Position numbers and translations under genes: made by a program. The notes below the pieces were generated by a model. It had not been told where the DNA came from, searched no databases, and saw only the letters and a list, made by a program, of their open reading frames with translations. From Flavivirga algicola (lineage in GTDB: Bacteria; Bacteroidota; Bacteroidia; Flavobacteriales; Flavobacteriaceae): 64,000 nucleotides of DNA. Where the stretch lies: assembly GCF_012910715.1 (NCBI RefSeq), contig NZ_JABBHF010000007.1:67001-131000 (forward strand), in the 5' to 3' direction. Shown piece after piece: positions 1 through 64,000 of this stretch (within the stretch, counting starts at the first letter, position 1; every line of letters begins with the position of its first letter).

Positions 1-1
1 A

Positions 2-94
2 AAAGCCGTTCAACTAGGTGATAAAAAAGAAAATCTACAAGATTTATACATCCCTAGATTGAGTTTAAAATATGATTTCTGGGATTATTATTAG
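2..94 (+). CDS. C-terminal end of an unidentified protein (partial)
   Basis: An open frame runs from the window edge to a TAG stop and gives the last 30 residues of a protein whose start lies outside the window. The tail is rich in aromatic residues and ends Phe-Trp-Asp-Tyr-Tyr. No family can be named from 30 residues. Its position ahead of a sulfatase makes a role in polysaccharide or sugar metabolism possible, but that is only inferred from the neighbour. The open frame without interruption is what is seen. Confidence 0.5.
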   Translation, partial: KAVQLGDKKENLQDLYIPRLSLKYDFWDYY

Positions 95-237
95 CATATA
101 AGCATTAAGTAGAGGCACCTATTTAGAAATATTGGAATGATTATATCTTGTATAGTTGATATCTCATAATAATAAAAACTTTATTATAAGTTTTCATACC
201 TCTCTTATTCTGTATAAACCTTTATATACAAACACAT
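95..237. other. Intergenic region before the sulfatase
   Basis: This AT-rich gap holds a 7-bp perfect inverted repeat with a 6-base loop (175-181 and 188-194). It could be a weak hairpin but has no GC pairs to make a convincing terminator. No TAnnTTTG promoter box was found. Confidence 0.3.
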
Positions 238-1692
238 TTGAAAGATATATTAAAAAAGGTAACATTATGTAGCTTAATATCCATTTTTATTTTGACTCTT
301 TTTAGTTGCGAGAAAGTTGTGAAGAATAATAAACCAAAACATGTTGTTTTTATCATGGTGGATGATTTACGTCCAGAATTAAACTGCTTTGGCAAAACAC
401 AAATAGTTTCTCCAAATATAGATGCATTGGCTAAGGATGGTGTTATTTTTAGTAATGCTTATTGCAATGTTCCTGTATGTGGCGCTTCGAGAGCAAGTAT
501 ATTAACGGGGTTATATCCTACTAAAAAACGTTTTACCAATTATGGGTCAAGAGTAGATAAAGATGCTCCAAAAATAACCACCTTGCCCGAACATTTTAAA
601 AATAATGGCTATCTAACTTTAGCTATTGGTAAGATTTTTCATCATCCAGATGATGCACTTCAGAGTTGGTCAAAAACACCTTACAGACCTGATTATCCTA
701 ATAGCATAAAACAGCAGGAATTATGGAGAGATTACCAATCGCTTGAAAATAGTTGGACAAAGAAAGAAAAATTACCATTAGGAGCTGCAGGGCCTGCATG
801 GGAAGCTGCAGATGTTCCAGATTCTGTATATTATGATGGAAAAACGACCAAATTAGCATTAGAAGCATTAGAAAAGTTATCAAAATCTGAGCAACCCTTT
901 TTTTTGGGAATAGGTTTTATTAGGCCGCATCTTCCTTTTAATTCTCCAAGGAAATATTGGGATCTCTATAATGAAGATGAGATCACTTTAGCTAAAAATC
1001 CGCATATGCCTTTTAATTCACCTAAATTTGCTTGGTTTAATTACAGAGAGCTAAGAGGGTATACAAATATTGCTAAAGACACTTTGCCTATTAAAGCTGA
1101 ACAAGCAAAAAAACTTCGTCATGGATATTATGCAAGCGTTAGTTTTATTGATGCCCAAATAGGTCGGGTAATTAAAAAACTGAAAAAATTAAATCTATAC
1201 GAAAACACAACAATAGTGGTATTGGGGGATCATGGTTGGAGTCTGGGAGAGCACTCTTTATGGTGTAAACACTCTTGTTTTAATAATGCTTTGCGTACCC
1301 CTCTTATTGTTAAAACGCCTAAGTCTCAAAAAGGAATAAAAACTGAATCCTTAATTAGTTTTGTGGATATATATCCAACACTTTGCGAGCTTAATAACAT
1401 TGAAAAACCCTTACATATAGATGGTAAAAGTTTTGAGGAAACCCTAATAAATCCAAATATAGAAATAAACGATTATGTTTTTTCCAGATGGGGAAGGGGA
1501 GAAACCATTAAATCGCATAAATTTAGTTATACACAATATTTTGATAGGGAAGGAAACCTAAAATCGCATATGCTATATAATCATGAAATTGATCACGAGG
1601 AAAATATAAATATAGCTGATAGAACAGAGAATAGGGAACAATTAGAAGAATTATCTAAAGCATTAAATAGGCACCTTTTAAGCAGGGAATAA
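238..1692 (+). CDS. Sulfatase lipoprotein (S1 family, iduronate-2-sulfatase-like)
   Basis: Predicted to hydrolyse sulfate esters, probably on a carbohydrate, outside the cytoplasm. The 484-residue protein begins with a lipoprotein signal ending at Cys24 (Leu-Phe-Ser-Cys). The N-terminal metal-binding Asp42-Asp43 pair follows Phe-Ile-Met-Val. The active-site motif Cys81-Gly-Ala-Ser-Arg85 fits C-x-A-x-R, where the Cys is converted to formylglycine by a maturase. A second conserved block, Gly-Asp-His-Gly-Trp-Ser-Leu-Gly-Glu-His, lies near residue 330. The start is TTG: it is the only in-frame start that keeps the basic n-region of the signal peptide. The gene is convergent with the TRAP operon (22-bp gap). 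Substrate is unknown; similarity to iduronate sulfatases is by motif only. Confidence 0.9.
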   Translation: MKDILKKVTLCSLISIFILTLFSCEKVVKNNKPKHVVFIMVDDLRPELNCFGKTQIVSPNIDALAKDGVIFSNAYCNVPVCGASRASILTGLYPTKKRFTNYGSRVDKDAPKITTLPEHFKNNGYLTLAIGKIFHHPDDALQSWSKTPYRPDYPNSIKQQELWRDYQSLENSWTKKEKLPLGAAGPAWEAADVPDSVYYDGKTTKLALEALEKLSKSEQPFFLGIGFIRPHLPFNSPRKYWDLYNEDEITLAKNPHMPFNSPKFAWFNYRELRGYTNIAKDTLPIKAEQAKKLRHGYYASVSFIDAQIGRVIKKLKKLNLYENTTIVVLGDHGWSLGEHSLWCKHSCFNNALRTPLIVKTPKSQKGIKTESLISFVDIYPTLCELNNIEKPLHIDGKSFEETLINPNIEINDYVFSRWGRGETIKSHKFSYTQYFDREGNLKSHMLYNHEIDHEENINIADRTENREQLEELSKALNRHLLSRE

Positions 1693-1714
1693 AGGTCAAA
1701 TAAAAAGTTTTGTA

Positions 1715-2989
1715 TTAGTCCAAAATCCACTCTGGTAATGTTAATGAGATACTTGGGAATAAAGTAACCAAAGCTAGTACTATAAAGCTAACGATTAAAA
1801 ATGGGAATCCTGCCTTGCTCACCTTGGCAATGGATACTTTTCCGATACTTGAAGAAATAAACAAGCAAACCCCTACAGGAGGCGTGGTTAAACCAATAAT
1901 GAGATTTAACACGGCAATCACAGCAAAATGAATAGGGTCTATATCTACAGAAATAGCTAGTTTAAGCAAAATAGGAAAGAGAATTAATAATGCGGCAATC
2001 GTTTCCATGAACGTTCCCACAAAAATGAGGAGAATGTTTATCATGAGCAATACCATATACTTGTTTGTGGAAATTCCCAGAATTTCAGAAGAGATTAATT
2101 GTGGAACCTGTTCAGTGATTAAAATCCATCCAAATAAATTGGCAAAACCAACCAATAGCATAAGAGATGCTGAGGTTTTCATGGAATCTAAAACTATAAT
2201 TTGAACTTTTTTAAAGCTTAGTTTTTTATAAACAAAAGCACCAATTAACAACGCATAAATCACGGCAATGATGGAGGCCTCGGTCGGAGTAAAAACTCCT
2301 CCAATAATTCCAAAAAGAATAATGAAGGTCATTAACAAAGACCAAAACGTATCCTTAAAGCTATATAATACTTGTCTTAAACTACTTTTTGGATGCTTGG
2401 GATATTTCTTTTTCTTCGATATAAAGTAAGCAGTTGCCATTAAGCCTCCTCCTAATAATAGACCAGGAAGTGCGCCAGCAAGAAATAGTCTTCCAACCGA
2501 TAATCCACTTAGCGTTGCTGCAATAATCATAGGAATACTAGGTGGGATTATTGGCCCCATAGTAGATGATGCAGCGGTTACTGCACACGAGAAATCGGCA
2601 TCATAACCTTCCTTTTTCATGGCAGGAATCATAATGGAACCCATACTGGCTGTATCTGAGACAGCAGTTCCTGAAATACCTGCAAATAACATAGATGCTC
2701 CTATATTTACCAGAGATAATCCCCCTGTAATATGCCCCATTAAATGGTTGCAAAAATTAACGATCTTTTCTGTAAGTCCACCATAATTCATTAGGTTTCC
2801 CGCCATGATAAACCCAGGAATACTCAACAATACAAAGACATCGATTCCTGAATAAAGTTTCATAGGAATAACCACTATGGGAATACCATTTAAAACAATA
2901 TAAACCAAGCATGATAGCCCTAATGAAAATGCAATAGGGAAACGTAGTACTAAACACACTACAAAAACAATAAATAAGACTAATATCAT
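1715..2989 (-). CDS. dctM: TRAP transporter large permease subunit (DctM family)
   Basis: Large membrane subunit of a tripartite ATP-independent periplasmic transporter, the ion-coupled channel component. The 424 residues form about 12 hydrophobic segments with the family's Gly-Ile-Ser-Gly-Thr-Ala-Val-Ser-Asp-Thr block at 104-113 and a Gly-Pro-Ile-Ile-Pro-Pro-Ser loop further on; a second Pro-Pro-Val-Gly motif occurs near the C-terminus, as expected for the inverted-repeat fold. It is the last gene of dctP-dctQ-dctM, and its start overlaps the dctQ stop by 4 bp (ATGA), implying coupled translation. TRAP ligands include C4-dicarboxylates, sialic acid and uronates; the ligand cannot be told here. 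Confidence 0.93.
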   Translation of the reverse strand: MILVLFIVFVVCLVLRFPIAFSLGLSCLVYIVLNGIPIVVIPMKLYSGIDVFVLLSIPGFIMAGNLMNYGGLTEKIVNFCNHLMGHITGGLSLVNIGASMLFAGISGTAVSDTASMGSIMIPAMKKEGYDADFSCAVTAASSTMGPIIPPSIPMIIAATLSGLSVGRLFLAGALPGLLLGGGLMATAYFISKKKKYPKHPKSSLRQVLYSFKDTFWSLLMTFIILFGIIGGVFTPTEASIIAVIYALLIGAFVYKKLSFKKVQIIVLDSMKTSASLMLLVGFANLFGWILITEQVPQLISSEILGISTNKYMVLLMINILLIFVGTFMETIAALLILFPILLKLAISVDIDPIHFAVIAVLNLIIGLTTPPVGVCLFISSSIGKVSIAKVSKAGFPFLIVSFIVLALVTLFPSISLTLPEWILD

Positions 2990-3447
2990 GATTGTGGTTT
3001 TTTAAGTTGTTTTAATAGTTTAAGGCCTATAAAATAGCACATGGCAATTCCTAAAATAAGCATGCTGGAAAATACAATGCCCATTTTAATACCCATGCTT
3101 GGTGAGTGTTCGGTGAAGCCCATAACGACAAATTCAAAAGCACCAATGGTAAGTATTAAAAAAAGTAAAAAGACAGTGATTAAAATTAATAGTTGAACTC
3201 TTTTTTGCCAGCGTTTTTTTAGCATATTAAAAAATACATCTAAATGAATGTAGTAATTTGATTTTAAAGCTAAAGCCGATGCAAAAGCTACCGAAAAGAT
3301 AAAGAACAAACGGGATACTTCTTCGGTCCATGATGGAGCTTGCTCTAAAAAAAAACGAGCAAATATTTGTAATAATACCGACCCAATTAACAGAAAAACA
3401 CTCCAAATAGTGCCAATTTTCAAAAACTTTTCAATGTATTTTTTCAC
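2986..3447 (-). CDS. dctQ: TRAP transporter small permease subunit (DctQ family)
   Basis: Small four-helix membrane subunit that pairs with DctM in a TRAP transporter. The 153 residues have four hydrophobic stretches and the family's Trp-Thr-Glu-Glu-Val-Ser-Arg motif around residue 40. It sits between dctP and dctM, overlapping dctM by 4 bp. Length and motif are typical of stand-alone DctQ proteins. Confidence 0.88.
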   Translation of the reverse strand: MKKYIEKFLKIGTIWSVFLLIGSVLLQIFARFFLEQAPSWTEEVSRLFFIFSVAFASALALKSNYYIHLDVFFNMLKKRWQKRVQLLILITVFLLFLILTIGAFEFVVMGFTEHSPSMGIKMGIVFSSMLILGIAMCYFIGLKLLKQLKKPQS

Positions 3448-3485
3448 ACGTTTAAATTTTAAGTAATTTATGAATGTTCGTTTCC

Positions 3486-4493
3486 TTAATCTAAGTCTTT
3501 TAATTCGCGATAAACAGCTTGCATATCTTTAGATAAGCTATTATAAATGGCTTTTTCGCTTTTTTTAATAAAGGCTTCTTTATCTACATTAATAAATTCC
3601 ATGCCTTTAGATTTTAATTCAGCTTTAATTTTTGATTCGTTTTCTAAAAATAATTTATGCTCATAATCTTGCATGTCTTTTGCTGCTTCCAGCAAAATAA
3701 CTTTTAAATCCTCAGGTAATTTTTGAAATTGTTTTTCACCAATTACCGGGTATCCAAAACCTAAAACATGTCCCGTTAAGTTAACATATTTTTGAACCTC
3801 ATAAAACCCAGCATTTTTAATAAAAGCAAAAGGATTTTCTTGTGCTTCAATAGTACCCTGTTGCAATGAAGTAAATACTTCAGAAAATGCCATAGGTGTT
3901 GGTTTGGCACCTAAAGATTCCCAAGTAGTAACAAACGAAGGGACATTAGGGACTCTCACGATTAAACCTTGTAAATCATCTGGGTGCTTAATTGGTTTAT
4001 TTGAGGTAAGATGCCTTGCACCTCTTTGAAAATAACCTAAAGGTCTCAACCCAGTGATGTTTATCATTTGGTCTTCCATGCGTTTTCCAACAGGCCCTTT
4101 TATAAAATTCTGAACCTCAGTTGTGTCTTTAAAAAAGAAAGGGAGTTCACAAAAGACGGCAGTTTCAAACCAATTGTTAAGTAGAGAACTTGTTACGGTC
4201 ATGTCGATGACTTCGGCTTGAATAAGCCTTATGGCTTCAATTTCTTTGGCTAATTGCTCGGAAGGGTATACCTGAAGCTTCATTCTGCCATTTGAACGTT
4301 CTTCTAAAATTTTACTGAAATAATCAAAACCTTTAAAAACCGTGTGGTCCTCATTGACCAAAAGACTGGCACGAAATAAATAAGTGTCTTGGTTTTTCTT
4401 TTTGCAATTGGTGAGTATTAAGAAACATAAAATGAAAACAAAAAGGCGTATAACATATAGTTTTCTAATTTTTCTCTTTTCGTTTATACTCAT
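3486..4493 (-). CDS. dctP: TRAP substrate-binding protein (DctP family), lipoprotein
   Basis: Extracytoplasmic solute receptor that delivers ligand to the DctQM membrane unit. The 335-residue protein has a basic N-terminus and a hydrophobic helix ending at Leu-Thr-Asn-Cys30, a likely lipoprotein cleavage site (Asn at -1 is unusual but tolerated in this phylum). The central block Arg-Val-Pro-Asn-Val-Pro, followed by Phe-Thr-Ser-Leu-Gln-Gln-Gly-Thr-Ile-Glu-Ala-Gln-Glu-Asn-Pro, is the family's ligand-carboxylate-binding signature, so an organic acid ligand is likely. It is the first gene of the operon, preceded by a long gap. The convergent sulfatase hints at a sugar acid ligand, which is inference only. 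Confidence 0.9.
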   Translation of the reverse strand: MSINEKRKIRKLYVIRLFVFILCFLILTNCKKKNQDTYLFRASLLVNEDHTVFKGFDYFSKILEERSNGRMKLQVYPSEQLAKEIEAIRLIQAEVIDMTVTSSLLNNWFETAVFCELPFFFKDTTEVQNFIKGPVGKRMEDQMINITGLRPLGYFQRGARHLTSNKPIKHPDDLQGLIVRVPNVPSFVTTWESLGAKPTPMAFSEVFTSLQQGTIEAQENPFAFIKNAGFYEVQKYVNLTGHVLGFGYPVIGEKQFQKLPEDLKVILLEAAKDMQDYEHKLFLENESKIKAELKSKGMEFINVDKEAFIKKSEKAIYNSLSKDMQAVYRELKDLD

Positions 4494-5075
4494 ATCTCTA
4501 CAAATTAATTAATGAGCTGTAGCTGCGTTTTAGCTTTTAAAAAGAAGACAAGTAATCAAGCTTCTCATTGTTTCTTTGCTCTTTAGCGGCATTGAAGATA
4601 TAACATTTTTTCTATTCTTAAAATATCTAAATATTTTACTACGATTAAAATTGTGATTAATTAATATTTTTGAAGAAATACCTTAAGAGAAATATTAGAA
4701 ATAAACGAAACCCTTGTAATATTATTTTTTTAATGATGGTTTAAGAGTTAAAACTAATTAAAAGAAAGCTTATGGTTTTTAGTTGTAGGACCTCTAATAG
4801 CTTATAATTTTATACTTCTATATAGCTGTAAGTATTTGTATACGTATTTTGTATATGTAGCTGTGTGCTTCTTTATGTTCTTAGGTGTTAAAGAGCATAT
4901 TTAAGACTTGAGTGTTATGAATTGTAAAATAATTTATAAAAAATATCATACGCCATTTCATTATAAGCGAATATTAAGTTTACATATAAATCTGAGTCTA
5001 TATTAGTGATTTGATAACCAAGAAAAGTAATTTTTATTTGCTCTAATAATTTAATTTCAGGCAATAGCTTTTTAG
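4494..5075. other. Gene-free region between the TRAP operon and the TonB receptor
   Basis: About 580 AT-rich bases without a credible coding frame, RNA gene or clear terminator. It must contain the start of the TRAP operon transcript (minus strand), but no exact TAnnTTTG box was found on that strand. The stretch around 4800-4870 is rich in short gta/tat steps without a clean repeat unit. Nothing else supportable was seen. Confidence 0.4.
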
Positions 5076-7529
5076 TTAAAAAAACAACTTAAAAGATATA
5101 TTAGGAGTAAACCCTAATGAAAAACGTTGAATGACTTGCTCCAATATTACTTCTAATTCTTCTGGTGTGGTTCCTGTAGTTCCAGGAATTGCAATACCAC
5201 CATCATTTAAAGGTTTGCGCTCCGCTTTATAAATTAAATCTAAAGGTTTTACTCTATTGTAAATATTTAAAAAAGACATCCCAACTTGCCCTTTTAAGGC
5301 TTTTGCTTTAGTATTGATATTAAAATCGTGTATTATGGAAGCATCTAAACGGTGAAAATCAGGTAATCTCCTACTATTTACTGAACCAAAATTAACAACT
5401 CCAGCTGGTTCTCCATCGGCATCAATTTTTACTTCGTAGCTATTAACTGGTGTAACAGGTTTACCAGATCTGTATTGCCAGCCTAATGAAAACTGCCATT
5501 TTTTTAGTTGCAACGTATTAGAAACTCTAAAGTGGTGCGTAATATCGTTGTTGCCTGGAAAACTTTCGGGTGTATCTTTTAGGTTAGGGAATTTAAATGA
5601 AATATCATTGAAAGTATAACCTGCCCATACTTTGTAGTTGTTGAACTTGTATTTTAATAATATGTCTAGTCCCTTAATGGTACTTTTTCCTTTTTCTAAA
5701 TTTTCTAAAGGATTGCTAAAACCATTGGTAAAGGTTGTTAAACCATCAAGTTCTTTGTAATACGCATCAACATCAATATTTAATTTATTATGATGATATA
5801 ATAGCCCCCCTGATACCTGATTACTACTTAAAAGTGGGAACTGTTCATTATCAGATAAACGCCATAATTGATTTTCTAATCGTAGTTCGGTATGATTAAA
5901 TTCAACCAACTGAGAAATGGGTTGATTTCTTCTTTCTATGGCAGTTTTAAATCTTAATTGATTATTTATCTGATATTCAAAATTAACACGAGGTTCTATT
6001 AAAAATTCGTCAAGAGCATTGTAATGCACCAACCTAAGCCCTCCACTTATCAAACTTTTGTTTTTAAAGTTAAATGTGTATTCTCCAAATAAAGCATTTT
6101 TCAAGTTATTATTATCTTGATTTGAGCTTTCTAATTCTGCATCAAAAGGACTTTCTTTACTAATTAGTATATCTAAATCTGTATAGGATAATTGATAGCC
6201 AATTTTAAGTTCTTGAGATTCTTTTATTTTTCTTGTAGATAAAAAATTTAAGCCAACATCTATAATATCATTTTTACGAATATTAATTTCTGATAAATCC
6301 CCAATACCATCTCCAGTTTCATCTTTAATCTCATTATTTTGATAAAACGAATTATACTCAGAGTAATAAGCCGTTAGTTTTTCATGTTGTCTTTCATTAG
6401 AAGCATGTTTCCAGTTAAAACTTACCCCTTTATTTTGAGTTATTAGCGAATCTAAAATCAACTCATTTCCTCCTGTAAAATTAAAGTCCAAGCGATTTCT
6501 AGTGTACAAACCACTTACCGATAGGGTATTTTTATTGTTTGGCTTATAAATTAATTTTGAATTAAAATCTGCAAAAGAAAAATCGTTATCACTTGTTTCA
6601 GGACTAAAATCATCATCTGTTTCTAATACCAAAGTATTTCCATTTATATCTTTTGCAACACCAAAATTGGTAAAGATTTTATCTTCGTAGCTATTATAAG
6701 TTGGTGTTTTAACAAGATCTGAATAAGATCTTCTGGCAAAAGCATACATGGCTACTTTTTTAGAAAAAGGGGCTTTTACGTATACGTTGGTAGAAATTCC
6801 ATCAATTTCAACGCCGCCTTCAGTTTTCTCTGGAATATTATCCCCACTGGTAATATCTATAATTCCCGAAATTCTATCTCCATAAACAGGACTTGTGCCA
6901 GACTTAAAAATGGTGGCTTTTTGTGTTGAAAATGGATTAAACAATGAAAACGTACCATAAAAATAGCCTGTATTATATAACTTAATATTATCATATAAAA
7001 TTAAGTTTTGATCTGGAGAACCGCCTCTAATTTGAATACCTGTAGCAGACTCATCTAAACTTGTAATACCTGGTATTAGTTGGATACTTTGCGCAATATC
7101 TGTTGACACTAAACCTGGAAGGATTCCCAATCTTTTTGTATTAACCTCTATTGAGCCATCTTTATTTCTATCAATACCAGTAGTTATATATCCAGTAATT
7201 ACAACTTCATCTAAAGACTGATTTTTAACAAAACCTTTATCTGGTGTAATTATAATTTGATTTTCAGATACTTTCTGAAATTTTAACCCTGTTTGTTCTT
7301 CCAGAAACGTTAAAAGTTCCTCTAATAAAACATTAGTGAGCTGCAATGTTATCTTTTTGTCTTCTGTAATAGCGTTTGCAAAAGAAAAAGTGACATTATA
7401 ATTTGTTTCAATATCTTTTATAACAGAAATTAATGGTGTCTCGGCGTAGTTAAAATTTAGTTTTTGTTGCGCATTAGCTACACTTACAGTAAATAAAGAC
7501 CATAATAAGAAACTATAAAAGTATTTCAT
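5076..7529 (-). CDS. TonB-dependent outer membrane receptor with STN domain (FecA-like)
   Basis: Outer membrane beta-barrel transporter energised by TonB, with an N-terminal signalling domain. Order in the 817 residues: signal peptide ending Ala-Asn-Ala-Gln near residue 21; STN (secretin/TonB short N-terminal) domain about 25-95; a TonB-box-like Asp-Glu-Val-Val-Ile-Thr-Gly near 110; plug domain about 115-230 with Ile-Arg-Gly-Gly-Ser-Pro-Asp-Gln-Asn; then the barrel ending in Phe-Phe, the usual terminal aromatic. The STN domain with FecR and sigma genes immediately upstream fits ligand-sensing cell-surface signalling. No SusD partner is present, so a siderophore, metal complex or other small ligand is more likely than a glycan, but this is not certain. 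Confidence 0.92.
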   Translation of the reverse strand: MKYFYSFLLWSLFTVSVANAQQKLNFNYAETPLISVIKDIETNYNVTFSFANAITEDKKITLQLTNVLLEELLTFLEEQTGLKFQKVSENQIIITPDKGFVKNQSLDEVVITGYITTGIDRNKDGSIEVNTKRLGILPGLVSTDIAQSIQLIPGITSLDESATGIQIRGGSPDQNLILYDNIKLYNTGYFYGTFSLFNPFSTQKATIFKSGTSPVYGDRISGIIDITSGDNIPEKTEGGVEIDGISTNVYVKAPFSKKVAMYAFARRSYSDLVKTPTYNSYEDKIFTNFGVAKDINGNTLVLETDDDFSPETSDNDFSFADFNSKLIYKPNNKNTLSVSGLYTRNRLDFNFTGGNELILDSLITQNKGVSFNWKHASNERQHEKLTAYYSEYNSFYQNNEIKDETGDGIGDLSEINIRKNDIIDVGLNFLSTRKIKESQELKIGYQLSYTDLDILISKESPFDAELESSNQDNNNLKNALFGEYTFNFKNKSLISGGLRLVHYNALDEFLIEPRVNFEYQINNQLRFKTAIERRNQPISQLVEFNHTELRLENQLWRLSDNEQFPLLSSNQVSGGLLYHHNKLNIDVDAYYKELDGLTTFTNGFSNPLENLEKGKSTIKGLDILLKYKFNNYKVWAGYTFNDISFKFPNLKDTPESFPGNNDITHHFRVSNTLQLKKWQFSLGWQYRSGKPVTPVNSYEVKIDADGEPAGVVNFGSVNSRRLPDFHRLDASIIHDFNINTKAKALKGQVGMSFLNIYNRVKPLDLIYKAERKPLNDGGIAIPGTTGTTPEELEVILEQVIQRFSLGFTPNISFKLFF

Positions 7530-7532
7530 GTT

Positions 7533-8444
7533 TTATTCAGATAGAATAATAAGATTATTTTTTGATCCTTTTTGATAAGTTATGCCCATAGGAGACAATG
7601 TTGTTTGTAGGGCATTCTTTAAATTATCATGTCTAAAACTACCTGAAAATATACGACTTGTATCTATATTATTTAACTGAAATGTAATAGGGTATATTTG
7701 CTGTAATTCTTCTAAAACATCCATTAATGGTTGGTTCTTAAATTTAGAAATACCTTGTTTCCAATCTGGTGTTTCTTCATTAAAATCAATTTTCTTCACC
7801 TTATTCTCTTCTATTAATACTTTCATTCCCTTAGTTAAAATAGAAGGTTCAGAGCTGAAATTATTATTTATAAAACTTACCTTCCCTTCATAACACTTAA
7901 GCTCAAAATAAGACCTATCTTTAATATTAAATTCGGTGCCTAAAACTTCCACTTTTCCTTTTGATGTACTTACAACAAAATCATCCCCTTTTTTAACCAC
8001 AAAATAGGCTTCTCCAGTAAAGTCTACCTCTCTATTATTTTCCCAAAAGAAACGTTTATGAGATAATTTAGAATTAGCATTTAAATCTATTATAGACCCA
8101 TCTGCTAAAGTAACGCTCATTGTTTCGCCGATACCAGTGGTATATGTTTTTGAAGAATTTAAAAAGACACCTAAGCCAATTAAAACAGCTGCCGCCGCGG
8201 CAACAGAGTACCACAGACGAAAAACTTTAGTTTTATTCCTCTTAGTATTAATTTTCTGTTTAACCTTTTCTAAAGCAGTATCAGTATTTATATCAGGACC
8301 TTTCAATAATTGAGATTCTCTATTAATAATACTTAATTGCTTGTAGGTATCTGTTTTTTCAAAGCCAATACGCTCTTCTTTGGTAAGCGTTCCCGCTATC
8401 CATCTTGCTAAAAAAGTATCGTCTGCATCGTAATTTTCAATCAT
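7533..8444 (-). CDS. FecR family anti-sigma factor
   Basis: Inner membrane regulator that holds the neighbouring ECF sigma factor and receives a signal from the receptor's STN domain. The 303-residue protein has a cytoplasmic N-terminal part, one membrane helix at about 77-97, a FecR domain at about 105-200 in the periplasm and a C-terminal DUF4974-like domain from about 230. It lies between the sigma gene and the receptor, 3 bp from the receptor start, so the two are surely co-transcribed. Confidence 0.92.
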   Translation of the reverse strand: MIENYDADDTFLARWIAGTLTKEERIGFEKTDTYKQLSIINRESQLLKGPDINTDTALEKVKQKINTKRNKTKVFRLWYSVAAAAAVLIGLGVFLNSSKTYTTGIGETMSVTLADGSIIDLNANSKLSHKRFFWENNREVDFTGEAYFVVKKGDDFVVSTSKGKVEVLGTEFNIKDRSYFELKCYEGKVSFINNNFSSEPSILTKGMKVLIEENKVKKIDFNEETPDWKQGISKFKNQPLMDVLEELQQIYPITFQLNNIDTSRIFSGSFRHDNLKNALQTTLSPMGITYQKGSKNNLIILSE

Positions 8445-8491
8445 AAACCTTTTGTCTTATTAACTAGACACTTAAAACTGTAAATACCCTA

Positions 8492-9010
8492 TTATATTTT
8501 AATATCTTTTCCTAAAACCTCTCGTAGCTCTTTTAATGCTTTACTCATCCTACGTTCTATGGCTTTTACCGTAAGTCCTGTTATTTCTGCTATTTCTCTA
8601 TATGTTTTTTGTTCAACTCTACTTAATAAAAAGACTTCTCGTTCTTTTACGGACAATTCATTGATAGCATCTTTTAGCTTTGTTCTGAATTCATTTACTT
8701 CAATTAAAAAATCAGGACTTTCGTAATCTGTATTAGCAATAACATCCTGTTGATGCCTTAAAACTACTTTTTGATGTTTTATCTCGTTTAAGAATGAATT
8801 GTTGCAGGCTCTATAGATATAAGATTTAGCTTTAGAAAATGAAATAGTAGCACATAATTGCCAAAGTTTTACAAATATATTTTGAACAATATCTTCGGCC
8901 TGTTGCAAATCACCACACTTGTAATAGATGTATTTGGTAACCTGTTCATAATACTTATGAAACAATTCATTGTAATTTTTTTCTTCACAAACAGAAGGTT
9001 CTTGGGGCAT
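8492..9010 (-). CDS. ECF RNA polymerase sigma factor (FecI-like)
   Basis: Alternative sigma factor predicted to activate the receptor operon and possibly other targets. In 172 residues, sigma region 2 spans about 12-80 (Asp-Ile-Val-Gln-Asn-Ile-Phe-Val-Lys-Leu-Trp) and region 4 about 112-165 (Leu-Ser-Val-Lys-Glu-Arg-Glu-Val-Phe and an HTH with Tyr-Arg-Glu-Ile-Ala). It heads the sigma-FecR-receptor operon. The 100-bp gap to the divergent thioredoxin/ApbE cluster may hold promoters for both. Confidence 0.93.
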   Translation of the reverse strand: MPQEPSVCEEKNYNELFHKYYEQVTKYIYYKCGDLQQAEDIVQNIFVKLWQLCATISFSKAKSYIYRACNNSFLNEIKHQKVVLRHQQDVIANTDYESPDFLIEVNEFRTKLKDAINELSVKEREVFLLSRVEQKTYREIAEITGLTVKAIERRMSKALKELREVLGKDIKI

Positions 9011-9030
9011 TTCTTAGGCTATTAATGGTG

Positions 9031-9038
9031 CAAAAGTA
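9031..9038 (-). promoter_or_regulatory. Candidate promoter -7 box for the ECF sigma operon
   Basis: Read on the minus strand the site is TACTTTTG, an exact fit to the Bacteroidota -7 consensus TAnnTTTG, 21 bases upstream of the sigma start codon. No clear TTG at -33 is seen, so the call rests on one box. Confidence 0.4.
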
Positions 9039-9110
9039 TAAAAACTTTAAAAAAATAGGGTGTTTTGTTTTTAAGGTGTCTTAAATACACATAATATATA
9101 CACTCTCTAA

Positions 9111-9536
9111 ATGAAAAAAATAATTTTTATAGTTATCCTTCTTTTTACAAGCTTAAGTTTTTCTCAAGAGTGGGAAACTAATCTTAACAAAGCAAAATCT
9201 TTAGCCAAAGAAAAAAATCAAAATATCGTTTTGGTATTTTCTGGATCCGATTGGTGTGCACCATGTATTAAATTAGAAAGAGAAGTGTTTGATACCAATA
9301 CTTTTAAAGCTTATTCAAAAGACAATTTTGTGATGCTAAAGGCAGATTTTCCTAGAAGAAAAAAGAATGCCCTACCAAAAACACAAGAAACTCATAATAA
9401 ACAATTAGCAGAACGATATAATTCTAAAGGGTATTTCCCTCTAGTTGTAGTTTTAAATGAAAAAGGCAATGTCTTAAAAGAATTAGGATATGTAAAAACG
9501 ACTCCTCAAGGTTTTATTGATTTAATAAATAACTAA
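9111..9536 (+). CDS. Secreted thioredoxin-fold protein, first gene of the ApbE/DUF4266/DUF3570 cluster
   Basis: Thiol-disulfide oxidoreductase of the thioredoxin fold acting outside the cytoplasm. The 141 residues begin with a signal peptide (cleavage near Ser-Phe-Ser-Gln19). The active site is Trp48-Cys49-Ala-Pro-Cys52 within Ser-Gly-Ser-Asp-Trp-Cys, and the cis-Pro loop is near Gly-Tyr-Phe-Pro-Leu. It is 5 bp from apbE and leads a plus-strand cluster. A likely role is keeping the cysteines of the DUF4266 tail reduced or delivering electrons to the system; this is inferred from context. Confidence 0.88.
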   Translation: MKKIIFIVILLFTSLSFSQEWETNLNKAKSLAKEKNQNIVLVFSGSDWCAPCIKLEREVFDTNTFKAYSKDNFVMLKADFPRRKKNALPKTQETHNKQLAERYNSKGYFPLVVVLNEKGNVLKELGYVKTTPQGFIDLINN

Positions 9537-9541
9537 TCTGT

Positions 9542-10537
9542 ATGATGCTAAGAAAGTTCATATTATACGTATTCTTTTTGAGTGTACAAGGGATTCACTC
9601 TCAAGAAACATGTAAGCGTACATTGCTGCTAATGGGGAGTCGGTTTGACATTACTGTAGTTGCCGCCAATCAAGAAAAAGCGAATAACTACATTGATATT
9701 GCTATAACAGAAATTACAAGAATTGAAAAGCTAATTTCTTCATGGGATCCCAATTCTCAAACCTCACTAATTAACAAAAATGCTGGTATACGAGCTATGA
9801 AGGTTGATTTAGAATTATTTCAACTTATAGAAAGAGCCATTCACATTTCTAAACTTACCGATGGCGCTTTTGATATTAGTTACGCCTCTATGGATCGTAT
9901 TTGGAAATTTGATGGTAGTATGACCAAAATACCTTCTAAAACAGATATAAAGAATTCTGTTTCAAAGGTTGGATATCAAAACATCATTTTAGATAAAGAC
10001 AAACAAACCATTTTTTTAAAATACAAAGGCATGAAAATTGGCTTTGGTGGCATTGGTAAAGGCTATGCTGCAGATAAAGCTAAAAGTGTTCTTAAGACTA
10101 AAGGTGTTGTTGCTGGAATTATTAATGCTTCTGGAGATTTAAACGCTTGGGGTAAACAAACCAATGGAGATTATTGGAGTGTTGCCATTAAAAACCCATT
10201 AAATAAAAATAAGGTTTTTGCTTTATTACCCATTTATGAAAACGCGGTGGTTACCTCTGGAAATTACGAAAAAAGAGTAACACTTAACGGTAAGACATTC
10301 TCTCATATTATAGACCCCAGAACGGGCTACCCTAGTAGCGGATTAGTGAGTGCAAGTGTCTTTGCTTCTAGTGCAGAATTAGCTGACGCTTTAGCGACAT
10401 CCATTTTTGTAATGGGGAAAGATGTGGGTTTAGATTTTATAAATCAATTAAAGGCTATAGACTGCATTTTAGTTGATGATGAAGGTAAAGTATACTATTC
10501 CAACAATGTTAAAACAGAAGAAAATAAAACACAATAG
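9542..10537 (+). CDS. apbE: FAD:protein FMN transferase (ApbE)
   Basis: Transfers FMN from FAD to Thr/Ser of exported proteins using Mg2+. The 331 residues start with a signal peptide (near His-Ser-Gln21), so it works in the periplasm. Family motifs visible: Ser-Ser-Trp-Asp-Pro-Asn-Ser near 66, Gly-Gly-Ile-Gly-Lys-Gly-Tyr-Ala-Ala-Asp (FAD-binding loop) near 173, and His-Ile-Ile-Asp-Pro-Arg-Thr-Gly near 257 (metal/FAD site). The gene abuts the DUF4266 gene (no gap). No Nqr, Rnf or fumarate-reductase-type FMN acceptor is encoded nearby, so its substrate may be within this cluster. Confidence 0.95.
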   Translation: MMLRKFILYVFFLSVQGIHSQETCKRTLLLMGSRFDITVVAANQEKANNYIDIAITEITRIEKLISSWDPNSQTSLINKNAGIRAMKVDLELFQLIERAIHISKLTDGAFDISYASMDRIWKFDGSMTKIPSKTDIKNSVSKVGYQNIILDKDKQTIFLKYKGMKIGFGGIGKGYAADKAKSVLKTKGVVAGIINASGDLNAWGKQTNGDYWSVAIKNPLNKNKVFALLPIYENAVVTSGNYEKRVTLNGKTFSHIIDPRTGYPSSGLVSASVFASSAELADALATSIFVMGKDVGLDFINQLKAIDCILVDDEGKVYYSNNVKTEENKTQ

Positions 10538-10747
10538 ATGAAAAAGTTAATAATTGTATTGATGACAATAGCAAGTTTAAGCGCCTGTGTAGCTGTTAAA
10601 GAATATGAAAAAGTAAATATTAATGATCCCGATATGAAACTATCGTCAATGACTATTGATCGGTTTGAAACCAATTTTCAAGTATATCGAGAAGCGGCCT
10701 CTGGAGCTAACGGTGGAAAAACCGGTGGCGGTTGCGGCTGTAATTAA
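10538..10747 (+). CDS. DUF4266 family small lipoprotein with C-terminal Cys-Gly-Cys
   Basis: A 69-residue exported protein of unknown function. A lipobox Leu-Ser-Ala-Cys17 leaves a mature chain of about 53 residues. The middle (Asp-Pro-Asp-Met-Lys, then Arg-Phe-Glu-Thr) is polar, and the tail from 55 is Ser-Gly-Ala-Asn followed by a Gly-rich stretch ending Gly-Cys66-Gly-Cys68-Asn. The paired cysteines could bind metal, form a disulfide or be modified. Ser55-Gly-Ala resembles the ApbE acceptor motif except that Asn replaces the acceptor Thr/Ser. It starts directly after the apbE stop. Family assignment is from the typical tail and the neighbours. Confidence 0.85.
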   Translation: MKKLIIVLMTIASLSACVAVKEYEKVNINDPDMKLSSMTIDRFETNFQVYREAASGANGGKTGGGCGCN

Positions 10748-10799
10748 GTGAAACCCATTTTTTGTGAACATAGAGAGACAAAAAATGATGGTTGAACTT

Positions 10800-10821
10800 A
10801 TCCTGAGCACAGTCGAAGGAT
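10800..10821. repeat. Dispersed palindromic repeat, family A
   Basis: The 22-bp imperfect palindrome atcctgagcacagtcgaagg-at lies between the DUF4266 and DUF3570 genes. Its core, ctgagcNNagtcgaag, recurs at 25402-25475 (two inverted copies) and 55685-55706, with related sites at 38091-38110 and 42791-42862. Confidence 0.75.
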
Positions 10822-10889
10822 CTTTTAAAAACAATGTCCCTAAATACAAACCCGCTTTACAGTGAGTTTTTAAACAATAATGCATTTAC

Positions 10890-12368
10890 ATGAAATTTAC
10901 CTTATCCCTAATATTATTCTTGTTTTATACTTCTTTTGTTTTTTCTCAAACTAAACAAAAAGATTCAATTAGCTCATATAAGAAAAGAGTTTTAGAAACT
11001 ACAGAAATAGATTTCCTAATGAGTTATTATCAACAAGAGGGAAATCATGCTTCTGTAGCTGGCGGCATAGGAAATGAGGATCTTACCGATATTACGCCAA
11101 CATTTGTAGTTGCCATCCCTTTAAATGCTGATGATGTATTAACTATAGATGCTGGTATTTCAACTTATACCTCGGCATCCTCCAGTAATCTTGACCCTTT
11201 TGATGCTAGCGGTGCTTCTAATGGTAATGGATATGATGACGATGATGATAAAACTGTCGTTAAGAAACAATCATCAGCTTCAAATGTTACAGGAAGTCCA
11301 TGGGTAGCTTCTTCAGGGGCTTCAAGTCAAGATACTTGGGGAGGTATAAATGCTAGTTATAGTCATAGCTCTAATGATAGAAATACAATTTGGTCGGCAA
11401 ATGCTGCCTTTGCTACAGAATATGACTATGCTTCTTTTGGTTTTGGAGCAGGGTTCACCAAACTGTTCAATGAAAAAAATACAGAAATAAGCTTAAAAGC
11501 TCAGGTATATTTAGACACCTGGAACCCCAAGTACCCTACAGAATTGGATTCTTATTTGGAAGCTGGACAAAACTTAAATAATGGTTTCTTCAATGGTATT
11601 GATATCTTAGACCAAAGCGGTAATGCTATTGATAAAAACTCAGCTACTGCTTGGTCGCCATTCAATACCACACTCATACAAGATAGATCAAGAAATTCTT
11701 TTACGTTATCACTTAGTTTTTCTCAAATTTTAAGCAAAAATGCTCAATTCTCAATATTTTTAGATTTAGTACAACAGAAAGGCTGGTTAGCCAACCCCAT
11801 GCAACGTGTATATTTCCAAGATCGTGCCAATTATTACATTGGTAACGCAACTAGTATTCCAAACTATGCCTCTCCTACAAATAGAGATGTATTTCACTTA
11901 GCTGATGATATTGAGCGTTTACCCAATTCAAGGTTTAAAATTCCAATTGGAGCCAGATTCAATTACTATATTAATGAAACTGTTTCACTAAGAGCATACT
12001 ATCGTTATTACTTTGATGATTGGGGCATTAATTCGCATACAGCAAGTATAGAGTTACCTGTGAAATTAGCTCAGGGTAAATTTGCTATATACCCAACGTA
12101 TCGTTATTATAACCAAACTGCAGCAGATTATTTTGCGACCTATGAATCGCATTTATCAACTTCAGAATTTTATACATCAGATTACGATTTATCTGAATTT
12201 AATAGCAATCAATATGGCTTAGGACTGAGGTATACAGATATATTCACAAAGTTTAAAATTTTCAATTGTGGCCTTAAGTCATTTGATATCAAGTATAGCA
12301 TCTACAATAGAAGTGATGGGCTAAAAGCAGGCATTCTATCTACAGGCTTTAAATTTATTTTAGATTAA
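10890..12368 (+). CDS. DUF3570 family outer membrane protein
   Basis: An uncharacterised exported protein of 492 residues that looks like an outer membrane beta-barrel. It has a signal peptide (cut near Val-Phe-Ser-Gln20), alternating aromatic/polar strands through most of its length and a C-terminal stretch ending Gly-Phe-Lys-Phe-Ile-Leu-Asp. An insertion at about 100-150 is Ser/Gly-rich with an acidic run Asp116-Asp120 and contains Asp105-Ala-Ser-Gly-Ala-Ser110 and Ser141-Ser-Gly-Ala-Ser-Ser146, both similar to the Ser/Thr-Gly-Ala-Thr/Ser motif that ApbE modifies. Known homologues commonly sit with DUF4266, ApbE and thioredoxin genes, as here. Function is unknown. Confidence 0.85.
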   Translation: MKFTLSLILFLFYTSFVFSQTKQKDSISSYKKRVLETTEIDFLMSYYQQEGNHASVAGGIGNEDLTDITPTFVVAIPLNADDVLTIDAGISTYTSASSSNLDPFDASGASNGNGYDDDDDKTVVKKQSSASNVTGSPWVASSGASSQDTWGGINASYSHSSNDRNTIWSANAAFATEYDYASFGFGAGFTKLFNEKNTEISLKAQVYLDTWNPKYPTELDSYLEAGQNLNNGFFNGIDILDQSGNAIDKNSATAWSPFNTTLIQDRSRNSFTLSLSFSQILSKNAQFSIFLDLVQQKGWLANPMQRVYFQDRANYYIGNATSIPNYASPTNRDVFHLADDIERLPNSRFKIPIGARFNYYINETVSLRAYYRYYFDDWGINSHTASIELPVKLAQGKFAIYPTYRYYNQTAADYFATYESHLSTSEFYTSDYDLSEFNSNQYGLGLRYTDIFTKFKIFNCGLKSFDIKYSIYNRSDGLKAGILSTGFKFILD

Positions 12369-12420
12369 AATAGGGTAAATGTTATCTGAGGTGTATTAAT
12401 TATATAAACCAAAATCTAAC

Positions 12421-12564
12421 ATGCTTAGCTTACACATGAATATAAAACTTATTTACAGAAAAACGACCAAGAATATCTATAGGTTTTACAGCTTAATTAT
12501 CCCCTTAGTTGTTCTACTATCTTTAGTACAAATTATACTAATTACATTTTATATATATAAATAG
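12421..12564 (+). CDS. Possible 47-residue membrane peptide
   Basis: A short ATG-to-TAG frame 52 bp after the DUF3570 gene encodes a basic N-terminal half (Lys-Leu-Ile-Tyr-Arg-Lys-Thr-Thr-Lys-Asn) followed by one strongly hydrophobic segment of about 20 residues and a short Tyr-Ile-Tyr-Lys end. This positive-inside single-span layout is plausible for a small membrane protein. It has no recognised family and may be chance; no promoter or ribosome site decides the matter. Confidence 0.3.
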   Translation: MLSLHMNIKLIYRKTTKNIYRFYSLIIPLVVLLSLVQIILITFYIYK

Positions 12565-12646
12565 TTTCAAATTTCTAAATACTTATGCACACATAAAATA
12601 AAACGGAATTCAAACCAAAACCCTAACCTTATATCGTTAACGCCCT

Positions 12647-12973
12647 ATGGAAACAATAACCAACACCATTAATGGCCAGATAGAGTCTCTCATAAATTCC
12701 AAAATTTTAACCCAACAGGATTGGAGAAACTTTAAAAACCAATTTACAAAGTTATACCCCAAGTTTTTCATTACACTAAAAATAAAAGGTCTACATCTTA
12801 CAAACTCAGAAGAACGTTTATTAGCACTAGAGTTTCTAAACCTAAATACTTTTGAAATTGCTGATAAACTAGGAATTTCTAATAGAAGTGTCATAGTAAG
12901 CCGCCATAGATTAAGAAAAAAAACAGGCGCTCCTAAAGGTCTGCCAATATTAGAATTTTTAGATAAAAAATAG
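12647..12973 (+). CDS. Stand-alone LuxR-type HTH protein
   Basis: A 108-residue DNA-binding protein with no sensor domain. Residues about 50-100 form a LuxR-type helix-turn-helix: Leu-Thr-Asn-Ser-Glu-Glu-Arg-Leu-Leu-Ala, then Phe-Glu-Ile-Ala-Asp-Lys-Leu-Gly-Ile-Ser and a recognition helix with Val-Ile-Val-Ser-Arg-His-Arg-Leu-Arg-Lys-Lys. The sequence resembles the C-terminal domain of Bacteroidota sensor-regulators. The N-terminal 45 residues have no recognised fold. The large secreted protein gene starts 193 bp downstream and may be a target, which is only inference. Confidence 0.75.
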   Translation: METITNTINGQIESLINSKILTQQDWRNFKNQFTKLYPKFFITLKIKGLHLTNSEERLLALEFLNLNTFEIADKLGISNRSVIVSRHRLRKKTGAPKGLPILEFLDKK

Positions 12974-13165
12974 TCTAAAAGACTTCCAAATTGAACATTT
13001 AAAACTCAGATTGTATACTTTTTTGTATACCTGAATTTTATAAAAAAATCGATTAAACGTTATTTTTTTGTGACGAAATGCATTTTTGCTATTTAAAATA
13101 TAATTTATAGGCTACTCCACAGCCTAGTTACCATTAACAAATAAAAACTCTTAAAACCCAAAATT

Positions 13166-16100
13166 ATGAAACAAATCTACGTTAAAAGAACATATGCAAT
13201 TTTGAAATCAATGTTTCTTCTTGCTATTATGTTATTAGTCCTTCAATTTAAAACATACGCGCAATGTGGCCCTGGTGAAGATACTGAACCTCCGGTTTTT
13301 GCAACTAATTCTGGAGATGGAACTTTGTCTAATCCTTTTGTTAACTTATTACCTAGTACAGTAGGTAGTGTACCTAGTGGCAGGTATTATTTTAAATTTA
13401 ATGGTAGTACATTTCAAGGAGAACTAGATAATGATACCGATGGAGGCGGCTGGTTAATGATTTTAAATTACGTCCATATTGCTGGAAATAACTCAAATTT
13501 ACAAGCTCGAAATACAGATTTACCATTGCTAGGATCATCAACTTTGGGTGATAATGAAGCAGGAACATCTAATTGGGGACATTTTGGAAATCAATTGGCT
13601 ACCGATATTGATTTTGCAGAAATGCGTTTTTATTCAACAACGTCTGGTCATAATAGAATTATTGATTTTAAAACAGATTATATAAATGCTTTAAACTATG
13701 TAAAAAGTGGAACAGGATCTTTTGCTGGTTTAAATAATAATGCTACAACTTTGGCAGGACATACAGCTAATATTCCTGTAACAGCCAGTTTAAACGGTTT
13801 CTTTGCAGATCAAGGTGATTTTGCATTAACCAACTTCCCTTTTTATGTTGGAGGTCTTAATCATTGGGGAATTCGTGGACTAGGTAATCGTTGGGAAGTT
13901 GATGATTTTTCAACAAATTCTTACAATACCATCCACCGTGTTTGGGTTCGTGGAGATTTATCTCCAGTTACTTCTACAGAAATTACCGCTACACTAGATG
14001 ATAATGGAAATGTTACTATTGCCCCTTCTGATTTTGGAATTATGGCAACCGATAATTGTTCTAATGTAACATTAAGTTTAAGTCAAACAGATTTTGATTG
14101 TAGTCATGTTGGAAGTAATACGATTCAATTAACAGCAACAGATGCTTCAAACAACCCTATAAGTATGAATGTTGCAGTTATAGTTGCCGAAAATCCACCA
14201 GTGATCACTGTAAACCCTCCTGTACCAGCTACATTTGAGTTAGATGCGGTTAACGGTACATTTACTTTGGCATTAGCAGACCTACAAGCTACAGCAACCG
14301 ATGATTGTGGGCTACAGAGCTTAACACTTAGCCAAACAGATTTTGATTGTAGCCATATTGGTCTAAACACTGTAACATTAACAGCTACAGATGCTAATGG
14401 ACATACAAGTACCACCAATGTAGATATTACAATTGCAGATAATACACTGCCAACAGTGCAATGTGTCGCTCCTTTTACAATACTATTAGATACAACTGGT
14501 AATGCAAGTATAACAGTTACAGATATTAGTGATGGCTTTTCAGATAATTGTACATCACCTATGGCATCTATAGATATATCTAATTTTGACTGTAGTAACA
14601 TTGGAGACAATACAGTTACTTTAAGTGTTACAGATACAGCTGGTAATGTTTCTACTTGTTCAACCGTGGTTACTGTAGATGTTGACGCTACAACTTGCCC
14701 ATCAGATATCATTATAAATAACGCCCCTGGTCAATGTGGCGCTGTGGTTAGCTATCCTGGTTGTAATAACTTAATAGAAGGTTTGCCTAGTGGCAGTTTA
14801 TTCCCTATAGGTACAACGTTAAATGTTTTTGAATTAACAGACAATAGTGGTGCTACTGTACGATGCAGCTTTTCCGTAACAGTAAATGATAATGAATCAC
14901 CAATGTTTTCTACAAAAAACACCACTGTAAACTTAGACTCAAATGGTTCTGCTACTATTCAGCCAGAAGATTTAATTACTAAAGCCTTTACTTATGGTAT
15001 AGATACATCAGGAACATTTGATCCTGTTGATATTTCTGCCACAGGAATAGAGGTTACTTTAAGTGATGATGAAGTAAGTAGCGCGTTACCTATTGGATTC
15101 AACTTCACTTTCTATGGTAATGATTATACAGAATTTTATATATCATCTAATGGATTTATAACATTTTCAGATGAAGGAGAAGATGGTTGCTGTAATGGAG
15201 AATCGCTTCCTAATTCTGGTGCGCCAAGCAATTTAATAGCTTTTGACTGGACTGATATTAACATTGAAGATGGTGGTACAGTACGTTATGAAACAAGAGG
15301 AACAGCACCAAATAGAGTAGTTATTATAGATTTTGATAATGTAGCATATTATGACACATCGCCAGATGCAACAACAAGTCAGGTAAAACTTTTTGAAAGC
15401 ACTAATATTATTGAAATTCATGGAACAAGTACAAAAGATGCAGGCAATGATAAAACACAAGGTGTAGAGAATATAGATGGTACAGCTGCGGTAGTTGTTC
15501 CTGGGCGTAATGAATCTGTATGGTCAACAACCAATGATTATGTGGCTTTTATTCCTCAAGACATTGTAGAAAACTGTTCTGTAGATACTATAACAGCTAC
15601 CCAAACAACTTTTAATTGTAGTGATTTAGGGGATGTACCAGTTACTATTACTGTAACAGACATTAATGGCAATGCCACACAGCAACCTTTAACAATAACA
15701 GTTGCCGACGTTACAGCTCCAGGAATAAACTGTCCAACAAGTCCATTAATTGTTGGCGTAGATGGTAGCGGTTTCTTTACTTTGCCAGATTATGCTTCTG
15801 CAACAGACAGTTGCGACTCGAATCCTTTGGTAAGCCAAAATATAACCTCAGGAACCCAATATGTAAATGGAGATAGCATAGACTTAACAATAACGGCTAC
15901 TGATGCTTCAGGAAATACAGATACTTGTATGTTCACTATTACTGTAGACGCTTCTTTAAGTCTTAATGATGTTAACCTGGATGCATTAAGAATATATCCA
16001 AATCCAGCAACTGATACAGTTACTATAGCTAATAATGGAGCTAAGCTTGATAAATTAGAAGTGCTTAATTTAAATGGACAATTATTAATTTCAGAAACGA

Positions 16101-16204
16101 ATAATTTAAAACAAATCGATATCAGTCAGCTTAATACAGGAGTATATTTTGTTAAGTTGCATACAGAATATGGAAGTAAAGTAATGAAACTAATTAAGGA
16201 GTGA
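13166..16204 (+). CDS. Large secreted protein with fibrinogen-like and HYR-like domains and a T9SS sorting domain
   Basis: A 1012-residue surface or secreted protein, probably for adhesion or binding. Order: signal peptide (Lys-Thr-Tyr-Ala-Gln near 33); a fibrinogen C-terminal-like region at about 70-270 with Asp-Gly-Gly-Gly-Trp-Leu; repeated immunoglobulin-like HYR-type modules at about 275-600, each with Asp-Phe-Asp-Cys-Ser and Asn-Thr-Val-Thr-Leu-type strands; a nidogen-like stretch at about 610-790 (Ser-Ser-Asn-Gly-Phe-Ile-Thr-Phe); further HYR-like modules; and a C-terminal Por-type sorting domain from about 940 (Tyr-Pro-Asn-Pro-Ala, then Asn-Thr-Gly-Val-Tyr-Phe-Val-Lys). The last marks export by the type IX system. 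No catalytic motif was seen. A hairpin terminator follows. Confidence 0.88.
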   Translation: MKQIYVKRTYAILKSMFLLAIMLLVLQFKTYAQCGPGEDTEPPVFATNSGDGTLSNPFVNLLPSTVGSVPSGRYYFKFNGSTFQGELDNDTDGGGWLMILNYVHIAGNNSNLQARNTDLPLLGSSTLGDNEAGTSNWGHFGNQLATDIDFAEMRFYSTTSGHNRIIDFKTDYINALNYVKSGTGSFAGLNNNATTLAGHTANIPVTASLNGFFADQGDFALTNFPFYVGGLNHWGIRGLGNRWEVDDFSTNSYNTIHRVWVRGDLSPVTSTEITATLDDNGNVTIAPSDFGIMATDNCSNVTLSLSQTDFDCSHVGSNTIQLTATDASNNPISMNVAVIVAENPPVITVNPPVPATFELDAVNGTFTLALADLQATATDDCGLQSLTLSQTDFDCSHIGLNTVTLTATDANGHTSTTNVDITIADNTLPTVQCVAPFTILLDTTGNASITVTDISDGFSDNCTSPMASIDISNFDCSNIGDNTVTLSVTDTAGNVSTCSTVVTVDVDATTCPSDIIINNAPGQCGAVVSYPGCNNLIEGLPSGSLFPIGTTLNVFELTDNSGATVRCSFSVTVNDNESPMFSTKNTTVNLDSNGSATIQPEDLITKAFTYGIDTSGTFDPVDISATGIEVTLSDDEVSSALPIGFNFTFYGNDYTEFYISSNGFITFSDEGEDGCCNGESLPNSGAPSNLIAFDWTDINIEDGGTVRYETRGTAPNRVVIIDFDNVAYYDTSPDATTSQVKLFESTNIIEIHGTSTKDAGNDKTQGVENIDGTAAVVVPGRNESVWSTTNDYVAFIPQDIVENCSVDTITATQTTFNCSDLGDVPVTITVTDINGNATQQPLTITVADVTAPGINCPTSPLIVGVDGSGFFTLPDYASATDSCDSNPLVSQNITSGTQYVNGDSIDLTITATDASGNTDTCMFTITVDASLSLNDVNLDALRIYPNPATDTVTIANNGAKLDKLEVLNLNGQLLISETNNLKQIDISQLNTGVYFVKLHTEYGSKVMKLIKE

Positions 16205-16274
16205 ACCCCCTGAATAGAATATTACGATTTGGTTTTATAAATAGGTTAGTTTATAGCTAAATTGTAATAAAAAC

Positions 16275-16309
16275 AAAAAATCCCGTAAACTAATGTTTCG
16301 GGATTTTTT
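16275..16309. terminator. Bidirectional hairpin terminator
   Basis: An 11-bp perfect stem (16275-16285 with 16299-16309) with a 13-base loop ends in a T run on the plus strand and, read on the minus strand, is followed by a T-rich tail. It can end both the secreted-protein transcript and the tRNA-Phe transcript. Confidence 0.85.
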
Positions 16310-16311
16310 TG

Positions 16312-16384
16312 TGGTACCTCCAGGAATCGAACCAGGGACACAAGGATTTTCAGTCCTTTGCTCTACCAACTGAGCTAAGGTACC
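16312..16384 (-). tRNA. tRNA-Phe (anticodon GAA)
   Basis: The minus strand folds into a 73-base cloverleaf: 7-bp acceptor stem (GGTACCT with AGGTACC, discriminator A), D arm GCTC/GAGC, anticodon stem AAGGA/TCCTT with loop CTGAAAA (anticodon GAA), 5-base variable loop and T arm CCTGG-TTCGATT-CCAGG. The 3' CCA is not encoded and must be added by the nucleotidyltransferase. Confidence 0.97.
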
Positions 16385-16399
16385 TCGCTAAAGCGGATG

Positions 16400-16430
16400 C
16401 AAATATATATTCATTTTTATAATTACCCAA
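16400..16430 (-). promoter_or_regulatory. Promoter of tRNA-Phe
   Basis: On the minus strand a -33 TTG (16428-16430) and a -7 TATATTTG (16400-16407) are separated by 20 bases. Both match the Bacteroidota consensus TTG / TAnnTTTG, and the -7 box is 15 bases from the mature tRNA 5' end. Confidence 0.65.
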
Positions 16431-16546
16431 AGAAAATTATAAAAAATCGCATCCAATAATTTTAGATGTCTGATTAGACATAATATAAAGTTAAATAAAA
16501 ATATTTATTATACCTCATTTTGTAAATTTACACTTTTAAAAGATTT

Positions 16547-17278
16547 ATGAATTTAATAATAGACGTTGGTAATTCTTATGTGAAACTTGCTGTTTTTAAA
16601 TTGGGGGCGCTAAAGTATAAAGAAACTATAACCTTAGATTCTGTAATGAAAAGCATAAATCTTTTAAAAGGCAAATACCCTTCAATAAAAAAAGCAATTA
16701 TTTCTTCGGTAGGAAAGCTAAACAATGAAGATGTTAAAAGGATTAGTGAAGATTTTTACGTTATGATCTTGGATTCTAATGTGAAATTACCGTTTAAAAA
16801 CTTTTATACTACACCAAATACCTTAGGGGTAGATAGAATAGCATTAGTCTGTGCTTCTGTTGAACAGTTTTCAAATAATAATGTACTCATAATAGATGCA
16901 GGAACTTGCATTACTTACGATTTTATAACTATGGCTAATGAATATATGGGAGGCGCCATTTCTCCAGGCCTACGAATGCGTTATAAATCATTAAATAATT
17001 TAACGGCAAATTTACCGTTATTAGAGTCAGAAATACCAAAAAGTATCATTGGAGATTCAACAAAAGCATCTATTCACTCGGGGGTTGTACACGGTATTTT
17101 AAAAGAAATAGATGGTGTTATTGAAGAATATAATCGAAAATACTCAGATTTAACAGTAATTTTAACAGGAGGTGACGCTAATTTTTTGTCAAAACAATTA
17201 AAAAGTAGCATATTTGCCAATTCTAATTTTCTTTTAGAGGGATTGAACTATATTTTACAATTTAACTCAAACGAATGA
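16547..17278 (+). CDS. coaX: Type III pantothenate kinase
   Basis: Phosphorylates pantothenate, the first step of coenzyme A synthesis, in the cytoplasm. The 243 residues show the ASKHA motifs of CoaX: Asp6-Val-Gly-Asn-Ser (phosphate 1), Gly94-Val-Asp-Arg97 and Asp117-Ala-Gly-Thr-Cys (phosphate 2). It leads a run of genes on the plus strand and overlaps the next start by 4 bp. Confidence 0.95.
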   Translation: MNLIIDVGNSYVKLAVFKLGALKYKETITLDSVMKSINLLKGKYPSIKKAIISSVGKLNNEDVKRISEDFYVMILDSNVKLPFKNFYTTPNTLGVDRIALVCASVEQFSNNNVLIIDAGTCITYDFITMANEYMGGAISPGLRMRYKSLNNLTANLPLLESEIPKSIIGDSTKASIHSGVVHGILKEIDGVIEEYNRKYSDLTVILTGGDANFLSKQLKSSIFANSNFLLEGLNYILQFNSNE

Positions 17279-18588
17279 TAAAAAAACTTGTATTAGTTTT
17301 TATTGCAGCTTTTGCAATTCACAGTTACGGTCAAGAAGGAACGGCTTCTCCTTATTCTTTTTATGGCATTGGAAGTCTTAAATTTAAAGGTACCGTAGAA
17401 AATAGGAGTATGGGAGGATTAAGTATTTATAGCGATAGTATCCACATTAATTTGCGAAATCCAGCCTCTTATGCTGGGAAAAATATGGCAACTTTTAATA
17501 ATGAAAGTAGACCCATAAAATTTACAGTAGGAGGAAGTCACTCCAGTATCAATTTAAAAAGTGATTCTGAAACAGATAAAACATCCTCGTCTACTTTTGA
17601 TTACTTAGCTTTAGCTGTGCCAGTAGGTAGGTTTGGTCTTGGCTTTGGTTTAATGCCGTACACATCGGTTGGATACAAATTGGAGTCTTTAAACAATGCT
17701 GGAAATATAGAGAATAGATTTAGAGGGCAAGGAGGCCTTAACAAAGCGTTTCTTGGTCTAGGATATCAAATTATGGATGGATTAAGTGTCGGTATTGATG
17801 CTCAATATAATTTTGGAAACATTCAGAATAGTACCGTTGAATTTTTGTACGATAGCGATGGGGTACCACTCCAATTACAGTCACGTGAAAATAACAGATC
17901 GGATTTAAGTGGTATAAACTTTAATTTTGGACTGTCATACAAAAAGATGATAACAGATAATTTAGAACTTTCTTCGGGCATAACGTATACGCCTGAGAGT
18001 AATTTAGTGTCTAAAAACCTGAGGTCGTTTTCTACAATAAGAACATCATCAACAACAGAGCAAGAAATTGTCATTAATACTATAGAAACCGATTTAGAGG
18101 CGCTTGGTTTGTTGGAAACCGATTTAATTTTACCATCAAGGTTTTCTATAGGGGCTGGAGTAGGGAAACCAAGGAAATGGTTTGTTGGAGCCGAATATGT
18201 TTCTCAAAAAACAAGTAACTTTTCTAACGAATTATATACAAGTACTAGTACTCTTACAACATTTGAGGATGCTTCAACTTTTTCTTTAGGAGGATTTTAT
18301 ATTCCACAATATAATTCTTATACTAGCTTTTTTAAACGAGCTGTTTATCGGGCAGGATTACGTTACGAAAAAACGGGGTTAAATATAAATAACGAATCGA
18401 TTAATGAGTTTGGCATGTCTTTTGGAGTAGGGTTACCAGTAGGGAATCTTTTATCTAATGTAAATTTAGGTTTTGAAGTTGGTAAACGAGGAACAACTAA
18501 CAGTGATTTGATTCAAGAGAATTTTTTTAATTTTCGAATAAGTTTATCTTTAAACGATAGATGGTTTCAAAAAAGAAAGTATGACTAA
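17275..18588 (+). CDS. Outer membrane protein (OmpP1/FadL-like barrel)
   Basis: A 437-residue predicted outer membrane beta-barrel of unknown substrate. A signal peptide (near Ser-Tyr-Gly-Gln20) is followed by Ser-Pro-Tyr-Ser-Phe-Tyr-Gly-Ile-Gly, a start typical of this Bacteroidota family, then regular amphipathic strands and a C-terminal end rich in Arg/Lys and aromatics. It overlaps coaX by 4 bp (ATGA), so it is translated from the same message. Assignment as FadL-like is from overall pattern only. Confidence 0.75.
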   Translation: MIKKLVLVFIAAFAIHSYGQEGTASPYSFYGIGSLKFKGTVENRSMGGLSIYSDSIHINLRNPASYAGKNMATFNNESRPIKFTVGGSHSSINLKSDSETDKTSSSTFDYLALAVPVGRFGLGFGLMPYTSVGYKLESLNNAGNIENRFRGQGGLNKAFLGLGYQIMDGLSVGIDAQYNFGNIQNSTVEFLYDSDGVPLQLQSRENNRSDLSGINFNFGLSYKKMITDNLELSSGITYTPESNLVSKNLRSFSTIRTSSTTEQEIVINTIETDLEALGLLETDLILPSRFSIGAGVGKPRKWFVGAEYVSQKTSNFSNELYTSTSTLTTFEDASTFSLGGFYIPQYNSYTSFFKRAVYRAGLRYEKTGLNINNESINEFGMSFGVGLPVGNLLSNVNLGFEVGKRGTTNSDLIQENFFNFRISLSLNDRWFQKRKYD

Positions 18589-18606
18589 TAGCATAAAATT
18601 ATAATT

Positions 18607-19989
18607 ATGAAAACAAAAATTACATTATTAACTTTATTATTTATTGGCTTAAATATAAGTTTTGCACAACAAGATGAGGAGTGTATGACTAAGCTTTCTA
18701 TTTTCCATGAGTATGTGAAAGCTAAAAATTATGATGCAGCTTATGAACCATGGATGGCAGTAAGAAATAAGTGTCCAAAATTTAATAATGCAATCTATAT
18801 TGATGGTGAGAAAATTTTAAATCATAAAATAAAGAAAGCAACTGTTGCTACAGATAAAGTAAATTATATCAATGACTTATTAAAGCTTTGGGAGCAGAGA
18901 GCCATGTATTTTGCAAGCAAAACCAAAAAAGGAGAATATGCAGCAAAAGCATGCCAATTGATGTATGATAACAGAAAAGTATTAAATAAAACAAAGGAAG
19001 AACTTTATGAGTGTTATGATGCTGCTTATAAACTAGATAAGGCTACTTTTACAAACCCAAAAAGCTTATACACTTATTTTTCTTTAATGGTAGATTTATA
19101 CGATGCTAAAAAGAAACCAGCAAAAGATTTATTTAACAAGTATGATGATGTTGTAGAGAAAGTTGAAGAAGAGGTTAAGAACTACTCAGAAAAATTGAAT
19201 AAGCTTATCGAGAAAGAAGATGCAGGCACTGCATTAACTAAAAAAGAAGGTAAATTTAAAAAGTTCTATGAGAGTTATTTAAAAGCTTATGATCAAATTT
19301 CTGGAAGTATTGACCAGAAACTAGGGGATAGAGCGAATTGCGAAAATTTAATTCCTTTATATAAGAAAGATTTTGAAGCTCATAAAAATGATGCAGTTTG
19401 GTTACAAAGAGCAGCTGGGAAAATGTCTGAGAAAGATTGTACGGATGACCCATTATTCTTCGACTTAGTCAATGCATACCATAAGTTAAGTCCATCAGCA
19501 AATTCTGCTTATTATTTAGGAATATTAAAAGACAAACAAAAGAAATCTAACGAGGCTATTAAGTTCTATGAGCAAGCAATTAGCTTAGAAACAGATAAAT
19601 TTAAAAAAGCAAAACTTTATAATAGAATTGCTTTAAAGCTGAAAGCAAAACACAGATATGGTAAGGCTAGAAATTATTTCAGACAAGCATTAAAGTTAAA
19701 CCCATCGAATGGGCGTCCTTACCTATCTATAGCTGCAATGTATGCTGCTAGTGCAAATAACTGTGGCGATTCTAATTTTAACAAAAGAGCTGTATATTGG
19801 TTGGCTGCAAAAGAGGCAAGAAAAGCTGCTCGTGTAGACCCTACGCAAAAGAAAAACTCAGCTAAATCGGTAGCCAATTATGAGGCCAAAGCACCACAAA
19901 AATCTGAAATATTTAGCTCAGGAAGATCTGGTGAGGTTATAAAAATTGGTTGTTGGATTGGAGCTTCAGTTACAGTGCCAAAGATTTAA
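18607..19989 (+). CDS. Secreted tetratricopeptide repeat protein
   Basis: A 460-residue exported protein with a signal peptide (Ser-Phe-Ala-Gln near 21). TPR-type helical repeats are clear at about 295-385 (Ala-Tyr-Tyr-Leu-Gly-Ile-Leu, then Ala-Ile-Lys-Phe-Tyr-Glu-Gln-Ala-Ile, then Ala-Arg-Asn-Tyr-Phe-Arg-Gln-Ala-Leu). The Lys/Glu-rich middle suggests a helical spacer. It probably scaffolds an envelope complex with the neighbouring outer membrane protein or the LPS export machinery; this is inferred. Its stop overlaps the lptC start by one base. Confidence 0.8.
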   Translation: MKTKITLLTLLFIGLNISFAQQDEECMTKLSIFHEYVKAKNYDAAYEPWMAVRNKCPKFNNAIYIDGEKILNHKIKKATVATDKVNYINDLLKLWEQRAMYFASKTKKGEYAAKACQLMYDNRKVLNKTKEELYECYDAAYKLDKATFTNPKSLYTYFSLMVDLYDAKKKPAKDLFNKYDDVVEKVEEEVKNYSEKLNKLIEKEDAGTALTKKEGKFKKFYESYLKAYDQISGSIDQKLGDRANCENLIPLYKKDFEAHKNDAVWLQRAAGKMSEKDCTDDPLFFDLVNAYHKLSPSANSAYYLGILKDKQKKSNEAIKFYEQAISLETDKFKKAKLYNRIALKLKAKHRYGKARNYFRQALKLNPSNGRPYLSIAAMYAASANNCGDSNFNKRAVYWLAAKEARKAARVDPTQKKNSAKSVANYEAKAPQKSEIFSSGRSGEVIKIGCWIGASVTVPKI

Positions 19990-20543
19990 TGAACAAAAAA
20001 AACAAATACAATATATTCATAGTCACAGTAATAATTACTGTGACTATGTTTTTTTCATGCAGTGACAACTTTAAACAGGTTCAAAAAATTGGCGTTTCAG
20101 AAAATGAACCTATTGGAATTGCAGAGCACATAAATTTAAAATATACAGACTCAGGCCGTGTTACGGCTAATCTTTTAAGCGCTAAAATGCTCGATTATTC
20201 GAATAGGGATTTCCCCTTTAACGAGTTTACAGGAGGTATCACACTGTATGTGTATGATGAAGAAAATAGAAAAAGTACTATAGTTTCAGATTATGCTATT
20301 GTATATAATAACACAGACCTTATAGACTTACAAGGCAATGTGATTATTACAACACACGATGGTAATGTGTTAAAGACAGAACAGTTGTATTACGACCAAA
20401 AAAAGGAATGGCTGTTTACAAATGTCCCAGTTACATTTACCACCAAACAAGATGTTATTAAGGGTAATGGTTTCGACTCTAATCAGAAATTTACAAATGC
20501 TGAAGTACTTGAGGTAACAGGCATTATTTCACTTGACGAATAA
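19989..20543 (+). CDS. lptC: LPS export protein LptC, lipoprotein-like
   Basis: Periplasmic bridge component of the Lpt machinery that carries lipopolysaccharide from the inner membrane. The ATG at 19989, overlapping the TPR stop (TAATG), is preferred over an upstream in-frame start at 19950 because it gives 184 residues with a proper N-terminal signal ending at Phe-Phe-Ser-Cys24. The rest has the beta-jellyroll pattern of LptC, with Asp-Leu-Gln-Gly-Asn-Val-Ile-Ile-Thr-Thr and Glu-Gln-Leu-Tyr-Tyr-Asp near 105-135. Confidence 0.88.
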   Translation: MNKKNKYNIFIVTVIITVTMFFSCSDNFKQVQKIGVSENEPIGIAEHINLKYTDSGRVTANLLSAKMLDYSNRDFPFNEFTGGITLYVYDEENRKSTIVSDYAIVYNNTDLIDLQGNVIITTHDGNVLKTEQLYYDQKKEWLFTNVPVTFTTKQDVIKGNGFDSNQKFTNAEVLEVTGIISLDE

Positions 20544-20576
20544 CCAATTCTTTCCAGATTTCTTTCCCGATTTTAC

Positions 20577-20584
20577 TATCTTTG
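20577..20584 (+). promoter_or_regulatory. Candidate promoter -7 box before the small membrane protein
   Basis: TATCTTTG matches TAnnTTTG exactly, 25 bases before the ATG at 20609. No clear TTG at -33. It may give an internal start for the membrane protein/CNNM pair. Confidence 0.45.
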
Positions 20585-20608
20585 TTTTAATTAACGATTC
20601 ATATATCT

Positions 20609-20803
20609 ATGAAATATTCTAAGATTTTTCAATATGCCTATTTGGTTTTTGCAGCCCTATTTTTATATGATGCCATAGCAAAGTATTTAAACGCAAGCGA
20701 AATTGCTTATCCATCCATATTACTGGCTGCCTTAGCTATTTTTATGTTTTTCTTTAGGAGAAAGTTTAGCAAAAAGTTTGAAAATAAAGAGAATTCAAAC
20801 TAA
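20609..20803 (+). CDS. Small two-span membrane protein of unknown function
   Basis: A 64-residue protein with two hydrophobic segments (about 8-25 and 36-49) and a basic C-terminal tail (Arg-Arg-Lys-Phe-Ser-Lys-Lys). It ends exactly where the CNNM/CBS gene begins, so the two are translationally coupled. No family is recognised beyond a small conserved-looking membrane protein. Confidence 0.7.
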   Translation: MKYSKIFQYAYLVFAALFLYDAIAKYLNASEIAYPSILLAALAIFMFFFRRKFSKKFENKENSN

Positions 20804-22093
20804 ATGAGTATTTATGCCATTATAATAATTACATCATTAATACTTTCTGCCTTTTTCTCAGGTATGGAGATTGCATATGTGTCTTCAAATAAAATTCATA
20901 TTGAAATTGAAAAAAAGCAGGAAGGTATCTTTGCCAAAGTTTTAAGAAAACTAACTGCTAAACCTTCAAAGTTTATAGCAACCATGCTAATAGGCAATAA
21001 TATAGCATTGGTTGTTTACGGTTTTTTTATGGGAGACATGTTAGTGAAATGGTTTCAAACCATACTGCCAACATCGTATAGCTTTTTAAATTACATGCTT
21101 ACCGAGTTAAGCTTATTCTCCCAAACTGTAATATCTACATTTATTATCTTAATAACTGCAGAATTTTTGCCCAAGGTATTTTTCCAAATCTATTCAAATA
21201 CATTAATTAAAATCTTGGCAATTCCAGCCTATGCATTTTATGTCTTATTTACTTTTATTTCCGATTTTGTTATTTGGATATCCGATTTTGTGCTTAAACG
21301 CTTTTTTAAAACAAAAGGCGATCAGATACAATTAGCATTTACAAAAGTAGAACTTGGCAATTATATAAGCGAACAAATGGAATCTGTTGAAGCGCATGAA
21401 GAGGTTGATACAGAAATCCAGATTTTTCAGAATGCCCTTGAGTTTTCTGAAGTAAAAGCAAGAGAAGTTATGGTGCCCCGTACAGAAATTATAGCTGTGG
21501 AAATTAACGACTCTATTAAATCACTTAATACATTGTTTACAGAAAGTGGATGTACTAAAGTATTGGTCTATAAAGAAACTATGGACGATATTTTGGGGTA
21601 TGTGCACTCTTTCGAATTATTTAAAAAACCAAAGAGCATTAAATCTATGATGCTACCTGTTGAGTTTGTGCCAGAAACCGTGCTGATAAAAGATGTATTG
21701 GGTGTGCTTACAAAAAAGCGTAGGAGTATGGCGGTTGTTTTAGACGAATATGGAGGAACCTCGGGTATTATGACCGTTGAAGATATTGTTGAAGAACTGT
21801 TTGGAGAAATTGAAGATGAACACGATACCGTAGATTTAATTGAAGAAGTTGTCAATGAGTCCACATATAAGTTTTCGGCACGTTTAGAGGTTGACTATAT
21901 TAATGAAACATATAAAATAAACTTACCTGAGAGTGAGAATTATGAAACGCTAGGAGGGCTCATAGTCAATCATACCGAGGAGATTCCTGCCCAAAATGAT
22001 ATTGTTAAAATTGACACGTTTCAGTTTACAATTTTAGAAGTATCAAATACTAAAATTGATATGGTAGAACTTAAACATTTGGAGGAGGATTGA
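20804..22093 (+). CDS. CNNM/CBS-domain membrane protein (CorC/HlyC family)
   Basis: Inner membrane protein of the CorB/HlyC group, linked in other bacteria to Mg2+ or cobalt efflux. The 429 residues contain a DUF21/CNNM membrane part (about 1-185, four hydrophobic stretches, Ser-Gly-Met-Glu-Ile-Ala near 20), a CBS pair at about 205-335 (Arg-Glu-Val-Met-Val-Pro-Arg-Thr-Glu; Val-Leu-Asp-Glu-Tyr-Gly-Gly-Thr-Ser-Gly) and a CorC_HlyC domain at about 350-425. The related GldE gliding protein has the same layout, but gldD is absent here, so that name is not used. Confidence 0.88.
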   Translation: MSIYAIIIITSLILSAFFSGMEIAYVSSNKIHIEIEKKQEGIFAKVLRKLTAKPSKFIATMLIGNNIALVVYGFFMGDMLVKWFQTILPTSYSFLNYMLTELSLFSQTVISTFIILITAEFLPKVFFQIYSNTLIKILAIPAYAFYVLFTFISDFVIWISDFVLKRFFKTKGDQIQLAFTKVELGNYISEQMESVEAHEEVDTEIQIFQNALEFSEVKAREVMVPRTEIIAVEINDSIKSLNTLFTESGCTKVLVYKETMDDILGYVHSFELFKKPKSIKSMMLPVEFVPETVLIKDVLGVLTKKRRSMAVVLDEYGGTSGIMTVEDIVEELFGEIEDEHDTVDLIEEVVNESTYKFSARLEVDYINETYKINLPESENYETLGGLIVNHTEEIPAQNDIVKIDTFQFTILEVSNTKIDMVELKHLEED

Positions 22094-22140
22094 TTTGATT
22101 AGAACTGCTCAAAGCTTTTAATAGGAGTTCCATATATATG

Positions 22141-22164
22141 GCATTCCTCTTAAAGCAGGAATCT
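22141..22164. repeat. Dispersed palindromic repeat, family B
   Basis: The pattern attcct-N9-aggaatct forms a short hairpin. Three similar copies occur at 33986-34010, 46368-46390 and 63695-63719, all just outside genes and sharing ttcc...ggaatct. Confidence 0.65.
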
Positions 22165-22315
22165 TGAAACTTAATACAATTAATGCACCTTTCTACTTTT
22201 ATTATTAAATAGAAAATGGTATTTTCGCGCACGATATTTTGTCAATTATTGTTAAATTGACAACCAACTTAACAAGTTAGATCCTTGAAACGGATTTTAA
22301 AAATTTAAATTACAA

Positions 22316-24439
22316 ATGGCAGTTTTAAATAAGATTAGACAACGTTCACTATTTTTAATATTAATAATAGCAATGGCGTTATTTTCTTTTGTATTAGCAG
22401 ATTTATTTAAAAACAGTGATGCACTTACTTCAAAATCACAAAATATAGTTGCTACTATAAACGGAAAAGATATTACGCGTGAAGACTTTATGCTAAAAGT
22501 GGAGGCGGCGCAAAGGCAGGCTGGTCCTAATGCGACTAATACACAGGTAATGAATAGTGTATGGGAGCAAGAGGTTAGACAAGCGGTCATGCAAACACAA
22601 TACGATGAATTGGGAATTTCTGTCGAAAAAGACCAAATGCGTGATTTGCTTAAAACATCATTGGCAACAAGTCCAGAGTTTTTGAACGAAGCGGGGCTTT
22701 TTGATGAGAATAAATTAAACGAATACATTGCTAATTTAAAAGAAACTTCAAAGGAAGGATATGCTGGTTGGGTTAACTACGAAAAATCTGTTGCAGCAAG
22801 AGGTTTGCAGCAAAATTATTTCAACTTGGTTAAAGCAGGTTTAACAGGAACTTTAGCAGAAGGTGAATTAGAGCATAAATTAGAAGGCAATAAAGTAGAT
22901 ATTAAATTTGTTCAAGTATCTTATGCATCGATTCAAGATAGTATAGTTACGGTTTCTAAATCTGAAATATCAGACTATATCAATAAAAACAAGAAAGAAT
23001 ACGAAGTAGAGGCATCTAGAGATATTAAATTTGTACAGTTTAATGAAGTCGCATCTGTTGAAGATGAAAATGCGATTAAAGCAGACCTTAATGTTTTCTT
23101 GAATGGGAGGTTTGTTGATGAGACTGGGAGAAAAGATACCATTGTTGCTTTTTCAAAAGTTAAGGATAATGAAGATTATATTAATGTAAATTCAGATATT
23201 AAATTCGACAATCGTTTTGTGTTTAAATCAGGTTTGCCAACGGTAGTTGCTGATACGCTTTATAAGCTTGACGAAGGTGGTGTTTATGGTCCATATAAAG
23301 ATAATGGCTATTTTAAGCTTTCTAAGGTAGTTGCTGTTAAACAAATTCCAGATTCAGTAAAAGTAAGACACATTTTAATTCCTTTTACAGGGTCTCGAAG
23401 TGCAACTCCAGAGGTGACACAAACTGAAGCCGAAGCAAAAGTGACTGCAGATAGTTTGTTAGCGGTTATTAAGTCTGACCGTTCTAAATTTCCAGAATTG
23501 GTAAAAGAGTTTTCTACAGATAAAGGAAGCTTAGAAAAAGAAGGTCGTTACGATTGGCATCCATACAATACGATGGTACCAGAGTTTAATGATTTTGAAT
23601 TTGAAGGAAAAACAGGAGATTTAGGTGTTGTTAAAACAGTCTTTGGATTCCATGTCATTGAGATTGAAGGGCAGACAGATAAAGTAAAAGCAGTGCAAGT
23701 AGGTACTATAGCTAGAAAGATTGAACCATCTGAAGCGACTACAGCAAAAGTATTTAGAGATGCTTCTAACTTTGAAATTAAAGCAGGAGAAGGCGATTTT
23801 GAGGCTTTAGCAAAAGAAGGAAGTTATGCAGTACGTCCAGTCAATGGGATTAAAGTTTTAGATGAAAATATACCTGGTATTGGAAATCAAAGACCAATTG
23901 TACGTTGGGCTTTTGAAGAAGATGCAGAAGTTGGAGCTGTTAAACGCTTTAATATTCCTAATGGTTATGTGATTGCACAGTTAGTAGCGCAGCACAAAGC
24001 AGGTTTAATGTCTGTAGAAGATGCTACTGCAAAAGTATTGCCTCTAATTAGAAAAGAGAAGAAAGCTAAAATGATAAGAGACAGAGTGTCTGCTAAAACA
24101 CTTGAGGATTTAGCAGCTGCCGAAAATACAACGGTAAGATCTGCATCTGCAATAAATATGAAGAGTCCAACGATTTCTGGGGCGGGAAGAGAACCTATAG
24201 TTGTGGGAGCTGCTTTTGGATTAAAAGAAGGAGAAACTTCAAAATTAATTGATGGTGAAAATGGTGTTTACATGATTCAAGTTACTAAGGCAACACCAGC
24301 AGTAAAACTTGATAATTATCAAGCCGCAGCGAATAGAGTAGAGCAGCAAAAAATAAATATTGTGAACTCTAAACTATATAACGCTTTAAAAGAAGCTGCA
24401 GAGATTGAAGATAATAGAGCTAAAACTCAGGTTCAGTAA
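22316..24439 (+). CDS. PpiD-like peptidyl-prolyl isomerase / periplasmic chaperone
   Basis: Membrane-anchored folding factor for exported proteins. The 707 residues start with a single membrane helix (about 13-32), followed by a SurA-N-type helical domain (about 40-210), a parvulin rotamase domain near 345-455 (Val-Arg-His-Ile-Leu-Ile and Phe-Gly-Phe-His-Val-Ile-Glu-Ile) and a second, degenerate parvulin-like region near 480-680. Length and layout match bacteroidete PpiD/SurA-like proteins. It ends the coaX-lptC run and is followed by a terminator. Confidence 0.9.
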   Translation: MAVLNKIRQRSLFLILIIAMALFSFVLADLFKNSDALTSKSQNIVATINGKDITREDFMLKVEAAQRQAGPNATNTQVMNSVWEQEVRQAVMQTQYDELGISVEKDQMRDLLKTSLATSPEFLNEAGLFDENKLNEYIANLKETSKEGYAGWVNYEKSVAARGLQQNYFNLVKAGLTGTLAEGELEHKLEGNKVDIKFVQVSYASIQDSIVTVSKSEISDYINKNKKEYEVEASRDIKFVQFNEVASVEDENAIKADLNVFLNGRFVDETGRKDTIVAFSKVKDNEDYINVNSDIKFDNRFVFKSGLPTVVADTLYKLDEGGVYGPYKDNGYFKLSKVVAVKQIPDSVKVRHILIPFTGSRSATPEVTQTEAEAKVTADSLLAVIKSDRSKFPELVKEFSTDKGSLEKEGRYDWHPYNTMVPEFNDFEFEGKTGDLGVVKTVFGFHVIEIEGQTDKVKAVQVGTIARKIEPSEATTAKVFRDASNFEIKAGEGDFEALAKEGSYAVRPVNGIKVLDENIPGIGNQRPIVRWAFEEDAEVGAVKRFNIPNGYVIAQLVAQHKAGLMSVEDATAKVLPLIRKEKKAKMIRDRVSAKTLEDLAAAENTTVRSASAINMKSPTISGAGREPIVVGAAFGLKEGETSKLIDGENGVYMIQVTKATPAVKLDNYQAAANRVEQQKINIVNSKLYNALKEAAEIEDNRAKTQVQ

Positions 24440-24463
24440 GCAGAACTAAAAGAAATAAAATTT

Positions 24464-24493
24464 AAAAAGGTCTCGTTTTTACGGGGCCTTTTT
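24464..24493. terminator. Hairpin terminator between convergent genes
   Basis: A 9-bp stem (24464-24472 with 24485-24493, one G-T pair) is followed by T-rich sequence. It lies between the stops of the PpiD-like gene and the GHMP kinase fusion and can serve both. Confidence 0.8.
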
Positions 24494-24497
24494 CGTT

Positions 24498-25778
24498 TTA
24501 TAATAACACCATATCGGTATAACGGATGACAGTTTTATACCCCTTTTGATTGAAATAAGGCATTGGGTTTTCTTTAGAAGCCACCAAGATAAAATCGCCT
24601 CCCCAAGCGCCTAGGCTTTTAATGCTACCCTTAAAATCATTAAATAAAAGTGTTTTAATGGTTCGCTGTTTAGTTAGTTTAGAAATAATATCTTCATGTT
24701 GTGTTATTAGCGACTCAAAGTCTTCTAAAGAATTAGAAGCTATTATTTGAGAAGAGATCGTATTGATGTCCTTAATATAGGAGTGTAAATTACCTTTATT
24801 GGCATTGTAATGTTTAATCCCGTCTCGACTATTCTGTTTTTTATTTAAGTAAACAAAATATAAATGACCTTTAAATGAAGGGTTGAAATCTATAGGTTTA
24901 ACTAATGGCTGGCTGTTTTCTAATTGATACGTAATGGGCGTGTTGTGTTGCGCACAGGCAATATCATAACCACTACCTCCAAAGGTCATTTTTAGTAATT
25001 TATAAGCATCAACAGAAGCCCATTGAGCTATATTATTTATTAATGTGGAAGAAGTGCCCAATCCCCAATGTCTGGGGAAATCTAATTTGGTGTTTATTTT
25101 ATAACCTCTGTCTTCATTTAGAAAATCTGAATTAAGCTGTTTTGCGGCATTCAAGATTTGAATAAGCCTTTCCGAAACAGTATTGTCATTTTTAACAGCA
25201 AGAGAAATTCCATTATTAGTGATGTTAAAAATTGTTTCAAACCAAATGGCTCCATTTTCATCTAAGCTTTTCCAAGAAATAACAGGCTTGTCAATTGGCT
25301 CTATATCTAAAGATTGCCCATATTTTGTAGGAACAGCTAATGATAGGGCACCATCAAGAACAGCATATTCTCCTGTGAGTAAAAGTTTTCCGTTACTGTA
25401 ACTTCGACTACGCTCAGTTACCAATTGGCTTTGTTTGTTTTTAGTATCGTTTTCGATGGCTGAGCGTAGTCGAAGCCACTCTTTATAATGGCTGTCATTC
25501 ATACACTCTGCATATTTTTTTAATTCATTAAAATTTCCTTTTATTAAAGCTAGTTTTTTCTTTCTGCTCCAACCTTGAATTTGCTTTTCTTTATAGAAAG
25601 CATCATCTATTCTTAGAAATTCTTGAACATATACTAGCTTTACTGGAAGTCTTTTTTTTGTATGATTTGCACCGCTACCATTTTGGTGTTCATCTAATCT
25701 TTTATCCAAATTTATTGTGCTACCTGTATAAAAAGTACCATCAGAACATTCTAATATATATACAAAACCCTTGGGCAT
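24498..25778 (-). CDS. GIY-YIG nuclease fused to a GYDIA-type GHMP kinase
   Basis: A single 426-codon frame with two unrelated domains. Residues 1-95 are a compact GIY-YIG endonuclease: Val-Tyr-Ile-Leu (7-10), Phe-Tyr-Thr-Gly (17-20), Arg27 and Glu64 match the catalytic Tyr/Arg/Glu set. Residues about 127-426 are a GHMP small-molecule kinase with Gly-Lys-Leu-Leu-Leu-Thr-Gly-Glu-Tyr, the ATP loop Gly-Leu-Gly-Thr-Ser-Ser and Gly-Tyr-Asp-Ile-Ala. The linker (102-126) is the translation of a 16-bp inverted repeat. The kinase's own ATG appears lost; a TTG at Leu119 could serve as an internal start. Beside HMG-CoA reductase, the kinase probably acts in the mevalonate pathway. The fusion looks like an insertion rather than a designed bifunctional enzyme. 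Confidence 0.85.
   Translation of the reverse strand: MPKGFVYILECSDGTFYTGSTINLDKRLDEHQNGSGANHTKKRLPVKLVYVQEFLRIDDAFYKEKQIQGWSRKKKLALIKGNFNELKKYAECMNDSHYKEWLRLRSAIENDTKNKQSQLVTERSRSYSNGKLLLTGEYAVLDGALSLAVPTKYGQSLDIEPIDKPVISWKSLDENGAIWFETIFNITNNGISLAVKNDNTVSERLIQILNAAKQLNSDFLNEDRGYKINTKLDFPRHWGLGTSSTLINNIAQWASVDAYKLLKMTFGGSGYDIACAQHNTPITYQLENSQPLVKPIDFNPSFKGHLYFVYLNKKQNSRDGIKHYNANKGNLHSYIKDINTISSQIIASNSLEDFESLITQHEDIISKLTKQRTIKTLLFNDFKGSIKSLGAWGGDFILVASKENPMPYFNQKGYKTVIRYTDMVLL
25402..25475. repeat. Family A inverted repeat pair inside the fusion gene
   Basis: A perfect 16-bp inverted repeat, cttcgactacgctcag (25402-25417) and its complement (25460-25475), separated by 42 bases. It spans exactly the junction of the GIY-YIG and GHMP kinase domains. 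The same 16-mer occurs at 55687-55702. Confidence 0.95.
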
Positions 25779-25808
25779 AATATTTATCTTGTTATAACTG
25801 TAATTATG

Positions 25809-27131
25809 TTAACCTTTCACTCTTAACTTATTAATAGCCTCAACAACGGCACTATGTGTTACCGTATTTGTTTTAAAATGCTCAGTAATTACCTGTTTTT
25901 CCTCGTTACTGGCTTCAAACTGATTAAGGATATTCATTAAATGCATTTTCATATGCCCCTGTTGAATACCTGTAGTTGTAAGCGAGCGAAGTGCTGCAAA
26001 ATTTTGAGCTAAGCCTGCTACCGCCACAATTTGCATAAGTTCTTTAGCAGATGGTTTGTGTAATAATTCTAAAGCTAATTTAACTAAAGGGTGTAAGCCT
26101 GTAAGTCCCCCAACAGTACCTAAAGCCAAAGGAATTTCTATCCAAAAGGAAAACAGGCCGTTTTCAACTTTGGCATGCGTTAAACTGCTGTATTTTCCAT
26201 GTCTTGATGCATATGCGTGTACACCAGCTTCAACGGCTCTAAAATCGTTCCCTGTTGCTAAAACAACGGCATCAATACCATTCATAATACCTTTGTTATG
26301 CGTCACGGCACGATAAGGTTCTACTTCAGCAATATTGACAGCTTGAATAAACTTATCGGCAAAAGCTTCCCCAGAAACCGAGTCATTTTCACTTAAATCT
26401 TCTACTTTGCAACTCACCTCTGCTCGTACTAAACAATCAGGGACATAATTGGATAATATACTCATCACGATGTCTATCTGCTTTTCTTCGGTAGAAAAAG
26501 CACCAAACATTAAAGCTTCACTCTTAAAAGTTTTAGCAAACTGCTCTAAACAAGAATTTATAAAATTAGCTCCCATGGCATCTAGCGTTTCAAAAGAAGC
26601 ATGGAGCTGATAATAATTGCCTATGTCGTTTGTTTTATTACGTAGCTCAATGTCTATAATGCCCCCACCGCGCTTTTCCATGTTTGCGGTAATCACTTTA
26701 GAATCCTGAATGAGTTTCGGCTTTACGTCTCTAAAAAATCGTTTTAATTTTTCAAAATCACCTTTATAAATAAAGTGAACCTGGCCAATTTTAGTCGTAG
26801 AAATGATGCGCGTTTTAAATCCGCCACGCTCTAACCAAAATTTTGCTGCTTTACTGGCAGCAGCAACTACCGAACTTTCTTCAATAGCCATAGGGATGGT
26901 GTACAACTTATCGTTGATTAAAAAATTAGGTGCAACACCAAGTGGTAAATAATAGTTGGTTATCGTATTTTCAATAAATTCGTCGTGAAGCTGTTGTAGT
27001 TTTTCGTCGGTATTCCAATATTGTTTTAAAACACGTTTGGCATCTTCTGTATTAGAGAAATAAGTTTCAACAATCCAATCAATTTTTTTAGATTTAGATA
27101 GCTTAGAAAAACCAGCAATAGATTTACTCAT
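25809..27131 (-). CDS. mvaA: Hydroxymethylglutaryl-CoA reductase, class II
   Basis: Converts HMG-CoA to mevalonate for isoprenoid synthesis (or the reverse). The 440-residue protein has class II features: Tyr-Tyr-Leu-Pro-Leu-Gly-Val-Ala-Pro-Asn near 55-64, Pro-Met-Ala-Ile-Glu-Glu-Ser-Ser-Val near 78-86 (catalytic Glu), His-Asn-Lys-Gly-Ile-Met-Asn-Gly-Ile near 280, and Leu-Gly-Thr-Val-Gly-Gly-Leu-Thr-Gly-Leu-His-Pro near 345. No N-terminal membrane domain. It is 30 bp upstream of the kinase fusion gene and probably shares its transcript, pointing to the mevalonate route in this organism. Confidence 0.95.
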   Translation of the reverse strand: MSKSIAGFSKLSKSKKIDWIVETYFSNTEDAKRVLKQYWNTDEKLQQLHDEFIENTITNYYLPLGVAPNFLINDKLYTIPMAIEESSVVAAASKAAKFWLERGGFKTRIISTTKIGQVHFIYKGDFEKLKRFFRDVKPKLIQDSKVITANMEKRGGGIIDIELRNKTNDIGNYYQLHASFETLDAMGANFINSCLEQFAKTFKSEALMFGAFSTEEKQIDIVMSILSNYVPDCLVRAEVSCKVEDLSENDSVSGEAFADKFIQAVNIAEVEPYRAVTHNKGIMNGIDAVVLATGNDFRAVEAGVHAYASRHGKYSSLTHAKVENGLFSFWIEIPLALGTVGGLTGLHPLVKLALELLHKPSAKELMQIVAVAGLAQNFAALRSLTTTGIQQGHMKMHLMNILNQFEASNEEKQVITEHFKTNTVTHSAVVEAINKLRVKG

Positions 27132-27150
27132 AAAATGTTAATTTACAATA

Positions 27151-27158
27151 CAAAGATA
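27151..27158 (-). promoter_or_regulatory. Candidate promoter -7 box for mvaA
   Basis: On the minus strand TATCTTTG fits TAnnTTTG exactly, 20 bases upstream of the mvaA start codon. No convincing -33 TTG is seen. Confidence 0.5.
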
Positions 27159-27282
27159 CTACTCTTGGTATGAATATTGAACGCTTGAATTCAAGTGAGG
27201 TCATTTAAGTGTTAATAATGACGGTTTTTTGCAGAATTTTTAGTAAACTTGACATCCTTTTATGAAATAAACACTTTTTTTA

Positions 27283-29514
27283 ATGAAATACCTAAAATTG
27301 TCTTTTTGCATTTGTTTTTTTACAACAATTTTTATAGCAGCTCAGACAAAAGAAATTACTCTAAAATCCATTTGGAATGGTTCTTTTAGAACAGAAAGAA
27401 TGGATGTGTTGCATTCTATGGCTAACGGACAACAATATTCTGTTTTAAACTTCGACAGGTACTCACGAACAACAACTATTGATATTTATGATTATAAAAC
27501 TTTGACAAAAGTTAAAACCTTAGTGAATTCGAAATCACTGGAGGGCATACAATACTTTACCGATTATGCCTTTAGTGAGGATGAAAATAAAGTGATTTTG
27601 GCAACCAATGAATCCTCAATTTTTCGCCGTTCTACTTTAGGAAACTATTATGTTTACAATGTTAATGATGCATCTTTAACTTTAATTGACGAAGATAAAA
27701 TTCAAGAACCAACTTTTTCGCCGGATGGAAATAAAATCGCTTTTGCTAAGCGTAATAATTTATACGTAAAAGATCTGTTGCTGGATACGACGACTCAAAT
27801 AACTTTCGATGGGGAAAAGAATACTATAATCAATGGAATAACAGATTGGGTTTACGAAGAAGAATTTGCATTTGTTCGTGCTTTCGAGTGGAATACTACA
27901 AGCGATAAACTAGCATTTATACGATTTGATGAAACGAAGGTGCCAGAATTCTCAATGGATGTTTATGGTGAAGGCCTTTATCAGACACAACAAGTATTTA
28001 AGTACCCAAAAGCAGGAGAAGCTAACTCCTTAGTCTCATTGCACATCCATAATTTGAGTACTAAAGCAACAAAAGAGGTTAAAGTAGATAAAACGTATAA
28101 TGATTTTTATATTCCGCGTATTGAATGGACCAACGATTCGGATATTTTGAGTGCACATTATATGAACAGGCACCAAAACGAATTGGATTTATGGATGATA
28201 AATGCTAAGAATAATACAGCAAATTTAGTATTAGCCGAAAAAGATGCTGCTTATATTGATGTTACAGATAACCTAACCTTTTTAAAGGATAACAGTTTTA
28301 TCTGGACGAGTGAGAAAGATGGATTTAATCATATATATCATTATGATAAAAATGGAAAACTTATAAATCAGATAACCAAAGGAAATTGGGAGATTACCGA
28401 CTATTATGGATATGATGAAAAAACGAATAGAATTTTTTATCAATCCGTTGAAAATGGTTCCATAAATAGAGACGTATACTCGATTAAACTAAATGGACGT
28501 AATAAAACAAGATTAACAAAAAGTAAGGGTACCAACAAAGCTGCTTTCAGTGCCGATTTCTCCTATTTCATCAATACTTTTTCAAGTGCTTCTACACCGC
28601 CAGAATATACTTTAAATAGTGCAGCTTCAGGAAATTTAATAAAAAGTATAAAAGATAATGATGTCTTGTCGCAAAAGCTTTTAGACTATAAAACATCAAA
28701 GAAGGAATTCAGTACCATTCAAATAAATGGAAATGATCTTAATATGTGGATGATAAAACCAGCCAATTTTGATGCCTCAAAGCAATATCCGTTATTTATG
28801 ACCCAATATTCTGGACCAGGCTCGCAATCTGTTTCAAATAAATGGCATAGTGCGAACGATTATTGGTATCAGCATTTGGCACAACAAGGCTATATAGTTG
28901 CATGTGTCGATGGGCGGGGGACTGGCTTAAAAGGTGCTGCGTTTAAAAAAGTGACTCAAAACGAATTGGGAAAGTATGAAGTAGAGGATCAAATCGCAGC
29001 AGCAAAACAATTGGGTGAACGCCCGTATATTGATGCATCCAGAATAGGTATTTGGGGATGGAGTTATGGTGGGTTTATGAGTAGTAATTGCTTGTTTAAA
29101 GGAAATGATGTATTTAAAATGGCTATTGCAGTGGCTCCAGTTAGTAGTTGGCGTTTTTACGATACCATTTATACAGAACGCTATATGACAACACCTCAGG
29201 AAAATGCTGGTGGTTATGATGATAATTCACCTATAAATCATGTCGATAAATTAAAAGGAGATTTTTTACTGGTACATGGGTCTGGTGATGATAATGTACA
29301 TTTACAAAACACCATGCGCCTGGCAGAAGCATTGATTCAGGCAGATAAGCAATTCGATTGGGCAGTATACCCAGATAAGAATCATGGAATTTATGGAGGA
29401 AATACCAGATTGCATCTGTATAAAAAAATGACAAATTTTATCAATGATAAGCTTGGTGATAAAATAAAAAAGCAAAAAGAAGAGGAAATAGAAAAAATAA
29501 AAATTAAAGGATAA
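27283..29514 (+). CDS. Dipeptidyl peptidase IV (S9 family serine peptidase)
   Basis: Exported exopeptidase that removes Xaa-Pro/Ala dipeptides from peptides. The 743 residues have a signal peptide (near Ile-Ala-Ala-Gln21), an eight-bladed propeller domain (about 40-480) with Glu-Glu near 195-200 that would bind the peptide N-terminus, and an alpha/beta hydrolase domain with nucleophile Ser594 in Gly-Trp-Ser-Tyr-Gly-Gly, an Asp in Gly-Ser-Gly-Asp-Asp-Asn-Val and a His in Asn-His-Gly-Ile. It is followed closely by two peptide transporters, forming a peptide-use module. The Lys/Glu-rich tail after 725 is unusual. Confidence 0.94.
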   Translation: MKYLKLSFCICFFTTIFIAAQTKEITLKSIWNGSFRTERMDVLHSMANGQQYSVLNFDRYSRTTTIDIYDYKTLTKVKTLVNSKSLEGIQYFTDYAFSEDENKVILATNESSIFRRSTLGNYYVYNVNDASLTLIDEDKIQEPTFSPDGNKIAFAKRNNLYVKDLLLDTTTQITFDGEKNTIINGITDWVYEEEFAFVRAFEWNTTSDKLAFIRFDETKVPEFSMDVYGEGLYQTQQVFKYPKAGEANSLVSLHIHNLSTKATKEVKVDKTYNDFYIPRIEWTNDSDILSAHYMNRHQNELDLWMINAKNNTANLVLAEKDAAYIDVTDNLTFLKDNSFIWTSEKDGFNHIYHYDKNGKLINQITKGNWEITDYYGYDEKTNRIFYQSVENGSINRDVYSIKLNGRNKTRLTKSKGTNKAAFSADFSYFINTFSSASTPPEYTLNSAASGNLIKSIKDNDVLSQKLLDYKTSKKEFSTIQINGNDLNMWMIKPANFDASKQYPLFMTQYSGPGSQSVSNKWHSANDYWYQHLAQQGYIVACVDGRGTGLKGAAFKKVTQNELGKYEVEDQIAAAKQLGERPYIDASRIGIWGWSYGGFMSSNCLFKGNDVFKMAIAVAPVSSWRFYDTIYTERYMTTPQENAGGYDDNSPINHVDKLKGDFLLVHGSGDDNVHLQNTMRLAEALIQADKQFDWAVYPDKNHGIYGGNTRLHLYKKMTNFINDKLGDKIKKQKEEEIEKIKIKG

Positions 29515-29532
29515 ATTAACTAATTGTAAATT

Positions 29533-31086
29533 ATGGCGGCTACTGTAATAAAACCACATCAAAAAGAGCTATTTGGACAACCAATAGGCTTGTATATTTT
29601 ATTTTTAACTGAAATGTGGGAACGTTTTTCCTATTATGGAATGCGAGCCTTATTGGTATTATATATGACCACCCAAACGATTGGAGATGATAGAGGTGCA
29701 GGTTTAGGTTGGACAGATAAAGAAGCTCTGGCTTTATATGGTTGGTATACGATGTTGGTTTACGTTATGTCAATTCCAGGAGGTATGATAGCAGATAAAT
29801 TGATTGGTCAAAAAAAAGCAGTACTAATCGGAGCTATTATTTTATGCTTAGGACATGGTGTTTTAGTACTTACAGATATTTGGGCTTTCTATACAGGGTT
29901 AGGGTTAGTTATTTTGGGAGTAGGTTTGTTAAAACCAAATATTTCAACTATGGTTGGAGGATTATACAAAGAAGGTGATATAAGAAGAGATAAGGGATTT
30001 AGCATTTTTTATATTGGAATTAATCTAGGTTCCTTATTAGCTACTATGACTGTTGGTTTAGTGGTTGCACAATGGGGATGGCATGCAGGTTTTGGACTTG
30101 CTGGTATTGTTATGGTTTTAGGGTTGATAAATTATTTAATTGGACAAAAGTATCTAACAGAAGTAGGAAATTTTATTTCAACTAAAAATGATGAAAATGA
30201 AGTCTCTTATGGAAAACTATATTCTAAGTTATTCAGTTCACCAAAACAGTTATTGTTTGCAGGAATTCTTTTAGCTGCTTCTATTGTTGGATGGTACACA
30301 ATGGATTGGGGATATGGTTTGTTGTTTTTATTCTTAACTGCAATAGCATCATTATTAATGATGATCTATAAGGAGTTAGATACTCAAATTTTTAAAGATC
30401 GTTTTATGGTACTACTGTTATCATTTATAATGGTAATCATATTTTGGGGAGCTTTCGAACAAGCAGGCGGATTAATGAATTTGTATACAGATACTAAGAC
30501 AGATAGGATGTTGTTTGGTTGGGAAGTACCTACAGTAATGTTTCAAAGTTTGAATGCAGGTTTTATAATATTATTTGCGACATTGATAGCTAGTATATGG
30601 GCAAAACGTAAATTAAAAGGTAAAGAGGCTTCATCATTATTTAAAATGGCATTGGGTATTATAATTATGGGTTTTGGTTTTTTGTTTATGGTATTTGCGG
30701 CTATGGAATTTGATAAGTCAGGAACCTCTAGCATGATATGGTTAGTATTGGCCTATCTTTTTCACACAATTGGAGAACTTTGTATTTCTCCAGTTGCGCT
30801 CTCGTTTATCACAAAATTAGCCCCCGTAAAATACGCTTCTTTGATGATGGGAGTCTATTTTGCTGCTACTGGTTTAGGTAATAAAGTAGCGGGAATTGTT
30901 GGTGAGTCGGCTTCAGAGTTTGGAGAACTTACTATATTTTCAGGAATAGTGATTTTTACAGTGATTATAGGGCTTCTTTTTATTATGATTTTAAAACCTT
31001 TAAAAAGGCTAACGCACGGTGTTGAAGAAAGTGAAAGGATTTTAAAAAATGAAGAAGCAGAAGGTTTTGAATTAGCAGATAATTAA
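29533..31086 (+). CDS. POT/PTR family proton-dependent peptide transporter 1
   Basis: Inner membrane symporter for di- and tripeptides. The 517 residues form 12-14 membrane spans with the POT signature Glu27-Met-Trp-Glu30-Arg31-Phe-Ser-Tyr-Tyr-Gly near the first span and the motif Gly-Ile-Asn-Leu-Gly-Ser near 160. It lies 18 bp after the dipeptidyl peptidase gene, whose products it may import. Confidence 0.93.
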   Translation: MAATVIKPHQKELFGQPIGLYILFLTEMWERFSYYGMRALLVLYMTTQTIGDDRGAGLGWTDKEALALYGWYTMLVYVMSIPGGMIADKLIGQKKAVLIGAIILCLGHGVLVLTDIWAFYTGLGLVILGVGLLKPNISTMVGGLYKEGDIRRDKGFSIFYIGINLGSLLATMTVGLVVAQWGWHAGFGLAGIVMVLGLINYLIGQKYLTEVGNFISTKNDENEVSYGKLYSKLFSSPKQLLFAGILLAASIVGWYTMDWGYGLLFLFLTAIASLLMMIYKELDTQIFKDRFMVLLLSFIMVIIFWGAFEQAGGLMNLYTDTKTDRMLFGWEVPTVMFQSLNAGFIILFATLIASIWAKRKLKGKEASSLFKMALGIIIMGFGFLFMVFAAMEFDKSGTSSMIWLVLAYLFHTIGELCISPVALSFITKLAPVKYASLMMGVYFAATGLGNKVAGIVGESASEFGELTIFSGIVIFTVIIGLLFIMILKPLKRLTHGVEESERILKNEEAEGFELADN

Positions 31087-31097
31087 AATATAAGATT

Positions 31098-32840
31098 ATG
31101 AATGAAAACTCAACCGACCAATTTTTTAAGAGTACTGTATTAGGGCATCCGTCTGGGCTATTTGTATTGTTTTTTACCGAGATGTGGGAGCGTTTTTCCT
31201 ATTATGGTATGCGAGCATTACTAGTACTTTTTTTAACAGCTTCATTATTAGATGAAGGTTGGGGGTGGCCCCGTGAACATGCCATGGCTTTGTTTGGCTC
31301 TTATGTAGGTTTAGTGTATCTCTCTACTATGATGGGTGGATATTTTGCTGATAAAGTTATAGGGTTCCGTTGGGCAGTTGTTGTTGGAGCCTTGTTAATG
31401 ACTCTAGGACATGCATCTATGGCAGTTGAAACACAATGGTCTATATATTTAGGACTTGGACTCTTGGTTATTGGTAATGGTTTTTTTAAGCCAAATATGA
31501 CCTCTATTGTTTCAGAAATGTATAAAGACAGACCCGAAAAAAAGGATGGCGCTTATACTATTTTTTACATGGGAGTTAATGCAGGAGCATTTTTAGGCAT
31601 TTTACTATGTGGGTATTTGGGCGAAAAAGTGGGTTGGAGTCTTGGCTTTGGACTGGCTGGGATTTTTATGTTTTTTGGGTTAATTCAGTTTTGGTTAGCA
31701 CAAAATATTTTTGGTAATATAGGATTGAAGCCTAAAAAAGATGATGCAAATTCAATAGAAGCTTTAGATAATGATAAGCGCGTTCCTTTTACTACTTGGC
31801 AACTTGGATTAATATTATTAATGGTTACTTTAGGCTTATTATGGATCATTAATGCGCCTGCAACTACAATTTCTAAGGGTAAATTTAATATCTTTTCTTT
31901 TCTGGGAGAAAATGGCAATAATACAGCCATTTTAATAGCTTTGGTACTGTTTATTATATTGTTGGTTTATAGATTTACGCAGTATTCTAAAATTACAAGA
32001 GATAAATTGATAGCTGTTACCTTTTTTGCGCTCTTATCTGTGTTCTTTTGGGCTATTTTTGAACAGTCACCAGGAACACTTACAATATTTGCTAAAGATT
32101 ATACAGATAGAACATTAGATGGTACTTCTGCAAATATTTTTAGAATTGTAAATGCAGCGATGACTCTTATTCCACTTGGAATTATTACTTGGGTTTTATA
32201 TTTGCTGTTTAAGCAAACTTTTGGAAAATATAAATGGTCAAACATAACTTTAAGTTTAAGTTTTTTAATAGTTTGGTCAATAGCTATCTGGATGCTTTTA
32301 GATCAATTAAAAGATGATAATTTAGAAGTGCCAGCTTCATGGTTTAGTGTTTTAAATTCCTTGTTTATTATAACTTTAGCTCCGTTGTTCTCTAAATGGT
32401 GGGAAAGTCAATACAATCCTTCAGCCAATATGAAGTATGGAATAGGTATGTTGTTATTAGGTTTAGGTATGGCTTGTGTGGCCTTTGGAGCTATGGGGAT
32501 AGAACCTGGAGCAAAAACAGCTTCAGTGAGTATGATATGGTTAATTCTGGTTTACTTATTTCATACTATGGGAGAACTATGTATATCGCCAGTAGGGTTG
32601 TCTTATGTGAGTAAGTTAGTGCCAGCTCGAATGATAGCCTTCATGTTTGGAGTATGGTATTTGGCTATTGCCATTGGAATGAAGGGGGCTGGAGTATTTG
32701 GAGAGAACGTTGATAAGATAGCTAACGAAAACGGAATTAGTTACTTTTTCTGGATTTTAACAATCGTTTCTTTAGTTGCAGCTTTCTTTTCTATTGTAAT
32801 GACTCCCATCATAAAAAAGCTCATGCACGGTGTCCGTTAA
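31098..32840 (+). CDS. POT/PTR family proton-dependent peptide transporter 2
   Basis: A second peptide symporter of 580 residues, with the same Glu-Met-Trp-Glu-Arg-Phe-Ser-Tyr-Tyr-Gly signature at 28-37 and Met-Gly-Val-Asn-Ala-Gly near 157. It is longer than its neighbour through extra hydrophobic segments in the middle (about 225-300). The 11-bp gap and shared signatures indicate an old tandem duplication with divergence. A terminator follows. Confidence 0.93.
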   Translation: MNENSTDQFFKSTVLGHPSGLFVLFFTEMWERFSYYGMRALLVLFLTASLLDEGWGWPREHAMALFGSYVGLVYLSTMMGGYFADKVIGFRWAVVVGALLMTLGHASMAVETQWSIYLGLGLLVIGNGFFKPNMTSIVSEMYKDRPEKKDGAYTIFYMGVNAGAFLGILLCGYLGEKVGWSLGFGLAGIFMFFGLIQFWLAQNIFGNIGLKPKKDDANSIEALDNDKRVPFTTWQLGLILLMVTLGLLWIINAPATTISKGKFNIFSFLGENGNNTAILIALVLFIILLVYRFTQYSKITRDKLIAVTFFALLSVFFWAIFEQSPGTLTIFAKDYTDRTLDGTSANIFRIVNAAMTLIPLGIITWVLYLLFKQTFGKYKWSNITLSLSFLIVWSIAIWMLLDQLKDDNLEVPASWFSVLNSLFIITLAPLFSKWWESQYNPSANMKYGIGMLLLGLGMACVAFGAMGIEPGAKTASVSMIWLILVYLFHTMGELCISPVGLSYVSKLVPARMIAFMFGVWYLAIAIGMKGAGVFGENVDKIANENGISYFFWILTIVSLVAAFFSIVMTPIIKKLMHGVR

Positions 32841-32866
32841 TCGAAAAACTACATGAAATAATATTC

Positions 32867-32892
32867 AAAATGCTCCAGATTTGGGGCATTTT
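32867..32892 (+). terminator. Hairpin terminator after the peptide transporters
   Basis: A 10-bp stem (32867-32876 with 32883-32892, one G-T pair), 6-base loop and a T-rich tail, 26 bases after the transporter stop. It overlaps an upstream in-frame ATG of the next gene, arguing against that start. Confidence 0.75.
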
Positions 32893-32929
32893 TTGTAAGT
32901 TCGGTATAGGTTTTGCAACAAACATGAAT

Positions 32930-33388
32930 ATGAAGAAAACAATTTATATACTTTTAATAAGCATTTTTACAACTGTATTTGCCAGTGCTCAGGAGTTAAC
33001 TTGGCATACCGATATGGGAAAAGCATCAGAATTTGCTATAAAAGAAAAAAAGCCCCTGCTCATGTTTTTTACGGGATCAGATTGGTGCGGTTGGTGCATA
33101 CGTTTACAAAAAGAAGTATTCCAAACGAATGAATTTAAAAAATGGGCTAATGAAAATGTCGTTCTTGTAGAATTGGATTTTCCGAAAAGAGTGCCACAAG
33201 ATGATAATATCAAAGCTCAGAACCGTCAACTACAAAGTATGTTTAAAGTAAGAGGATATCCTACAATTTGGTTTGTTAATCCAGAAATGAATTCCGAAAA
33301 ACAAATAAATTTAACCAGTCTGGGAAAAACAGGCTATGTGTCGGGAGGACCAGCTAAATGGATAGATCAGGCAACATCAATGTTGTAG
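32930..33388 (+). CDS. Secreted thioredoxin-fold protein (Cys-Gly-Trp-Cys)
   Basis: Extracytoplasmic thiol oxidoreductase of 152 residues. The ATG at 32930 is chosen because it starts a standard signal peptide (Met-Lys-Lys, cut near Ala-Ser-Ala-Gln21); an earlier in-frame ATG at 32870 lies inside a terminator hairpin, and one at 32924 adds only two residues. Active site Trp52-Cys53-Gly-Trp-Cys56 within Thr-Gly-Ser-Asp-Trp. It resembles the thioredoxin of the ApbE cluster in the Gly-Ser-Asp-Trp-Cys block. Confidence 0.88.
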   Translation: MKKTIYILLISIFTTVFASAQELTWHTDMGKASEFAIKEKKPLLMFFTGSDWCGWCIRLQKEVFQTNEFKKWANENVVLVELDFPKRVPQDDNIKAQNRQLQSMFKVRGYPTIWFVNPEMNSEKQINLTSLGKTGYVSGGPAKWIDQATSML

Positions 33389-33411
33389 AAAAAGCAATAA
33401 AATTTGAACAG

Positions 33412-33954
33412 ATGAAAAAGGGATTACTATTATTGGCTGTTTTTACAACAGTTTTAACAAATGCTCAAAAAATTAATTGGGTGACTTTTGAAGAAGCAGT
33501 AGCGCTTCAAAAAGAAACACCTAAAAAAATTATGATAGATGTTTACACGAATTGGTGCGGGCCATGTAAGCTTCTAGACAAAAGGACATTTCATAATAAA
33601 GACGTCGTTGAATATGTGAACGAAAACTATTATGCTGTAAAATTTAATGCTGAAGGTGATGAGAAAATCAATTATAAAGGAAAAACATTTTCAAACCCTA
33701 ATTATAATCCTGCAAAAGTGAATACACGTAATTCTGCACATGAGTTGTCTCGTTATTTTCAAATACAGGCGTATCCAACCATTGTTTTTTTAGATGAAAA
33801 AGGCGATGTGATAGCCCCAATAAAAGGCTTTCAAACACCACCGCAATTAGAACTGTATTTAAAAATGTTTTATAAAGACGATCATAAAGCCATAGATACT
33901 CAAGAAAAGTTTAATGTTTACTATAAAGCTTTTAAACCTGAATTTAAGAGTTGA
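33412..33954 (+). CDS. Secreted thioredoxin-fold protein (Cys-Gly-Pro-Cys)
   Basis: Extracytoplasmic thioredoxin-like protein of 180 residues. The ATG at 33412 gives a clean signal peptide (Met-Lys-Lys, Thr-Asn-Ala-Gln near 19) and avoids the 31-bp overlap with the previous gene that the frame's first ATG (33358) would need. Active site Trp48-Cys49-Gly-Pro-Cys52; cis-Pro in Gln-Ala-Tyr-Pro-Thr near 120. Together with the preceding gene it forms a pair with different active-site dipeptides. Confidence 0.88.
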   Translation: MKKGLLLLAVFTTVLTNAQKINWVTFEEAVALQKETPKKIMIDVYTNWCGPCKLLDKRTFHNKDVVEYVNENYYAVKFNAEGDEKINYKGKTFSNPNYNPAKVNTRNSAHELSRYFQIQAYPTIVFLDEKGDVIAPIKGFQTPPQLELYLKMFYKDDHKAIDTQEKFNVYYKAFKPEFKS

Positions 33955-33985
33955 AGAATGAAATTTAAAAGTTTCATTTAAAATT

Positions 33986-34010
33986 GTTATTCCAGAGAGG
34001 TCTGGAATCT
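33986..34010. repeat. Dispersed palindromic repeat, family B
   Basis: The hairpin attccaga-N5-tctggaat (33989-34009), followed by ct, lies between convergent genes and could also act as a transcription stop for either. Confidence 0.65.
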
Positions 34011-34022
34011 TTATCAAAAAAA

Positions 34023-36059
34023 CTAATATCGAATAATAAAAGCGCCTTTTTTGCCTGTTTGATGAAAGGGGGTTCCTCTTTTTTTACAAATAGTTTCCCA
34101 GTATCTTATATAAGATTTGTAGTTACTTCCGTCTGCAATAATGTATTTAGGATTTATTGAATCAATTAACCTATCCAGGTTTATTTTTGGGGATTGCCTT
34201 AGCAATATATAATCAGGTTCAAATAATTTTATATTGTAAACCCCCAAGCTATCAATAACCAAAAGCTTTTTCTTATTAAGAAGATAAAGGTGCTGTAATG
34301 AATCTGTTTCAATAATATCAATATGGTTACCGATAGCATAGTTTTTAATAATGTTATTTGTTTTAGATAGACTATCAAAATCTTGAGCCACCCCCATTTT
34401 ATTATACAGGGTATTTGCAATAAGGCTATGTCTGTTTTTATGAAAAACAATAAACTCATTTGTAGGTTTATTGTAATTCGTGTAAATAGCAGCACCTTGA
34501 AAGATTGCCACAGCAATGAGCAAATATTTTAGACGATAGTAATGCCATTTTTTAAGAAGCTTTATTAAGCAAATAATAACAAGATATGAGGCTAAAACAT
34601 ATAAAAAGCTAAAAGCAATATCTTTAAATAAAAATGATTCTTGTCTTGAAACCCAATTAATAAAACGATTCATGAAGCCAATAATATAACCGTAAGTGTC
34701 TGCTATAAACTGAGGAAGTATATTTAAAACAGCTAATAGCATAACAAGTATCCCGAAACCTAAAATAAACCCCAAAAAGGGAACGATTACCAGATTAGAT
34801 ATAAAAAACAAACTTGGAAATTGATGAAAATAATAAAGGCTTATAGGTATGATTCCTAATTGAGCAGAAAGTGTAACTGTAAATGTATGCCAATAAAAAT
34901 CGACGATTTTGTATTTTGGTTTCCATCGTTTGTATATAAGCGGGTCTACAATAACAATAGAAAAAACAGCCAAATAGCTTAACTGAAAACCAATATCGAA
35001 CAAAAGCAGGGGTTTAAAAAGCAATATTATAAACATAGATATTGCCAGCGTGTTATATATATTAGTCGGTCTTTTTAGATTTATGGCTACAGCTACAATG
35101 CTAAACATGGTAACAGCTCTGGTCACAGATGCCGATAACCCAGCAATAAGTGCAAAACACCATAAAAAAACAACCAATAATACCGTTTTTACTAGCTTTC
35201 CATATTTAAAGCTTTCCATGGGTTTGAGGGCCAAGCTTAAAATGATTAAAAGAATACCCACATGTAAACCAGACACGGCTAGAATATGTACCGCCCCAGC
35301 GTTTATATAGCTTTTATATACAGAATCGCTGATGTCTTGCCGTTGTCCCAATAATAAAGCATTGATTATCGCAAGTTCATCAGAATTAAAATGATATAGT
35401 TTTAATTTTGAGTTGATATATTCTCGAATGTTGTTAGCAAGACCTGAGAGAGAATGTGTATTCGAATTTACTTTAAAAAGAGATCGATTAGAAGCAAATA
35501 ACTGATGATAAATATATTTTTTCTCTAAGTAAGCTTTATAATCGAACTGATGTGGGTTTGACGGAAGGGCTAAATTGCTAAAAACTGTTTTGCTTACAAT
35601 GATATCGTCAACTTTTAAAAAGGTTGTTACTGAATCTTTTTTAATATTTAAAAGCGACTTTCCCTTTACGTTGCGTCCATCAATATCTAATAGATCTATG
35701 ATGTATTTGTCATGAAATTTTCCAGGCTTTAAAACGTCTCTAATTTTAAATGTAATCCTTTTTAAGGAATCATTTTTTATTGAAACTTGATTCGTATAAT
35801 GATTAGAAAAATTTTTTTCATTATGAAGGTTAACCGTTAGTAAACCAATACTAATCATTGCTAAAAAGGAAGAAACACCAAACCAACTGGTTTTTATAAA
35901 TTGGTTTTTGGCAACAAAATATAATACTAATAAAATTGCAAAAAAGGAGACCATTATACATAAAGATGCATTCAATGGAATGTTAAACAAATAACCAAGA
36001 AATATACCTAAGACGAGGCAAACCGTTAATTTGATTATTGTAAAGTTAAGCAATTGCAT
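34023..36059 (-). CDS. comEC: ComEC/Rec2 family DNA uptake channel
   Basis: Inner membrane channel for single-stranded DNA in natural transformation. The 678 residues contain an N-terminal membrane/DUF4131 region (1-195), the Competence domain with Ala-Val-Ser-Gly-Leu-His-Val-Gly near 260 and many membrane spans up to about 500, and a C-terminal region of about 165 residues corresponding to the metallo-beta-lactamase-like position. The canonical HxHxDH nuclease motif is not visible there, so that domain seems degenerate. The 4th-from-last residues end Phe-Ile-Ile-Arg-Tyr. Confidence 0.9.
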   Translation of the reverse strand: MQLLNFTIIKLTVCLVLGIFLGYLFNIPLNASLCIMVSFFAILLVLYFVAKNQFIKTSWFGVSSFLAMISIGLLTVNLHNEKNFSNHYTNQVSIKNDSLKRITFKIRDVLKPGKFHDKYIIDLLDIDGRNVKGKSLLNIKKDSVTTFLKVDDIIVSKTVFSNLALPSNPHQFDYKAYLEKKYIYHQLFASNRSLFKVNSNTHSLSGLANNIREYINSKLKLYHFNSDELAIINALLLGQRQDISDSVYKSYINAGAVHILAVSGLHVGILLIILSLALKPMESFKYGKLVKTVLLVVFLWCFALIAGLSASVTRAVTMFSIVAVAINLKRPTNIYNTLAISMFIILLFKPLLLFDIGFQLSYLAVFSIVIVDPLIYKRWKPKYKIVDFYWHTFTVTLSAQLGIIPISLYYFHQFPSLFFISNLVIVPFLGFILGFGILVMLLAVLNILPQFIADTYGYIIGFMNRFINWVSRQESFLFKDIAFSFLYVLASYLVIICLIKLLKKWHYYRLKYLLIAVAIFQGAAIYTNYNKPTNEFIVFHKNRHSLIANTLYNKMGVAQDFDSLSKTNNIIKNYAIGNHIDIIETDSLQHLYLLNKKKLLVIDSLGVYNIKLFEPDYILLRQSPKINLDRLIDSINPKYIIADGSNYKSYIRYWETICKKRGTPFHQTGKKGAFIIRY

Positions 36060-36082
36060 AAATTTGCAATATACGAAATAAC

Positions 36083-36628
36083 TTACAATATTCTACGCGC
36101 TTGAATGAATGCTGATTTCCAATATTTTTCAGAAAGTTTAGAAACAATAACGCCTCTACTGCTCGTGGCATGAATAAAGGCAATGTCTCCAGATTTAGAT
36201 TTTATAACCAAACCAACATGATTGATGTTATTGCGCCTGCTTTTACCCGTTTTAAAGAAAAGCAAATCACCTTCTTGAGCTTTTTTTAATGAAATTTCAT
36301 GTCCCTTTTTTGCTATATCTCTAGATATTCTTGGTAAAAAAATATCATGCGCTCTAAAAGATTCAAAAACTAATCCAGAGCAATCCATTCCAGATTTTGT
36401 TGTACCTCCCCATTTATAGCGAACACCTTTAAATTGTTTAGCATAATTAACAATGTTGTCGGCTTTAGATGTTTTTTTGGGGGTAGCAGTTGTTTTCGTT
36501 TTATGAGTATCGGTTTTTTTTCTGCTAATTACTGTTGTAGGAGCTTGTTTTTTGCTTTTAGTTCTCTTCGAAGATTTACAGCTGGCTAAACTTATAAATA
36601 TTAAAAGAATTATGATTGCTCTATGCAT
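36083..36628 (-). CDS. NlpC/P60 cell wall peptidase lipoprotein
   Basis: Predicted gamma-D-glutamyl-diaminopimelate endopeptidase or similar, acting on peptidoglycan. The 181 residues have a lipobox Leu-Ala-Ser-Cys17, a basic Lys/Thr-rich linker (18-55) and an NlpC/P60 domain with catalytic Cys83 (Asp-Cys-Ser-Gly), His137 (Asn-His-Val-Gly) and third polar residue His153. It is upstream of comEC on the same strand (23-bp gap). Confidence 0.92.
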   Translation of the reverse strand: MHRAIIILLIFISLASCKSSKRTKSKKQAPTTVISRKKTDTHKTKTTATPKKTSKADNIVNYAKQFKGVRYKWGGTTKSGMDCSGLVFESFRAHDIFLPRISRDIAKKGHEISLKKAQEGDLLFFKTGKSRRNNINHVGLVIKSKSGDIAFIHATSSRGVIVSKLSEKYWKSAFIQARRIL

Positions 36629-36964
36629 AAATTAAAATAAAGTAGGTTTGGGTTACTAAGTGTAAATTTATGATAAAATAAGATACAAATACTTTTTATT
36701 TTAGAGAAGAGATTTTATCAAATTTGGCTTTGCTATCTTTTTTAGTTGATTTTCAATGAATAAAAAATCGATTCGTCTTATCGAAAAATAATCTTAACGT
36801 ACTATTTTTTGTAGAATTTTTATAATTAGATACTTTACCTTTAATATATGGTTGAGGGGGGCAGAATAATTCCAATGTACAGAAAACTTTATTTTATTAG
36901 TACCTCAGTTCTTTAGTTAGTTAAAACAGAAGTCTTAGTTCTTGGTTCTAACAGCGGAGTGGTC
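36629..36964. other. Gene-free region between lpxB and the NlpC/P60 gene
   Basis: About 335 AT-rich bases with no credible frame. Near 36905-36975 there are several imperfect copies of agtct/agttct steps, a simple-sequence pattern of unclear origin. No terminator or exact promoter box was found. Confidence 0.4.
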
Positions 36965-38077
36965 TTAAGTCTTAAGCCCTTCATAAATAAGCTTGGCCGT
37001 TTTTTCACTAGCACCCTTACCTCCTAAAGCCTGTTCGAGTTCATAATATTCTAAAAATAATTTATGACGTATATCAGGATTTAAAATTTTGTCCAGTTCT
37101 TGCTGAAGCCTCTTTTTATTAAAATCATTTTGAATAAGTTCTGTAACAACTTCTTTGTCCATTACTAAATTCACTAAAGAAATAAATTTTAAAGTGATAA
37201 TTCTTTTAGCAATTTGGTAGGATAGGGCACTGCCTTTATAACAAACCACTTGAGGTACTTTAAACAAAGCAGTTTCTAAAGTCGCTGTTCCAGATGTGAC
37301 TAAAGCAGATGTTGATACACTTAATAAATCATACGTTTTGTTGGAAATAAATTTAACATCGTGAGATTTTATAAACGTTTCATAAAAACTGTAATCTTGG
37401 CTAGGGGCACCTGCAATAACAAATTGAAAATTGGGATAGTTCTCAACCAGGCTTAGCATCACCGATAGCATTTTAGTTATTTCTTGTTTTCTGCTTCCTG
37501 GTAATAAGGCAATAATTGGTTCGTTGGATAGGTTGTGTGTTTCTCTAAATTTAAATTCATCAACCTGTTTACGGTTAGCAATGGCATCGATTAACGGATG
37601 TCCTACAAAAGTAACGTCATAATCATGTTTTTTGTAAAATGGTTTTACAAAAGGAAGTATAACATACATGGCATCAATATCACGTTTTATGGCTTTTACT
37701 CTACGAGCTCTTGATGCCCAAACTTGAGGTGAAATATAATAATTGGTTTTAAAGTCGTTTTCTTTTGCCCATTTGGCTATACGTAAATTAAAGCCAGAAT
37801 TGTCAATAAAAATAACAACATCGGGGTTAAAAGCTTTAATATCGCTTTTACAAAATGAAATGAGTTTGAAAATTTTAGCGAGGTTCATAATAATTTCGGT
37901 AAACCCCATAAAAGCTCTTTCTTTATAGTGCTTTACTAAAGTACCTCCTGTAGCTTGCATAAGATCACCGCCCCAAAACCTAATATCGGCATTAACATCT
38001 TCTTTTAGTAATGCTTTCATAAGGTTAGAACCATGTAGGTCGCCAGATGCTTCTCCTGCTAAAATGTAATATTTCAT
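36965..38077 (-). CDS. lpxB: Lipid-A-disaccharide synthase
   Basis: Glycosyltransferase that joins UDP-2,3-diacylglucosamine and lipid X to make the lipid A disaccharide at the inner membrane. The 370 residues begin with the family motif Ala-Gly-Glu-Ala-Ser-Gly-Asp-Leu-His-Gly (7-16); Leu-Leu-Pro-Gly-Ser-Arg near 190 and Ser-Gly-Thr-Ala-Thr-Leu-Glu near 258-264 are in the nucleotide-binding half. It lies downstream of surE and a small membrane protein, a common flavobacterial order. Confidence 0.95.
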   Translation of the reverse strand: MKYYILAGEASGDLHGSNLMKALLKEDVNADIRFWGGDLMQATGGTLVKHYKERAFMGFTEIIMNLAKIFKLISFCKSDIKAFNPDVVIFIDNSGFNLRIAKWAKENDFKTNYYISPQVWASRARRVKAIKRDIDAMYVILPFVKPFYKKHDYDVTFVGHPLIDAIANRKQVDEFKFRETHNLSNEPIIALLPGSRKQEITKMLSVMLSLVENYPNFQFVIAGAPSQDYSFYETFIKSHDVKFISNKTYDLLSVSTSALVTSGTATLETALFKVPQVVCYKGSALSYQIAKRIITLKFISLVNLVMDKEVVTELIQNDFNKKRLQQELDKILNPDIRHKLFLEYYELEQALGGKGASEKTAKLIYEGLKT

Positions 38078-38090
38078 TTTTCTATTGTTA

Positions 38091-38110
38091 GGTCGAGCGC
38101 AGTCGAGCCC
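38091..38110. repeat. Family A-like palindromic repeat
   Basis: ggtcgagcgcagtcgagccc is a near-palindrome sharing gagcgNagtcga with the family A core. It lies 13 bp upstream of lpxB, between lpxB and the small membrane protein gene. Confidence 0.65.
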
Positions 38111-38189
38111 TTATACTTAAAATTTGATTTTACCTCTTGTAAATTGCATTTTTTGTCTTCAAATAAAAAAAACAAGAAGAGCTCAATAG

Positions 38190-38474
38190 TTAAAAAAGTT
38201 TAAAAACGAATGTGAAAACAGCAATAAAAACCGTAATCAATAAAACGCCCCTTGCTCTGTAATCTTGCTTTTTTCTTATAAAAATAAAAAAAGCTATTAG
38301 ATTTAAAATGGCACCTAAGCTTATTAATTTTCCTAAAAAACCTTCATTGGCTGCAGCTTTAATAACTTTTATAAAATCATCTCCTTGTCCCAGAAAAGTT
38401 GCTGAAAAAAACAAGCCAATAGCGTTAGCTATTAAACCAACAAATATGCCTATAAAAATATCTTTTTTAATCAT
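38190..38474 (-). CDS. Small three-span membrane protein of unknown function
   Basis: A 94-residue protein with three hydrophobic segments (about 8-29, 47-66 and 74-92) and a Gly-Gln-Gly-Asp-Asp loop. Its start overlaps the end of surE by 8 bp, so it is coupled to surE. It belongs to the surE-lpxB gene group common in Flavobacteria; no function is known. Confidence 0.75.
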   Translation of the reverse strand: MIKKDIFIGIFVGLIANAIGLFFSATFLGQGDDFIKVIKAAANEGFLGKLISLGAILNLIAFFIFIRKKQDYRARGVLLITVFIAVFTFVFKLF

Positions 38475-39243
38475 TTAAATTCCAGGTATTTAAATCTTTA
38501 ATATATTGATGTGCGGTTAGGTCAAATTGGATAGGCACCACAGAGATATAGCCTTGTTCTAGAGCCCATTCGTCGGTATCTTTGCCTCCATCTAAATTAA
38601 CAAATTTTCCAGAAAGCCAATAATAATCCTTTCCTTGCGGATTTTTGCGCTTGTCAAATTCTTCAACCCAATTCGCTTTAGCTTGTCTGCAAATTCTAAT
38701 ACCTTTTATATCCTCTTTCAAAATATTAGGAATATTGACATTCAGTACAATACCATTTGGTAATCTATTATTTAAAACCTGTTTGGCAATTGTTTGTACA
38801 TAGCTTTTTGACGCCTCAAAATTAGCATTCCAGGTATAATCAAGTAATGAAAAGCCAACAGCTGGAATGCCTTCAATACCTGCTTCGATTGCAGCACTCA
38901 TTGTACCGGAATAAATGACGTTTATGGATGAATTTGAACCGTGATTAATGCCAGAAACACAAAGGTCTGGTTTTCGATCTAATAATTCTCTAATGGCAAG
39001 CTTTACACAGTCGGCAGGTGTTCCAGAGCAACTATACTCAATTTGCGGGCCGTCGTCTAAATAAACACGTTCAGCGTAAAGTGTAGAGTCTAAAGTAATG
39101 GCATGTCCCATGCCACTTTGCGGACTGTCTGGCGCAACAACTACAACGTCACCAATGCGATTCATTATAGAAATTAATGTTCTAATGCCAGGAGCATTAA
39201 TACCGTCGTCGTTTGTTACTAATATGAGTGGTTTTTCTGTCAT
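38467..39243 (-). CDS. surE: 5'/3'-nucleotidase SurE
   Basis: Metal-dependent phosphatase acting on nucleoside monophosphates in the cytoplasm, linked to stationary-phase survival. In 258 residues the metal ligands Asp12-Asp13 lie in Val-Thr-Asn-Asp-Asp-Gly, with Asp-Ser-Pro-Gln-Ser-Gly-Met-Gly-His near 39-47 and Ser-Gly-Ile-Asn-His-Gly-Ser-Asn near 96-103. First gene of surE-membrane protein-lpxB. Confidence 0.95.
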   Translation of the reverse strand: MTEKPLILVTNDDGINAPGIRTLISIMNRIGDVVVVAPDSPQSGMGHAITLDSTLYAERVYLDDGPQIEYSCSGTPADCVKLAIRELLDRKPDLCVSGINHGSNSSINVIYSGTMSAAIEAGIEGIPAVGFSLLDYTWNANFEASKSYVQTIAKQVLNNRLPNGIVLNVNIPNILKEDIKGIRICRQAKANWVEEFDKRKNPQGKDYYWLSGKFVNLDGGKDTDEWALEQGYISVVPIQFDLTAHQYIKDLNTWNLND

Positions 39244-39406
39244 TAAGCTCTTCTATGGCATCGCTAAAATACACAATTTCGTCAGTAAACGGTTAATTTC
39301 TTTAGTTTAACAAAAAATTAGTTGCAATTGATTATATTGGCATGGTTTTTTCCTTATTTTAGTGAAAAAATATGTTTTGCTTTTTTAAGTAATTAAATAT
39401 TAATAC

Positions 39407-41557
39407 ATGAGAAAAATTATGAAAAGGAATTATAAAGTTTTATCACTTTTATTGCTGTTAGCGTTTGGGTCATGCAGTTTTACAACAAAGAAGTTTAGTA
39501 ATCCAGATAAAGATAAATTACTGGTACAAATTATAACATTTGTTTTAGAGCAAGGTCATTTTGATCCTATTGCTATGAATGACGAATTTTCTTCCGAATT
39601 ATTTTCAGATTATATTGAAGTTTTAGACCCTGTGAAACGCTATTTTTACGAGTCTGATTATAGAGATTTTGAAAAGTATAAGTACTTTCTTGATAATCAG
39701 CTTAAAGCGACAGAAATCACATTTTTTAATGTCGTACATGAGCGTATGTTAAAGCGTATAGAGGAAGCAAAAAAGATTTATAAGGAAGTTTTGTCAGAAC
39801 CTTTTGACTACACAATTGATGAGGTGTTCGATACAAATAATGATAATAGAGAGTTTGTAAGAAGCAGAAAAGAAATGAAAGAACGCTGGAGAAAGCAACT
39901 TAAATTTTCTACACTTTCTAATTATGATGATATCATAGAGCAAGAAAAAGACGCCAAGGAAAAAGATCCGTCTTATGTCATGAAAACGGAAGCTCAAATT
40001 GAGAAAGAAGCCCGTGAAGCGACGCTTAGTTCAATTGATATCTATTTTAATGATAATATTGATGACTTACAACGTGAAGATTGGTTTGCCATTTATGTTA
40101 ATACGATTGTAGAGGAGTTCGATCCTCATACTTATTATTTGGCACCGAGAGGAAAAGAAGATTTTGACCAACGTATGTCTGGGAAATTAGAAGGTATTGG
40201 AGCTAGGTTGCAAAAAAGAATGGACTACATAAAAATTGTAGAACTTATTTCGGGAGGACCAGCTTGGAGAAGTGGAAAACTTGAAGTCGAAGATGTTATT
40301 TTAAAGGTAAAGCAAGAAGATGAAGAATTTCCTGTGAATATAGTCGGGATGCGTATAAACGATGCCATAAAATATATTAAAGGCCCTAAAGGGACTAAAG
40401 TGACATTAACCATAAAGAAAGTTGATGGTACAATTAAAGATATAGTAATTACTAGAGATGTTGTAGAACTTGTGGAAACCTTTGCTAAATCTTCGATAGT
40501 AAATAAAGGGGATAAAAAGTTTGGAGTGATTAATCTACCTGCTTTTTATGTGGATTTTAAAGATTATAAAAATGTAAATGCAGCTAAAGATGTAAAAAAG
40601 GAGATTGAACGATTAAAATCTGAAGGCATGGAAGGGCTGGTTTTAGATCTGCGTAACAATGGTGGTGGTTCTTTGCCAGCAGTTGTGGATATGGCTGGGT
40701 TGTTTATAAAAGAAGGTCCCATAGTTCAAGTGCGCTCTACTGGTGAAGCTAAAGAAGTTTTAAAAGATATGGATAAATCCATAGCATGGGATGGTCCTTT
40801 GGTTATTTTGGTTAATGAAATATCGGCATCGGCTTCCGAAATTATGGCAGCTGCTATGCAAGATTATAAACGTGCCATAATTATAGGTAGTAAGCAAACT
40901 TACGGAAAAGGAACAGTTCAAAATGTTATTAATTTAAATAACATGTTAAGAAACAATATGAGCGGTGATTTAGGGGCTTTAGCTTTAACAACCCAAAAGT
41001 ATTATAGAATTAATGGCGGATCAGTACAGTTAGAAGGCGTTAAAAGTGACGTAAAAGTACCAGGGCGCTTCAGTTTTATTGATGTTGGAGAGAAGGATAA
41101 AGACAACCCATTACCGTGGGATGAAATTGATGCTGCAGAATATACGCCTTGGGAATATTATTTTGATTATAATGAAACCGTAAGAAAGAGTAAAGAACGT
41201 ATGGTAAACAATGAGCAGTTAAAGCTTATTGAAGAAAATGCTAAATGGGTAAAAAGTAAAATTGACGAAACAGTATTTTCATTAAACTATAAAACATATA
41301 AGGCAAAATTGGACTTAAATGAAGAAGAGTCTAAAAAATTTGATGCGATCTCTAAATATCAAACAAATTTAACGTTTCAATCTCATGGTTATGAAAAATC
41401 ACTTTTTGAAAATGATACTACAGACTTAAGAGAAAAGCGTGAACGTTGGCACAAGATTTTAAGTCAAGATGTTTATATAGAAGAAGCACTTAATGTATTG
41501 GAAGATTTAAAAATATCATACCCTATTAAAAAAGTAGCATCTACGGTAAGAAAATAA
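39407..41557 (+). CDS. Carboxy-terminal processing (tail-specific) protease, S41 family
   Basis: Extracytoplasmic protease that degrades proteins from the C-terminus, homologous to Prc/Tsp. The 716 residues have a likely lipobox Phe-Gly-Ser-Cys23, an N-terminal helical Tsp domain (about 35-230), a PDZ domain (about 255-350 with Gly-Gly-Pro-Ala near 282) and the protease core with Ser in Ser-Ala-Ser-Ala-Ser-Glu-Ile near 482-488 and Lys in Gln-Thr-Tyr-Gly-Lys-Gly-Thr-Val-Gln near 509-517. A C-terminal DUF3340-like region follows. Length is typical of Prc. Confidence 0.94.
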   Translation: MRKIMKRNYKVLSLLLLLAFGSCSFTTKKFSNPDKDKLLVQIITFVLEQGHFDPIAMNDEFSSELFSDYIEVLDPVKRYFYESDYRDFEKYKYFLDNQLKATEITFFNVVHERMLKRIEEAKKIYKEVLSEPFDYTIDEVFDTNNDNREFVRSRKEMKERWRKQLKFSTLSNYDDIIEQEKDAKEKDPSYVMKTEAQIEKEAREATLSSIDIYFNDNIDDLQREDWFAIYVNTIVEEFDPHTYYLAPRGKEDFDQRMSGKLEGIGARLQKRMDYIKIVELISGGPAWRSGKLEVEDVILKVKQEDEEFPVNIVGMRINDAIKYIKGPKGTKVTLTIKKVDGTIKDIVITRDVVELVETFAKSSIVNKGDKKFGVINLPAFYVDFKDYKNVNAAKDVKKEIERLKSEGMEGLVLDLRNNGGGSLPAVVDMAGLFIKEGPIVQVRSTGEAKEVLKDMDKSIAWDGPLVILVNEISASASEIMAAAMQDYKRAIIIGSKQTYGKGTVQNVINLNNMLRNNMSGDLGALALTTQKYYRINGGSVQLEGVKSDVKVPGRFSFIDVGEKDKDNPLPWDEIDAAEYTPWEYYFDYNETVRKSKERMVNNEQLKLIEENAKWVKSKIDETVFSLNYKTYKAKLDLNEEESKKFDAISKYQTNLTFQSHGYEKSLFENDTTDLREKRERWHKILSQDVYIEEALNVLEDLKISYPIKKVASTVRK

Positions 41558-41566
41558 AGTTTATTT

Positions 41567-42661
41567 ATGAGTCATAAATCAAACTCATTAAAACGGTTAG
41601 CGCTCCAAAAATTTAAAAAGAACTTTTGGGGCGTTTTTAGTTTTGGTTTTATTGTATTAGTTGGTTTAGTGGCGATCTTTGCTTATGTTTTTGCGCCGGA
41701 TAATTCACAGTATGCTAACCAAATGCATTTGTCAATTCATTCTAAGCAGCCTGGTTTTAAGGTGGATATGTTGACGATTCCTTCACAGTTAAAAAACCAT
41801 CAAAGTTGGTTGAATAAGGTTTTCTTTGGGAAGAAAAATACAGATACAGAAATACCTATTTCAAAATATTCGGTGGAGAAAGCCATGCTTATGTATAAGG
41901 AGTATGCATCTGATGGATTGGAAGGGGTTGAAAAAACAATACCGTTAAGTACTTTTCCAAACAATCAGGTAAATGATTATATAAAAGAAAGGTATTTTCT
42001 TTTCGGGACAGATAAATACGGAAGAGATTTATTAAGTAGAGTTTTGGTAGGAGCTAGGATATCATTCTTTATAGGATTTGTAGCTGTCTTTATTTCATTG
42101 TTCATCGGTATTTTTATGGGCAGTATTTCAGGATATTTTGGAGGTAAGATAGACGCTGTTGTTATGTGGATTATTAATGTGACATGGTCTATTCCAACGT
42201 TATTGCTTGTTATTGCTATTACCCTAGCATTGGGGAAAGGTTTTTGGCAGGTGTTTATAGCAGTGGGGCTTACCATGTGGGTAGAGGTAGCTAGGGTGGT
42301 ACGCGGACAAATAATAAGTACTAAAGAAATGCAGTACGTGACTGCGGCAAGGGCTTTGGGGTTTAATGATATTAGAATTATAACCAGACATATTTTACCT
42401 AATATTATGGCGCCAGTGATAGTTATTTCGGCTGCTAATTTTGCAGGTGCTATTTTAATAGAAAGTGGCCTGAGCTTTTTAGGTATTGGAGCGCAACCAC
42501 CCATGGCAAGTTGGGGGGCAATGATTAAAGATCATTATAATTATATTATATTAGGGAAACCTTATTTGGCCATTATACCTGGGCTTTGTATTATGAGTTT
42601 GGTTATGGCGTTCATGCTTACAGGCAATGCATTGCGTGATGCTTTAGATGTGAAGAGCTAA
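41567..42661 (+). CDS. Peptide-type ABC transporter permease (DppC/OppC family)
   Basis: Inner membrane permease of a dipeptide/oligopeptide or nickel ABC importer. The 364 residues have an N-terminal span (about 19-42), an extracytoplasmic insert (about 45-140) longer than in OppC, and five C-terminal spans with the ATPase-coupling loop Ala-Ala-Arg-Ala-Leu-Gly-Phe-Asn-Asp near 265. The partner permease, ATPases and binding protein are not beside it, so the complex must be encoded elsewhere. It is 9 bp from the protease gene. Confidence 0.9.
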   Translation: MSHKSNSLKRLALQKFKKNFWGVFSFGFIVLVGLVAIFAYVFAPDNSQYANQMHLSIHSKQPGFKVDMLTIPSQLKNHQSWLNKVFFGKKNTDTEIPISKYSVEKAMLMYKEYASDGLEGVEKTIPLSTFPNNQVNDYIKERYFLFGTDKYGRDLLSRVLVGARISFFIGFVAVFISLFIGIFMGSISGYFGGKIDAVVMWIINVTWSIPTLLLVIAITLALGKGFWQVFIAVGLTMWVEVARVVRGQIISTKEMQYVTAARALGFNDIRIITRHILPNIMAPVIVISAANFAGAILIESGLSFLGIGAQPPMASWGAMIKDHYNYIILGKPYLAIIPGLCIMSLVMAFMLTGNALRDALDVKS

Positions 42662-42790
42662 TTTTAATAGTTGCGCTTCATTGATTTTATTGTAGAATAC
42701 TTCTTTTTTTAACAGACGAATGCATATATAAGGAATTTATTCAGTTGGTACTATAACAGAAGAAAGAGGGGGCTAATAAGTGAGTACAAT

Positions 42791-42862
42791 GTCACATTGA
42801 GCCTGTCGAAATGTTTTTATATAACTGATATTCAATATCGGTTTCGACAAGCTCAACCTGAC
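42791..42862. repeat. Inverted repeat hairpin related to family A
   Basis: gtcacattgagcctgtcgaa (42791-42810) pairs with the complement of gtttcgacaagctcaacctg (42841-42860) with a few mismatches, loop about 30 bases. The ttgagcNtgtcgaa core resembles family A. It lies between convergent genes in a 262-bp gap and may terminate transcription both ways. Confidence 0.65.
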
Positions 42863-42923
42863 AAATCAAATTATAAAGACTTTTTAGATGTCCTCTTTTT
42901 TTGTCTTGGAATATACCATGTGT

Positions 42924-45461
42924 TTATTGGACAATCAATTTCAATACGACCGATTCTTGTAAGTTAGAGCCATGAATTCTAAAAAGATATAAACCCTTGG
43001 ATTTAAATGGATTGGCATCAAAATACATTTTATCCGATTTAATTTTGCGAGTTGTTATTATTGTACCCTTAATATCATAAACACTTACCGAGCTGTTATC
43101 ATTAACATCGGTTAAATCTAAATTTAGCTTTCCATTTTTTAATGGATTGGGGTACATTAAAATTTTGCTTTTTCTTGTGTGAGAAGTGTTCTTGGCAACG
43201 AACCTACTGGTTAGGGAGTTGTTTACATTAAATGTAGTGTTTTTTGAATCTAACTTGTCATTGTAAGAGCCTCCCACAGGGCGAATCATGACTTCTAGCC
43301 TATAATTATTTCCTGTAGCCCAGTTTGTTGGTTGGTTAACCGATAGGGTAACGGTGCCAGATCCATTTGAAACAGTCTGTTTTGCATTTTTCAACCAAGT
43401 TCCTGTAGGGCTATTTACAATAGCGACTAGTTCATTTTGACCTATCGATGTGTAATTGATAGTTACATTGACGTTTTCTCCTTGTGTTACATTCGCAGGG
43501 GCGCTAACTATAGTTACACTGTTAGTATTGGTATTTATTACATTGAAATTAGTAGTTTTTAAATCAAGCTGGTCATTATAAGAGCCGCCTACGGGACGAA
43601 TCATGATCTCGAGTTTGTAGTTGTTACCAGCAGTCCAATTGGTAGCTTGCCCAACATTAAGAGTAACAGAGCCAGATCCATCAGAAACAGATTGCTTAGC
43701 ATTGCTTAACCAGGTTCCTGTGGGGCTGTTTACAATGGCGACAACTTCATTTTGACCTGCTGAGGTGTAATTAACAGTAACACTAAGATCCTCGTCTGGA
43801 GCTATACTAGCAGGGGAATTGGTTATAGTTACACTATTAGATATGGTGTTAACAACATTAAAGTTTGTGGTTTTAGAATCAAGCTGGTCATTATAAGTAC
43901 CGCCTACAGGACGAATCATGACCTCAAGTTTGTAGTTGTTACCAGTAGTCCAATTGGTAGCTTGTCCAACATTAAGAGTAACAGAGCCTGTTCCTCCAGA
44001 AACAGTTTGCTTAGCATTGCTTAACCAGGTTCCTGTGGGACTATTTACAATGGCGACAACTTCATTTTGACCTGCTGATGTGTAATTAACAGTAACACTA
44101 AGATCCTCGCCTGGAGCTACACTAGTAGGAGAATTGGTTATTGAGATGGAATTGTTGTTTGGAAGTGTATTAGGATCATATAAATTGTAGTATACGTCAT
44201 TTAAGATGCTCAGATCATCTGTTTTAGGATTGTTTTTATATGCATTCGAATTTGTGTACCAAACGGTATTATTTCTGAATGTAGTTGATGGTCTGTCAAT
44301 TTTTCTATTCGGGTGAAAAGAAAACCCTTGACGGTAGCTATTTGCATCATCAGCATAGAAAACATGATTGTTAATCCAGGCGTTATTTTGAGTGGGCGGT
44401 TCATTAGGTCTTGCGTTTTCACTTCCGTTTTCTTGGAAACCACCATCTCCGTTACGAATATGTATTCCAATATTGCTGTCGGTGATACAATTTTTTGCGG
44501 CGATTTCGGTCCAATATTGCCAGCGACTCCCTGCATCGAACGCGACATTTTTTATGCACTTAATCCCGTTTACATAGGCATCCATATCAACACCGTCGAC
44601 ATCGCATTTAACCATCAGGTTGTTTTTTATTAAAGTGTTGTTGGATGCTTTCAAATGAATGGCTCTTCTGGCACAGTCGTAAATATAGTTAGCCTCGAGC
44701 CTTGAGTTTTGTCCATAAGTATTATTTATAAAAAGCACATTTCGACAAGTAATAAAATTGATGCCCTCTATAACTAAGTTCGATACCCATTTAGAATAAA
44801 TCCCTGCGACTCTTTTATTGCCGTTTATTTTGCTTCTTTTGGTACCGAAGATTTTTACATTAGTTTTGTTGTTCCCATTCGATCCTTTAATTTCAAATAC
44901 ACCCCGAAGAACATCACTTACCGAATATTCATCAGGAATGGTTCCAGGCAATACGGGCCCCGTGTAGTTAATTGTACCGTCTACCCATACTGTAGTGTTC
45001 GATCCAACCTTTATTAATTTGTTTCCCGCATTCAAATTAATAGTACCTCTGAAAATAAATGTACCTCCATTTCCAGCAATAGCATTTCGTTGACTTTCTA
45101 GGTTAGAAGCGTTTACAACGGTGCCAGAGCCTGAATATGTTGCAGGCCTGTTGGCTAAGGCTGTTGCGGTTTCTTTCATAGCATCGGTTTGTGCTATATT
45201 GCTAGCAAAATTGCCTTGGGTTAGCCTGGTGTTTACTACCGAACTTGGCAAACCTGCATCAAAAAGTTTATTACGAATATCGGTGACGTTACCTGTGCCT
45301 GCTGGAGCAGTACCTTGGTATACCTGGCCTGTATTGTTGGCATTAACAAGGGTGTACTGGGCGGACACAGTTTGGGAGCTTATTATTATCATTGATAATA
45401 ATAGAAAATTCAAACCAAGAGTGCTTGGCTTTTTTGCTAATTTGTAAATAGTTTTTACCAT
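42924..45461 (-). CDS. Secreted beta-helix protein with three tandem 105-residue repeats and a T9SS sorting domain
   Basis: An 845-residue exported protein, possibly a polysaccharide lyase or hydrolase. Order: signal peptide (Thr-Val-Ser-Ala-Gln near 35); a region to about 110; a right-handed parallel beta-helix about 115-430 (repeated Asn-Asn/Ile-Asn steps, Arg-Ala-Ile-His-Leu-Lys, Asp-Gly-Val-Asp-Met-Asp); three Ig-like modules of 105 residues starting near 437; and a C-terminal Por sorting domain from about 765 (Met-Tyr-Pro-Asn-Pro). Polysaccharide lyases of several families share this helix, but no catalytic set was confirmed. The gene is alone, with a perfect inverted repeat about 100 bp upstream. 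Confidence 0.85.
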   Translation of the reverse strand: MVKTIYKLAKKPSTLGLNFLLLSMIIISSQTVSAQYTLVNANNTGQVYQGTAPAGTGNVTDIRNKLFDAGLPSSVVNTRLTQGNFASNIAQTDAMKETATALANRPATYSGSGTVVNASNLESQRNAIAGNGGTFIFRGTINLNAGNKLIKVGSNTTVWVDGTINYTGPVLPGTIPDEYSVSDVLRGVFEIKGSNGNNKTNVKIFGTKRSKINGNKRVAGIYSKWVSNLVIEGINFITCRNVLFINNTYGQNSRLEANYIYDCARRAIHLKASNNTLIKNNLMVKCDVDGVDMDAYVNGIKCIKNVAFDAGSRWQYWTEIAAKNCITDSNIGIHIRNGDGGFQENGSENARPNEPPTQNNAWINNHVFYADDANSYRQGFSFHPNRKIDRPSTTFRNNTVWYTNSNAYKNNPKTDDLSILNDVYYNLYDPNTLPNNNSISITNSPTSVAPGEDLSVTVNYTSAGQNEVVAIVNSPTGTWLSNAKQTVSGGTGSVTLNVGQATNWTTGNNYKLEVMIRPVGGTYNDQLDSKTTNFNVVNTISNSVTITNSPASIAPDEDLSVTVNYTSAGQNEVVAIVNSPTGTWLSNAKQSVSDGSGSVTLNVGQATNWTAGNNYKLEIMIRPVGGSYNDQLDLKTTNFNVINTNTNSVTIVSAPANVTQGENVNVTINYTSIGQNELVAIVNSPTGTWLKNAKQTVSNGSGTVTLSVNQPTNWATGNNYRLEVMIRPVGGSYNDKLDSKNTTFNVNNSLTSRFVAKNTSHTRKSKILMYPNPLKNGKLNLDLTDVNDNSSVSVYDIKGTIITTRKIKSDKMYFDANPFKSKGLYLFRIHGSNLQESVVLKLIVQ
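43209..44153 (-). repeat. Three tandem 315-bp coding repeats
   Basis: Copies at 44153-43839, 43838-43524 and 43523-43209 encode 105-residue modules of identical length. Copies one and two are nearly identical over long runs of DNA, copy three is more diverged. Each contains Val-Asn-Ser-Pro-Thr-Gly-Thr-Trp-Leu and Met-Ile-Arg-Pro-Val-Gly-Gly. Confidence 0.9.
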
Positions 45462-45747
45462 AAAAATTATTGTTAAGTTAAAATTGGGATAAGATTTTTA
45501 TTTAAAACAAAAAAATGTTTTTTCCTACAATTAAAAATAATATAAACTTACATGTTGTTTGTGGTACATTTTTAATAAATCGTACCACAAATGGGTTTTA
45601 TATTGCAATTTTGTTAAAGAAAGAAGCGGTTTGTCGATTAAAAGAAGAATAAGTTTTTTGAATGAAAAATTTTTCGATGAAATGCTGGTGCTGTTCGTAA
45701 AGAAAATTACAAGTCTATTTGGTGTAATTGATTCCGAGCGTTATAGA
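45462..45747. other. Upstream region of the beta-helix gene
   Basis: AT-rich gap carrying the beta-helix gene's control region (minus strand). The notable element is the 10-bp perfect inverted repeat at 45558-45591. A short plus-strand frame at 45559-45762 overlaps the engB 3' end and looks like chance. Confidence 0.45.
45558..45591. promoter_or_regulatory. Perfect inverted repeat, candidate operator
   Basis: tttgtggtac and gtaccacaaa form a 10-bp perfect inverted repeat with a 14-base spacer, giving a 34-bp dyad with half-sites about two helical turns apart. It lies about 97 bp upstream of the beta-helix gene start and suits a dimeric regulator; the long AT loop and no following T run make a terminator less likely. 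Confidence 0.5.
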
Positions 45748-46359
45748 CTATGGAGAAGTTAATTGAATATTTTCATTAAGACTATTGATATACTCTAGTA
45801 AATTCTCTTTTCCTATGCTTTTAGATGAAGAGGTGATAAAGCAATTAGGAGTTTCTTCCCAAGTCTCTAGAAGTACATTTTTATAAATTTCCACGTGATT
45901 TTCAATAGCCTTTGGTTTTAACTTGTCTGCTTTCGTGAAAATAATAGAAAATGGGATGCCATTTTCGCCCAACCACTGCATAAACTCCAAATCGATAGGT
46001 TGTGGCTTGTGTCTAATATCCACCAAAACAAATGCAGTAACGAGCTGTTCTCGAAATGCAAAGTATTGTGTAATAAATTTTTGAAATACTTTTTTAGCAC
46101 TTTTAGAAACACGAGCATAACCATAACCAGGTAAGTCTACCAAGTGCCAATTTTTGTTGATTAAAAAATGATTTATTAGCTGTGTTTTTCCAGGTCTGCC
46201 AGATGTTTTTGCTAGGCTTTTTCGGCTAGTCAGCATATTTATAAGTGATGATTTGCCAACATTACTTCTGCCAATAAAAGCATATTCAGGCAACATACTT
46301 TTGGGGCATTGGGCAACATCGGAATTACTCACTACGAACTCGGCAGATTTAATCTTCAT
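45748..46359 (-). CDS. engB: Ribosome biogenesis GTPase EngB (YsxC/YihA)
   Basis: Essential GTPase for assembly of the large ribosomal subunit. The 203 residues show G1 Gly30-Arg-Ser-Asn-Val-Gly-Lys-Ser37, G3 Asp-Leu-Pro-Gly-Tyr-Gly-Tyr near 76-82, G4 Thr-Lys-Ala-Asp near 143-146 and a G5 Ser-Ser near 177. It is downstream of the alpha/beta hydrolase on the same strand. Confidence 0.95.
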   Translation of the reverse strand: MKIKSAEFVVSNSDVAQCPKSMLPEYAFIGRSNVGKSSLINMLTSRKSLAKTSGRPGKTQLINHFLINKNWHLVDLPGYGYARVSKSAKKVFQKFITQYFAFREQLVTAFVLVDIRHKPQPIDLEFMQWLGENGIPFSIIFTKADKLKPKAIENHVEIYKNVLLETWEETPNCFITSSSKSIGKENLLEYINSLNENIQLTSP

Positions 46360-46367
46360 TTTATTAT

Positions 46368-46390
46368 TATTCCCTCGAAGCCAGGAATCT
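46368..46390. repeat. Dispersed palindromic repeat, family B
   Basis: ttattccctcgaagccagga-atc lies between engB and the hydrolase gene. It shares attcc...ggaatctt with the other three copies. Confidence 0.55.
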
Positions 46391-46421
46391 TTATTAATCG
46401 AATATTATTTTTATGTAAACC

Positions 46422-47186
46422 TTAAAGCGCTCGTTTATTCAGCCATCCTTGAAGGATTTTGTTAAATTCATCAGGGTGTTCCATCATGGCGGCATGTCCA
46501 CATTTGTCTATCCAAAACAGATCCGAATCTGGCAAAAGTTCGTTAAACTCTTCAGCAACATCTGGTGGTGTCACTGTATCATTTTTACCCCAAATAATAC
46601 AAGTTGGTATTTTCATATTAGGTAAATCTTTGGCCATATTGTGTCTTATTGCACTCTTGGCAATGGCCAGTGTTTTTATAAGCTTATTACGATCGTTTAC
46701 GGTCTCGTAAACTTCATCGACAATCTCTTTAGTGGCAACTTCAGGATCATAAAAAACATCTTGTGCTTTCTTTTTTATAACTTCATAATCGCTGCGTTTG
46801 GTGTAGCCACCGCCCATGGCACTTTCATAAAGCCCTGAACTGCCTGTTATAACAAGCGCTTTTACTTTTTCGGGATAGAGTTTGGTGTGGTATAAACCGA
46901 TGTGTCCTCCTAGGGAATTTCCTAGTAAAATAACTTCGTCGAAACCTTTAAATTCAATAAAATCATGTAAGTATTTAGCGAAACTCTTCACATTGGTTTT
47001 AAGCAATGACATGCTGTATACTGGTAATTCCGGAATGATAATTTTATAGCCATTGGTGCTGAAAAAATCAGAGACAGCATTAAAATTGCTAAGCCCACCC
47101 ATAAGGCCATGTAATATCACTATAGGTGTACCTTCTCCAGCTTCAAAGTAACTATATTCTTTTTCCTTTTTTAAACGATACATCAT
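46422..47186 (-). CDS. Alpha/beta hydrolase
   Basis: Cytoplasmic serine hydrolase of unknown substrate, 254 residues. The oxyanion loop His26-Gly-Leu-Met-Gly-Gly, nucleophile Ser91 in Gly-Asn-Ser-Leu-Gly-Gly, Asp203 in Gly-Lys-Asn-Asp-Thr-Val and His231 in Cys-Gly-His-Ala complete the triad. It starts 293 bp from mraZ in the opposite direction. Confidence 0.9.
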   Translation of the reverse strand: MMYRLKKEKEYSYFEAGEGTPIVILHGLMGGLSNFNAVSDFFSTNGYKIIIPELPVYSMSLLKTNVKSFAKYLHDFIEFKGFDEVILLGNSLGGHIGLYHTKLYPEKVKALVITGSSGLYESAMGGGYTKRSDYEVIKKKAQDVFYDPEVATKEIVDEVYETVNDRNKLIKTLAIAKSAIRHNMAKDLPNMKIPTCIIWGKNDTVTPPDVAEEFNELLPDSDLFWIDKCGHAAMMEHPDEFNKILQGWLNKRAL

Positions 47187-47211
47187 TATTAGTTGGTCAT
47201 TGCATTAAGAA

Positions 47212-47219
47212 CAAATATA
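47212..47219 (-). promoter_or_regulatory. Candidate promoter -7 box for the hydrolase/engB genes
   Basis: On the minus strand TATATTTG matches TAnnTTTG exactly, 26 bases upstream of the hydrolase start. A clear -33 TTG was not found. Confidence 0.5.
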
Positions 47220-47403
47220 GTTAATTCATTCATATTTTAACCATTTAAATTGTTTGGCAAAAATAAAACTTTCTTACAGGAATGTTGATAAAAAATATGT
47301 TATTAAATTTTTGTTTCCAACATGTTGATAGTAAGCTATAAGCATGTTTTTTAGCGATTGAAATCGTGTTTAAGCTCCATTTAATCGAAAAATTATCAAC
47401 AAA

Positions 47404-47428
47404 GTGGTATAAAGTGGTAAAATGTGGT
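47404..47428 (+). promoter_or_regulatory. MraZ operator: three GTGGT direct repeats
   Basis: GTGGT occurs at 47404, 47414 and 47424 with exactly 10-bp spacing, each followed by A. This matches the known MraZ target layout of direct TGG-type repeats separated by five bases, and it lies 52 bp upstream of mraZ over the region where -33 would be, so MraZ would repress its own operon. Confidence 0.8.
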
Positions 47429-47439
47429 ATATTTTTCAA

Positions 47440-47447
47440 TATATTTG
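47440..47447 (+). promoter_or_regulatory. Promoter -7 box of the dcw operon
   Basis: TATATTTG fits TAnnTTTG exactly, 32 bases before the mraZ start and 11 bases after the last MraZ repeat. The MraZ sites would block polymerase binding. Confidence 0.6.
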
Positions 47448-47479
47448 AAACTTAAACGTTAGAATTTCAATAAACCGTT

Positions 47480-47950
47480 TTGGACTTAATAACAGGAACA
47501 TACGATTGCAAAGTAGATGCAAAGGGTAGGTTAATGATGCCAGCTTCCTTAAAAAAACAGCTGTCTTCTATTTTATCCGATGGTTTTGTGTTGCGTCGTT
47601 CTGTGTTTCAAAAGTGTTTGGAGTTGTATCCAATGGGTGAGTGGCAAATTTTAATGCAGAAGATGAATAAGCTTAATAAGTTTAAAAAGAAGAACAATGA
47701 TTTTATTCGCAGGTTCACGGCGGGAGCAAAGATCGTAGATGTCGATGTTAATGGGCGTTTGCTAATACCAAAGGACTTGACGGTATTTGCCGATATTTCG
47801 AAAAATATAGTGGTAGCCTCGGCTATAAATATTATCGAAATATGGGATAAGGATTTATATGAACAGGCCATTGATGATGCGTCTGTTGATTTTGCAGATT
47901 TAGCTGAAGAGGTAATGGGACAAGACGATGAAGACCATGGAATATCATAA
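47480..47950 (+). CDS. mraZ: Transcriptional regulator MraZ
   Basis: DNA-binding repressor of the dcw cluster that forms a ring-shaped oligomer. The 156 residues contain two AbrB-like swapped domains, each with the motif Asp-x-x-Gly-Arg-Leu-x-x-Pro (Asp13-Ala-Lys-Gly-Arg-Leu-Met-Met-Pro and Asp-Val-Asn-Gly-Arg-Leu-Leu-Ile-Pro near 90). The start is TTG, giving the expected short N-terminus before Gly-Thr-Tyr-Asp-Cys-Lys. Its operator lies just upstream. Confidence 0.95.
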   Translation: MDLITGTYDCKVDAKGRLMMPASLKKQLSSILSDGFVLRRSVFQKCLELYPMGEWQILMQKMNKLNKFKKKNNDFIRRFTAGAKIVDVDVNGRLLIPKDLTVFADISKNIVVASAINIIEIWDKDLYEQAIDDASVDFADLAEEVMGQDDEDHGIS

Positions 47951-48833
47951 CCCTGTATTGTTAAAAGAGACTGTTGATGGTCTGGACGTCAAAGCTGATG
48001 GGGTCTATGTGGATGTAACGTTTGGTGGCGGAGGCCATAGTAAGGAAATATTAAGAAGGCTTGGTGAGCGCGGGAGGTTGTTTGCTTTTGATCAAGATGA
48101 GGATGCTCTTGAAAATGCTCTTGACGACCCTAGGTTTACATTGATTCATGAAAACTTTAGGTACTTGAAGCGCTTTTTGCGATTTCATGGTGTTAAACAA
48201 GTTGATGGGGTTTTGGCGGATTTCGGCGTGTCATCTCATCAATTTGATGTTGCTGAGCGTGGATTTTCTACGCGCTTTGAAGCAGATCTGGATATGCGAA
48301 TGAATCAGCAAAATGAACTGTCTGCTTTTCATGTTGTGAATGAATATGAAGAAGAGCAATTGAAGCAGGTGTTTTTGCAATATGGTGAATTGCGTGCGGC
48401 ACCTGCTATGGCAAGATTGGTAGTAGAGCATAGGAAAATAGAGCCTATCATAACAAGCGAGCAGTTAAAAGGTGTGCTGAGGAAGTTTTTGCCACCACGA
48501 CATGAAAACAAAGTATTGGCACAGATTTATCAGGCCATTCGGATAGAGGTGAATCAGGAAATCGAGGTGTTAAAAGAGTTTTTGGAGCAGACACCAGACA
48601 TTTTGTTTAAAGGCGGTCGATTGAGTTTTATATCCTATCATTCTCTTGAAGATAGGTTGGTGAAGCGTTTTATTAGAAATGGGATGTTTGAAGGGGAGCC
48701 AGAGCGCGATATGTTTGGGAATTTTGAAGTGCCATTGAAAAAAGTAAATGGCTTGATTGTGCCTTCTAAAGAGGAAATTGATGCAAATAGTAGGGCTAGA
48801 AGTGCTAAGTTGCGAATAGCTGAAAAGCTTTAA
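47928..48833 (+). CDS. rsmH: 16S rRNA m4C1402 methyltransferase RsmH (MraW)
   Basis: SAM-dependent N4-methylation of cytosine 1402 of 16S rRNA. The 301 residues have the SAM site Gly-Gly-Gly-Gly-His-Ser near 34-39 and Phe-Ile-Ser-Tyr-His-Ser-Leu-Glu-Asp-Arg near 233-242. The frame overlaps mraZ by 23 bp; a second ATG at 47937 would start at the family's usual Met-Glu-Tyr-His-Asn-Pro-Val and is equally possible. Confidence 0.95.
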   Translation: MKTMEYHNPVLLKETVDGLDVKADGVYVDVTFGGGGHSKEILRRLGERGRLFAFDQDEDALENALDDPRFTLIHENFRYLKRFLRFHGVKQVDGVLADFGVSSHQFDVAERGFSTRFEADLDMRMNQQNELSAFHVVNEYEEEQLKQVFLQYGELRAAPAMARLVVEHRKIEPIITSEQLKGVLRKFLPPRHENKVLAQIYQAIRIEVNQEIEVLKEFLEQTPDILFKGGRLSFISYHSLEDRLVKRFIRNGMFEGEPERDMFGNFEVPLKKVNGLIVPSKEEIDANSRARSAKLRIAEKL

Positions 48834-48876
48834 AAGTCTAATAAGAATAATTAAGATATCTCAAAGAGAGAGAAGA

Positions 48877-49194
48877 ATGAAAAAAAGCATCTATAACATA
48901 TTAAAAGGGACTTTTTTAGTTAGTGATGACTCTTTTAAAAATTGGAGGTTTATCATTTTTGTTTCTGTTTTGGCGATTATAATGATAGCAAGTTCGCATA
49001 GTGCGGATAAAAAAGTATACGAAATTGCCCGATTGAAAAATGAAGTTAAAGAAATGCGCTCAGCATTTGTGGATGGGCGTTCTCGGCTCATGAGACTTAA
49101 AATGGAGTCGGCGGTTATTGGTAAAATGAAAGGAAAAGGTTTATCGCCCTCGGTGATACCTCCTAAGAAAATAAAGGTTAAATCTCAAAAATAA
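48877..49194 (+). CDS. ftsL: FtsL-like division protein
   Basis: Small bitopic membrane protein of the division septum. The 105 residues have a short cytoplasmic part, one membrane helix (about 25-41) and a periplasmic coiled coil (about 44-80, Glu-Ile-Ala-Arg-Leu-Lys-Asn-Glu-Val-Lys-Glu-Met). The call depends on its position between rsmH and ftsI and its topology, since FtsL sequences are poorly conserved. Confidence 0.8.
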   Translation: MKKSIYNILKGTFLVSDDSFKNWRFIIFVSVLAIIMIASSHSADKKVYEIARLKNEVKEMRSAFVDGRSRLMRLKMESAVIGKMKGKGLSPSVIPPKKIKVKSQK

Positions 49195-49203
49195 AGTAAG
49201 CCC

Positions 49204-51219
49204 TTGGCAGTAAACGAAAAAGGCATATTAAACCGATTGTATTTTATAGCAGGATGTATGTTCGTCTTCGGGCTTGCTGTGATGTTTAAATTGTTGAGCA
49301 TTCAATTTTTGCAAGGAGATAAATATCGGGCTTTGGTTGATAAGAGGGATATTCAGGATATCACTATACCTGCTAATAGGGGTAATGTGTATGCTGATGA
49401 TGGAAGTTTGCTGGCAACCTCAATTCCTAAATATAATATTGCTATAGATGCGGTAACGTCTCAGCAAAAAACCTTTGAAGAATTTATAAAACCATTATGT
49501 GATTCACTTTCCGGGTATTTGGGCAGGTCTTCAAGCTATTATGAAAAAGAAATAAGAAAAGCGCGATCAAATAAGAATCAATATTATTTATTGGTTAAAA
49601 ATATTAATTACACAGATTATGTTCGGTTTAGAAATTTTCCACTATTAAAACGCGGGGCTATTTCAGGTGGATTGATTGTAGAGCAAACAACAAAGCGAGA
49701 GTTTCCTATGGGGAGCATCGCAAGGCGAACTATTGGTTATGAGCGTTTTGATGATCAAGGAAATGTAACCAGGCCTGGAATTGATGGTGCTTTTGGGGTG
49801 AAATATTTAAGAGGAACAGATGGTAAGCGCTTAAAGCAGAAAATTGGAAAGAATAAATGGAAACCACTTACAGACTTTAATCAAATAGAGCCAAAAGATG
49901 GCTATGATGTGTATACGACGATTGATGTTAATATTCAGGACATCGCGCACCATGCCCTTTTAGAGCAGTTGGATAAGTATAAGGCGGATCATGGTTGTGT
50001 GGTTGTTATGGAAACTAAAACAGGAGAGGTGAAGGCGATCTCTAATTTAGGTAGAAACAGTAAAGGCTTGTATTATGAACGATTAAATTATGCGGTTGGG
50101 GAAAGTCATGAATCAGGTTCTACTTTTAAGTTAATGGCTATAACTGCTGCTTTAGAAGATAAAGTTGTGGATACCAGTGATGTGGTAGATACAGAAAAAG
50201 GGGTGCTTACTTTTTATGGCAAAAAAGTGCGTGATTCCAGGTATGGTGGTTATGGGAAAATATCTGTTTCAGAGGCTTTTGAAGTCTCGTCAAATACAGG
50301 AATAGTCAAGGCAATAGATCGGGCTTATAAGAAGAAGCCGAGTATGTTTGTTGATAGATTGTATGATATGAGCTTAAATCAAAAATTGGATATTCCAATT
50401 ATTGGAGAACCAAGTCCTATAATTCCAGATCCTAGAATAAAAAATGGACGCTGGAGCGGTATTGCATTGCAATGGATGGCTTACGGTTATGGGGTATCGT
50501 TCACGCCATTACAAACATTAACATTTTATAATGCTATAGCAAATGGGGGTGAAATGGTAAAACCTCAATTTTTAAAAGAAGTTAAAGAGTTTGATAAAGT
50601 AATAGTGCCTTATAAAAAAGAAGTGATTAATGAGCAAATATGTTCTAAGGAAACTATTGCTAAAGTCCGTCAATTATTAAAAAATGTTGTAGAGAAAAAA
50701 CATGGAACTGGAAATAAGTTGTATTCTAAAAATTTCTCTATGGCAGGGAAAACAGGTACTTGTCAAAAAGATTATAGAGATAAGAAAAAGTTGAATTATA
50801 TATCGTCGTTTGCAGGTTATTTCCCAGCAGATAATCCTAAATATTCATGCATTGTGGTTATTCACGAACCAGATAGGGAAGTAGGGTATTATGGAGCCGA
50901 TGTATCTGGTCCTGTTTTTAAAAAAATAGCTCAAAAAATATTTATAGAAACACCGTTAACCAATCAGATTAATTCGCTTGAAGTAAAAAATCCATCGGCA
51001 GAAAAAGAATATGTTGCTTATTATCAAACGGCAAGAACTTATAAAACAATAATGCCTAGTGTTATTGGTTTGCCAGCAATGGATGCGCTGGCACTTTTGG
51101 AGAACATGGATGTGGATGTAAAAGTAAAACTTGAAGGAAGAGGTGTTGTAAAAGCACAATCTGTAAGTAAAAATGAGAAATTAAAAAATAATCAAACGAT
51201 AGTTTTAAAAGCTTCATGA
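49204..51219 (+). CDS. ftsI: Division transpeptidase FtsI (PBP3) with PASTA domain
   Basis: Cross-links septal peptidoglycan. In 671 residues: membrane anchor (about 12-34), dimerisation domain, transpeptidase with Ser306-Thr-Phe-Lys309, Ser362-Ser-Asn364 and Lys516-Thr-Gly518, and a C-terminal PASTA domain (about 610-671, Val-Ile-Gly-Leu-Pro). TTG start, 9 bp after ftsL. It overlaps murE by 4 bp. Confidence 0.95.
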   Translation: MAVNEKGILNRLYFIAGCMFVFGLAVMFKLLSIQFLQGDKYRALVDKRDIQDITIPANRGNVYADDGSLLATSIPKYNIAIDAVTSQQKTFEEFIKPLCDSLSGYLGRSSSYYEKEIRKARSNKNQYYLLVKNINYTDYVRFRNFPLLKRGAISGGLIVEQTTKREFPMGSIARRTIGYERFDDQGNVTRPGIDGAFGVKYLRGTDGKRLKQKIGKNKWKPLTDFNQIEPKDGYDVYTTIDVNIQDIAHHALLEQLDKYKADHGCVVVMETKTGEVKAISNLGRNSKGLYYERLNYAVGESHESGSTFKLMAITAALEDKVVDTSDVVDTEKGVLTFYGKKVRDSRYGGYGKISVSEAFEVSSNTGIVKAIDRAYKKKPSMFVDRLYDMSLNQKLDIPIIGEPSPIIPDPRIKNGRWSGIALQWMAYGYGVSFTPLQTLTFYNAIANGGEMVKPQFLKEVKEFDKVIVPYKKEVINEQICSKETIAKVRQLLKNVVEKKHGTGNKLYSKNFSMAGKTGTCQKDYRDKKKLNYISSFAGYFPADNPKYSCIVVIHEPDREVGYYGADVSGPVFKKIAQKIFIETPLTNQINSLEVKNPSAEKEYVAYYQTARTYKTIMPSVIGLPAMDALALLENMDVDVKVKLEGRGVVKAQSVSKNEKLKNNQTIVLKAS

Positions 51220-52679
51220 TTGCACTAAAAGACATATTATATAAGGTAACAATCAATGCTGTGGTTGGTAGTACGGGTATTGATATTAGGGCTATCGATT
51301 TTGATTCTCGAAAAATTAACAAAGGTGATTTGTTTGTCGCCATTCGCGGAAATGTTGTAGATGGACATCACTTTATTGATACGGCTATAAAAAATGGTGC
51401 TATAGGAATTATATGTGAAGTATTACCAGAAAACTTGGTAGATGGAGTGACTTATGTAGAGGTGGGGAACTCCAGTAAAGCTTTAGCTATAATGGGATCC
51501 AATTATTATGGTACGCCATCCGAAAACTTGAAACTAGTAGGTGTTACGGGAACTAATGGGAAAACAACCATAGCAAGTTTGTTGTATCAATTATTTAAAA
51601 AAGCAGGTTACAAAGTTGGGTTGTTGTCGACAGTTAAAATAATGGTTGATGATACAGAGTATAAGGCAACACATACTACGCCAGATTCATTAACTATCAA
51701 TAAGTATTTAAGGGAGATGAATATTGAAGGGGTTGAATTTTGCTTTATGGAGGTGAGTTCTCATGGGATTCATCAATATAGAACAGAAGGACTGCTGTTT
51801 GAAGGGGGCATATTCACTAATTTATCTCATGACCATTTAGATTATCATAAAACATTTGCGGAATATAGAGATGTTAAGAAGATGTTTTTTGACGGGCTTT
51901 CAGAAAAAGCCTTCGCGTTGGTAAATGTAGACGATAAAAACGGACTTGTTATGTTGCAAAATACCAAGGCTCGAAAATTTACTTATGCTTTAAAGGGTTA
52001 TGCCGATTATAAAGCTCAAATTCTGGAAAACCAATTTAGTGGACTTTTGCTTAAAATAAATGATAGCGAAGTATGGGCACGACTTATAGGGGGGGTTAAT
52101 GCTTATAATATTTTGGCTATTTATGCCACTGCAGAATTGTTGGGGCTTGAAAGGGTTGAAATATTGCGCTTAATAAGTGAATTGGATAATGTAAGTGGGA
52201 GGTTTCAGTATTTGATTTCTGATGAGAAAATTACAGCGATAATAGATTATGCGCATACGCCCGATGCATTGAAAAATGTATTGGAAACCATTAATAGTAT
52301 TCGAACTAAAAATGAAGAACTCATAACAGTTGTTGGCTGTGGAGGAGATAGAGATAAAACCAAACGACCCAAAATGGGACATATAGCCTCGGCTTTAAGT
52401 ACGAAGGTTATTTTTACAAGTGATAATCCGCGAAGTGAGGTTCCAGAAGATATTCTTAATGATATTGAAAAAGGTGTCGCCCCTCAGAATTACAAAAAAA
52501 CATTAACCATAGTTGATAGAAAGCAGGCAATAAAAACAGCTTGTCAGTTAGCACAACCCAACGATATTATTTTAATAGCAGGGAAGGGGCACGAAACATA
52601 TCAAGAAATTAAAGGTGAACGCTTTGATTTTGATGATTATAAAATGGTACAAGAATTTTTAAAGCAAATACAAAAATAG
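51216..52679 (+). CDS. murE: UDP-MurNAc-tripeptide synthetase MurE
   Basis: Adds the third amino acid to the peptidoglycan precursor. The 487 residues have the ATP loop Gly109-Val-Thr-Gly-Thr-Asn-Gly-Lys-Thr-Thr118 and Asp403-Asn-Pro-Arg406, the motif specific for meso-diaminopimelate. It overlaps ftsI by 4 bp and is 1 bp from mraY. Confidence 0.96.
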
Positions 52680-52680
52680 C

Positions 52681-53922
52681 ATGTTGTATTACCTATTTGA
52701 TTATTTAGAAAAACAGTTTCAATTCCCTGGAGCTACACTTTTTGGTTTTTTAACCTTTAGGGCGGCTTTGGCAATGATTCTGTCGCTGCTTATTTCAACC
52801 ATATATGGAAAACGAATTATACGTTTTTTGCAAAAACAACAAGTAGGTGAAACCATAAGGGACTTAGGGCTGGAGGGGCAACAGGAGAAAGCAGGAACCC
52901 CAACCATGGGAGGTATTATTATTATTCTGGCAACGTTAATTCCTGTGTTATTGCTATCTAAACTAGAAAATATTTACATCATTTTACTAATTGTAACAAC
53001 GCTCTGGATGGGTGTTATTGGATTTATCGATGATTATATTAAAAAGTTTAAAAATGATAAAGAAGGACTTAAGGGGCGATTTAAGATTCTCGGACAAGTG
53101 GGGCTTGGTATTATAGTTGGTGCGACTTTCTTCTTTCATTCAGATGTTACTATAAAGGAAAAACTTCCCATTGAAGTGCAGCGGGAAATGTTGGCTGAAG
53201 ATGCGGATATAGCGCCATCAAAACTTTTTAAGGAAGAAGCAAAGTCGACCAAAACGACCATTCCCTTTGTGAAAGGAAATGAGTTTGATTATGCTAAGCT
53301 TGTTACGTGGATAAGTCCAGATTTAGATAAGTATGCTTGGATTATATTTATTCTAATCAGCATTATTATTATAACTGCTGTTTCAAACGGCGCAAACCTT
53401 ACGGACGGTATTGATGGGTTAGCAGCCGGGACATCGGCAATAATAGTGCTTACATTAGGGATATTCGCATGGGTGTCTGGTAATATTATTTTTTCAGACT
53501 ATCTCAATATTATGTATATCCCAAGAGTGGAGGAGATAACCATTTATATTGCTGCTTTTGTAGGGGCATTAATTGGTTTCTTATGGTACAACACATTTCC
53601 AGCTCAAGTTTTTATGGGAGATACAGGAAGCTTAACCATTGGGGGTATAATTGCTGTGATAGCTATTGCTGTTCGTAAAGAGTGGCTAATTCCAGTGTTG
53701 TGTGGTATTTTTTTAGCGGAAAATTTATCGGTAATCATGCAGGTAAGCTGGTTTAAGTATACGAAGAAAAAATATGGGGAAGGGCGTCGCATTTTTAAAA
53801 TGTCACCATTGCATCATCACTATCAAAAATCAGGATATCATGAAAGTAAGATTGTAACCCGATTTTGGATTGTAGGTATTCTATTAGCGATTCTTTCAAT
53901 AGTCACATTGAAAATTAGATAG
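52681..53922 (+). CDS. mraY: Phospho-MurNAc-pentapeptide transferase MraY
   Basis: Makes lipid I on the inner membrane. The 413 residues have ten predicted spans, the catalytic Asp-Asp pair in Gly-Phe-Ile-Asp-Asp-Tyr near 116-121, Asn-Leu-Thr-Asp-Gly-Ile-Asp-Gly near 239-246 and His-His-His-Tyr near 379. A loop of about 50 residues near 155-215 is longer than in proteobacterial MraY, as common in this phylum. A mobile-looking cassette follows at once. Confidence 0.95.
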
Positions 53923-53924
53923 TC

Positions 53925-54327
53925 AGAATTACGAATTACGATTTTGGATTTAAGAATATATGAAGGAAGTTTTAAAAAAAAGAACAAAAAAATTTGCATC
54001 AGATTGCTGGCATTTATGTACAAAATTTCCTGTTTCAAGAGAGTTCAATGCATACTGTAACCAATTAATAAGATGTTCAAGTTCAGTTGGGGCTAATTAT
54101 AGAGCGGCGTGTAGGGCAAAGTCCGATGCGGATTTTATAAATAAGCTAAAGATTGTTGAAGAAGAAGCTGATGAGAGTATGTACTTTTTGGAATTGCTTA
54201 TAGAGGTTGGTGGCAAGGAGCATAATGAAATAAGAAGATTGTTGGCCGAAGCAAACGAATTATTATCTATAACAGTTGCTTCAATTAGAACTATGAGAAA
54301 CCGTAAATCGTAATTCTAAAATCGTAA
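53925..54327. mobile_element. Four-helix-bundle gene cassette bounded by inverted repeats
   Basis: A 16-bp inverted repeat with 15 matches (53925-53940 and 54302-54317) flanks the gene, with a second nested 10-bp perfect pair (53936-53945 and 54318-54327). The left end begins 3 bases after the mraY stop and the right end touches the murD start codon. Such a unit inside the tightly packed mraY-murD junction suggests insertion. Confidence 0.75.
53960..54313 (+). CDS. Four-helix-bundle protein (S23/IVP-like, TIGR02436 type)
   Basis: A 117-residue protein of the family first seen in 23S rRNA intervening sequences and related to the Avd accessory protein of diversity-generating retroelements. It is predicted to be all-helical, with Arg-Ser-Ser-Ser-Val-Gly-Ala-Asn-Tyr-Arg-Ala-Ala near 38-49 and Glu-Glu-Ala-Asp-Glu-Ser near 68-73, the conserved family blocks (first Arg replaced by Cys in Arg-Cys-Ser-Ser). 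Its last codons and stop lie within the right inverted repeat. It has no known role in cell wall synthesis, so its place in the dcw cluster is odd. Confidence 0.85.
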   Translation: MKEVLKKRTKKFASDCWHLCTKFPVSREFNAYCNQLIRCSSSVGANYRAACRAKSDADFINKLKIVEEEADESMYFLELLIEVGGKEHNEIRRLLAEANELLSITVASIRTMRNRKS

Positions 54328-55659
54328 ATGAAAAAGTTAGTCATATTAGGAGGTGGAGAAAGTGGTGTTGGTACCGCGCTTTTGGGAAAAGAAAAGGGGT
54401 ATGATGTTTTTGTTTCAGATAAAGGAAAAATTAAAGAAATATATAAAGAAGTTCTTATAAATAATGAGATTGAATGGGAAGATGAAAACCATTCGGAAGA
54501 AAAAATCCTGAATGCAGATGTTGTAATGAAAAGCCCTGGGATTCCAGATAAAGTGCCTTTGGTGAAACAGATTCGTGATAAGGGAATATTAGTAGTATCA
54601 GAAATTGAATTTGCATCGAAGTTTACGCAGGCTAGTATTGTTGGGATTACAGGGAGTAATGGTAAAACAACAACGGCTTCTTTGACGCATCATATTCTAA
54701 AACAAGTATTAAATGTGGGGCTAGCGGGTAATATAGGTGACAGTTTTGCTAAACAGGTTTTAGAGGAAGGCTACGATAATTATGTGTTGGAGATTAGCAG
54801 TTTTCAATTAGATGATATTGTCGATTTTAAACCGCATATAGCAGTAATTACAAACATTACACCTGATCATTTAGATAGGTATGACTATCAATTTGAGAAG
54901 TATATCGCTTCAAAATTTAGAATAGCTATGAATCAAACTAAAGCGGATTATTTGATTTATGATGCCGATGATGAAGTGATAGTCGAGCATTTAAAAAAAC
55001 ATCCAGTTCAGTCAACATTATTGCCATTTTCATTGACAAAGCAAATAGAGAATGGTGCGTATTTAAAAGATGATAATATAAATATAACAATTAATAACAA
55101 CCAAATAATTATGCCAACAACAAATATAAAATTAGAAGGAAAACACAACACAAAAAATGCTATGGCTGCCTCGACAGTCTCGCATTTGTTGAAAATTAGA
55201 AAACAGACCATAAGGGAGAGTTTGGAAAACTTCCAGGGTGTTGAACACCGTTTGGAGCATGTTTTAAAAATTAATAAAGTACAGTATATAAACGATTCTA
55301 AAGCAACTAACGTAAATGCTACATATTATGCTTTGGAAAGTATGGATGCACCTACGGTTTGGATTGTTGGAGGGGAAGATAAAGGCAATAACTATGAGGA
55401 GTTGTTTCCTTTTGTAAATGAAAAAGTGAAGGCTATTATTTGTTTGGGCGCAGATAATGAGAAATTGATGCAAACGTTTGGGGGCATGGTCGATGTTATT
55501 GTTGAAACACAATTTATGAGCGAGGCGGTAAAAATTGCGTATAAAATTTCTGAAGCAGGAGATAATGTTTTATTGTCGCCAGCATGTGCAAGTTTTGATC
55601 TGTTTCAAAATTATGAAGATAGAGGGCGTCAATTTAAAAGCGCAGTAAGAAATTTATAA
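54328..55659 (+). CDS. murD: UDP-MurNAc-alanine:D-glutamate ligase MurD
   Basis: Adds D-glutamate to the peptidoglycan precursor. The 443 residues have an N-terminal Gly-Gly-Gly-Glu-Ser-Gly-Val-Gly nucleotide loop (8-15), the ATP loop Gly106-Ile-Thr-Gly-Ser-Asn-Gly-Lys-Thr-Thr115 and Asn-Asp-Ser-Lys-Ala-Thr near 318-323. Its start is at the end of the four-helix cassette's right repeat. Confidence 0.95.
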   Translation: MKKLVILGGGESGVGTALLGKEKGYDVFVSDKGKIKEIYKEVLINNEIEWEDENHSEEKILNADVVMKSPGIPDKVPLVKQIRDKGILVVSEIEFASKFTQASIVGITGSNGKTTTASLTHHILKQVLNVGLAGNIGDSFAKQVLEEGYDNYVLEISSFQLDDIVDFKPHIAVITNITPDHLDRYDYQFEKYIASKFRIAMNQTKADYLIYDADDEVIVEHLKKHPVQSTLLPFSLTKQIENGAYLKDDNINITINNNQIIMPTTNIKLEGKHNTKNAMAASTVSHLLKIRKQTIRESLENFQGVEHRLEHVLKINKVQYINDSKATNVNATYYALESMDAPTVWIVGGEDKGNNYEELFPFVNEKVKAIICLGADNEKLMQTFGGMVDVIVETQFMSEAVKIAYKISEAGDNVLLSPACASFDLFQNYEDRGRQFKSAVRNL

Positions 55660-55684
55660 AAATCAGGAATTATCCTGTTTATCG

Positions 55685-55706
55685 CACTGAGCGTAGTCGA
55701 AGTGAG
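55685..55706. repeat. Dispersed palindromic repeat, family A
   Basis: cactgagcgtagtcgaagtg-ag, an imperfect palindrome between murD and ftsW, contains the exact 16-mer ctgagcgtagtcgaag found at the GIY-YIG/kinase junction. Confidence 0.8.
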
Positions 55707-55779
55707 ATTAAGGAGGTGGTAGGGATTAAAAGTATAATAATAACTTTCATTAGGAAAGATGTCTGGGAGGACAGATGGG

Positions 55780-56973
55780 ATGCAAACAGTATTTAAAAAC
55801 ATAAAGGGAGATCGGTTAATTTGGGCTATTGTAGCGTTGTTGGCTATAGCCTCATTTTTGCCTGTTTACAGTGCTGCTAGTGATCTGGCATATGTTAAGC
55901 ACAACGGTAATACGTTTATTTCGTTTGTAAAACATTTTATGCATTTGTTTTTAGGGTTCGTTATTATGTATGGAGTACATAAAATCCCGTATAGATATTT
56001 TAAAGGGTTGTCTTTGGTGATGATTCCAATAGTTTTGGTGTTGTTGGTTATTACGATGTTGCAAGGAACAGTTATGGGAGGGGCAAGTGCTAGTAGATGG
56101 ATTAAAATACCTATTGTGGGCATGTCTTTTCAAACATCGACTTTTGCTTCGGTGGTGCTGATGGTTTATGTGGCGCGATATATGTCGAAAATTAAAGATA
56201 TTAATATAAGCTTAAGGAAATCTATTCTTCCGCTTTGGATGCCTGTTTTTATGGTGTTGGCCTTAATTTTGCCTTCAAATTTTTCAACAGCAGCCATTAT
56301 ATTTTTAATGGTGTTGTTTCTGGTGTTTTTAGGAGGGTATCCTGTGCGCTATTTAGGGGTTATACTAGGTTCGGGCCTGTTGGCATTGGTGTTTTTTGTC
56401 ATGTTTGCAAAATTAACAACCGGACCATTGCATGTTAAAGTGACCACTTGGGAAAACAGAATTAAGAACTATTCAAATAATGAAGATACGGATGCAGATT
56501 ATCAAATAGAAAAAGCAAAAATTGCTATAGCATCTGGTAAGGTTTTCGGTGTCGGTCCAGGTAAAAGTATTCAAAAACATGCCTTGCCGCAATCGTCATC
56601 AGATTTCATTTTTGCAATTATTATAGAAGAATATGGCTTAATAGGGGGTTTTACAATTATAATCCTTTATATGTGGTTGTTGTTTAGGATTGTTATTGTA
56701 TCTCAAAAATCTGATACCATATTCGGTAAACTCTTAGTATTGGGTGTTGGCTTGCCTATTGTGTTTCAAGCGTTAATTAATATGGCTGTAGCTGTCGAGT
56801 TGTTTCCTGTAACGGGACAAACATTGCCTTTGGTGAGTAGTGGAGGGACATCTATATGGATGACGTGTTTGGCGATAGGAATTATTTTAAGCGTGAGCGC
56901 GAAACGAGAAGAAATAAAAGAACAGGAAATTAAGGAGGATAATCCGTTGGAAATTTTAAGTGAAACTATTTAA
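55780..56973 (+). CDS. ftsW: Septal glycosyltransferase FtsW
   Basis: SEDS-family glycan polymerase of the septum, partner of FtsI. The 397 residues have ten predicted spans and the SEDS end motif Ser-Ser-Gly-Gly-Thr-Ser near 357. The ATG at 55780 is preferred; one 21 bases upstream (55759) would add seven residues before the usual start. It is followed 6 bp later by murG. Confidence 0.93.
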   Translation: MQTVFKNIKGDRLIWAIVALLAIASFLPVYSAASDLAYVKHNGNTFISFVKHFMHLFLGFVIMYGVHKIPYRYFKGLSLVMIPIVLVLLVITMLQGTVMGGASASRWIKIPIVGMSFQTSTFASVVLMVYVARYMSKIKDINISLRKSILPLWMPVFMVLALILPSNFSTAAIIFLMVLFLVFLGGYPVRYLGVILGSGLLALVFFVMFAKLTTGPLHVKVTTWENRIKNYSNNEDTDADYQIEKAKIAIASGKVFGVGPGKSIQKHALPQSSSDFIFAIIIEEYGLIGGFTIIILYMWLLFRIVIVSQKSDTIFGKLLVLGVGLPIVFQALINMAVAVELFPVTGQTLPLVSSGGTSIWMTCLAIGIILSVSAKREEIKEQEIKEDNPLEILSETI

Positions 56974-56979
56974 GAGCTA

Positions 56980-58095
56980 GTGGCGAAAAAAGAAACATAC
57001 AAAATCATATTATCTGGAGGAGGTACTGGAGGGCATATTTATCCTGCTATAGCTATAGCAAATGAGTTAAAATCTCGTTTTCCTGATGCGAAGTTTCTGT
57101 TTGTGGGAGCTAATGATAGAATGGAAATGGAGAAAGTGCCACAAGCTGGGTATGATATTAAAGGGCTTTGGATTTCTGGAATTCAGCGTAAACTAAGTTT
57201 AAAAAACCTAGCATTTCCTTTTAAGCTTATAAGTAGTTTATGGAATGCGCAAAAGATCGTAAAATCGTTTAAGCCAGATATCGCTATTGGAACGGGAGGA
57301 TTCGCTAGTGGGCCTTTGTTGTATGTAGCAGCACTAAATAGGGTTCCCAGTTTAATACAGGAGCAGAATTCGTATCCTGGAATTACGAATAAGTTACTGT
57401 CAAAAAAGGCAGAAAGAATATGTGTAGCTTATGATGGATTGGAGCGTTTTTTTCCGAAAGAAAAAATTATAAAAACAGGTAACCCTGTACGTCGGGATTT
57501 GCTAAATGTAGATAGTAAAGCGGTTGAGGCTAAAGAGTTTTTCAACTTGAAACATGGAAAATATACGCTCTTAATTTTGGGGGGTAGTTTGGGGGCTAGA
57601 AGGATAAACGAATTGATAGAGAATAAACTGGATTTTTTAAATACGCTAAATGTGCAGGTTATATGGCAATGTGGAAAGTTGTATTATCAGCAGTATAAAA
57701 TTTATAATAATACAAAGCATGTGCAGGTATTTGAATTTTTAAACCGTATGGATTATGCTTATGCTGCAGCTGATATGGTTATTTCAAGAGCTGGAGCTAG
57801 TTCGGTTTCAGAGTTGTGTATTGTAGGTAAGCCAGTCGTTTTTATCCCATCCCCAAATGTAGCTGAAGACCATCAGACAAAAAATGCTATGGCAATGGTA
57901 AATAATGATGCAGCCATGATAATAAAAGAAGCAGATTTGGATGTGGATTTTGAAAACAAGTTTTCACAACTCGTGGCATCACATGAAAAACAAAAAGAAT
58001 TAGGTGTCAATATAAAAAAAATGGCATTGGAAAATGCTACATCTCAGATAGCAGACGAAGTAGAAAAGCTTCTGGCAAATGATAATATAAATTGA
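56980..58095 (+). CDS. murG: Lipid II synthase MurG
   Basis: Transfers GlcNAc from UDP-GlcNAc to lipid I. The 371 residues show Gly13-Gly-Gly-Thr-Gly-Gly-His near the N-terminus, Gly-Gly-Ser-Leu-Gly-Ala near 205 and Ser-Arg-Ala-Gly-Ala-Ser-Ser near 269. Start codon GTG, 6 bp after ftsW. Confidence 0.95.
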
Positions 58096-58121
58096 TCTCT
58101 GTCAATGCAGAAATGACGAAA

Positions 58122-59474
58122 ATGAACTTAAATAACATACATAACATCTATTTTGTTGGCATAGGGGGCGTCGGGATGAGTGCTTTGGCGCGTTATTTTC
58201 ATGCCAATAATAAATGTGTGGCAGGCTACGATAAAACTCAAACCGACATAACGAATGGTTTGCTGGTTTTAGGTATAGAGGTTCATTTTGAAGATTCGGT
58301 AGATAATATTCCAGCTTCTTTTTTAGATGTCGAAAAAACACTTGTTGTTTATACGCCAGCGATTCCTAATAGTCATTCGGAATTGACATATTTTAACACG
58401 AATGCCTATAAGGTTTTAAAACGTTCGCAAATTCTGGGACTGATAACAGAAAATACATTTTGCTTAGCTGTAGCGGGAACTCATGGAAAAACGACAACGA
58501 CGAGTATTTTGGGGCATTTAATGAATAAATGTGATGTGCCTTTAACAGCTTTTTTAGGAGGAATTAGTGAGAACTATAACTCCAATTTAATATTGAATGG
58601 CACAGAGGTTTCGGTTGTGGAGGCAGATGAGTTCGATCGTTCCTTTCTAACATTGTCTCCAGATATGGCATGTATTACATCTATGGATGCAGATCATTTA
58701 GATATTTATGGAGATGCTTCAGAATTAAAAAAAACATTTGAAGATTTTTCAAAAAGATTAAAACCTAATGGGAAATTGTTTGTTAGAAATGGTTTGCCGC
58801 TAGAAGGTGTTACGTATGGTATAGAAGATAATTCGGATTATGCGATTCAAAATATAAAAGTAGAAAATGGTACTTATGTTTTTGATGTGAAAACTCCAAA
58901 AACAGTACTTGAGGATTTACGATTTAATTTACCGGGCAGACATAATTTATTGAATGCTTTAATAGCTATGGCTATGGCTTTGGAGTATGGCTGTTCTAGT
59001 AAGCAGCTTATAGAGGCGTTAGAATCTTTTAAAGGTGTTAAACGTCGATTTACCTATCATATAAAAACTGAAAATCTTGTTTTTATTGATGATTATGCCC
59101 ATCATCCTGAAGAGATTAATGCAGTACATCAGGCAGTTAGGGAAATGTACCCAGATGAAAAAGTATTGGCCATTTTTCAACCGCATTTGTACAGTCGGAC
59201 ACGTGATTTCATAGAAGGTTTTGCAGAAAGTTTATCCCAGTTTGATGAATTGCTGTTATTGGATATTTATCCAGCCAGAGAGCTGCCTATAGAAGGTGTG
59301 ACTTCAGCTTGGTTGCTAAGTAAAATAAATAATGAAAATAAGCAGTTGGTAAACAAAAAAGAGTTGTTGCCAGCGATACATAATAGTGCTGCTAAAATTA
59401 TATTAACCATTGGGGCAGGCGATATAGGAGAACAAGTAAAACGTATTAAAAAAGAATTCAATATTGCGAGTTAA
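58122..59474 (+). CDS. murC: UDP-MurNAc:L-alanine ligase MurC
   Basis: Adds L-alanine, the first peptide residue, to UDP-MurNAc. From the ATG at 58122 the protein has 450 residues and begins with the usual short lead into Gly13-Ile-Gly-Gly-Val-Gly-Met; the frame also opens at a TTG overlapping the murG stop (58092) and an ATG at 58113. ATP loop Ala118-Gly-Thr-His-Gly-Lys-Thr-Thr. Asp-Asp-Tyr-Ala-His-His-Pro is near 323-329. Confidence 0.94.
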   Translation: MNLNNIHNIYFVGIGGVGMSALARYFHANNKCVAGYDKTQTDITNGLLVLGIEVHFEDSVDNIPASFLDVEKTLVVYTPAIPNSHSELTYFNTNAYKVLKRSQILGLITENTFCLAVAGTHGKTTTTSILGHLMNKCDVPLTAFLGGISENYNSNLILNGTEVSVVEADEFDRSFLTLSPDMACITSMDADHLDIYGDASELKKTFEDFSKRLKPNGKLFVRNGLPLEGVTYGIEDNSDYAIQNIKVENGTYVFDVKTPKTVLEDLRFNLPGRHNLLNALIAMAMALEYGCSSKQLIEALESFKGVKRRFTYHIKTENLVFIDDYAHHPEEINAVHQAVREMYPDEKVLAIFQPHLYSRTRDFIEGFAESLSQFDELLLLDIYPARELPIEGVTSAWLLSKINNENKQLVNKKELLPAIHNSAAKIILTIGAGDIGEQVKRIKKEFNIAS

Positions 59475-60183
59475 TTGGAATTACATAAAGATGTTTGTCT
59501 TATTGGTACTAGTGGCTTTTTTGTTTGCTTTTGCATCACAAAAAAATGCGCAGAGAAAAGTATCAAGCCCTCATGTGAGGTTTATTGGAGAGAATAATCT
59601 GTTTGTATCAAACGAAACTGTTAGTAAATTGTTAATACAAAAATATGGAGGTGTTAAAAATGTACCTAAAGAAACTTTAGATTTGAATGAGCTAGAAAAT
59701 GCCCTAAAATCTAACCCAATGATAAAAACAGCAGAAGTGTATGTTGCTGTAAATGGTACACTTAATGCTGAAATTGAACAAAAGGTACCTATAGCACGAG
59801 TGAGTACAAACGCGTCTTATTATATTGATGATGAAGGTTCTTATATGCCATTATCTACTAATTATTCAGCTAGAGTACCATTAGTTACTGGTTATGTAGA
59901 AAAAAATAATTTAAAAAACATTCATAAAGTTGCCAGTAAAATTACTCGTGATGAGTTTTTAAAAAAGAATGTTATAGAAATTCATCAAAGTATCGATAAG
60001 GTTGTTTACTTAAAATTAAGACAATGCAACTTTATAGTGCAATTAGGTGACGTGAATTTTTTAAATAAAAAGATCAATAATTTAAAAGCGTTTTATCAAA
60101 AAAACCTAAAAGAAAAAACACTTAATAATTACAGTAAAGTCAATTTGCAGTTTGACAACCAAGTAGTGTGTACCAAAATATAA
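59464..60183 (+). CDS. ftsQ: Cell division protein FtsQ
   Basis: Bitopic septum protein with a POTRA domain that links FtsL and FtsA/FtsZ. The 239 residues have one membrane helix (about 9-24), a POTRA-like part (about 38-115) and a beta domain. The TTG start overlaps murC by 11 bp and keeps the basic cytoplasmic lead; an ATG at 59491 would cut into the helix. Assignment is from position and topology. Confidence 0.88.
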   Translation: MRVNWNYIKMFVLLVLVAFLFAFASQKNAQRKVSSPHVRFIGENNLFVSNETVSKLLIQKYGGVKNVPKETLDLNELENALKSNPMIKTAEVYVAVNGTLNAEIEQKVPIARVSTNASYYIDDEGSYMPLSTNYSARVPLVTGYVEKNNLKNIHKVASKITRDEFLKKNVIEIHQSIDKVVYLKLRQCNFIVQLGDVNFLNKKINNLKAFYQKNLKEKTLNNYSKVNLQFDNQVVCTKI

Positions 60184-60186
60184 GGC

Positions 60187-61500
60187 ATGGAGTATAATTT
60201 AGCAGTAGGATTAGACATAGGAACCACAAAGATTGTGGCAATGATTGGTCGTAAAAATGAATACGGTAAAGTTGAAATTTTAGGAATAGGTAAATCTAAA
60301 AGTTTAGGGGTACATCGCGGTGTTGTAAATAATATTACCCAAACGATACAATCCATACAACAAGCCGTTCAAGAAGCAGAAGTTTCCTCTGAAATGAAAA
60401 TTGAAGGTGTTACTGTTGGTATTGCTGGGCAACACATAAGAAGCTTACAGCACAGTGATTATATAACAAGACCTAATTCAGAAAATGTTATCGATGATGA
60501 AGATATCGATAGATTGATAAATCAAGTACATAAACTCGTCATGCTACCAGGAGAGGAAATTATCCATGTATTGCCTCAGGAGTATAAAGTAGATGGTCAA
60601 GCAGAAATTAAGGAGCCAATAGGTATGTATGGTGGGCGTTTGGAGGCTAATTTTCATGTGGTTGTTGGTCAGGTATCTTCTATAAGAAATATAGGACGCT
60701 GTGTGCAAAGTGCTGGTTTAAATTTAGAAGGTATTACGTTGGAGCCGCTAGCCTCAGCAAATGCAGTTCTAAGTCAAGAAGAAAAAGAAGCTGGTGTGGC
60801 ACTTATTGATATCGGTGGGGGTACCACAGATTTAGCCATTTTTAGAGATGGTATTATCCGCCATACAGCAGTGATTCCTTTTGGAGGAAATGTGATTACT
60901 GAAGATATAAAGGAAGGCTGTTCTATTATTGAAAAACAGGCTGAGTTGTTAAAGATAAAATTTGGTTCTGCATGGCCAGGAGAAAATAAAGATAACGAAA
61001 TAGTGTCTATACCAGGTTTGAGAGGAAGAGAACCCAAAGAGATTACATTAAAAAACCTGTCAAAAATAATTCATGCACGTGTTGTTGAGATTGTTGAACA
61101 GGTGTATGTCGAAATTAAAAATTACGGACACGAAGAACAGAAGAAAAAATTAATTGCCGGTATTGTATTAACAGGTGGTGGTAGTCAGTTAAAACATTTA
61201 AAACAATTGGTAGAGTATATAACAGGTATGGACACTAGAATAGGGTATCCAAATGAGCATTTGGCAGGTGATAGTGATGGTGATATTACGAGTCCATTGT
61301 ATGCTACGGCCGTAGGATTGGTTTTAGATGGTTTGAAACGCCAGGAAAGAAAGAAGTTGGAACAACAAAATGAAATTGAGGTAAAAGCTGAAGAAGAAAA
61401 ACCAGCTGAAGAAATTAAAGAACAACCAGTAAAGGAACGCCGTTCTTTTCTAGATAAGCTAACCGATCGTGTTAAAGATTTTTTAGATAACGCAGAGTAA
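60187..61500 (+). CDS. ftsA: Cell division protein FtsA
   Basis: Actin-like membrane anchor for FtsZ. The 437 residues have Asp10-Ile-Gly-Thr-Thr-Lys (phosphate 1), Asp-Ile-Gly-Gly-Gly-Thr-Thr-Asp near 208-215, Thr-Gly-Gly-Gly-Ser near 331-335, a charged linker near 395-415 and a C-terminal amphipathic helix (about 420-437, Phe-Leu-Asp-Lys-Leu) for membrane binding. Confidence 0.96.
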   Translation: MEYNLAVGLDIGTTKIVAMIGRKNEYGKVEILGIGKSKSLGVHRGVVNNITQTIQSIQQAVQEAEVSSEMKIEGVTVGIAGQHIRSLQHSDYITRPNSENVIDDEDIDRLINQVHKLVMLPGEEIIHVLPQEYKVDGQAEIKEPIGMYGGRLEANFHVVVGQVSSIRNIGRCVQSAGLNLEGITLEPLASANAVLSQEEKEAGVALIDIGGGTTDLAIFRDGIIRHTAVIPFGGNVITEDIKEGCSIIEKQAELLKIKFGSAWPGENKDNEIVSIPGLRGREPKEITLKNLSKIIHARVVEIVEQVYVEIKNYGHEEQKKKLIAGIVLTGGGSQLKHLKQLVEYITGMDTRIGYPNEHLAGDSDGDITSPLYATAVGLVLDGLKRQERKKLEQQNEIEVKAEEEKPAEEIKEQPVKERRSFLDKLTDRVKDFLDNAE

Positions 61501-61614
61501 GAAACCTAATAAAATTGTCTGATAGATAATTTTAAAGAAGCAGCCTAATGGCATAGAGATAATAATATTCATTGAATTAAAAATAAAGTATAAAACCTCA
61601 GTAAAATAGAATTT

Positions 61615-63618
61615 ATGAGCAGCAAAGAAGAATTCGAAAGCATTGCATTTGACCTTCCTAAAAACCAGTCAAATGTTATTAAAGTTATTGGTGTTGGAGG
61701 AGGAGGCAGCAATGCCATTAATCACATGTTCCAACAAGGTATTAAAGGTGTTGATTTTTACATATGTAATACCGATGCACAAGCACTTCAAAACAGTGGT
61801 GTGCCTAACAAAATCCAATTAGGGGTTAATTTAACCGAAGGGTTAGGTGCAGGAGCAAATCCAGATATAGGAGAGCAATCAGCCGTTGAAAGTTTTGATG
61901 AAATTTCACGAATGTTAGACTCTAATACCAAAATGGTATTTATCACCGCTGGTATGGGTGGTGGAACAGGAACTGGGGCTGCTCCTATTATTGCTAAAAT
62001 GGCTAGAGAATTAGACATTTTAACAGTAGGTATTGTAACCATGCCATTTCAATTTGAAGGGAGAATGCGTATCGAACAGTCTCAAAAAGGAATTGAGAAA
62101 TTAAGAGATGTTGTAGATTCGTTAATTGTAATAAATAATAATAAACTTCGTGAGGTTTATGGAAATCTTGGTTTTAAAGCAGGATTCTCTAAAGCAGACG
62201 AAGTGCTATCAACTGCTGCTCGTGGTATAGCCGAAGTTATTACACACCATTACACACAAAACATCGATTTACGAGATGCTAAAACAGTATTAAGTAACAG
62301 TGGAACTGCTATTATGGGATCTGCTTTGGCTTCAGGACAAAATCGTGCTCAGGATGCTATCCGTAAAGCTTTAGACTCCCCATTATTAAACGATAATAAA
62401 ATTACAGGCGCAAAGAATGTGCTGTTGTTAATTGTTTCAGGTTCTCAAGAAATTACTATTGATGAGATTGGAGAAATTAATGATCATATTCAGACCGAAG
62501 CAGGCCATGGCGCCAATATTATTATGGGGGTTGGTGAAGATGAAGCATTGGAAGAGTCTATTGCAGTTACTATTATTGCTACAGGGTTTAACCTAGAACA
62601 ACAAGACGAAATTTCTAATACAGAAACTAAAAAAGTAGTGCATTCACTTAGTGAAGACCAAGACTTAAACCCCAAAGAAAAAGATCCGGTAATTATTGCT
62701 CCAACAATAGAACTGGAAGAAAAAAAAGAAGCGCCTATAGTGCGTCATACCTTGGATTTGGAAGCGGAAGAAGAAGGACTTAGTAATTTAGAAAAGAGTT
62801 TTATTAATAAACAAAAACTTGCTAAACCAACTAAAGATATAGATTTAATACCAACCTCAGAACTTATAAAAAATATTGATGTAGTATATGATGAGGTAAA
62901 GGCAGATTTTGAAGAAGAGGAAGATTTTATTATCAAACCAGTTACAAGAATGTCTGACGATGTTGAAGATATTACCGATGTAGAAATTATTTCAGATTAT
63001 ATTGAAGAAGAGCAACAAATTACTTTAACTTTTGATTTGCCACTTTCATCAAATGATGTTGACAAAGAGGAGACTGAAGAGAAGGAAGATGTTATTTCAC
63101 ATCAATTAATGGCGGATGAGGATATTAAAGAAATACCAGTTAATGATTATGTTGAGCTTATAACGGTAACAGAAACTAATGAAGAGGGTGATGTTCGTTA
63201 TGCATTGGATGATTATGTTGAGGTAGAATCTTCAATGAATAAAAAGCAACCAGTATCTAATGAAGCTGTAGAAGAAATAGATAATGATATTGTGTTTGAA
63301 AAAAAGACCTCTCAGGAGCCTACTCCAAAAGAAGAAGCCGAAGAAAAAGTAGATCCGATGAATACGCCTATTTCTGAGCTGCTTAAAGAACGTGCAGAAG
63401 AGCGTAGACGAAAAATGAAGGATTTTAATTATAAATTCAACAATGCAAAAATAGATGATATAGAAAAGGTGCCAGCTTATAAACGTCAAGGTGTAAACTT
63501 AGATGAGGCTAAGCATTCTTCGGAAACAGATATGTCTAGAACCAGTATTGGGTTGGATGATAATGATGATATTCAATTAAGAAGCAATAATTCGTTTTTA
63601 CACGATAATGTAGATTAA
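61615..63618 (+). CDS. ftsZ: Cell division GTPase FtsZ with long acidic C-terminal extension
   Basis: Tubulin-like protein that forms the Z ring. The GTPase core (about 15-330) has Gly-Val-Gly-Gly-Gly-Gly-Ser-Asn (26-33), the tubulin signature Gly115-Gly-Gly-Thr-Gly-Thr-Gly121 and Phe-Ser-Lys-Ala-Asp-Glu. A linker of about 290 residues, rich in Glu and Asp, makes the protein 667 residues long, far above the usual 380-420. The conserved partner-binding peptide Val-Pro-Ala-Tyr-Lys-Arg-Gln is at 619-625, followed by 42 more residues rather than being at the end. A 114-bp gap separates it from ftsA. Confidence 0.96.
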   Translation: MSSKEEFESIAFDLPKNQSNVIKVIGVGGGGSNAINHMFQQGIKGVDFYICNTDAQALQNSGVPNKIQLGVNLTEGLGAGANPDIGEQSAVESFDEISRMLDSNTKMVFITAGMGGGTGTGAAPIIAKMARELDILTVGIVTMPFQFEGRMRIEQSQKGIEKLRDVVDSLIVINNNKLREVYGNLGFKAGFSKADEVLSTAARGIAEVITHHYTQNIDLRDAKTVLSNSGTAIMGSALASGQNRAQDAIRKALDSPLLNDNKITGAKNVLLLIVSGSQEITIDEIGEINDHIQTEAGHGANIIMGVGEDEALEESIAVTIIATGFNLEQQDEISNTETKKVVHSLSEDQDLNPKEKDPVIIAPTIELEEKKEAPIVRHTLDLEAEEEGLSNLEKSFINKQKLAKPTKDIDLIPTSELIKNIDVVYDEVKADFEEEEDFIIKPVTRMSDDVEDITDVEIISDYIEEEQQITLTFDLPLSSNDVDKEETEEKEDVISHQLMADEDIKEIPVNDYVELITVTETNEEGDVRYALDDYVEVESSMNKKQPVSNEAVEEIDNDIVFEKKTSQEPTPKEEAEEKVDPMNTPISELLKERAEERRRKMKDFNYKFNNAKIDDIEKVPAYKRQGVNLDEAKHSSETDMSRTSIGLDDNDDIQLRSNNSFLHDNVD

Positions 63619-63644
63619 TAGTACACTGGCCTTACTTTGTTATG

Positions 63645-63676
63645 AACCCGAAAAGTGTCCCTCAACTTTTCGGGTT
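63645..63676 (+). terminator. Terminator of the dcw operon
   Basis: An 11-bp perfect stem (63645-63655 with 63666-63676), 10-base loop and T run, 26 bp after the ftsZ stop. Confidence 0.88.
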
Positions 63677-63694
63677 TTTATTTATTAAAATTTT

Positions 63695-63719
63695 GTCATT
63701 CCCTTCAAGGAGGGAATCT
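63695..63719. repeat. Dispersed palindromic repeat, family B
   Basis: gtcattcccttcaaggaggg-aatct, with attccct/agggaat stem, lies between the dcw terminator and the next gene. It is the best-formed copy of family B in the window. Confidence 0.7.
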
Positions 63720-63757
63720 TTTTTTCTTATTATCTTCGCGTTTAAATTAGAATTACA

Positions 63758-64000
63758 ATGAGTTTACAAAAAGATGTTATGTCTGCTTTAAAAGAAGCAA
63801 TGAAAGCTAAAGATCAAACAGCTTTAACGGCTTTGCGAGCTGTGAAATCTGCTATTTTGTTAGCGCAAACAGAAAGTGGTGCTAAAGAAGATTTAACAGA
63901 AGAACAAGAACTTAAAATACTCCAAAAACAAGTAAAACAACGTAAGGATAGTGCAGCTGTTTATATAGAGCAAGGACGAGAAGACTTGGCTGCACCAGAA
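63758..64000 (+). CDS. GatB/YqeY-domain protein (partial, 3' end outside the window)
   Basis: The frame opens with Met-Ser-Leu-Gln-Lys-Asp-Val-Met and runs off the window edge after 81 codons. Ala-Leu-Arg-Ala-Val-Lys-Ser-Ala-Ile near 26-34 and Gln-Arg-Lys-Asp-Ser near 61-65 are typical of YqeY, related to the tail domain of the amidotransferase subunit GatB. Cellular role is not established. A near-match to the -7 box (TATCTTCG, 63731-63738) lies 20 bp upstream of the ATG. Confidence 0.88.
   Translation, partial: MSLQKDVMSALKEAMKAKDQTALTALRAVKSAILLAQTESGAKEDLTEEQELKILQKQVKQRKDSAAVYIEQGREDLAAPE

Follow-up and report, generated by a model that had tools for sequence, protein, structure and literature searches.

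The Flavivirga algicola DNA analysed here, a stretch of 64,000 nucleotides referred to as the window, carries four exported plus-strand genes at 9111-12368, one of which encodes an ApbE flavin transferase. This raises the question of which protein receives the flavin, where that protein is located and how electrons reach it. The open reading frames and their frames agree with the tightly packed start of the cluster described in the first-pass annotation. The first gene (9111-9536, +) encodes a thioredoxin-fold protein of 141 aa with a WCAPC active site (Thioredoxin_7, PF13899; E = 1.7e-15, 57.3 bits, cut-off 27). It is followed after 5 bp by apbE (9542-10537, +), which encodes an FAD:protein FMN transferase of 331 aa (PF02424; E = 6.1e-82, 275.6 bits, cut-off 25.6) with GKGYAAD and DALAT motifs. 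The apbE stop codon TAG directly precedes the ATG of a small DUF4266 lipoprotein (10538-10747, +; 69 aa; E = 1.2e-19), leaving a gap of 0 bp, and after a further 142 bp the gene for DUF3570 is found (10890-12368, +; 492 aa; PF12094; E = 2.7e-38, 132.3 bits, cut-off 25). The Pfam matches of all four proteins exceed the curated cut-offs. Export signals were called by eye from the translations, without a predictor, and consist of type I signals in three proteins (SFSQ/EW, HSQ/ET and VFSQ/TK) and the lipobox LSAC in DUF4266. Reading frames were started at the first start codon, and some proteins in the sets used therefore carry surplus N-terminal residues. The FecR, sigma factor and TonB genes at 5076-9010 were rejected as members of the system, as they are divergent and their families were each seen in at most two of the compared loci.

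The system had been regarded as uncharacterised, with no function assigned to either DUF family. The cluster type was, however, described in 2021: the main text of that study reports that genes for ApbE, DUF3570, thioredoxin and DUF4266 cluster together, some of the clusters including DsbD and others lacking it (Meheust et al. 2021, PMC8238504). There, the DUF3570 protein of Chlorobium is flavinylated by its ApbE at two sites, on serines, and the earlier view is thus out of date for DUF3570. The role of the clusters is left uncertain in that text, and its count includes 316 clusters without DsbD, so that linkage to DsbD is not required. The window shares with these clusters the same four families, the CXC tail of DUF4266 and the Thioredoxin_7 type (PF13899), but differs from them in its unlinked DsbD, in a first site that reads TSAS instead of [ST]GA[ST] and in four motif matches within one loop. 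The words "barrel", "lipoprotein" and "Rieske" do not occur in the main text of PMC8238504. A literature search of main texts, mostly outside subscription journals, retrieved nothing further on DUF3570, DUF4266 or their Pfam numbers, and what it gave for a flavinylated outer-membrane barrel in electron transfer dealt with other subjects, judging by title and beginning of abstract.

It had been proposed that the flavin acceptor might be one of the two DUF proteins. This stood for DUF3570, whose homologue is flavinylated and which has four copies of the motif within the equivalent loop, joining strands 3 and 4 (11169-11333, +). The first conserved site is TSAS (11169-11180, +), a variant of the form [ST]SAS, and the second is SGAS (11313-11324, +). 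An extra SGAS (11208-11219, +) and an extra SSAS (11271-11282, +) lie together in an Asp-rich loop insertion that is specific to the lineage. The strict motif [ST]GA[ST] thus has two matches (SGAS in both, residues 107-110 and 142-145), and only residues 142-145 fall at a family-conserved position, the other conserved site being TSAS. Judged from the sequences, the acceptor motif is better written [ST][GS]A[ST]. In 182 DUF3570 proteins, taken partly from among the matches listed, this pattern gave 310 matches around the loop and 26 elsewhere, the loop window having been set after the motif was seen and being slightly wider than the predicted loop. In the same 182 proteins, 14 lack the strict motif in the loop region, and several of these keep near-versions such as ASAS. 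Pattern-found stretches supplied 111 DUF3570 matches, of which 100 were retained for the count (among the matches listed), while 11 were dropped by length, ten being shorter than 340 aa and one having 939 aa. The proposal did not hold for DUF4266. Among the matches listed, 186 of 188 DUF4266 proteins lack [ST][GS]A[ST] within the C-terminal 60 residues, and one of the two exceptions has it inside the signal peptide; DUF4266 is therefore an unlikely acceptor.

The earlier claim that no FMN-binding target is nearby was borne out for the FMN_bind family (PF04205). None of the four proteins matched it, and the single match in the genome is NqrC, encoded on the same contig at a distance of about 143 kb, inside an nqrA-F operon named by reading its translations. 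The NqrC of this genome contains IAGAT and its NqrB ISGET, which we take to be the flavinylation sites. A second genomic ApbE is encoded 5 kb after the nqr operon, so the ApbE of the cluster probably serves a target of its own, separate from Nqr; gene proximity suggests one ApbE per target system. The two systems would resemble each other in having ApbE-attached FMN. NqrB and NqrC are inner-membrane proteins, unlike DUF3570 with its predicted outer-membrane location. As for electron supply, no DsbD is linked to the cluster within the window; the only genomic match to DsbD_TM above the cut-off lies on another contig (C10).

An outer-membrane location of the flavoprotein, also anticipated in the first-pass annotation, is backed by two AlphaFold models and by fold matches. 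In both lineages modelled, DUF3570 is predicted to form an outer-membrane barrel of 16 strands, with long loops on one side and short turns on the other (206/33 and 108/23 loop residues), and both conserved flavin sites are placed in one loop on the predicted extracellular side. The signal peptide and the even strand count likewise predict an outer-membrane barrel. The fold and strand order match those of OmpG, BcsC and CymA at 8-13% identity in structural alignments, and closure of the barrel is taken from these solved structures rather than from coordinates. The likeness to the three proteins is restricted to fold and strand order, and no flavin sites are known in them. Confidence in the window model is lowest in the flavin loop, where pLDDT is for the most part below 50. 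Mean strand conservation did not differ significantly between the outer and inner halves (p 0.07 and 0.45); the 45 most conserved positions were skewed, outer against inner, at 22 vs 4 and 23 vs 5. No conserved cysteine was found in DUF3570.

In an alignment of 39 DUF4266 sequences, the invariant residues were C17, M33, E52 and GGCGC. In the window, Cys17 of the lipobox is encoded at 10586-10588 (+), and the CGC within the C-terminal GGGCGCN at 10733-10741 (+). By these features DUF4266 looks like an outer-membrane lipoprotein facing the periplasm and ending in an invariant Cys-Gly-Cys. Surface exposure was rejected, as the two acidic residues at positions +2 to +5 expected of the Bacteroidota surface-export signal occurred in none of the 180 sequences with a recognised lipobox.

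Across 395 genomes of the phylum, DUF3570 was found in 118 and DUF4266 in 113, each of which also has DUF3570. The grouping of the genes is not chance, since both families recur across genomes and the cluster genes adjoin in nearly all loci examined. Linkage was surveyed in 78 phylum loci (L035-L112) hand-picked from these matches, comprising every matching genome outside family f18 plus 23 f18 loci, with DUF3570-only loci deliberately included. Of the 73 DUF4266 genes, 69 have a same-strand apbE within 5 kb, and of the 82 DUF3570 genes, 73 have one within 7 kb, leaving nine with none at that distance; the idea that the DUF genes occur mostly with apbE is thus upheld. A recognised thioredoxin is present within 3 kb of 67 of the 73 DUF4266 genes (62 before a search with the Chlorobiaceae type) and missing from six. 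DsbD and thioredoxin recur as partners across lineages, and different thioredoxin types take each other's place. A wider set of at least 118 stretches was found by a DNA pattern for GGGCGCN followed by a stop, and therefore cannot test the constancy of the tail; 6 of its 115 DUF4266 genes (among the matches listed) end within 400 bases of the end of the stretch. In this set apbE was missing from 9 of 37 well-framed stretches (among the matches listed). Real loss was rejected, as seven of the nine genomes have ApbE elsewhere and the other two (L141, L230) are metagenome bins. Near-identical relatives were counted separately in all sets. An origin from plasmids or metal-resistance islands was also rejected: one Duganella DUF3570 had no plasmid match, and the window DUF3570 matched two Hymenobacter plasmids only.

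Taken as a whole, the cluster is rather likely to encode a DsbD/thioredoxin-ApbE-DUF3570 type of system that transfers electrons through flavins at the outer membrane. Periplasmic ApbE would join FMN by phosphoester bonds to serines in one DUF3570 loop, probably before the polypeptide is inserted in the outer membrane and takes on its barrel fold of 16 strands. Electrons would pass from cytosolic thioredoxin to DsbD, encoded elsewhere in the genome, and from there to the exported thioredoxin, the Cys-Gly-Cys tail of DUF4266 and the FMNs of the barrel. They would end on an acceptor at the outer mouth or beyond the cell, for which an oxidised metal ion, for instance Fe(III), is the most likely candidate. 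Gene linkage, motif position, the invariant CGC, the lipobox and the predicted barrel come from the present data, whereas the transfer from thiol to flavin, the way in which electrons run and the nature of the acceptor are inferred. The earlier suggestion of a flavoprotein held reduced by the thioredoxin is plausible. Since the periplasmic thioredoxin and the outer-face loop are on opposite sides of the membrane, it calls for an intermediate such as DUF4266, or for a loop that folds inwards. With a loop that is really outside, contact between periplasmic thiols and the flavins would require either this loop or the tail of DUF4266 to enter the barrel.

No neighbour related to an acceptor is constant, and the variable neighbours of the cluster bear on other explanations. 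The CGC tail could be a ligand of copper or iron, with the barrel importing or exporting the metal, the flavin changing its valence and the thioredoxin only keeping the tail reduced. VIT1 iron/manganese transporters (Pfam) near 13 of the 73 DUF4266 genes, genes of the CusB-like (Pfam), RND-type efflux (by eye) and two-component kinds at some loci from the family that the window belongs to, and the Asp-rich stretch within the flavin loop are all consistent with such a role. These metal-related neighbours are inconstant, however, and the recurring DsbD and thioredoxin partners, with thioredoxin types swapped between lineages, fit a dithiol in flux; the metal-ligand role is judged unlikely. Electrons might also flow inwards, the outer-side flavins accepting them from an external donor and handing them to periplasmic carriers. 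The topology is neutral as to direction; Rieske-type proteins are encoded directly upstream of the thioredoxin in 11 loci (near 11 of the 73 DUF4266 genes), and in some Chlorobiaceae loci a c-type cytochrome and a cupredoxin-like protein lie beside the cluster (families f22 and f21, five loci each). DsbD, on the other hand, is established as sending reducing power outwards and dithiol relays normally reduce; inward flow is judged improbable. Least probable, and only slightly credible, is repair of outer-membrane proteins, in which methionine sulfoxides or damaged thiols would be reduced by thioredoxin and DUF4266, the flavin acting as local reductant. Thioredoxin/DsbD pathways serve repair, but a flavin-bearing barrel would be an odd repair enzyme, and no methionine sulfoxide reductase was annotated among the recurrent neighbours, a weak argument drawn from nine representatives scanned besides DUF3570.

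For the favoured outward electron transfer, one tentative form, which we consider possible but doubtful, is a cytochrome-free conduit. The flexible Gly-rich tail of the inner-leaflet lipoprotein DUF4266 would climb the lumen of the 16-strand DUF3570 barrel, where its CGC dithiol would reduce two covalent FMNs at the outer mouth, so that DsbD electrons leave without heme. If this holds, the layout would resemble the Mtr-type porin-cytochrome conduits in combining an outer-membrane barrel that holds redox centres with a periplasmic electron feeder. The likeness is one of layout: the cofactors in the window would be covalent FMN and a dithiol, unlike those of the Mtr type, and no CxxCH heme motif was found in the translations of the four proteins. 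The structure set compared contained no cytochrome porin, and absence from that set proves nothing.

The system itself is known but little studied, and what is new here is a testable model of where its flavins sit. Flavins in an extracellular-side barrel loop, beside a lipoprotein dithiol, would give a role so far described as uncertain a form that can be tested. The broader motif [ST][GS]A[ST] would alter the prediction of ApbE targets in Bacteroidota. If true, the conduit would be present in Bacteroidota, Chlorobiaceae, many Gammaproteobacteria and other phyla, and bacteria may carry thiol electrons over the outer membrane without cytochromes.

The four genes at 9111-12368 (+) were found to be real and to run in one direction, all with export signals (read by eye), as described in the first-pass annotation. 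The thioredoxin has the active site WCAPC, the ApbE retains the GKGYAAD and DALAT motifs, the DUF4266 product is a lipoprotein precursor of 69 residues with the lipobox LSAC and the C-terminus GGGCGCN, and the DUF3570 protein (492 residues) carries a type I signal, also assigned by eye. A TonB receptor with an STN/FecR_C domain, a FecR and an ECF sigma factor (5076-9010, minus strand) are transcribed away from the cluster and are separated from it by 100 bp; a small HTH protein and then a large secreted protein are encoded downstream. The TonB/FecR/ECF sigma set hints at iron control; none of its families, nor those of the downstream neighbours, was seen in more than two of the compared loci. 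The gap between the DUF4266 and DUF3570 genes contains TCCTGAGCACAGTCGAAGGATC at 10801-10822. Its core, CTGAGCRCAGTCGAAGG, has three occurrences in the genome (zero for the reversed control), and the element may be what is left of a dispersed repeat.

Two ApbE genes were found in the genome (5.0 Mb, 37 contigs), the second on contig C35 at 231.3 kb, with an nqrA-F operon, named from reading its translations, about 5 kb upstream of it. Since the genome's single FMN_bind match lies inside this operon, the earlier statement that the window ApbE has no such target nearby was upheld. DUF3570 is the obvious target. Another contig, C10, carries the gene for a 757-aa DsbD. NqrC and NqrB of this genome read IAGAT and ISGET, respectively, at what we take to be the flavinylation site; NqrB (L116, 7203-8429) reads DAISGETI where the motif SGAT was presumably to be expected.

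The system had been called uncharacterised, which does not hold, as this cluster type is already present in PMC8238504; that paper gives an account of the same families, and the window cluster is therefore a member of a described kind. According to it, DsbD-containing clusters usually also encode DUF3570, a thioredoxin-like protein and DUF4266, 316 more clusters are without a linked DsbD, VIT1 is present in 25 clusters, and redox cycling of the C-terminal CXC of DUF4266 is considered possible. Chlorobium luteolum DUF3570 was flavinylated in E. coli by its cognate ApbE, and flavinylation was abolished only once two [S/T]GA[S/T] serines were replaced. Neither DUF3570 nor DUF4266 was named elsewhere in the literature searched; a 2024 follow-up (PMC11334425) modelled other ApbE targets and was not among the papers matching the term DUF3570.

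Among 395 genomes of the phylum, DUF4266 was detected in 113, all of them contained in the 118 with DUF3570. Linkage was counted in 78 chosen, fetched loci plus the window, on the same strand unless stated. The tendency of these families to occur with apbE was borne out: ApbE lay within 5 kb of 69 of 73 DUF4266 genes and within 7 kb of 73 of 82 DUF3570 genes. DUF3570 was found within 1.5 kb of 72 of the 73 DUF4266 genes, a thioredoxin-fold gene within 3 kb of 67, DsbD within 7 kb of 14, VIT1 within 5 kb on either strand of 13 and a Rieske-type protein within 4 kb of 11, while 75 of the 82 DUF3570 genes had DUF4266 within 5 kb.

A wider scan covered 118 stretches among the matches listed (profile matches at E 0.01). 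DUF3570 directly followed DUF4266 in 102 of 115 cases among these matches; of the remaining 13, five ended less than 400 bases from the stretch end with no DUF3570 visible, six had a nearby DUF3570 on the same strand and one on the opposite strand, and no DUF3570 was found in the stretch of L148. Among the matches listed, apbE was present in 28 of the 37 stretches having 1.5 kb on both sides, and seven of the nine other genomes encode it elsewhere. By their labels, the matches listed span Bacteroidota, Chlorobiaceae, Gamma- and Betaproteobacteria, Campylobacterales, Myxococcales, Verrucomicrobia, Holophagaceae, Elusimicrobiales and others, many being metagenome bins. None of the cluster genes was present in L202 and L204, and these two of the 118 probably matched the search pattern by chance. 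L137, labelled as a Klebsiella pneumoniae MAG (HRS-ES1-bin-390), has a Flavobacteriaceae-type thioredoxin-apbE-DUF4266-DUF3570 cluster and is very likely a mislabelled bin. Separate from its DUF4266-linked copy, Shewanella frigidimarina (G399; L237, C12:529585-531779) has a second DUF3570 (601 bits) adjoining an ApbE. Chlorobiaceae loci (L038, L108 and others) hold several DUF3570 copies, some in tandem and some without DUF4266; between two of them, L038 encodes a protein resembling Ig-type repeats with an N-terminal SGAS (5417-6730).

Two positions are conserved across 82 aligned DUF3570 proteins, and their glycine is not constant: [ST]GAS is the Chlorobiaceae form, and [ST]SAS occupies one or both positions in many other loci. 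In 182 DUF3570 proteins (phylum loci plus the wider-scan matches listed), [ST][GS]A[ST] occurred 310 times in 7365 residues between predicted strands 3 and 4, with G (160) or S (150) as second residue, and 26 times in the other 69352 residues; at least two sites were present in 124 proteins, one in 44 and none in 14. Because of the same conserved place and the NqrC/NqrB deviations in this genome, we infer from sequence that [ST]SA[ST] would also be an ApbE site. The window protein carries TSAS, SGAS, SSAS and SGAS, two of them inside an insertion with DDDDD.

Cys17, Met33, Glu52 and GGCGC are invariant in 39 aligned DUF4266 proteins, and the 73 that the profile detected all terminate in CGC plus one or two residues. 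Of 188 proteins (phylum loci plus the wider-scan matches listed), 180 have a recognised lipobox, and neither an acidic export signal nor Asp at +2 was seen in any of these 180. Read by lipoprotein sorting rules, this suggests that DUF4266 would be expected in the outer membrane, facing the periplasm. As DUF3570 has no conserved cysteine, disulfide exchange between both proteins is unlikely; dithiol-to-flavin transfer is the simplest chemistry. Flavin potentials place -167 mV in the range where FMN is reducible. This is the E'o of a CGC disulfide (cited in PMC4316792).

The thioredoxin is of the Thioredoxin_7 type in most loci of the window's family and class relatives. In family f18 of the phylum survey, a WCGPC protein lies within 600 bases of 18/18 fetched DUF4266 genes, and the one scanned was of the redoxin/AhpC-TSA type. 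This family is taken to be Chlorobiaceae because a chlorosome protein was found in it (4/4 genomes tested) and L201, which is of this type, is labelled so; the protein was also found in one genome of family f16 and was absent from the window's genome and from one genome of its class. A different member of the thioredoxin fold in the same slot argues for a functional link between thioredoxin and DUF4266. Thioredoxin and ApbE form a single ORF in L050 (5003-6433), which lies ahead of DUF4266 and DUF3570.

In 11 loci (L046, L049, L051, L058, L059, L064, L080, L082, L084, L087 and L089), the gene directly upstream of thioredoxin encodes a small secreted protein, and all 11 belong to a single family. 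CxH...CxxH was present in 10/11, and the one scanned with Pfam was a Rieske [2Fe-2S] protein. This neighbour may be an additional electron carrier of the system.

Most likely, electrons would pass from DsbD to the exported thioredoxin, the DUF4266 CGC, the DUF3570 FMN pair and an outside acceptor. With a periplasmic ApbE and a loop on the outside, flavinylation would have to precede insertion of the barrel into the membrane. In PMC8238504, a DUF3570 substrate without signal peptide went largely to the cell pellet and was purified in denatured form but was nevertheless flavinylated, which agrees with this order. The periplasmic thiols could reach the outer flavins either by mature DUF4266 (~50 residues) passing through the barrel or by the loop folding inward. 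An oxidised metal would be a first, weakly supported guess for the acceptor, based on the VIT1 and RND/CusB neighbours and the hints of the Asp-rich loop. Being already catalogued, the cluster is ordinary in kind; what is useful is its detailed anatomy, which suggests an outer-membrane mechanism that is specific and testable.
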